Shown here: positions 1 to 28,261 of the stretch, piece by piece
Position numbering within the stretch: position 1 is the stretch's first letter
Layout: each line of letters opens with the position of its first letter
Virus record (IMG/VR): IMGVR_UViG_3300009474_000007
Location: 1-28,261 of that record
Length of the DNA stretch: 28,261 nucleotides
From: a virus
Direction: 5' to 3' (one strand)
Program-made: the position numbers and the translations under genes
The notes under the pieces: model-generated
The model's input: the letters and a program-made list of their open reading frames with translations, nothing else
What the model was told of the DNA's origin: nothing
Databases searched by the model: none

Positions 1-3000
1 ATTAACATTGCCGCCGCCAAGAAGGTCTAAATTACCTACTCGTAAAGTACCAGCAACAGTAGATATTCCATTGAATGTAGAATTAAATGAATTTGCAAAG
101 GTAACTGTTGCATTAGTAAATGTTGCTGCGTATCCAGTAACTTCCATATTTTGGAACTGGACTATACTATTTGCATTAGGACTAAGAATAGTATAAGTCT
201 CGCCAGCACCCACTAAATTAAGCCTGTTATTAATATCAATAATATCAAAGTTTGCATTTCCAATTGCTTGAGCACCTGCAAATGTAACTGCACCACCAAC
301 GTAAAGGTTTTTAACTTTTAACGTACCATTAACTTCTGCGGCATCAGTAAAATTATAAATTCCTTGACTTGAGCCAACTCCGAGTTGATCTATGACTAAG
401 AAATCTCTATTTTTTTCTTTGGAAATCATTCCCCAACGGCGCCAGTCGTTATCTGCATATACATGGCCAATAAATCCACCTGGATCTGGAGCTGCTATGT
501 AAGAAATGTCTCCAATTTTTGGAGTATCTGTTGGAGTTGAAATTCCAACGGTAAATAATTTTGCCTGAGATGCAACACCTTTGATATATAAATCTCTTGT
601 TTCTAATCCCGTATCAGCAGTTGAAGTAACTTTTTCTGAGAAGTTTACTGGTCCATAAAATTGAGAAGTTTGGTTTTGATTTTCACCACCTTCAACGGTT
701 ATTCTATCTCTTACAACTAAGTCGTCAAAAACTCCACTATTTCTTCCTTGTATTTCTGATTCATTTTCTTCTCCAAAATAGGTTACGATTGGAGCATCTA
801 AGACTTCTTCTTCTCCAGTTTGAGCGTTAACTTTACTCGTACCATTAAAGAATTCTCCTCGATCATTCATACCAGTATAAACTACAGTACCGCCATCTTG
901 TTCTATAGCTTGCGAAACTAGAATTTCGTCATTACTCAATATTCGGTCTTGATTTATTGGTAAGCCAGTAGAATAATTTCCTGGACCATACCCAAGATAT
1001 TCAAATGTATGACTAGATGCACGAAGAATGGAGTGTCTTCTCAACTCTACAGGAATAACCGTTATTTTTTTTACAACGGAATTTAATGGGTGATCTGATG
1101 CAACTGTAGCAAATTGTCCTCTATTTACCGCAAATGTTCCTGATGTGGGCGAGTCAGATAATCGAATAATTTCCGTATCAACTACAACATAATCTCCTCT
1201 TTTGAATCCATTTGCACTTGTAAGGGAAATATTCAAATCTGTCTTTGTGATCAGAGTGCTCGCTGTGGTGGTTATACCCGCATATATGTAATGACCCCTT
1301 CCTCCCAGATTTTCTTCCCCGAATCCTATAGCAGTAGCATTTGCAGAAAGGCCTACTTTATGAATACTAACATTTAATATATTTGATATAGTAGGCAAGG
1401 ATGTAGTAACTCCGGCACTAAATGTAAATGTAGTAACTCCTATGGTCTCTAAAACATTAAAACTTTTTTCAAAATATGTATGGCCACTACCCACGACAGA
1501 GAAAGAATTTCCTGGTGATAATCCGTGAGAATTTCTGGTAGTGACTGTGGCAATTCCAGATTCTCCGGTAAAAACAAATGAGTTAAGTAGTATTCCGGAA
1601 GAACCTAAGAATATTAATGGAAGTCTACTATCAGTTCTAGGCCTATATGTAACTCCAATTCCTAATCGATTTTCTACAGTTATAGTTCGTGATGATGGTA
1701 TATCCGTAATTTTGAAAGTTCCATTATAGAGAGGATCTGCAAATCCATTTAAATCGAGAGAAGATCCTACATGATTATTAATCTCGGAAACTTGAACTAC
1801 TGCGAATGTTGTTGGAGTTCCTGCAGGAGATGCCGATATGGTCATCGTATTTCCTACACCATATGCACATCCGGGATCAATTATTTCTACAGATGAGATC
1901 GTATTTGCAGCAGAAACCACAACATTAACAGTAGAATGTTTGCCATTAATGGATGCATTTATAAGTTCTGTAGAATATATCGTTGTAGTGACTCCAGTAG
2001 AATTATTATACCCGGCTCCAGGATTTATGAGAGTTAAATGTTTAATTCCATTAAGGTTGTGATCAATATCAGTAAATAATGTAATAGTTGTGTTACCAGT
2101 ACCAGTAACAACAGCATCAGTAACTGCAAATCCAATACGATTATTTTGGAGAAAATAGTTTAAACTTTCTCTTGTAAGAGAATTTCTTCTTTCATTGGTA
2201 GTTACTTTACCTAAAGGAGAAAGTTCTGCATAACTTATTGTAGGTTGTGGATCAGATTGATAGTTGTCACGGTCTTGTTGTGGAAAAAGATTTCTAACAT
2301 CTTGGTTAAACTTTTTGGCGCTCAATCCAAAACCAACCTCAGAGTCAATTTCAATACTTCCGCAAAGAGGTATTATATGATATATGCCGTCTTGACCATC
2401 AGATCCCGGTATTAATTTCTTAATTTCTTGACTTCTATAGATATACACACTATCTTTATATTTTTTCCTTTGAACAAGTGGCAGTGATTCTACTTGTTGT
2501 TGGGTACTTCTTTGATTTACTAAATTTTGAAAAGTTCCTGGATCTGTAGTTAATCTATATGTAAATGATTTTGGATTCAGAACACTTATAACTTCAAAAT
2601 CACCATTGAATCCCAGATTATCCGTAGCATTTGTGTTGTTTGAACTCTTTACTTTTGTTATTTTTACAACATCTCGTGCCACTAATTTATGTGGCAATTC
2701 TGTAACTACGGTAACTATGGTTGCAAGCCAACCAGCAGTCTTAATAAGTTTTGGATTTCTTAATTGAGTTGCGTTAGATAGTGGTGAAGTTAATAATGAT
2801 GCACTACCTATACCAACGGATTTACTTTCTTGAAAAGTAAATCCATCACTGGGTTGCCTAGAGTTACCGAATTCTTTTGGAATTACATATCTAAGTTTAT
2901 ATACTCTTTCGTTTAGACCTCTGTTATCAACTCTTCTCGTTACAAAACTTGCACCAGTTACGTCTCCAATTATTGATGTACCTATTCCAACAATTCCACC

Positions 3001-5268
3001 ATAGATTGTATTAGTTAAGCTAACTGGAGTACTCTGAATATACCAGTTAGATTTAACCGTATCATATTGAATGGGGTGTCCAGGTTCTCCTGGTTTTTTA
3101 TCTGAAACTGTGCTTATAACTGTTATAACTCCACCTTTATTTGAAATTCCAGAAATAGGACTGTTGGAGTTTGAATCATTTAAAGTAGCCGCAAGTTTGA
3201 TTTGATTTGCAGCAACTCCGGTAGTAATAGCAAAATAGACTTTACCAGACAGTATATTGGTAGGTAATTCGCCATTATCGCTTAAAACTCTTATAGATTC
3301 TCCATTAAACAATTGATGATTTGTTGTAAAATTTAAAGTATTATTTGAGATTTGATTAATACCACCAGGTCTATTAACTTCAAATACTTTTTGTGAAGAT
3401 GTTCCGATTCCACTAGGAACTGTCATCAAAATTGGAGCACTAAAATTATTCTGTTGAGTTCCAATAACTATTGATAATGATAATATTTCCCCTCTCTTAG
3501 CGCCAATTTTGTAACTATCTATCTGAGTTGGTGGGACAACATCCAATTTTGTGTATCCAGCAATATATAATCTTTCAGTGGTAGCAGCAGAAACTATTTT
3601 TGTTGCATCCAAAGATATCCAAGTAACGTTAGCAGTTCTAGGAGAAGGCTCTCTTGGTGGGATGATGTGAGTAATATATCCAACATCATCTCTATCAAAT
3701 GATTCTTCCCGGAAACCAACAGATTCTAATGATATTGCGCCAAAGTTTGAGTTAGAGTTGGTGATGGACATGTCTCCACCACTTTCAGCAACAAAATGTC
3801 TAGCAAAACCGATGGCAAAAATTGAAACACATTGAAAAAGTGCATCATTAGTCACCTTCATGTGAAAACTTTCAAATCCGGGACGATAAATTGACCTGGA
3901 ATTGGTATGTAATGGTTTTTTGGATTCTTCTACTGTTAGGATATCATTGTAAATGTTTGTTGTAGGATCATACAGTATAAATGCGTTCTCATCTTTTTGC
4001 AATGAAATCCCGGTAAATTGTGCAGTCACCATAGATTTGAATCCCGTGGCTTTACTACCATCTCCAAGTATCCCGTTTACACCGAAGACAGAACGTAAGG
4101 AGACATTAAAAATATAGGGGGAAGCGGAGGCTACACTATCCGATTGTACTTTTGCCGTGGCATTCAATATATCACCAAATTCCGGCGCCGGATTTGTAGG
4201 AGTCTCTGGAGCAATATATTGAAATTGGTTAGTAGTTACGACATTCGATACTAAAAATGATCCCGTATAACTGATGGGATTAGTTGTTATTCCCGAAATA
4301 AGAACTGGAGTATCTTTAAATAGTCCATGATTGACATTAGTTGTTATTGTGATGGTAGTGGTCGGTGTTATTCCATTTCCAGAACGAACACTGGTAATAC
4401 CCAGAGGGTTTGGTTGAATATCGCCAACAATTCTAAATTCATCAATTGAAGGTTCAAAATCTGTTCCACCAACAGCAGGGAAATTTGGAAGACCTCTTCC
4501 GGAAGTTGTTCCGTATGCGTGAGTAAGTTTATAATAATACATTTCAAGGTCAGTGACTCCCGTTGCATTTCCATCGAGAATTACTTCATTTACCCCATCA
4601 GCAAATTCAAAACAAGTTAATTTGTGATGAGAAAAGTTTGGCGCAACTTTTCTAATAGTTGAGTCTTTATAACAAGCCCTTTGCGGATCAGCATCAAAAA
4701 TAGTAAATGCACTAAAATAACAAGTACCGGTAGTTCTAAAGATTGCAGATGGAGATTCACTTGAATTTAGTGGATCTGGTACATATAATGGTCTTATTTT
4801 TGTTTTACGAAGTTCTAACCCAACAACAGAAGTACCACGGGGCAATATTACTCCGCCATTTATTGAGTTAAATTTTCTCAGATCATTTGTTTCATCAAAA
4901 ATATCGAAGTTTGAATTTAAAGTAAATTCAGTAATTGTTGCTCCAGAAGTTGTCCAACTACCATTAACACGTTGTTTGAATACAGCATTTGAAGAAACAT
5001 CTTGTATAGCTGTTCCCGGTCTATTATCAATATAGTGTACTCCGGGATATACTAAAATTGTTGTTCTATCATTTAAATCGTTATTTTTTCCTACCTGATA
5101 CGAAAATCTTGCAGATTCTATTAGTGCCCTTTGAATTGTTCTGAAAGGTCTGGTTAAAGAATTTCCTCTATTTTCAATACTATCTGTCGCATCAAAATCT
5201 GAAGGGTTTACATAAAGAATATTACCTTCGGCATTCTTAAGAAAATTCTCTAATCTACTTAACGGCAT
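1..5268 (-). CDS. Giant fibre-like virion structural protein, C-terminus cut by window edge
   Basis: From ATG at 5268 the frame stays open for exactly 1756 codons to base 1, so the protein is over 1756 aa and its end is missing. The N-terminus (MPLSRLENFLKNAEGNILYV, then RPFRTIQRALIESARFSYQ and a VYPGVHYID stretch) resembles the DUF1565/pectin-lyase-like start of beta-helical proteins. Around residue 496 lies GGDMSITNSNSNFG, nearly repeated in the 1271-aa fibre. GxGY-type segments occur near residues 1081 and 1130. The last 100 or so visible residues turn into fibre-shaft-like repeats (NGISTVAGTLRVGNL). An AGGAAG ribosome site lies 6 bases before the ATG. A hairpin terminator and a late-promoter-like box sit just upstream, so it probably has its own transcript. 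I infer a baseplate-attached fibre or gp10-like wedge/adhesin role; the family is not certain. Confidence 0.8.
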   Translation of the reverse strand, partial: MPLSRLENFLKNAEGNILYVNPSDFDATDSIENRGNSLTRPFRTIQRALIESARFSYQVGKNNDLNDRTTILVYPGVHYIDNRPGTAIQDVSSNAVFKQRVNGSWTTSGATITEFTLNSNFDIFDETNDLRKFNSINGGVILPRGTSVVGLELRKTKIRPLYVPDPLNSSESPSAIFRTTGTCYFSAFTIFDADPQRACYKDSTIRKVAPNFSHHKLTCFEFADGVNEVILDGNATGVTDLEMYYYKLTHAYGTTSGRGLPNFPAVGGTDFEPSIDEFRIVGDIQPNPLGITSVRSGNGITPTTTITITTNVNHGLFKDTPVLISGITTNPISYTGSFLVSNVVTTNQFQYIAPETPTNPAPEFGDILNATAKVQSDSVASASPYIFNVSLRSVFGVNGILGDGSKATGFKSMVTAQFTGISLQKDENAFILYDPTTNIYNDILTVEESKKPLHTNSRSIYRPGFESFHMKVTNDALFQCVSIFAIGFARHFVAESGGDMSITNSNSNFGAISLESVGFREESFDRDDVGYITHIIPPREPSPRTANVTWISLDATKIVSAATTERLYIAGYTKLDVVPPTQIDSYKIGAKRGEILSLSIVIGTQQNNFSAPILMTVPSGIGTSSQKVFEVNRPGGINQISNNTLNFTTNHQLFNGESIRVLSDNGELPTNILSGKVYFAITTGVAANQIKLAATLNDSNSNSPISGISNKGGVITVISTVSDKKPGEPGHPIQYDTVKSNWYIQSTPVSLTNTIYGGIVGIGTSIIGDVTGASFVTRRVDNRGLNERVYKLRYVIPKEFGNSRQPSDGFTFQESKSVGIGSASLLTSPLSNATQLRNPKLIKTAGWLATIVTVVTELPHKLVARDVVKITKVKSSNNTNATDNLGFNGDFEVISVLNPKSFTYRLTTDPGTFQNLVNQRSTQQQVESLPLVQRKKYKDSVYIYRSQEIKKLIPGSDGQDGIYHIIPLCGSIEIDSEVGFGLSAKKFNQDVRNLFPQQDRDNYQSDPQPTISYAELSPLGKVTTNERRNSLTRESLNYFLQNNRIGFAVTDAVVTGTGNTTITLFTDIDHNLNGIKHLTLINPGAGYNNSTGVTTTIYSTELINASINGKHSTVNVVVSAANTISSVEIIDPGCAYGVGNTMTISASPAGTPTTFAVVQVSEINNHVGSSLDLNGFADPLYNGTFKITDIPSSRTITVENRLGIGVTYRPRTDSRLPLIFLGSSGILLNSFVFTGESGIATVTTRNSHGLSPGNSFSVVGSGHTYFEKSFNVLETIGVTTFTFSAGVTTSLPTISNILNVSIHKVGLSANATAIGFGEENLGGRGHYIYAGITTTASTLITKTDLNISLTSANGFKRGDYVVVDTEIIRLSDSPTSGTFAVNRGQFATVASDHPLNSVVKKITVIPVELRRHSILRASSHTFEYLGYGPGNYSTGLPINQDRILSNDEILVSQAIEQDGGTVVYTGMNDRGEFFNGTSKVNAQTGEEEVLDAPIVTYFGEENESEIQGRNSGVFDDLVVRDRITVEGGENQNQTSQFYGPVNFSEKVTSTADTGLETRDLYIKGVASQAKLFTVGISTPTDTPKIGDISYIAAPDPGGFIGHVYADNDWRRWGMISKEKNRDFLVIDQLGVGSSQGIYNFTDAAEVNGTLKVKNLYVGGAVTFAGAQAIGNANFDIIDINNRLNLVGAGETYTILSPNANSIVQFQNMEVTGYAATFTNATVTFANSFNSTFNGISTVAGTLRVGNLDLLGGGNVN

Positions 5269-5297
5269 TGTGTCTTCCTACAGTGACAAATATCTTC

Positions 5298-5305
5298 TTT
5301 TTATA
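5298..5305 (-). promoter_or_regulatory. Candidate T4-type late promoter for the giant gene
   Basis: On the minus strand the box reads TATAAAAA, one mismatch from the T4 late consensus TATAAATA. It lies 30 bases before the ATG at 5268, close to the 28-base spacing of the perfect box in front of gene 4. It is just downstream of a terminator, which makes a fresh start of transcription sensible. An AT-rich genome gives such boxes by chance, so support is moderate. Confidence 0.45.
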
Positions 5306-5315
5306 TTTAGACACT

Positions 5316-5341
5316 AAAAAACCTCCCTCACGGAAGGTTTT
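5316..5341 (-). terminator. Rho-independent terminator after the small-gene cluster
   Basis: On the minus strand, AAAACCT pairs with AGGTTTT, followed inward by one mismatch, two G-C pairs and a 4-base loop. The 3' arm ends in a run of six T. It lies 18 bases beyond the stop of the 60-aa gene and just upstream of the candidate promoter for the giant gene, so it separates two transcription units. The plus-strand reading has only four T after the stem and would be weaker. Confidence 0.75.
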
Positions 5342-5359
5342 AAAGTCACACTTTTTGAG

Positions 5360-5542
5360 TCACTTTGAGAAACTTATATTGTCTTGATTATTACTAATAA
5401 GATATTCTACAGTGTTTGCAATATCTGCCATTGCCAGTCTCAAATCTTCTTGTTGACCCGATTCCATGTCAAAAGTAACCGGATCTGTGAGAGTCCATCT
5501 CCATTTATTCATATCTTTATTATGCCAGAGGTTAATTATCAT
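5360..5542 (-). CDS. Small hypothetical protein, 60 aa
   Basis: The product is 60 aa, with an aromatic N-terminal part (NKWRWTLTDP), a central GQQEDLRLAMADI and a helical C-terminal half (ANTVEYLI). There is no signal peptide or membrane segment. Its start overlaps the end of the upstream 51-aa gene by 11 bases, which suggests translational coupling, and a terminator follows its stop. The even, protein-like composition and tight packing support a real gene. I cannot assign a function. It resembles the small conserved proteins of T4-like cyanophages by impression only. Confidence 0.65.
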   Translation of the reverse strand: MIINLWHNKDMNKWRWTLTDPVTFDMESGQQEDLRLAMADIANTVEYLISNNQDNISFSK

Positions 5543-5687
5543 TCTTATAGTGTTCTAGTTCAATCCATTTTAAAAGAGCATTAAGTTCCCCTCTTTTTGA
5601 TTCTGACATATCCTGACCTTTATTAAAGATGTAGAAATCTATAGCCTCAATGACATTTTTACGGTCTTGTTGTGATATTAGGGACAT
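5532..5687 (-). CDS. Small hypothetical protein, 51 aa
   Basis: The frame starts at ATG 5687 and ends at TAA 5532-5534, giving 51 aa beginning MSLISQQDRKNVIEAIDFYI and ending KWIELEHYKNDN. It is predicted to be almost all helical and charged, with no membrane segment and no recognised domain. It overlaps the next gene by 11 bases and has only a short gap to the gene before it, so it sits well in a run of small minus-strand genes. No clear Shine-Dalgarno is visible. The function is unknown. Confidence 0.6.
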   Translation of the reverse strand: MSLISQQDRKNVIEAIDFYIFNKGQDMSESKRGELNALLKWIELEHYKNDN

Positions 5688-5724
5688 ATTGAAGTTTTTA
5701 ACCAATCAAACAATTATAGGTTAT

Positions 5725-6003
5725 TTAGTTTATCTCGTCAAGTGCCTCTGGATTCTCAAGATCTAATTTAAAAAGGCAGGGATGACATTGTTCATCTATA
5801 AGATAGAATGATTTTAAATAGAAAAATTCTGGGTCATAGGTTAGATGTTCATTTGCTCTCTTGATGATTTCTGGGTCATCTTGTACTATTGAAGGCAATT
5901 CATCAAAAGTAAAAGCAATCCCATTTATATAATATGTCTTAATAATGAACTTATCGTCTTCAGTTACATACCAATTATAAGAACAAGTAATCTTATAAGA
6001 CAT
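5725..6003 (-). CDS. Hypothetical protein, 92 aa
   Basis: This 92-aa acidic, aromatic-rich protein (YNWYVTEDDKF, then DELPSIVQDDPEII, then EQCHPCLFKLDLENPE) has no signal peptide, membrane helix or motif that I recognise. The two Cys in CHPC could be a redox or metal pair, but two residues alone prove nothing. A GAAAGAG ribosome site precedes the ATG. An AATAAATA box about 21 bases upstream of the start is one mismatch from the late promoter consensus but is not convincing. The gene directly follows the tRNA gene on the same strand. Confidence 0.6.
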   Translation of the reverse strand: MSYKITCSYNWYVTEDDKFIIKTYYINGIAFTFDELPSIVQDDPEIIKRANEHLTYDPEFFYLKSFYLIDEQCHPCLFKLDLENPEALDEIN

Positions 6004-6036
6004 TTAATCTCTTTCGTATATTATATTTATTTGTAA

Positions 6037-6109
6037 TACCCGTGAGTGGATTCGAACCACCGCTTGAGAGATTTTAAGTCTCTTGCCTCTACCGCTGGGC
6101 TACACGGGC
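6037..6109 (-). tRNA. tRNA with anticodon UAA (Leu), short variable loop
   Basis: On the minus strand, 73 bases fold as a cloverleaf: acceptor GCCCGTG/CACGGGT with a terminal G-U pair, a 3-bp D stem with the GG pair in the loop, anticodon stem AGAGA/TCTCT around loop CTTAAAA, a 5-base variable region, and a T arm with TTCGAAT. U33 is followed by TAA, which reads UUA (Leu). The discriminator base is A and no CCA is encoded. The anticodon arm and its flanks resemble bacterial tRNA-Leu(UAA), but bacterial Leu tRNAs are about 85 bases with a long variable arm that is absent here. It could supply UUA decoding in an AT-rich phage. Confidence 0.9.
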
Positions 6110-6118
6110 TATAATGTA

Positions 6119-6325
6119 TTAATCTTTGTACGTCCCAGGATGATACTTTAAGTACTCAAAGAAAGTCAGTTTCATTTCTTTTTGACTCATTCCACAGTTT
6201 TTTGCGGCTGCGGGTAAAGTCATTGTACACTTAAAAAGTGCCTGATTTGATTCTTCCACATTTTGCGGAGTCGTCTTTACCGGAATGTCTTTGAGTGTAA
6301 GTTTGTTTATTTTGGGTAAACTCAT
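6119..6325 (-). CDS. Small hypothetical protein with HTH-like C-terminal half, 68 aa
   Basis: The product is 68 aa. The N-terminal half is Lys/Thr-rich and looks flexible (PKINKLTLKDIPVKTTPQN). The C-terminal half (LPAAAKNCGMSQKEMKLTFF) has the helix-turn-helix rhythm of AA..CGMS..EMK, ending EYLKYHPGTYKD. This could be a small DNA-binding or transcription-modifying protein, but that is inference from helix spacing only. It lies 9 bases upstream of the tRNA on the same strand, so both may share a transcript. Confidence 0.65.
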   Translation of the reverse strand: MSLPKINKLTLKDIPVKTTPQNVEESNQALFKCTMTLPAAAKNCGMSQKEMKLTFFEYLKYHPGTYKD

Positions 6326-6354
6326 ATTAATATGTGAAACTTTTTTATTAGGTT

Positions 6355-6531
6355 TTATACTTTATCAGCAACAACTTCACCACGAAGTTCCGCAAGTTTT
6401 GCAGTTGCAAGAGATTCTACGCATGTCCAATATAGTTCCCCACTCATTGGAAAGAATTCGGCTACAAAATGTGATGCAGTATCTTCTTGAACTTCACGGA
6501 GTTCTTGAAGAATGTCGCGGTCAATGATCAT
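6355..6531 (-). CDS. Small hypothetical protein, 58 aa
   Basis: The frame runs from ATG 6531 to TAA 6355-6357 and encodes 58 aa, starting MIIDRDILQELREVQEDTAS and ending LRGEVVADKV. The middle contains FPMSGELYWTCVESLATAKL. It is predicted to be largely helical and acidic, soluble, and has no recognised domain. It follows the 83-aa gene after a 72-base gap that also holds a possible 15-codon micro-ORF. Codon pattern and position within the same-strand series support a real gene. The function is unknown. Confidence 0.65.
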   Translation of the reverse strand: MIIDRDILQELREVQEDTASHFVAEFFPMSGELYWTCVESLATAKLAELRGEVVADKV

Positions 6532-6603
6532 GGGTGTTTGAAGTTTTATTTTACTTCTGTATCATACCACCAATCGGACCTGGTGGCAAGCGACTAATCT
6601 TAA

Positions 6604-6855
6604 TTATGTACTTGCAATACCTACTAATACTTCATCTGGAGTTTTAAATTCAATTATACCAATTTTCAATTTATTTTCGACACCTCGGAGTTGTCCTTCA
6701 AGAATTTCTTTGAAATAATCTTCATCTACCGAACCATTCTCAAGGTACGGAATATTAATAGTCCTCTTATATTCAAAGTTTTCTTCATTTATGTAAGTGA
6801 CTTCTACAGTTTTATCATCTGATTCAAAATCTGCAACAATGTATGTACTGATCAT
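6604..6855 (-). CDS. Small protein coupled to the S74 tail fibre, 83 aa
   Basis: The 83-aa product looks like a compact alpha/beta protein: beta-rich start (TYIVADFESDDKTVEVTYIN), an acidic middle (NGSVDEDYFKEILEGQLRGV), and IGIIEF. Its ATG overlaps the fibre stop codon as ATGA, so translation is probably coupled to the 1744-aa fibre. T4-like phages often place a fibre-assembly chaperone or small adhesin directly after a fibre gene (T4 gp38 after gp37 is the known case), but this sequence has no gp38-like glycine-rich segments. The chaperone role is only suggested by position. Confidence 0.7.
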   Translation of the reverse strand: MISTYIVADFESDDKTVEVTYINEENFEYKRTINIPYLENGSVDEDYFKEILEGQLRGVENKLKIGIIEFKTPDEVLVGIAST

Positions 6856-9800
6856 TTTTTTAATTTATTAATTTCATCTGTAAGATTATTTATCTGTTCC
6901 TGTTGTTCTTTGATTGCTTCTACGAGAAGACTGACAAGGTTTCCATATGCAACTGATTTGATTCCATCATTACCCTCCATAACAACTTCAGGGAGTACTT
7001 TTTCTACTTCTTGGGCAATTACCCCCGCATGTCTCTTTTCTTTGTCTTCTTGGTCATTTCTGGTAAATGTAACACCACGAATTTGAGATATTTTTTCAAG
7101 AGCATTGGGGATGACTTCGACATTTTCTTTCAGTTTAATATCAGAATTTGCAATTACTTCTCCGGTAACAGTTAAATTACTACTGGAATCTAAGGTCATT
7201 GCAACTGTTCCCCCCGCACCAGGAGCATTTTGACCACCAGTATGAGAACCACCACGATGCCAAGAAAATCTACTAGCACTTCTATAATATAGTGTACTAT
7301 TTTGAACACCTAAACCATAAGACGTTGACCACAAATTAAGCATCTGACGTGCGCTAGATCCAAATGATAAAGTATGTGGATTAGATATTGTACTTGATGC
7401 ATCAGTTCTTACAAAAGAAGTCGAGTTTAAACCATCAAGTAAGTCAGCATCTAGACCACTTCCCGCACCATCATTACTGTCATTCCAGTAATTAACCCAA
7501 CCACCAAAAGAATTTGCTGATATATTTCTTGTTCTAAGTCTATTAGCATTATCTTCCCATCCCCAAGCAACCTGCGTACCCCAGAAATTTGATCCGTTGG
7601 AATGACGCATGTTCTGATAGAACCACCAAGTTCCGCCCGGACTGTTTGTTAAGCTGGCGTCATCACCCTGTATCCTAGTTGATCCTGCTGGAGTATTTCG
7701 GAAGTCCGGGTTTAGGTTACCCGAAGAACCTGTTCTCTGTATATAATTTGAACTGTTTAAGAAGGTTGCCGAAGTTGCCGAAGTTGCGGTAGCTGCATTA
7801 CCATCAATACTAATATTCAAGGACTGTCCACTGAGAAATGCTGCAACTTTTGCTGCAGTAGCAGATCGATAATAATTGTCTCCAAATTTAGCCATTATAT
7901 AAGTGATATTACCAGTACTTACATTGTCAGTAGAGTTAAAGTAATTACCAAAACCATATCTTCTATTATCGTCACCATTACCGTCTCTCGCTACAATAGT
8001 GTTTGCTACTGTAGTAATTGATGAATTCAATCCATCAAGTAAATCAGCATCAAGACCACTTCCCGATCCATCATTTGAAGAGTTCCAAATTTTACTCCAA
8101 GCCGTTGCACCACTAGCATTTGTGGAACGATAATACAAATTAGTCTGATCGAAGAAACTTGCAGCAATTTGCATAGAATAATAGTTTGCATTATTACTAT
8201 GAGTACAAGCAAGCATATGCATCCAACTGGTATTTATTGGCCATCCCTCTGCAATTGTTGCAGTGTCGTGTTCATAGAATCCACTATCAGTTCTGGTTGT
8301 TATATTTGCTTTATTAACGGCATCATTACTAAATGTGCAACCAGTCACATTTCCAGACAATGTTGGTACACTTAATACATTAGTTGTTTTATTAAAAGTA
8401 AGATTAGAATTTCCTGCAAAAAAACCGTTGTCATTAAATTGAACTTGAGTATTTGCACCAGCAGCAGATACGGAAGCAGCATTAATCCCAGTAATACCAG
8501 TATTAGTAACAGAAGTAATTCTACCTTTAGCATCAACAGTAAATACTGGTACTGTAGTTGAAGAGCCATAAGTATTAGCAGCGACCCCAGAGTTAGCTAA
8601 AGTTCCTACATTAGTAACATTAGAACTTCCATTAAAATTAACATTCCAAGATACGTCTCCAGTAATCGCTATATTTCTTGATGTCGTTAATTTATCTGCA
8701 TTTAATACTGTAGCTGTAGTAAAGTTAACACTAGTATTGGTAACTGAGGTTATCCTACCTTTAGAATCAACGGTAAATACTGGTACTGTAGTTGAAGAAC
8801 CATAAGTGTTAGCAGTAACTCCAGAGTTAGCTAAAGTTCCTACTGAAGTAACATTAGTACTTCCATCAAAATTAACATTCCAAGTCAAATCTCCCGTGAT
8901 TGCTATATTTCTTGATGTTGTTAATTTATCTGCATTTAATACTGTAGCAGCACTAAAGTTAACACCAGTATTAGTAACTGAGGTTATCCTACCTTTAGAA
9001 TCTACTGTGAATACTGGTACTGAAGTTGAAGAACCATAAGTACTGGCAACAACACCAGAGTTAGCTAAAGTTCCTACTGAAGTAACATTAGTACTTCCAT
9101 TAAAATTAACATTCCAAGCTAAGTCTCCAGTAACTGCTATATTTCTTGATGTTGTTAATTTATCCGCATTTAATACTGTAGCAGCACTAAAGTTAACACT
9201 AGTATTGGTAACAGAAGTAATTCTACCTTTAGAATCTACTGTGAATACTGGTACTGTAGTTGAAGAACCATAAGTAGCAGCGGTAACACCTGTATTATCT
9301 AAAGTAGTAACTAAATTAACGTTACCGGTTCCATCAAAAGAAACTGTAGGAGCATCTACATCTCCACTAATACTAAAGTTTCTTGCGGTTGTTAATTTAG
9401 TTGCAGTATCGGCATTACCAATAAATTGACCATTAAATGCAGTGGCATAAATGGTACTCCAACGATTCGACGTTCCACCTAAATCTAAAGTTGCATTCGT
9501 AGATGGAAGAACATTAGAATTAATTCTGGAGGTAAAGGTTACTGTATCAGTAATATCATCATCGCCTATAGTTACATTCCCATTAAATGTAGATGTGCCG
9601 GTTACTGTTAGGTTAGTTGCCGTTAATACATTAGTAGAAGCATTATAAGAAATATCAGCATCTGTATATAATGATTCGTAACCTGCTGGATTATTATTAG
9701 AATCAACAAAAGTGGGATATAATATAGTTGCGCTTGATCTTACAGTTTTTATAGTATCCGATTGAGAGACTGTAGCAGTACTAAAGTTAACACTAGTATT

Positions 9801-12086
9801 AGTAACCGAGGTTATCCTACCTTTAGAGTCAACGACAAATACTGGTATTGTAGTTGAAGAGCCATAAGTAGCAGCGGTAACGCCTGTATTATCTAGAGTG
9901 GTAACTAAATTGACGTTACCGGTTCCATCAAAAGAAACTACAGGAGCATCTACATCTCCACTGATACTAAAGTTTCTTGCGTTAAATAATTTAGTTGCAC
10001 TGTCGGCATTACCAGTAATAGAACCAACAAAACTATTGGCATAGACCGTACTCCAACGCTTAGATGTTTCACCTAAATCATAAGTATTGTCAACAGATGG
10101 TATAATATTTCTAAATGTACTAAGACCAGCAACATTTAGGCTGTTTGAAGATAAACTCTCTGAAAATATGTCGATAGAGTCTAACGTATCAATACTACCT
10201 TCAGTTGATGATAAATTATCTGTTTCTACATAATCAGAAAACAAATTAGTTATATTTCCAGTCGTACTATTAAAATTTGTTATAATTCCTGAGGATCCAT
10301 TAATTGCATTTGCATAAACATTATTAAACCTATTTGATGGGGTTCCGATATCAAAAGTGTTATTTAAATTTGTACGTATATGACCATTGAAAGTACTAAT
10401 TCCGGCAACAACCAACGAATTGACATTAGCAATTCCCCCAATAACACTTGTAGCGGTTTCGGCATTGCCTATAATTTGACCAAAAAATAGTTTTGCATAA
10501 ACAACATTAAATTTTTTAAGCTCAGTTCCAATATCATAAGTTTCATCATTAGATGCAAATATACTACCACTGACAGTGGAGACACCAGAAACACTTAATT
10601 GTTTAGTGAATAATGTTGCACCCGTGACTGTGGTAATGCCAGCAAAAGTAGAGACCCCAGAAACACTTAGTTGTCTAGTGAATAATGTTACTCCTGTAAC
10701 TGTGGTAATTCCGGCAAAAGTAGAAAGTCCAGTTACTCTTGCTTGTTGTGACGTTAAATTAGTTATACTTGTATTATTACTTAAAGTAGTCTCACCAATA
10801 ACTCTAAGAGTTCCATTTATGCGTGTAGCATCATTTAATGTGGAGAGACCAACAACATAAAGATTTTCTGATATATTTACATTATCTAATTCAGTATTAC
10901 CATTTACATCTAAATCTCCATTTGCATTAATAGTACCAGTAAATGTAGAGACATTAGGAGCGTTTATGTTACCCGTTACATTACCAGTTACATTACCTGT
11001 AAGTGATCCAATAAATGTGGTTGATGTGGTATCACCAGAAACATTAAGTTGTTTAGCAAATAATGTGGTTCCAGTGACTGTAGTAATACCGGCGAATGTA
11101 GAAAGTCCGGAAACATTTAACTGTTTGGTGAATAATGTTACTCCCGTAACTGTGGTAATTCCGGCAAATGTAGAGCCGCCAGAAACATTAAGATTATCAA
11201 TATTAACTCCACCAATAAAACTTGATATTCCCAAAATATCAAGTGTGACTCTAGGTTGAGTGCTTCCAATACCTATGCGGTTATTAATATCATTAAATAC
11301 AAAATTAGATGCTCCACCAACTGTTCCAGCACTGTTATGATATTGAATATTTGTAATAGTTCCTCCAGCACCTGCGGTAATAGTACTTTGATTTACCCAA
11401 ATCAACCCACCGAAAGAGTTTTTTATTAACAGTTGTTGAACTGTACCTGGTTGATTATTAAAATCATAAATCGTTCCCCTCAGACGAAGATCACCATTAA
11501 CATCTAATTCTTGTGTTGCATTGGTTGTCTTAATACCTATTCCGATAGAACTTACACTAAGAATTGTTCCGCCACTTCCAACATTTAATCCACTACCAAT
11601 AGTTAAGATTCCAACAGAACTATTGAAAACTAAATTGGACGATGTTGCGAAATCGTTTGATTCTTTAAATAATACACTTCCATTGTTCCCAGGTGGAGAA
11701 ACTGTTACGTTAACATTTGGTGCTGGACTTCCATCATTATTTAAAAATCCTACTGCATTGATAGAATTGCCAATAAGAGTCAACTGAGTTGTGCTACTGA
11801 GTCCACCAACCAGTTGATTATTTTCAGATGTTTCATTGAAGATACTAATACTTCCAGGTATAATACCCCCTTGGTTGGGAATCCAGTATCTATCTCCAGT
11901 GTTTCCTACCGAAACCAAAATATATTGTGGTCCAGGTGGAATAGGTTTTGCTCCAATAGAAGATGGTCCAACCAGAGGATCTCCTAAATTTGGTTCCGCT
12001 TGATCCAGTCCAAGATATTCATATCTATCTGATGTAATATCAGTTTGTAATCTTCTTTTAACTTTTCCGGAGATTAATTTTCCCAT
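6852..12086 (-). CDS. Tail fibre with S74 intramolecular chaperone, 1744 aa
   Basis: This long tail fibre presumably binds the host surface as a trimer. After a short N-terminal domain (GKVKRRLQTDITSDRYEYLG) come shaft repeats of two kinds: GIGTTN.T.ELDVNG-type segments, and about 24-residue STFAGITTVTG repeats near residues 300-500. Next are 78-residue repeats centred on DSKGRITSVTNT (about 770-1200). A knob-like segment (about 1267-1334: LYYRSTNASGATAWSKIW) and two SGLDADLLDG motifs (about 1340 and 1540) follow. The last 97 residues are a Peptidase_S74 domain starting at SDIKLKENVE; Ser1648 and Lys1653 match the known Ser-Lys pair, with cleavage expected after Asn1647. A C-terminal coiled coil (KEQQEQINNLTDEINKLKK) closes the chaperone. 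It starts 5 bases after the 114-aa gene. Confidence 0.92.
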   Translation of the reverse strand: MGKLISGKVKRRLQTDITSDRYEYLGLDQAEPNLGDPLVGPSSIGAKPIPPGPQYILVSVGNTGDRYWIPNQGGIIPGSISIFNETSENNQLVGGLSSTTQLTLIGNSINAVGFLNNDGSPAPNVNVTVSPPGNNGSVLFKESNDFATSSNLVFNSSVGILTIGSGLNVGSGGTILSVSSIGIGIKTTNATQELDVNGDLRLRGTIYDFNNQPGTVQQLLIKNSFGGLIWVNQSTITAGAGGTITNIQYHNSAGTVGGASNFVFNDINNRIGIGSTQPRVTLDILGISSFIGGVNIDNLNVSGGSTFAGITTVTGVTLFTKQLNVSGLSTFAGITTVTGTTLFAKQLNVSGDTTSTTFIGSLTGNVTGNVTGNINAPNVSTFTGTINANGDLDVNGNTELDNVNISENLYVVGLSTLNDATRINGTLRVIGETTLSNNTSITNLTSQQARVTGLSTFAGITTVTGVTLFTRQLSVSGVSTFAGITTVTGATLFTKQLSVSGVSTVSGSIFASNDETYDIGTELKKFNVVYAKLFFGQIIGNAETATSVIGGIANVNSLVVAGISTFNGHIRTNLNNTFDIGTPSNRFNNVYANAINGSSGIITNFNSTTGNITNLFSDYVETDNLSSTEGSIDTLDSIDIFSESLSSNSLNVAGLSTFRNIIPSVDNTYDLGETSKRWSTVYANSFVGSITGNADSATKLFNARNFSISGDVDAPVVSFDGTGNVNLVTTLDNTGVTAATYGSSTTIPVFVVDSKGRITSVTNTSVNFSTATVSQSDTIKTVRSSATILYPTFVDSNNNPAGYESLYTDADISYNASTNVLTATNLTVTGTSTFNGNVTIGDDDITDTVTFTSRINSNVLPSTNATLDLGGTSNRWSTIYATAFNGQFIGNADTATKLTTARNFSISGDVDAPTVSFDGTGNVNLVTTLDNTGVTAATYGSSTTVPVFTVDSKGRITSVTNTSVNFSAATVLNADKLTTSRNIAVTGDLAWNVNFNGSTNVTSVGTLANSGVVASTYGSSTSVPVFTVDSKGRITSVTNTGVNFSAATVLNADKLTTSRNIAITGDLTWNVNFDGSTNVTSVGTLANSGVTANTYGSSTTVPVFTVDSKGRITSVTNTSVNFTTATVLNADKLTTSRNIAITGDVSWNVNFNGSSNVTNVGTLANSGVAANTYGSSTTVPVFTVDAKGRITSVTNTGITGINAASVSAAGANTQVQFNDNGFFAGNSNLTFNKTTNVLSVPTLSGNVTGCTFSNDAVNKANITTRTDSGFYEHDTATIAEGWPINTSWMHMLACTHSNNANYYSMQIAASFFDQTNLYYRSTNASGATAWSKIWNSSNDGSGSGLDADLLDGLNSSITTVANTIVARDGNGDDNRRYGFGNYFNSTDNVSTGNITYIMAKFGDNYYRSATAAKVAAFLSGQSLNISIDGNAATATSATSATFLNSSNYIQRTGSSGNLNPDFRNTPAGSTRIQGDDASLTNSPGGTWWFYQNMRHSNGSNFWGTQVAWGWEDNANRLRTRNISANSFGGWVNYWNDSNDGAGSGLDADLLDGLNSTSFVRTDASSTISNPHTLSFGSSARQMLNLWSTSYGLGVQNSTLYYRSASRFSWHRGGSHTGGQNAPGAGGTVAMTLDSSSNLTVTGEVIANSDIKLKENVEVIPNALEKISQIRGVTFTRNDQEDKEKRHAGVIAQEVEKVLPEVVMEGNDGIKSVAYGNLVSLLVEAIKEQQEQINNLTDEINKLKK
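8490..9400 (-). repeat. Tandem 234-bp coding repeats in the tail fibre gene
   Basis: The landmark CCATAAG recurs on the plus strand at 8566, 8800, 9034 and 9268, exactly 234 bases (78 codons) apart. A diverged extra copy lies near 9780-9990. Each unit encodes a YGSST-VPVF-VDSKGRITSV segment plus an LTTSRNIAVTGD segment. The unit resembles the G-x-Y...V-x-GRVT repeat of T4-like and lambdoid tail fibres. The high identity between units points to recent duplication or recombination, so unit number may vary between relatives. Confidence 0.85.
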
Positions 12087-12091
12087 TTATA

Positions 12092-12436
12092 TTATTGTTT
12101 CGCAGTTTCTAGTATGCTGAGGATAATGTCTAGTTTATTATTAGCATCGGAACTAAAGATTAAAACATCATTGGTTTGTAATGCTAATCTTCCATCTGGA
12201 ATTAAATTCATACTATCATCTACGGGTATTTCTTCTTTGTTTGCAAATTTAAACGCACCACCATCAGTTCTGGAGTGAATTCCAGTAATTTTATAAGTTC
12301 CATCTTCGGAAATATTTGTCACCTGACATAATGTAATAATAGCAGCAACTCCAACTGGACAAGTGTAAATTCCAATTTGGTTTGTAGTTGCCTTTGATCT
12401 TACGGTGAGAAATTTATTAAGTGCTACAGCTGCCAT
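12092..12436 (-). CDS. Small virion structural protein between two fibres, 114 aa
   Basis: The 114-aa product looks all-beta: NKFLTVRSKATTNQIGIYTC, then VGVAAIITLCQVTNISEDGT, a middle DGGAFKFANKEEIPV, and a C-terminal NNKLDIILSILETAKQ. There is no signal peptide or membrane segment. It sits 4 bases after the 1271-aa fibre and 5 bases before the 1744-aa fibre, so all three are almost certainly co-translated. The phrase NQIGIYTC recurs as NQIGLFTC in the 264-aa fibre-like protein, hinting at a shared small domain. I infer a small beta-sandwich fibre component or cap; no exact family can be named. Confidence 0.75.
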   Translation of the reverse strand: MAAVALNKFLTVRSKATTNQIGIYTCPVGVAAIITLCQVTNISEDGTYKITGIHSRTDGGAFKFANKEEIPVDDSMNLIPDGRLALQTNDVLIFSSDANNKLDIILSILETAKQ

Positions 12437-12440
12437 TGAT

Positions 12441-15400
12441 TTATCCTATTGCGACAATGAGGGGAGTTACTGTACTAAGAATGCTTTGACTATATGATCT
12501 ACCACTAATAGTACCGGTAAGTTGATTAATTACGATTCCATCTCCAATCCTAAAGTTTCCTGCTTGATCTGTACTTGTGTAAATAACTTCTCCTCCTCCA
12601 ATTTTTATAATTTCATTGTCAGTTACAACTACACCACCGAGAGCAGGTTTTGCTTGAAATATGCTATTTCCAGAACCAACCCATTGGAAAGAATGGGAAG
12701 AAGTAATTTGCAAACTTAATCTAGAAAAGTAAACGGTGGTTCCAATACTTATTGTATTATTTAGATTGTTATTTAAGACAATAGTAGAAACCCCTGCAGA
12801 TGGAAGAGTTGCGCTTTCGAGAGTATAATAAATTGGTGCCATAATTGCTTCGGCCGTGGCACCAGTTCCTTGAAAATTAATTGCAGTGATTTCAACCTGA
12901 GGCGGTTGTGATGCTTGATATTGATTCCCAGTACTAATGACATCTATGGCAATTACGGATCCGTTTTCAATTGTTGCAACTGCTTCTGCCCGAATACCAT
13001 TGGGTCCAGTGGGGGCACTAATGATCACATTAGGTGGTTGAATGTATCCGCTTCCTCCATTTGTAATTTCAAATCTTTGAACTGTAAAGTACAGTTCACC
13101 AAAGTAAAGTGCCAGACCATCATATGGTCTATAAGTTCCAATACCACCTACTGAAATTATACTTTGTTCTTGTAAAGCTTCTGCAACTACATTGCCCGTG
13201 TATCTATAGATTGATTTGGAAATACTATCCCCCACACCAATAGAAACAAGACCAAACGTACCAAAAGAAGAGTTTGAGTTTGTTATGTCACATTGTCCAC
13301 CTGATGCAGTAAAAACTCCGGTCTCTGAACAAATAGTAAAGATAGAAACTAACTGTGCATAAGCACCATTGGTAATGGAAACTCCGACACCCGCCTCATT
13401 GAATTGTGTATAACTATCTACACTCATTGATCCAGTTACACCAATATCAGTTTTATCTCCCGGTTCTGCCGCTAATCCATCAACTTTCATTCCAATACTT
13501 TTTGGAACAAAGTTGGTACAATTTCTAACATAAGGTCCTTGAGTAATTGGGCCTACACCTCGTGAATATGCAGGAAATACTAACCCACCATTTTCATATG
13601 TATGTGGAAGTGTTGAGGTCCCTACTGTTACTACAAATGTTGTTCCAGCACCAATAACTTGATTAACTTTAAAGGAAAATCCGTTTTTACCAGAAGGAAA
13701 AGTAGATATTCCAGCACCACCTGGCGGAGGACAAGAGAACTCTAAATCTCTTAAAGTAACAAAATCTCCAACTCTTACAAATGCCCCAGGAGCAGTAATT
13801 GTAGTTACTCCAGTAGCTTTGTCGTAAGTGGCATTTGTAACTGCGATTGACCGATTAACAAGAAATCCAGATCCAGGAACATATGTATGTGAAATAGTTG
13901 ATATTCCAACATATACATTAAAACTGGCATCTGGGTTTATTCTTTCAATATAAAACTCATATCCAAATTTACTTGAAGGAAATTTTTGTATAATTGGAGA
14001 GCCATTAGATAGACAAGAAAACTCCAAATTACGAACTTCCACAATATCTCCAACTACTGCGGGATAATTTGGAACAGTTAAAGTTATTTTCCCAGAACTT
14101 TCATCATAGGAAGCATCGGTAACTGCATTGAGTGTTGTAAACCCAACACCAGAGTTTCCTGGAAATGTAGTAACAATTCCGGCGGATGGTCCTTGATCAA
14201 TAATTGTTGTGACTATTCCCACACAGGTATGAATCGCTGATAAAACATTTGAACATGAATTATTATTTGTATTTGAACCAGTTAATGGATCTGATTGTAT
14301 TGAAAGATCTCGAAGTTGCAATTCTTTATTTTGATAGTTTTCTCCCCAGAGAACGTTATTAATACATGACAAGGCAATACCAACTGCAAATTTAAATGTA
14401 TCAATAGTTTCGGTCTTAACTCCTACAATGTGTTGCAAAGTTTCATCACTATAGTAAGATAGACCAGCTCCTACGCAACGAGAATTGCCCCCTCTTGTGA
14501 TGTCATGAATAACTGCTCTGAATACATCTTTAACATCATCTTTACAAGAAATATAATCACCACTATCTAATTGAAATGGAGGATTTTTATAATCAGTACT
14601 TGTTAAATATCCTACTGCTTCTGCTGCAATAAAATTTAAATTATAACGAATCATTCTCGCTGCATCAAAATATCTGTCAGATTCAGTACCAAGAAGTGGT
14701 TGAAAAGCAACGATTGACGCACCATCTCTTGATTCTTGACCAATGAAACTTACATCTGTAATATGACATCCATTATTCACAAGAAATAAATCTTCTGAAG
14801 GATTTTTTGGAGTAATAACACAATTACGAAGTTCCGCTCCTTCTACCGATACTGTAGGATTAAGAACAATTGGATTGTCTTCAACATAAGTTCCTGGAAA
14901 TACTTTAATAGTATCTCCAAATAGTGAAATTGATGCAGCACTTTTTATAGTTCTCTTTGCATCATTTTCAGTTAATCCACTATTGTTGTCATTTCCATTT
15001 TGATTTACGAATATAGTTTTTCCTGCTGGAGTATAAGCATCAATTGTAACAACACCTTTTCCTGGATTTTGTGTGGATGAAATGTTGATTCCAATACTTG
15101 GAATAATTTGAGTTACAATTCCAACTATAGCATCACCATCACCAAACAGGTTGAGAGCTGATATATTGCCGGATGCTGATATATTGCCAGACGATGATGT
15201 ATCCCCGGTAATATTTAAGTCATCATTAAGAGTAGTAATTCCATCAACAGTTAAATCTGAACTTAACTCAGTATCGCCAGTAACATTTAAATTATCACCT
15301 AATGTAGTGAGGCCGCCGACATCTAATGTTTGGGTAATATTTGTTGATCCAGTTATATCTAAACTAAATTGGGGATTGTTATTATTAATTCCTACATTTG

Positions 15401-16256
15401 AATTTCTATAGATGTTTAAACCACTTCCAGCACTCCAATAGTCATAAACGCGAATATCTGCAATACCAGAATTAAATGGATTTTCAAATGCTTGTACAGT
15501 ATCTGTAGTAACTCCTAAACCATCTCCAGTTTGTAAATTAATTCCAAAAAATGATTGGCCCGTACCAACTAATTCCAAATCATTATAAACAATGATACCT
15601 GCAGCTTCCGCAGGGTTTATTTGAACCCACCGTATGCCATTCTCATCTCTTGATAGATAATATCCAGTTGATCCCGAATAATTAGTGGAGTCATATATAT
15701 TTTCATCAATTTTTATACTACCTGCAATATCTATTTTTTCTTGGGGAAGAGTGGAACCAATTCCAATATTTCCATAATAAGATGTTGCAACTCCAACAAT
15801 ATTTGGATCTGTAGATGCAATTGCTGTGAGTACTGTTCCTCCTATACCAACATCAAGTTTTTTTGTAATTGTTGCAACACCAACTTCAAGTCGGTCAAAG
15901 AACACATCACCAAAGAAATCAGTAGGCCCAAGAAATGTACTAACTCCCGAGTTAGTAAAAGTTCCATCAAATTTTATATCGCCTAAAACATCTAGATTTG
16001 CTTTTGGATTTGTTGAGCCAATCCCAAGTCTATTTGAAAATGGATTATAGATTATATCAGAAGTTCTTGGCTCCAGAAATTCTATATTATTTTGATTAAG
16101 AAGAATATAATGAGGATAATCTCCGGTACTATTCAGTCCAGCCTTTACTATATCTGGATTTTCACGAAGAAATAAATCTAACGCATCTCCCGCTAAACTA
16201 GTTTCACTTACTATTCCAGTACGATTGTCCCTAAGTTGTATAAGTCTTAAACTCAT
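12441..16256 (-). CDS. Beta-helical tail fibre or spike protein, 1271 aa
   Basis: The N-terminus (MSLRLIQLRDNRTGIVSETS) is followed by shaft repeats of the NRLGIGSTNPKANLDVLG type, up to about residue 370. Near 415-500 lies a DUF1565/pectin-lyase-like beta-helix start: GKTIFVNQNGNDNNSGLTEN, then a DTIKVFPGTY turn. Around residue 985 is GGQCDITNSNSSFG, a near copy of the motif in the giant gene at the left edge. GxGY segments follow (NGGSGYIQPPNVII, about 1065). No hydrolase catalytic residues can be picked out, so enzymatic activity is not claimed. Its ATG overlaps the preceding stop as ATGA. It is probably a trimeric fibre or spike at the baseplate periphery. Confidence 0.85.
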   Translation of the reverse strand: MSLRLIQLRDNRTGIVSETSLAGDALDLFLRENPDIVKAGLNSTGDYPHYILLNQNNIEFLEPRTSDIIYNPFSNRLGIGSTNPKANLDVLGDIKFDGTFTNSGVSTFLGPTDFFGDVFFDRLEVGVATITKKLDVGIGGTVLTAIASTDPNIVGVATSYYGNIGIGSTLPQEKIDIAGSIKIDENIYDSTNYSGSTGYYLSRDENGIRWVQINPAEAAGIIVYNDLELVGTGQSFFGINLQTGDGLGVTTDTVQAFENPFNSGIADIRVYDYWSAGSGLNIYRNSNVGINNNNPQFSLDITGSTNITQTLDVGGLTTLGDNLNVTGDTELSSDLTVDGITTLNDDLNITGDTSSSGNISASGNISALNLFGDGDAIVGIVTQIIPSIGINISSTQNPGKGVVTIDAYTPAGKTIFVNQNGNDNNSGLTENDAKRTIKSAASISLFGDTIKVFPGTYVEDNPIVLNPTVSVEGAELRNCVITPKNPSEDLFLVNNGCHITDVSFIGQESRDGASIVAFQPLLGTESDRYFDAARMIRYNLNFIAAEAVGYLTSTDYKNPPFQLDSGDYISCKDDVKDVFRAVIHDITRGGNSRCVGAGLSYYSDETLQHIVGVKTETIDTFKFAVGIALSCINNVLWGENYQNKELQLRDLSIQSDPLTGSNTNNNSCSNVLSAIHTCVGIVTTIIDQGPSAGIVTTFPGNSGVGFTTLNAVTDASYDESSGKITLTVPNYPAVVGDIVEVRNLEFSCLSNGSPIIQKFPSSKFGYEFYIERINPDASFNVYVGISTISHTYVPGSGFLVNRSIAVTNATYDKATGVTTITAPGAFVRVGDFVTLRDLEFSCPPPGGAGISTFPSGKNGFSFKVNQVIGAGTTFVVTVGTSTLPHTYENGGLVFPAYSRGVGPITQGPYVRNCTNFVPKSIGMKVDGLAAEPGDKTDIGVTGSMSVDSYTQFNEAGVGVSITNGAYAQLVSIFTICSETGVFTASGGQCDITNSNSSFGTFGLVSIGVGDSISKSIYRYTGNVVAEALQEQSIISVGGIGTYRPYDGLALYFGELYFTVQRFEITNGGSGYIQPPNVIISAPTGPNGIRAEAVATIENGSVIAIDVISTGNQYQASQPPQVEITAINFQGTGATAEAIMAPIYYTLESATLPSAGVSTIVLNNNLNNTISIGTTVYFSRLSLQITSSHSFQWVGSGNSIFQAKPALGGVVVTDNEIIKIGGGEVIYTSTDQAGNFRIGDGIVINQLTGTISGRSYSQSILSTVTPLIVAIG

Positions 16257-17290
16257 GAGAAATAACTGTCGAATGTATTATCTGTGAGAACCGAAATTAC
16301 GTTATCAATTTGAGATATTCTCAAGTTAACTTGACCTCTAGAAAAGGAATATGCGTAACTCTCTAAAAAAAATCTCTCAGACTCTTTTTTTAATGAATTT
16401 ACTCCATTCAGTAAAATTTGTCGTTGAGTTCTCAGTGAATTTAGTTCGGAAACTAATGTATTTATTTGCGTATTATACGATGAACAACTAGTCGGACAAC
16501 TACTAATTTGGGTATCATCAACATCTCGAACAAATACACTACCTATACCAGAACTTGATACAATATAAGTTTCTGTTCCAACTCCCAGTATGGGAGATCC
16601 TACATCACTAACTAAAAATGATGCTCCTGGAAAATTAACAATGTTAAGAGATTCTCCTACCGCGTAACCACTTCCCGAATTGGATATTGCAATTTTAGTA
16701 ATAACTGATAATCCAGCCCCAACAATAACGTCTACCCGTGCTCCACTGCCAGATCCACCCACCAATTCTTGTGAGTAATATGGAGATAGAGTGGAGGCAT
16801 ATCCAGTTCCAGCGTTTGATATTATTAATTCTAAAATAGAATTTGAGTTCGCACCAACAACTATTGTATCCGACCCTATGCCACTATTAAAGTTAGTTGA
16901 TCCATCAGTTCCCGAGAGGGGTTCATATGGATTTATGCCAATATAGTTTACATCTTCAGCACTCATCCTAAGTGTTTTTGCATGTTCATAATAATATGTT
17001 GTTCCAACATCTATAGTAACAAAAACGGGTATGAGTCCTTCAAGTATTATCTGTGCGGTTAGTCCACAACCACAATTTGCTGCAGCTGTTGATACCAAAT
17101 ATATTGTTTCAATTTTTTTATTAACCTCAACTGTTAATTCAGCAATTGCTTCATCTAATTGTGATATAGGAGGTTTAACCTCATTAATTTTAATTAAAAC
17201 ATCCGGTTGCAATTCATCCAAAGAAGTTTTTTCTTTCCTTAGCCTATCAAGTTCCCCTTCATAGGTTAAAATTATACTATTTTTTGACAT
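16253..17290 (-). CDS. Coiled-coil virion structural protein with GxGY domain, 345 aa
   Basis: The protein has a helical N-terminus (residues 10-60: EGELDRLRKEKTSLDELQPD, then QLDEAIAELTVEVNKKIE), a beta-rich middle, and a second coiled coil at about 275-335 (INTLVSELNSLRTQRQILLN). The middle carries two GxGY motifs (NAGTGY 159-164, NSGSGY 204-209). Cys clusters ANCGCG (71-76) and SSCPTSCSSY near 265 could form disulfides or bind metal. It lies 1 base after the 264-aa gene and shares an ATGA overlap with the 1271-aa fibre. The flanking helices suggest a trimeric connector between baseplate and fibre, which is inference. I do not recognise a T4 counterpart. Confidence 0.75.
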   Translation of the reverse strand: MSKNSIILTYEGELDRLRKEKTSLDELQPDVLIKINEVKPPISQLDEAIAELTVEVNKKIETIYLVSTAAANCGCGLTAQIILEGLIPVFVTIDVGTTYYYEHAKTLRMSAEDVNYIGINPYEPLSGTDGSTNFNSGIGSDTIVVGANSNSILELIISNAGTGYASTLSPYYSQELVGGSGSGARVDVIVGAGLSVITKIAISNSGSGYAVGESLNIVNFPGASFLVSDVGSPILGVGTETYIVSSSGIGSVFVRDVDDTQISSCPTSCSSYNTQINTLVSELNSLRTQRQILLNGVNSLKKESERFFLESYAYSFSRGQVNLRISQIDNVISVLTDNTFDSYFS

Positions 17291-17291
17291 T

Positions 17292-18086
17292 TTATTCTTC
17301 CATATCTATATCTGAGTTTTCTTTCGGCTCAGTTCCTTCATACTCGATAAGTAATTTTTTAACATCTTTTCTTTCCGCAAAAATTATATAACTACAGTCA
17401 ATTTCTCCTTCAGAATTATTTGCAATCTCAATCATGATCCCCTCAACAATACGTTTAACATAGAGTTGTTGATAATATGTATGTGAGGTAAGACTTACGG
17501 TAATTGTTTCCAAATTTACCAAGTCTTTCCAGTATTCTGGTAATTTAATTATATTCGTGTTTTTTAATTTACCTCTATGATAAACTCCATATTCTGGACC
17601 TTCCAAACAACCATGACTCAACCTCCATCCAACTTTACTTGGATGGGGAATATCAAACTTTTTAGTCGTACCTACAATAGAACTACTAAAAGACAAAAAT
17701 CCGTTAATATGGGTTGCTCCATTAACTATTAAGGATCCATTTATTACCTGGGAAGCATTGACTGTTACATTTGCATTAAAAACAGCTACTCCGTTGATGA
17801 CATTTGAACCATTAAAAATAGAATTTCCAGTACAAGTAAACAGACCAATTTGATTGGTTACTGCAAAAAAATTATTGATGCCAATTACATGTAATGAAAC
17901 TGGACTTACCAATCCTGGGCCGATCATACAATTGCCCACAGGAACCACAGGAATACCTGTACCAATCCAAACAGGACCATTTAATACCGTAGTTCCTGGA
18001 AATGCTGGTATAGATGGTAAAAAAGAGAAATCTACCGGACCTACGCAGAGTTTGTCCCCAATATATTTTACGGCTTCTGCAGGCAT
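17292..18086 (-). CDS. Fibre-tip-like virion protein, 264 aa
   Basis: The N-terminal half is hydrophobic and beta-rich, with short Asn/Gly/Val repeats at about residues 90-130 (NGSNVINGVAVFNANVTVNA), the look of a triple beta-helix. From about residue 142 a distinct domain reads KFDIPHPSKVGWRLSHGCLE then GPEYGVYHRGKL and IKLPEYWKDLV. This K-F-x-I-x-HP...LEGPE..V..RG...LP.YW pattern is a C-terminal domain I associate with phage and bacterial fibre-like proteins, where it follows shaft repeats much as S74 does. The tail is acidic. AGGAG stands 11 bases before the ATG. It starts the adhesin block right after the needle gene. Confidence 0.75.
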   Translation of the reverse strand: MPAEAVKYIGDKLCVGPVDFSFLPSIPAFPGTTVLNGPVWIGTGIPVVPVGNCMIGPGLVSPVSLHVIGINNFFAVTNQIGLFTCTGNSIFNGSNVINGVAVFNANVTVNASQVINGSLIVNGATHINGFLSFSSSIVGTTKKFDIPHPSKVGWRLSHGCLEGPEYGVYHRGKLKNTNIIKLPEYWKDLVNLETITVSLTSHTYYQQLYVKRIVEGIMIEIANNSEGEIDCSYIIFAERKDVKKLLIEYEGTEPKENSDIDMEE

Positions 18087-18104
18087 AATTTTATTCTCCT
18101 ATAA

Positions 18105-18653
18105 TCACGTAAGGAATTGTTTAAATTTTGTAAGAATTCCCAATAACTTACCTAATAGACTTGCTTGGCCAATATCAACTGAAGCAGCCTGAGTATTTTG
18201 AAGATTTCCAACGGTATCTACAGCTTGAGCTGCAACAGATGCTGAATTGGAAGCTACTGTATTCAGATTTCCAGCTTTTGTATTAACTAAAGGACTGTTA
18301 AACGCTATTTGTTTTACTGAATTTATAGTTACTTCTCCATTTCCATCTTTAGCTTGAATTCGTATATTATTTGCTATAAGAATTATATCTCCATCTATAG
18401 CTTCTATCTGAATATTCCCTCGTTTTGCTCTAATTATTTTTGCAGGTTGGCCAGCAGCAACATTCTCTCCACACACTTCCATGGACTGAGCATTACAATG
18501 ATCCAGTTTTACCCCATCCGTTCGATATTGAAATCCCTGAGCGTTGTCTGTAATAATTGAAAGATCTGTAATCTTGCCGGCACGATCTGTTGTTCCAGAT
18601 TTAATTACAAATCCTTGTCTTTTATCAAGATATTCTTTTGGTTGATCAGTCAT
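18105..18653 (-). CDS. Separate central-spike (needle) beta-helix protein, 182 aa
   Basis: Residues 76-112 alternate GNIQIEAIDGDIILIANNIR then AKDGNGEVTI, the alternating pattern of the trimeric beta-helix needle of T4 gp5C and VgrG (DUF2345-like). The N-terminal part (FVIKSGTTDRAGKI) may be a small cap. The C-terminal third is Ala/Asn/Gln-rich and helical, ending LLGKLLGILTKFKQFL. It lies 10 bases after gp5, which lacks such a needle of its own, so I infer that the spike tip is made from this separate polypeptide. No PAAR-type tip protein is seen in the window. The exact family is not certain. Confidence 0.7.
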   Translation of the reverse strand: MTDQPKEYLDKRQGFVIKSGTTDRAGKITDLSIITDNAQGFQYRTDGVKLDHCNAQSMEVCGENVAAGQPAKIIRAKRGNIQIEAIDGDIILIANNIRIQAKDGNGEVTINSVKQIAFNSPLVNTKAGNLNTVASNSASVAAQAVDTVGNLQNTQAASVDIGQASLLGKLLGILTKFKQFLT

Positions 18654-18663
18654 GGTGAGTTAA

Positions 18664-20973
18664 TTAATTATTAGTAGAGATACACTGAATTACTTTTATA
18701 ATATCAGTCGTAGAGAGTCCAGATATAACATCAGGATTGTCTATGATAAATGTAGGTTGGAATTGAATAACGGGAAAAAGTTCAGCACCCACTCCGGTTT
18801 TAGTATTTATAGTGACTGATGGAAGAGTAGTAAATCTTGATGTACAGGAGGAGGGCGAAGTCACTGCAATAATAGATCCTCTTGGAGTTAATTGCGGTTC
18901 ATAAACACAATCTCCAATATTAATAGTATCTCCACTAGTATATCCCAATCCAGGCCTAGTAATTATCACGTTAGTGGCAATTCCAACAGAGATGGTTGAA
19001 ATTCCTATATTAACAGTAGTACCAATACCAGGACCAGTAGTACCAATACCAGGACCAGTAGTACCAATGCCGGTTGTCACGATTCCAATCAAATTTGTTA
19101 CACAGTATCCTTTTCCGGGTCTAACAACATATATCGAATCTATGTTTCCTTGTTGATTTATTGTGGACTTTAACTCAGCACCCAATCCAAAATTTGTATT
19201 ATCTAGAATTGCAATAGTTGGTGGGTATGAATATCCTTTTCCTGGATTAGTGACAGATACCGTTAATATTGATCCATTCTCATTAGAAACTATTGGTATA
19301 GCTGCAGCATCAATGCCATCTCCAATTATTTTGATTTCTGGAGGTATACATTTATAGTATTGCAGGCCCAATGGTATACGTTGAATGTCATCTTGAGTTT
19401 TTGGGTTTATACTTGACTCTCTACAATCTTTAAAGGGAGTAGATGGGGAACCAAACATAGATAATAATGAAGTAATGGCATCCGCATCGTCTCCCAACCC
19501 TTCCAAAATATCCATATCACCAAGTACTTTTTCCCAATTATCTGGTTTGGGTAATTTAATTCCACCGAATGGATCCCATTCTGTTGTAGATTTACAAGCC
19601 AATGCATCGCAACTTAAGAAACTCAGAAGTTGACTAATCATAGACATAGCCCCAGTGATTGCACCAGCAATTTGTCCAATGCCGCCAGCAAGCCAATCTA
19701 GTCCACCCAAAATACCACTCAAAACTCCATCCAACATCGACGCTAATTTTGATATTATCGAAGCCGCAGTTTCTTCTGCTGCACATTGAGGAACATTAGT
19801 CGTTCTTCCCAACAATCCTTCCAGAAGTCCTGTTATGAAATCTATAATCGGACCAAATAATTTTTCAAATATACAAAAGAGAATGTTTAAAATATTTTTT
19901 GCTGCTTCAGTAATAGGAAGTTGAATCGAAGATGGAATCGTAATTCCTAGAATTAAAAATAATTTTCCGATTAATTTAAAAATACTATCTCGAATTCCAT
20001 TAATCATGATTTTGACTATGGATGCAATCATTTTGGCAACACTTCTAATAGATTGCTGAACATCTACAACTAAATTTCTAATCGGATCAATAAATCCCAA
20101 TGCAGTAGATTCCAATTCATTGATAGAACTAACAAAACTTTGTATTTGTGCAGTAATTTGAGATATAATATTATCTTGACATCCATTGTCACTTTTTACA
20201 GGATCTTCAAAGGCTTTCATGAAACCTAATTCAGCCTGATCATCAGCAAATAACACATCTGTTGGTATATTTGGTACTCCAAAAGCAGATCCTAGATTTA
20301 ATGTAGAATTTGGGGCAAAAACACTGGAATAATTAACTCCACCGACAGAGCCAATACCGAAATCTTCAGTAGTATTAAATGCTGTTGTTAGAATGTTTGG
20401 ATCAGTTTTAATTTCTACCTTTTCGTCAACTGTTTTAGGTGGTTCAGTAATTTTACCGGCGGATTGTTGCTTCTGTCTAGTAGCGCCCTTCGTTGCACTT
20501 AAGTTTCCCGATGATCCAGTAAAAGCTTGAAAAGGATTTCCACCAGGAACATTTACTACCGCAGGAGTTCTGTGAAAACAAGACATTAAGACTGGTTGTT
20601 GTGCATCCTCTCCATCAAGGAAAAACCCCAATACTGACTCCCCACCTACCAATCCGGGCAATTTACCAAAACCACCTTGTCCAGGAGATCCTTCCGATGC
20701 ACTAGTTAAAACATGAGCCCAAGGTAAATCATCATCAGATAATTCGTTCCTATCAAAACTATGATAGCCAATAATACGTACTTTACATCGATATCCCCAA
20801 GCCTCTTTGTCTACAGGTTCTCCTGCCGATTGTGTTCCAGGTACAATACCTTTCTCTCCCTCTACTCTACTGTTTTCGTTACGCCAAACCTTAGGGTCTG
20901 CAACTTGGCCAATCCACCAAATGAACCCATCTTTACCAAGAAAATTAGACTTTAACAGAGCTTCTTCAATCAT
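18664..20973 (-). CDS. 5: Baseplate hub gp5-like protein without lysozyme domain, 769 aa
   Basis: Residues 17-138 match the OB-fold start of T4 gp5: FIWWIGQVADPKVW, then YRCKVRIIGYH, LPWAHVLTSA, and VLGFFLDGEDAQQPVLMSCF. The T4 lysozyme domain does not follow. Instead come a flexible stretch (about 140-260), a long hydrophobic helical region (about 265-455: SVAKMIASIVKIMINGI, KLIGKLFLILGI, LNILFCIFEKLFGPIIDFI), and a beta domain with GxGY motifs at 577, 618 and 673. The beta-helix needle is absent and probably supplied by the next gene. The start overlaps the gp27-like gene as ATGA, matching their physical partnership in the T4 hub. Hub identity is secure; the role of the helical insertion is unknown. 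Confidence 0.85.
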   Translation of the reverse strand: MIEEALLKSNFLGKDGFIWWIGQVADPKVWRNENSRVEGEKGIVPGTQSAGEPVDKEAWGYRCKVRIIGYHSFDRNELSDDDLPWAHVLTSASEGSPGQGGFGKLPGLVGGESVLGFFLDGEDAQQPVLMSCFHRTPAVVNVPGGNPFQAFTGSSGNLSATKGATRQKQQSAGKITEPPKTVDEKVEIKTDPNILTTAFNTTEDFGIGSVGGVNYSSVFAPNSTLNLGSAFGVPNIPTDVLFADDQAELGFMKAFEDPVKSDNGCQDNIISQITAQIQSFVSSINELESTALGFIDPIRNLVVDVQQSIRSVAKMIASIVKIMINGIRDSIFKLIGKLFLILGITIPSSIQLPITEAAKNILNILFCIFEKLFGPIIDFITGLLEGLLGRTTNVPQCAAEETAASIISKLASMLDGVLSGILGGLDWLAGGIGQIAGAITGAMSMISQLLSFLSCDALACKSTTEWDPFGGIKLPKPDNWEKVLGDMDILEGLGDDADAITSLLSMFGSPSTPFKDCRESSINPKTQDDIQRIPLGLQYYKCIPPEIKIIGDGIDAAAIPIVSNENGSILTVSVTNPGKGYSYPPTIAILDNTNFGLGAELKSTINQQGNIDSIYVVRPGKGYCVTNLIGIVTTGIGTTGPGIGTTGPGIGTTVNIGISTISVGIATNVIITRPGLGYTSGDTINIGDCVYEPQLTPRGSIIAVTSPSSCTSRFTTLPSVTINTKTGVGAELFPVIQFQPTFIIDNPDVISGLSTTDIIKVIQCISTNN
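19015..19071 (-). repeat. Short 21-bp tandem repeat inside gp5
   Basis: Two identical 21-base units (19015-19035 and 19036-19056) and a partial third encode GPGIGTT copies at about residues 635-653 of gp5. They lie inside the GxGY beta domain and probably form a flexible or loop-extending segment. Replication slippage could change the copy number. Confidence 0.8.
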
Positions 20974-22271
20974 TGATTTGCTCCATATAATCCATAATTG
21001 TCTCTGACTAGTTTCAAAGCAGTCACAAGTTCCCCACTTTCAAAATGATGTCTTAATTCTTTAATTAAATAATTTCCACTCTGTTCTTCATCTACTTTAC
21101 TCTCAACAGATGCTGTTACTTCTTGAAATTGTGCATATATTATACTACCAGCTCTCAATTTAACATTGAGTGGTACTGTCATATTTATCGCTTGAGTAAA
21201 CAATAAATTATATCTAGTAAACGATTTTGCCATATCAGTATTATCTCTTCCTGCGTCTTCTTTGTCATTACCTGGATCCAAAACTCCCTTATCACTCGTT
21301 CTAAATAAAATTCTTGAAGGACTACTTCCAAATTCTTTAGGAAATGGTGGTTTTGCATTTCCACCTAAAGTATGTTTAACTTCTTCATTCATACTATAAG
21401 TAATTGCTTCAATTTTGTTTTCATATAAGTCATAGAAATATGTAACATTAGAGTACATTCCGACTCGTAAGGACTTCATTAGGTCGATATTTTTTTCAAA
21501 ACCATAATTTAAAATAGTAAACGAAGCTTGTAGAGATCCTTCTTCAACAACTTGAGTATATGTATATTTTGGTATATTTTCTTTATCGGTGCTTCCAGAT
21601 TGTGATTTTGTTGGGGCTACTAACGTATCAATACTTCTAAAGTTGAATCCATCTTTTGTTTCATAAAATAAAAATCCCGCAACTCCTTTAGCTATTGTGC
21701 CACTGTTTCCAGAATTACCGGAAGAACTTGGTATGGCTTTTGGACATAACCAAGTAAGTATATGAAGAGGTTTCTTCATTGTTCCAATAAAACTATACGA
21801 ATTAGCCGTTTTTTCTATATTTTCTGATTTGAATTTTTTTGTCAACAATTGATCTTTTAATATTGAAGTTACGTGATCACTTATAGGTTTTTTTGAATAT
21901 TTTTTTTGAACTCTTACTGTTTCATTCGTTAATGCTTCTTTTGAAACTAAATGAAGAGTGAACATCTCTTTCGTACTACTTGACACCAATCCACTTACTT
22001 TATACACATATAAACCATACTCCCCATCTAACTTAAATTCTCCACTTGGAGTCTCTAGATTCAACACCACTTTTTCTCCACCACGAATAGGCATTCCGTT
22101 GAAAATAGAGTAAGGCGAAACTATTTGCAGATTCATTGTGATACAAGGAGACAATATATCTTCATAGTAATCAGAAAAGAGAATAGAATTTGTAAGATCT
22201 ATCCTCTTGTTCCCATCTAAAGATATAATTTCAACTTGTTTGTATGTAAAATCGGTTAAAGCTTGTGACAT
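20970..22271 (-). CDS. 27: Baseplate hub protein, gp27-like, 433 aa
   Basis: The length is near T4 gp27 (391 aa) and the position, directly upstream of gp5, is the expected one. The N-terminal part (VEIISLDGNKRIDLTNSILF, YYEDILSPCITMNLQIVSP, RGGEKVVLNLETP) looks like the tube-like domain of gp27/VgrG-type hubs. The middle (KPLHILTWLCPKAIPS, then AGFLFYETKDGFNFRSID) parallels the gp27 segment where a Phe-Trp-rich helix meets a strand pair. The C-terminal LRAGSIIYAQF and GNYLIKELRHHFESGELVTA parallel the last gp27 domain. In T4 a gp27 trimer forms the top of the spike and binds gp5. Direct sequence identity to T4 is low, so the call rests on pattern and synteny. Confidence 0.75.
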   Translation of the reverse strand: MSQALTDFTYKQVEIISLDGNKRIDLTNSILFSDYYEDILSPCITMNLQIVSPYSIFNGMPIRGGEKVVLNLETPSGEFKLDGEYGLYVYKVSGLVSSSTKEMFTLHLVSKEALTNETVRVQKKYSKKPISDHVTSILKDQLLTKKFKSENIEKTANSYSFIGTMKKPLHILTWLCPKAIPSSSGNSGNSGTIAKGVAGFLFYETKDGFNFRSIDTLVAPTKSQSGSTDKENIPKYTYTQVVEEGSLQASFTILNYGFEKNIDLMKSLRVGMYSNVTYFYDLYENKIEAITYSMNEEVKHTLGGNAKPPFPKEFGSSPSRILFRTSDKGVLDPGNDKEDAGRDNTDMAKSFTRYNLLFTQAINMTVPLNVKLRAGSIIYAQFQEVTASVESKVDEEQSGNYLIKELRHHFESGELVTALKLVRDNYGLYGANQ

Positions 22272-22278
22272 TTATTTT

Positions 22279-24162
22279 TTAGGATCCGGATAAGGACGTA
22301 AGTAACATTGTTTTGAATAAACTATTTACCAATTGCCCATCTGTTGGGCCAGGCAACATAATAGTTTGTCCTGGAGCTCCAGGAACAGAAATTACCTGTG
22401 GTCTTCGTTGACCTCCTCCAGATCCCATCATCATTGGAACAATCAGAGTTGATGATTGTGACTGATTGTATGTTGGATATTGTTGAAGTTGTTCTGGAGC
22501 TACTGGTTGTTGAGATACTGATTGGACTTGTGATGCTGCATTTTTTGATTGTATGGAAGCAATCATAACCTCTCTTTCAAGAGCTTCTCCAGTTAATCCG
22601 GACTTTTGCCCTTTAGTCCTCGCTTCTTGTGATGCGTTAAATACTGATGGATTTGAAACACCAGTCTTAGTAGGGTCTAACATACCTTTTAGTTGGGTTG
22701 TTGACATTGCCGACAATTCTTGTTTTGTTGGTGTTGGTTTTGCTGCTGTTGCCGCCGGAGTTGTTGGTGGTGATGCTGCGACTGAACCTTTTCCTGATGA
22801 TTTTTCAGATTGTTCTTTTGCTTTTACTGTCGTCAATGGTGATGGAAGTTTTTGACCAAGACCAACAGAACTTGGATTTACTGGTGAACCACCTTTATAC
22901 ACCTCAAAATGGAGGTGAGTATTTTGTCCATCAGGATATAGATTAGCAATTTTTTGGCCACCGTATACAGTATCTCCAACCTTAACTGAAGGAGTAGTGT
23001 GATAGTATCTAGTTTTTAATCCTCCACCGTGATCAATAGTAACAAAACCATTGTAGCCATTATGAACAGCGGCTGTCACTTTTCCGGTTTTATGGGCCGC
23101 TACTGATGCGTTTAATGCTCCGGTATGGTGAGTCATATCGAGACCAGCATGTTTTCTTTTTCCATTATCTCGATTAGCTCCAAACAGTTGTCCAGCAGCT
23201 TCTCCTGCTTTTCCTCCAGGTAATGGAAAAAAAGTATCTCCACTAACTGGACCATCATAACCTCCACCTTCCGGAGTTTCTTCTATTGGTGGATACTCTA
23301 CAGGTTCATTAAATGGATTTTCACCTCCTCCAATATCTTGTGTGCCAGAACCAGAGCTAGATCCCGGATCAGCTTGTTCGAATTTTGTGACGACAGAATC
23401 AAACTTATCCAATACCGAACTCATTGTTAGACCTGATGACATTGCAGCTGCTTTTTGTTTTGCCTCCTGTGCTTTTAATTTTTCTTTTTGTTTAATTTTA
23501 AGATCTTGTTGTTTATTTCCCGTTCCAGTTACAGCTTCATGAGCTCTATCTCCTAAGAAACCGCCTGCAAAGTTACCTGCCATACTTCCAATAACGAATC
23601 CAAGTCCTGGAATTGGAATTAAGGTTTGACCTATTGCACCACCAATAAGACTGCCCGCAAGAGCTCCACCCGCTCCGGCAGCTGCTTTCCCAACAGATTC
23701 ACCTTCAGCAAGTCCAGTTGCAAAATCTAACCCAGCAAAAGCTGCGTTAGCAATACCAATAGCTCTCATACCTCCCAACTTAATTCCTTTTCCTTTTGGA
23801 ATTGCCCCTCCTGCTTTGGGATTGGGTTTGGGTTTGGGTTTTGTGGCGCCTCTTTTTTTACCACCAAAAAAATCTCCAATAAATCCAGCCGCATCCAAAG
23901 TTCCACTAACTAAACTTGATAGTAGACTACCCGCAGATCCAAAGGTTGCGGCTACATTTAAGTTGGATAATTTTTCAAGGTCTCTTTTCTTTGGAAGTTT
24001 TATTTCTTCAATATTTCGAATCTCAACATCCATGAATTTTAAGAATCCTTGATAGGATTTTTGAGTGGATTTCATTGTAGATCCAGATCTATTGATGCTC
24101 ACAATATTATTGAGAGCACTTACTAATGGGGAACTTATTGTTGTTTTAGTTTTTGGTGCCAT
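22279..24162 (-). CDS. Tail hub protein with M23 peptidase domain, 627 aa
   Basis: Residues 308-435 form an M23 (LytM-type) zinc endopeptidase domain: His338 and Asp342 in HAGLD, His388 in TRYYH, and His416/His418 in THLHFEV. All the zinc and catalytic positions of the family are present, so it should cleave peptidoglycan cross-links during entry. Before it are a charged N-terminus (about 1-70), a Gly/Ala-rich hydrophobic region (about 135-205: GAGGALAGSLIGGAIGQTLI), and a short coil (SSVLDKFDSVVTKFEQ). A low-complexity Pro/Ala/Gln tail follows. Its start overlaps the previous stop as TAATG. It occupies the T4 gp28/gp29 region, so it may also act as tape measure or central tail protein. Confidence 0.85.
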   Translation of the reverse strand: MAPKTKTTISSPLVSALNNIVSINRSGSTMKSTQKSYQGFLKFMDVEIRNIEEIKLPKKRDLEKLSNLNVAATFGSAGSLLSSLVSGTLDAAGFIGDFFGGKKRGATKPKPKPNPKAGGAIPKGKGIKLGGMRAIGIANAAFAGLDFATGLAEGESVGKAAAGAGGALAGSLIGGAIGQTLIPIPGLGFVIGSMAGNFAGGFLGDRAHEAVTGTGNKQQDLKIKQKEKLKAQEAKQKAAAMSSGLTMSSVLDKFDSVVTKFEQADPGSSSGSGTQDIGGGENPFNEPVEYPPIEETPEGGGYDGPVSGDTFFPLPGGKAGEAAGQLFGANRDNGKRKHAGLDMTHHTGALNASVAAHKTGKVTAAVHNGYNGFVTIDHGGGLKTRYYHTTPSVKVGDTVYGGQKIANLYPDGQNTHLHFEVYKGGSPVNPSSVGLGQKLPSPLTTVKAKEQSEKSSGKGSVAASPPTTPAATAAKPTPTKQELSAMSTTQLKGMLDPTKTGVSNPSVFNASQEARTKGQKSGLTGEALEREVMIASIQSKNAASQVQSVSQQPVAPEQLQQYPTYNQSQSSTLIVPMMMGSGGGQRRPQVISVPGAPGQTIMLPGPTDGQLVNSLFKTMLLTSLSGS

Positions 24163-25940
24163 TATCCGTCTACAATACTATATACCATTTTTGAGTATAA
24201 TATAAAGAAATTATCATCATTAGAAGCTCCCATCGGAGGTGCTTGCCTGCCACTCGACATTTGTGCAGGTTGTCCACCGCCAGAAGATGGAGGTGATTGC
24301 GGTTGTGGGGTACTCATATTCATTGGAGCCATAGTCACTTGTGATTGTTGTTGGGGAGGTGGTTGTGCAACTGTCTGAGATACCTGTTGTGCTGTTTCTG
24401 CTTGTGTTGGTGCAGGTGCAACACCGGGTTTTGCAGGAGGAGTAGTAACAGGAACACCTTTAGCCAAAGAATATGTCTTACCGCTCCCCTTATCGTGAAA
24501 TTTATTAGCACCAGGGCCCCCTCTATCAAGATACACACCACCTGGATTTTGGGACCTTCCTTTAAAGTAAATGCCTCCGCCAACACCAGCTTTAGATTTT
24601 GCAGATAAAGGTCCACCAGTCTTAAAATCATTTATAATTCTTGCTGCAGCTGCGGGATCTCCTTTTTTAAACAACTTAGCAAGATTATTGAGTCCATCTG
24701 GACCGGCGGCAATTTGATATAATTTTGATTTTCGTTCTTCAGGAGTTTTTCCAAGTAATGGTGCGATATGTCCATAAGCTTTATCAGCAGCAGGATCATG
24801 GCCAGTAACACCATAAATTGCTGATGACATTGGAGTAAACTGAGCCTTTCCAGTAACTTCGTGAGCCAACTTACCAGAATCTCCCTTAGCACGATTGACC
24901 ATCACTTGCATCACGTCTGCTTGATTTTGATCTCCCGTGGCTTCTAGAGTAGCTGTAAATGCTGCGATGTTTTCTCCCGATGAGTCACTACCCGTTCCTG
25001 ATGTCGCAGCGCCTGGGGTTGGAGTTGGAACACCGGAATCTGATGACTTTGGCGCAGCAGCGGACCCCTTACCACCACTCGGCGCACTTGGCGCAGCAGA
25101 TGGTTTTTTGGTCATGGAATTTATTGCAGCATCAAATCTTTCTAAAATTGCATTAAACCTATCCAATATTGGGCCAGACAATCCTTCAGAACCAGGACCA
25201 GGAACTGATTGAACTTCTTCCCCTCCCCCAAAACCACCACTTAGTGCATTGACAGCTAAAGCACCTCCTCCAGCAATTGCGGCTCCTGTGCCAGCCATTT
25301 TCAACATATTCATCATTCCTTTAGGAACACTTCTTTTAAGTGGACCTCCAGGAACTTTGATATCTAAATTAAGTCCTTCGCCTCCAGTACTTGCTGTGGG
25401 TAGATTCGATAATTGTTTTACTATTTTTATAATAGTCTGTCTTATAATTTTCGCAACCTCAAAAGTCTCTGTGAAAATTCTTTGTAAGACTTGTAAATTA
25501 TCTCCTAAAGTTTTTACATTTTTTCTATTGCCAAGAAACTGAATGAATCCAATAGCTTGTTGATATAATTTTAAGAAATTAGCAAGAATTCCACTTGGTT
25601 TTGCATCATCAACTTGTTTTATTCTATCTTGATAATCTTGACCAAACGTCTTTAAGGATTGATTAATAACATTATTTACATTTTGATTTATAGATTGAAC
25701 TCTATTTTCTACATTTGTCAGAATATTTGAAGATAAAGTTTTAATTATGGATCCCAAATCAGGAGGCCGCGGAGCTACAGCGGCGGATCCTCTCTGAAAT
25801 CCTACAATTTTATTAGCCGCAGAAGAAACAATAGACGAACCCAAAGGAGATCCGCCAGAAATAAAATTCATAGCTGCAGGCATAGTTGCCTGTCTTTCTC
25901 TAACTATGGTTTGGGGATTGATCGGTGATCTAATTGCCAC
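24162..25940 (-). CDS. Tail hub protein with SleB-like hydrolase domain, 592 aa
   Basis: The start is GTG, overlapping gp51 by 11 bases. N-terminal helices (about 60-180) with an amphipathic character are followed by a Gly/Ala hydrophobic stretch (210-240), a short coil (PILDRFNAILERFDAAINSM, 257-276) and a Pro/Ala/Ser linker. Residues about 323-470 look like a SleB-type cell wall hydrolase: Glu333 in FTATLEATGDQ, VMQVMVNRA, and KAQFTPMS match the E...VM..VNR...QF pattern of that family, with Glu333 the likely catalytic acid. A Pro/Gln-rich tail follows. The length is nearly that of T4 gp29, the tape measure (590 aa). It may be the tape measure with a lytic domain, or a hub protein. SleB assignment is by pattern only. 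Confidence 0.75.
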   Translation of the reverse strand: MAIRSPINPQTIVRERQATMPAAMNFISGGSPLGSSIVSSAANKIVGFQRGSAAVAPRPPDLGSIIKTLSSNILTNVENRVQSINQNVNNVINQSLKTFGQDYQDRIKQVDDAKPSGILANFLKLYQQAIGFIQFLGNRKNVKTLGDNLQVLQRIFTETFEVAKIIRQTIIKIVKQLSNLPTASTGGEGLNLDIKVPGGPLKRSVPKGMMNMLKMAGTGAAIAGGGALAVNALSGGFGGGEEVQSVPGPGSEGLSGPILDRFNAILERFDAAINSMTKKPSAAPSAPSGGKGSAAAPKSSDSGVPTPTPGAATSGTGSDSSGENIAAFTATLEATGDQNQADVMQVMVNRAKGDSGKLAHEVTGKAQFTPMSSAIYGVTGHDPAADKAYGHIAPLLGKTPEERKSKLYQIAAGPDGLNNLAKLFKKGDPAAAARIINDFKTGGPLSAKSKAGVGGGIYFKGRSQNPGGVYLDRGGPGANKFHDKGSGKTYSLAKGVPVTTPPAKPGVAPAPTQAETAQQVSQTVAQPPPQQQSQVTMAPMNMSTPQPQSPPSSGGGQPAQMSSGRQAPPMGASNDDNFFILYSKMVYSIVDG

Positions 25941-26115
25941 GATTTGCTGCCTGTTTTGCCTTTAAGTTTTCTTCTTCGATATGTTGTTTCAATAGGGCTA
26001 AGTAGATATCTCTCTCCCAAGGCATCATATTTTCGATCTCAGTCAAAGAATATTTATGGAACTGCATCAGAGCAAAATTAATTCTAAAATATGACTCAAG
26101 ATCAATATGAGCCAT
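25930..26115 (-). CDS. 51: Hub assembly protein gp51-like, 61 aa
   Basis: The 61-aa product reads as two helices: ESYFRINFALMQFHKYSLTE, then MMPWERDIYLALLKQHIEEE. The MPWERD-Y...L..EE.E pattern is typical of the downstream partner in tail-assembly chaperone pairs (lambda gpT type). In T4 and its cyanophage relatives the protein after gp26 is called gp51, the catalyst of hub assembly. The ATG lies 2 bases beyond the gp26 stop, and its frame stays open upstream past a slippery heptamer, so it may also be made as a gp26-51 fusion. It overlaps the next gene by 11 bases. Confidence 0.75.
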   Translation of the reverse strand: MAHIDLESYFRINFALMQFHKYSLTEIENMMPWERDIYLALLKQHIEEENLKAKQAANRGN

Positions 26116-26117
26116 AA

Positions 26118-26846
26118 TTAGCCGAAAAAACTTGTTAACCCTTCTAACGTAACTTCATTCTCTACTTTTGTTTTTGGATTCGTTACTTTAAATGTATGAG
26201 CAAGTTTAGGCATTGTTTCAAAGAACTGTTCAATTTTCTTGAATTGACTGGAATTCATAGTTTCAATAAAGTCAATTAATTCTTTCTTGGTGCAATCACT
26301 TGCAGCCCAAGATTCTTCTTCAGTATATACGGCTTCAATACAACTTGAAATAATATCAAATGATTTTTCAATTGTAGATTGAGATTCCTGCGTAGTGAAA
26401 TCAAAGTTGTTTTTAATAAATTGATCTAATGAAGGATACTTCATTTTAATTACAATTTTGTCATCAATTTTAATTTCTGATGTATGATTCAGATCTTTAA
26501 CTACATTTATTTCATCTACATAAATTTTTACTGGAACTTCAGTTACTCCGTCGTCTGAACAGGTAATGATGAGTTCTATAGATTCTCCAACAGATTTTCC
26601 TCTTACATTTAAGAAAATGTATTCAATATCAAATGAGGGGAGATCTTCTACTTTAATTCCTCTAGTTATGATACAATCTTTCAGTACTGATTTGATAGCA
26701 AGAGTGATTTGTTTTGGATCTTGAGTTTCCAGAGCAAGAATCAAAACCTTTTCTTCTTTAACAAGAAATGGCCTATACTTTATAGATTTTCCAGTCGAAG
26801 GCAATTCAAGTTCATATGTTGGTGTAGCAATTGTCGGTAATGGCAT
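26118..26846 (-). CDS. 26: Baseplate hub subunit gp26-like, 242 aa
   Basis: The protein starts with a beta part (YELELPSTGKSIKYRPFLVK) and the conserved EEKVLILALETQDPKQI, then a long VKIYVDEINVV strand region and a helical C-terminal half (QFIKNNFDF, ELIDFIETMNSSQFKKIEQF). This layout is that of the T4 gp26 baseplate hub family (T4_baseplate). T4 gp26 is about 208 aa, so the length is normal. It lies 35 bases after the tube-fold gene and 2 bases before gp51. In T4 gp26 is needed to build the hub; the pairing with gp51 and the slippery site here suggest a chaperone-like role. An ACTAAATA box 26 bases before the ATG is a weak late-promoter candidate. Confidence 0.85.
   Translation of the reverse strand: MPLPTIATPTYELELPSTGKSIKYRPFLVKEEKVLILALETQDPKQITLAIKSVLKDCIITRGIKVEDLPSFDIEYIFLNVRGKSVGESIELIITCSDDGVTEVPVKIYVDEINVVKDLNHTSEIKIDDKIVIKMKYPSLDQFIKNNFDFTTQESQSTIEKSFDIISSCIEAVYTEEESWAASDCTKKELIDFIETMNSSQFKKIEQFFETMPKLAHTFKVTNPKTKVENEVTLEGLTSFFG
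26124..26130 (-). promoter_or_regulatory. Candidate -1 ribosomal frameshift site at end of gp26
   Basis: On the minus strand, gp26 ends ACA AGT TTT TTC GGC TAA. In the reading frame this is the canonical X XXY YYZ heptamer T TTT TTC. A -1 slip would continue CGG CTA ATT ATG GCT, reaching the gp51 start codon in frame with no stop. The fusion would hold nearly all of gp26 plus all of gp51. No strong downstream hairpin is evident by eye. Confidence 0.6.
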
Positions 26847-26881
26847 TTAAAATTATGTAATCAGTTGAAATTATTTAGTGG

Positions 26882-27703
26882 TTATTGGGCAGTGATTTGT
26901 GGACTGGTGATCAATGGAGTATCAGATCTGGAATTTTTTAAGATGACATACCGGTCATAAGCAAAAGTTACAGTTGTCTTTGTTATTGTACTTCCTTCAT
27001 ATGTAACTGGCAGTGCAGTCAAATTAGTTGGGTACGCATTTAACATCTTATAAGTCAACATCGTTGGATTACTTACATTACCATCTGTATTACGAACAAA
27101 ATTTCTTTCAAATTTTGTAACTGCAATTGGTCTCTTATATGTGTTTGGGTATCTAAATCTAAAAAATTCATTATCCTCGAATCTACCAACTCCACCTCTT
27201 GGATTTCCACTTGATTGTCTACCTTCCGCCTCATTATAGAGTGGATTAATAAAATTTATCCACTCTTCAAATAGACGAATGATACCATATTCCGAATCAA
27301 CATAAAATGTCATCGTAATTGGTTCAAAATTTCTCTTTGTAGGGAAAGTTTCAGTAAGTCCTTGTCTTGATCCAAATTCTTCTGAAGTAGTGAGTGTTGT
27401 TCCGGGCAAAACAGTTTCATTACACATAAATTCATAACGAAGAGATTGGAGACCCTCACCCAAAACTCCACAAGAAACTAACCACGCATTTATATCAGAA
27501 TCCGATTGATTTCGGGAAACTGTGTCTCCCATGTATAGGGTAACTTTGAACTGACTTGTTACGGACAATTCCCCAAAGAGTTGCATTGCGCCAGGAAGGG
27601 AACCTCTTCCATCATTAGTCTGTCTTGGCGTGGTCATCCGTGTGTAGATCGGATCAACTCTATATGGATTGCCTGGAAAATCGGGCCTGAATGGCTCTGC
27701 CAT
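26882..27703 (-). CDS. Tail-tube-fold baseplate protein, gp48/gp54-like, 273 aa
   Basis: After a 45-residue N-terminal arm, the core has the hallmarks of the T4 gp19 tube fold: SVTSQFKVTLYMGD, LVSCGVLGEGLQSLRYEFMC, TFPTKRNFEPITMTFYVDSE, and FEEWINFINPLYNEAEG. In T4, gp48 and gp54 share this fold and form the first rings on which the tube polymerises. The position next to gp26 and gp51 fits that role better than the main tube protein gp19, which normally follows the sheath gene and is about 160-200 aa. I cannot choose between gp48 and gp54. No Shine-Dalgarno is visible before the ATG, and no minus-strand late box was found in the 36-base gap upstream. Confidence 0.8.
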   Translation of the reverse strand: MAEPFRPDFPGNPYRVDPIYTRMTTPRQTNDGRGSLPGAMQLFGELSVTSQFKVTLYMGDTVSRNQSDSDINAWLVSCGVLGEGLQSLRYEFMCNETVLPGTTLTTSEEFGSRQGLTETFPTKRNFEPITMTFYVDSEYGIIRLFEEWINFINPLYNEAEGRQSSGNPRGGVGRFEDNEFFRFRYPNTYKRPIAVTKFERNFVRNTDGNVSNPTMLTYKMLNAYPTNLTALPVTYEGSTITKTTVTFAYDRYVILKNSRSDTPLITSPQITAQ

Positions 27704-27704
27704 C

Positions 27705-27712
27705 TATAAATA
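27705..27712 (+). promoter_or_regulatory. Perfect T4-type late promoter before gene 4
   Basis: The box is exactly TATAAATA, the T4 late consensus recognised by gp55-type sigma with gp33 and sliding-clamp activation. It ends 28 bases before the gene 4 ATG and points to the plus strand. It lies within the 36-base gap between divergent genes, and its reverse complement is not a good late box for the minus strand. Confidence 0.8.
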
Positions 27713-27739
27713 TTTTTAATAGAATCTATACTATGTATA

Positions 27740-28177
27740 ATGGCTTACAAAGGAAAATATAAACCAGAAAACCCCAAAAAATATAAGGGAGATCCCACTA
27801 ATGTGGTTTATCGTTCTTTGTGGGAAAGAAAATTTATGAGATATTGTGATTTGAATGAAAATGTAAATCAATGGCAGTCAGAAGAATTTTGGATTCCTTA
27901 TAAATCGCCTTTAGATGGTAAAGTTCATAGATATTTTCCTGATTTTTTCGTAAAATATAATGATAAAGACGGAACATCCAGAACTGTAGTTATAGAAATA
28001 AAACCAAAAAAAGAAGTAATGATGCCAGAACAAAATCCAAAAAGAAAAACAAAGTCTTGGGCATATCAAGTGCAAAACTGGGTAAAAAATCAAGCAAAGT
28101 GGAAAGCAGCAAAAGAATATTGTGATGATCGTAATTATGAATTTAGAATTATGACTGAGGACGATTTAGGAGTATGA
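27740..28177 (+). CDS. 4: Head completion protein gp4 (nuclease fold)
   Basis: The 145-aa product matches T4 gp4 (about 150 aa) along its length: MAYKGKYKPENPKKYKGDPT, YRSLWERKFM, IPYKSPLDGKVHRYFPDF, VVIEIKPKKE, WKAAKEYCDDRNYEFRIMTE. gp4 acts with gp50/gp2 in finishing the packaged head before tail attachment. A TnsA/PD-(D/E)XK nuclease signature is visible: Asp68 in FPDF and Glu86-x-Lys88 in IEIK, with an upstream Glu29 in WERKF, so it may trim DNA. It is the only complete plus-strand gene here. No Shine-Dalgarno is evident. The next gene overlaps its stop as ATGA. Confidence 0.95.
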   Translation: MAYKGKYKPENPKKYKGDPTNVVYRSLWERKFMRYCDLNENVNQWQSEEFWIPYKSPLDGKVHRYFPDFFVKYNDKDGTSRTVVIEIKPKKEVMMPEQNPKRKTKSWAYQVQNWVKNQAKWKAAKEYCDDRNYEFRIMTEDDLGV

Positions 28178-28261
28178 AAATTTACGATGTTCCATATGAA
28201 AGAGGAAGAGGTATTGGTGATGTCATCATCAAAGAAGCGGGAAAATCAAACCGCAGTGGTG
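28174..28261 (+). CDS. Partial unknown protein downstream of gene 4
   Basis: Only the first 29 residues are present (MKIYDVPYERGRGIGDVIIK, then EAGKSNRSG) before the window ends. The ATG overlaps the gene 4 stop as ATGA, so translation is probably coupled. In T4 gene 53 (baseplate wedge) follows gene 4, but the visible N-terminus does not resemble T4 gp53, so I do not make that call. The basic, glycine-rich start gives no further clue. Confidence 0.6.
   Translation, partial: MKIYDVPYERGRGIGDVIIKEAGKSNRSG

Follow-up and report, generated by a model that had tools for sequence, protein, structure and literature searches.

Genes 26 and 51 of T4-related phages very likely encode a tail assembly chaperone pair by programmed -1 frameshifting, probably replaced in T4 by two paralogous genes

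The closest described systems are the tail assembly chaperones (TACs). In phage lambda, the short protein gpG is accompanied by rarer gpGT, in which a -1 frameshift adds a C-terminal extension; the gene adjoins a tail-tube-like gene and precedes large tail genes, and the chaperones are not found in virions. Atkins et al. (2016, PMC5009743) describe wide conservation of this G-T frameshift, "except T4", and sequence conservation among known TACs is low (PMC2147016). In phage 0305phi8-36, the G and GT equivalents exist in a two-gene form (PMC2147016), as paralogous genes without a frameshift. Among T4 proteins, gp26 and gp51 have been classed as chaperones of hub assembly, and gp51 is required for assembly and absent from the particle (PMC3004832). 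We analyzed a viral DNA stretch of 28,261 nt (IMG/VR record IMGVR_UViG_3300009474_000007, hereafter the window) carrying genes 26 and 51, and conclude that the two very likely (probability about 0.9) act as a single gene that encodes a tail assembly chaperone pair by programmed -1 frameshifting. A search of the openly licensed literature turned up no paper that describes a gp26-51 frameshift or treats T4 genes 26 and 51 as G/GT.

The locus resembles the lambda pair in several respects. A short protein, gp26, is paired with a C-terminal extension that a rarer -1 frameshift would add, the gene upstream of gp26 encodes a tail tube protein (PF23849), large tail genes follow, and T4 gp51 shares with the lambda chaperones its absence from virions. 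Unlike lambda gpG, gp26 is longer and has no sequence similarity to gpG detectable by hhalign (probability 0.1%), and its slip site is U UUU UUC accompanied by a Shine-Dalgarno (SD)-like element and a hairpin. The 3' end of window gp26 reads GAA GGG TTA ACA AGT TTT TTC GGC TAA (Table 1). Shifted by -1, the frame reads TTT TTT CGG CTA ATT ATG GCT and meets its first stop only at 25930; the slipped product would run ...LTSFFRLIMAHIDL... across the junction, and the predicted gp26-51 fusion comprises 305 aa (35.2 kDa, against 27.5 kDa for gp26 alone). The gp51 reading frame of the window has its own ATG at 26115, 2 nt past the gp26 stop, and ORF2 matches phrog_634 (8.4e-28).

Table 1. Positions of the features at the gene 26/51 junction, in window coordinates.
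Feature	Position	Strand	Remarks
Gene 26 (gp26)	26118..26846	minus	242 aa; putative short gpG-like product; PF12322; predicted TAC-like domain at residues 1-86
SD-like GAAGGG	26139..26144	minus	GGG 8 nt upstream of heptamer
Slippery heptamer T TTT TTC	26124..26130	minus	correct X XXY YYZ frame within gp26
0-frame stop TAA of gene 26	26118..26120	minus	1 codon past slip site
ORF2 ("gp51"), -1 frame	25930..26130	minus	66-codon extension counted from the slip; putative T-like part
Downstream RNA hairpin	26088..26118	minus	directly 3' of the slip; fold z, pairing, covariation
Hairpin core stem UAUGGCUCA/UGAGUCAUA	26116-26108 paired with 26098-26090	minus	

The strongest evidence for frameshifting lies in the conservation of this site. 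We assembled 165 complete gp26 junctions (the window plus 164 relatives in IMG/VR and among GenBank phages, grouping into 104 clusters at 90% identity), spanning cyanophages, Cr30, pf16, Moby, KVP40-like phages, Emmerichvirinae, Pootjesviridae, and others; searching IMG/VR with Cr30, Moby, ValKK3, and VAP7 as queries added few loci. All 165 junctions carry an in-frame heptamer and an open -1 frame, with T TTT TTC in 134 and T TTT TTT in 31. Under codon usage alone, and without correction for kinship, log10 P was -8.4 for TTT as the first Phe codon of the slip site and -9.7 for a T-ending codon before the Phe pair (43 clusters at 75% aa identity for both), while only 1 of 113 FF pairs elsewhere in the same genes was slippery (90% clustering). 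When 67 cyanophage sequences were compared over 225 gp26 codon columns, every column but the two Phe codons of the slip site showed synonymous variation. In a pelagic clade of 29 relatives, the 0-frame stop lies about 8 codons past the slip site, compared with 1 in the window, and both the slip site and ORF2 are retained. Conservation of the heptamer far exceeds chance. A functional -1 frameshift at gp26/gp51 is thus very likely, and close to certain on sequence grounds, while being inferred without expression data. The earlier note on the window had claimed a canonical in-frame heptamer at the gp26 end and a -1 slip into gp51 without a stop, and both claims held; its proposed checks, that heptamer and -1 frame be kept in relatives and that synonymous sites nearby vary, were also met. 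We also observed one record from a Moby relative (L178, near 3259) in which the slip run is 1 T short and the frame is broken, possibly by sequencing error.

At 66 of the 165 loci, no ATG, GTG, or TTG occurs among the first 14 codons of ORF2. Frameshifting is the only explanation for ORF2 at these loci because no start codon lies near its beginning. ORF2 is missing from the annotation of several GenBank phages (L085, L090, L197; hits H134, H145, H151, H159), apparently because an ATG is absent, and our reading would correct these records.

Both stimulatory elements expected of a -1 frameshift site, an upstream SD-like sequence and a downstream structure, are present. GGG at the E-G codon pair, 8-9 nt upstream of the heptamer, was found in 33 of 41 clusters, compared with 13.7 expected from codon usage, and in 87 of 102 clusters at 90% (31.9 expected). 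The distance from GGG to the heptamer resembles the spacing of known SD stimulators. Mean fold z reached about -1.9 only directly past the slip, with both mononucleotide and dinucleotide shuffles, and was close to 0 elsewhere. In 26 cyanophages, 88.1% of cells in the hairpin were paired and covariation was 0.139, compared with 0.070 after shuffling. These sequences were picked for looking alike at that region, so the pairing percentage is favorable, and, as the cyanophage sequences are related, the shuffle count should not be read as a probability. A second clade shows a compensatory stem change (GCCUCU/AGAGGC vs GCCUGU/ACAGGC). When all one-codon-stop junctions were placed in a single register, RNAalifold returned no consensus structure, because the hairpin register differs between clades and structure appears in subsets.

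We hypothesize that most ribosomes would pass the slip site and terminate to give gp26, the gpG-like product, while a minority would shift tandem Phe-tRNAs by -1 on U UUU UUC to give the GT-like gp26-51 fusion, with the SD-like element before the site and the hairpin after it promoting the shift. If the parallel with lambda holds, the gp26 part may coat the tape measure protein, the 51 extension may bring in the tube protein or its baseplate initiator, and frameshift efficiency would determine the ratio of gp26 to fusion. Frameshifting itself and its rate are inferred only, as are the binding partners and any role in tail length. Judged from sequence alone, most T4 relatives appear to make the short and long chaperone by a ribosomal slip, as lambda does.

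The assignment to tail chaperones rests on predicted structure. By sequence, window gp26 belongs to PF12322 (T4_baseplate; 6.2e-71, 239 bits against a curated cut-off of 24.5) and matched neither Pfam TAC models nor PDB sequence profiles. An AF2 model of gp26 (pLDDT 84.6), compared with the PDB by VIA-align, gave the HK97 tail assembly chaperone 2ob9 as the best match for the N-terminal domain (Z 8.0, 84 residues, 4.0 A), followed by 3fgx (Z 7.5), 3klu (YqbN, which we take to be a member of the XkdN-like chaperone family; Z 7.4), and 5ir0 (Z 4.7), before a drop to an unrelated row at Z 2.4. The PDB labels 2ob9 as a tail assembly chaperone and 3fgx and 5ir0 as uncharacterized. Foldseek alone placed 2ob9 second (E 1.6). 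A Z of 8 is modest and was obtained with a predicted model, and the match covers only the N-terminal third of gp26 (about residues 1-88). The similarity to 2ob9 and 3klu is one of predicted fold at 6-7% identity, and unlike them gp26 has a further domain about 150 residues long. The gp26 N-terminal domain is thus predicted to have a TAC fold, and a tail chaperone role for gp26/gp51 is likely, although inferred in the absence of binding data. A design shared with lambda gpG-gpT, as first suggested for this locus, is supported by the fold but not by gpG sequence, and the accompanying claim that the next genes fill the tape-measure slot could not be confirmed from sequence. The gene downstream of gp26/ORF2 (24162-25940, 592 aa) has no assignment by sequence and gave no BLAST match to the annotated tape-measure gene of Cr30; in Cr30 and phiM12 the tape measure is annotated one gene further along. 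Downstream of the 592-aa gene, the window gene at 22279-24162 has an M23 peptidase domain and weak matches to tape-measure PHROGs.

T4 departs from the window in having genes 26 and 51 divergently arranged and in lacking the slip site. PF12322, which includes window gp26, matches both T4 proteins, and T4 gp26 and gp51 align along their length (hhalign E 1.2e-17), as paralogs. T4 gp51 has about 50 residues beyond gp26, of which residues 199-248 align with ORF2 (hhalign E 1.6e-9), beginning at the slip codons and not at the gp51 ATG of the window; as a control, T4 gp26 does not align with ORF2. T4 gp26 retains ...GLKEFF, with FF coded TTC TTT and an immediate stop in the -1 frame. On sequence evidence, the frameshift extension is present in T4 gp51 as an in-frame fusion and absent from T4 gp26. 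The paralogy of the T4 genes and the extension in gp51 are new here. PF12322 is present in 2 copies in T4, RB43, Aeromonas phage 31, and Moon, all without the slip site, and in 1 copy in ten heptamer genomes and in Maynard. In a tree, the gp51 rows cluster together (100/99), as do the frameshift rows among themselves (97/93); the base of the tree is weak. A T4-type gp51 model, folded as a natural fusion, had no match in the PDB.

T4 has probably swapped the frameshift for a duplication, given that gp26 and gp51 are paralogous, that gp51 has the extension, and that copy numbers are 2 vs 1. In these T4-type phages, gene 26 would supply the short form with a non-slippery end and gene 51 the long form in frame. 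Replacement of the frameshift by two genes is likely, resting on four complete genomes and parsimony; because the tree is not securely rooted, a loss of the frameshift in T4 is argued from parsimony and not proven, and the direction from frameshift to duplication is inferred. A bolder reading, which we also consider likely, is that T4 gene 26 is G and gene 51 is GT, derived by duplication of an ancestral frameshift gene that most of the T4 superfamily still uses, and that gp51, the essential "hub assembly catalyst", in fact serves as a tape-measure chaperone. The earlier note had cited the usual view that T4-like phages lack the frameshift; this holds for T4 and the three other two-gene phages examined but fails for most of the T4 superfamily, and the note had missed that T4 gp51 is a gp26 paralog with an in-frame frameshift extension. 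0305phi8-36 resembles the inferred T4 arrangement but belongs to a different phage lineage, in which no frameshift-using relative has been shown, whereas here the frameshift and two-gene versions can be compared inside one family. If true, this reading explains T4's exception to G/GT frameshifting, gives gp51 a concrete, testable function, and leaves the frameshift as a nearly universal feature of long-tailed phages. Frameshift and duplication would then be a natural pair of solutions to one stoichiometry problem in a single protein family.

Three rival explanations were considered, each very unlikely. According to the first, gp51 is a separate small protein made from its own ATG by reinitiation past the gp26 stop, the T-run being incidental. 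In its favor are the window ATG lying so close to that stop, TAATG in ValKK3, VAP7, and phiDP10.3, and the annotation of gp26 and gp51 as separate genes. However, 66 loci have no start codon nearby, one clade has its stop several codons further downstream, the SD-like GGG and the window ATG are >20 nt apart, conservation extends to the heptamer but not to the gp51 start, and homology to T4 gp51 begins at the slip codons rather than at an ATG. According to the second, gp26 and gp51 serve as components or catalysts of the baseplate hub, and other genes, for example gp27-gp28, fill the G/GT role. T4 gp26 has traditionally been counted as a hub protein (PMC3004832), and the record of Citrobacter phage Moon (L193, 21607-23245) joins gp27-gp28 as a "tape measure chaperone, GT-like fusion". 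Against this, gp26 has a predicted TAC fold, T4 gp51 is not in virions (PMC3004832), and gp27 matches the structural domains Phage-tail_1/Phage-tail_2; the Moon annotation looks misassigned because gp26/gp51 fit G/GT. Transcriptional slippage on the six-T run in place of ribosomal frameshifting could draw on the presence of runs of 6-7 T, the ability of homopolymers to slip, and the L178 record, but is contradicted by the phase-specific X XXY YYZ register and by the upstream SD-like element and downstream hairpin, both ribosomal stimulators.

Programmed frameshifting remains our preferred reading, and a few deviating records, examined separately and outside the 165 junctions, are set beside it here. 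In Ackermannviridae (Maynard, phiDP10.3, 3M, Kuja, and VAP7) and the related K445, ORF2 stays in the -1 frame and no canonical heptamer is found, the site being only a degenerate NTT TTY; among these records (L194, L195, L196, L202, L088, L091), some have TAATG overlaps and some lack an ATG. These phages may rely on a weaker slip or may express ORF2 in some other way. The phiM9 site is T TTT TTG. Finally, we note that Cys pairs are conserved in T4-type gp26, and nearly so in gp51, and may form a metal site.
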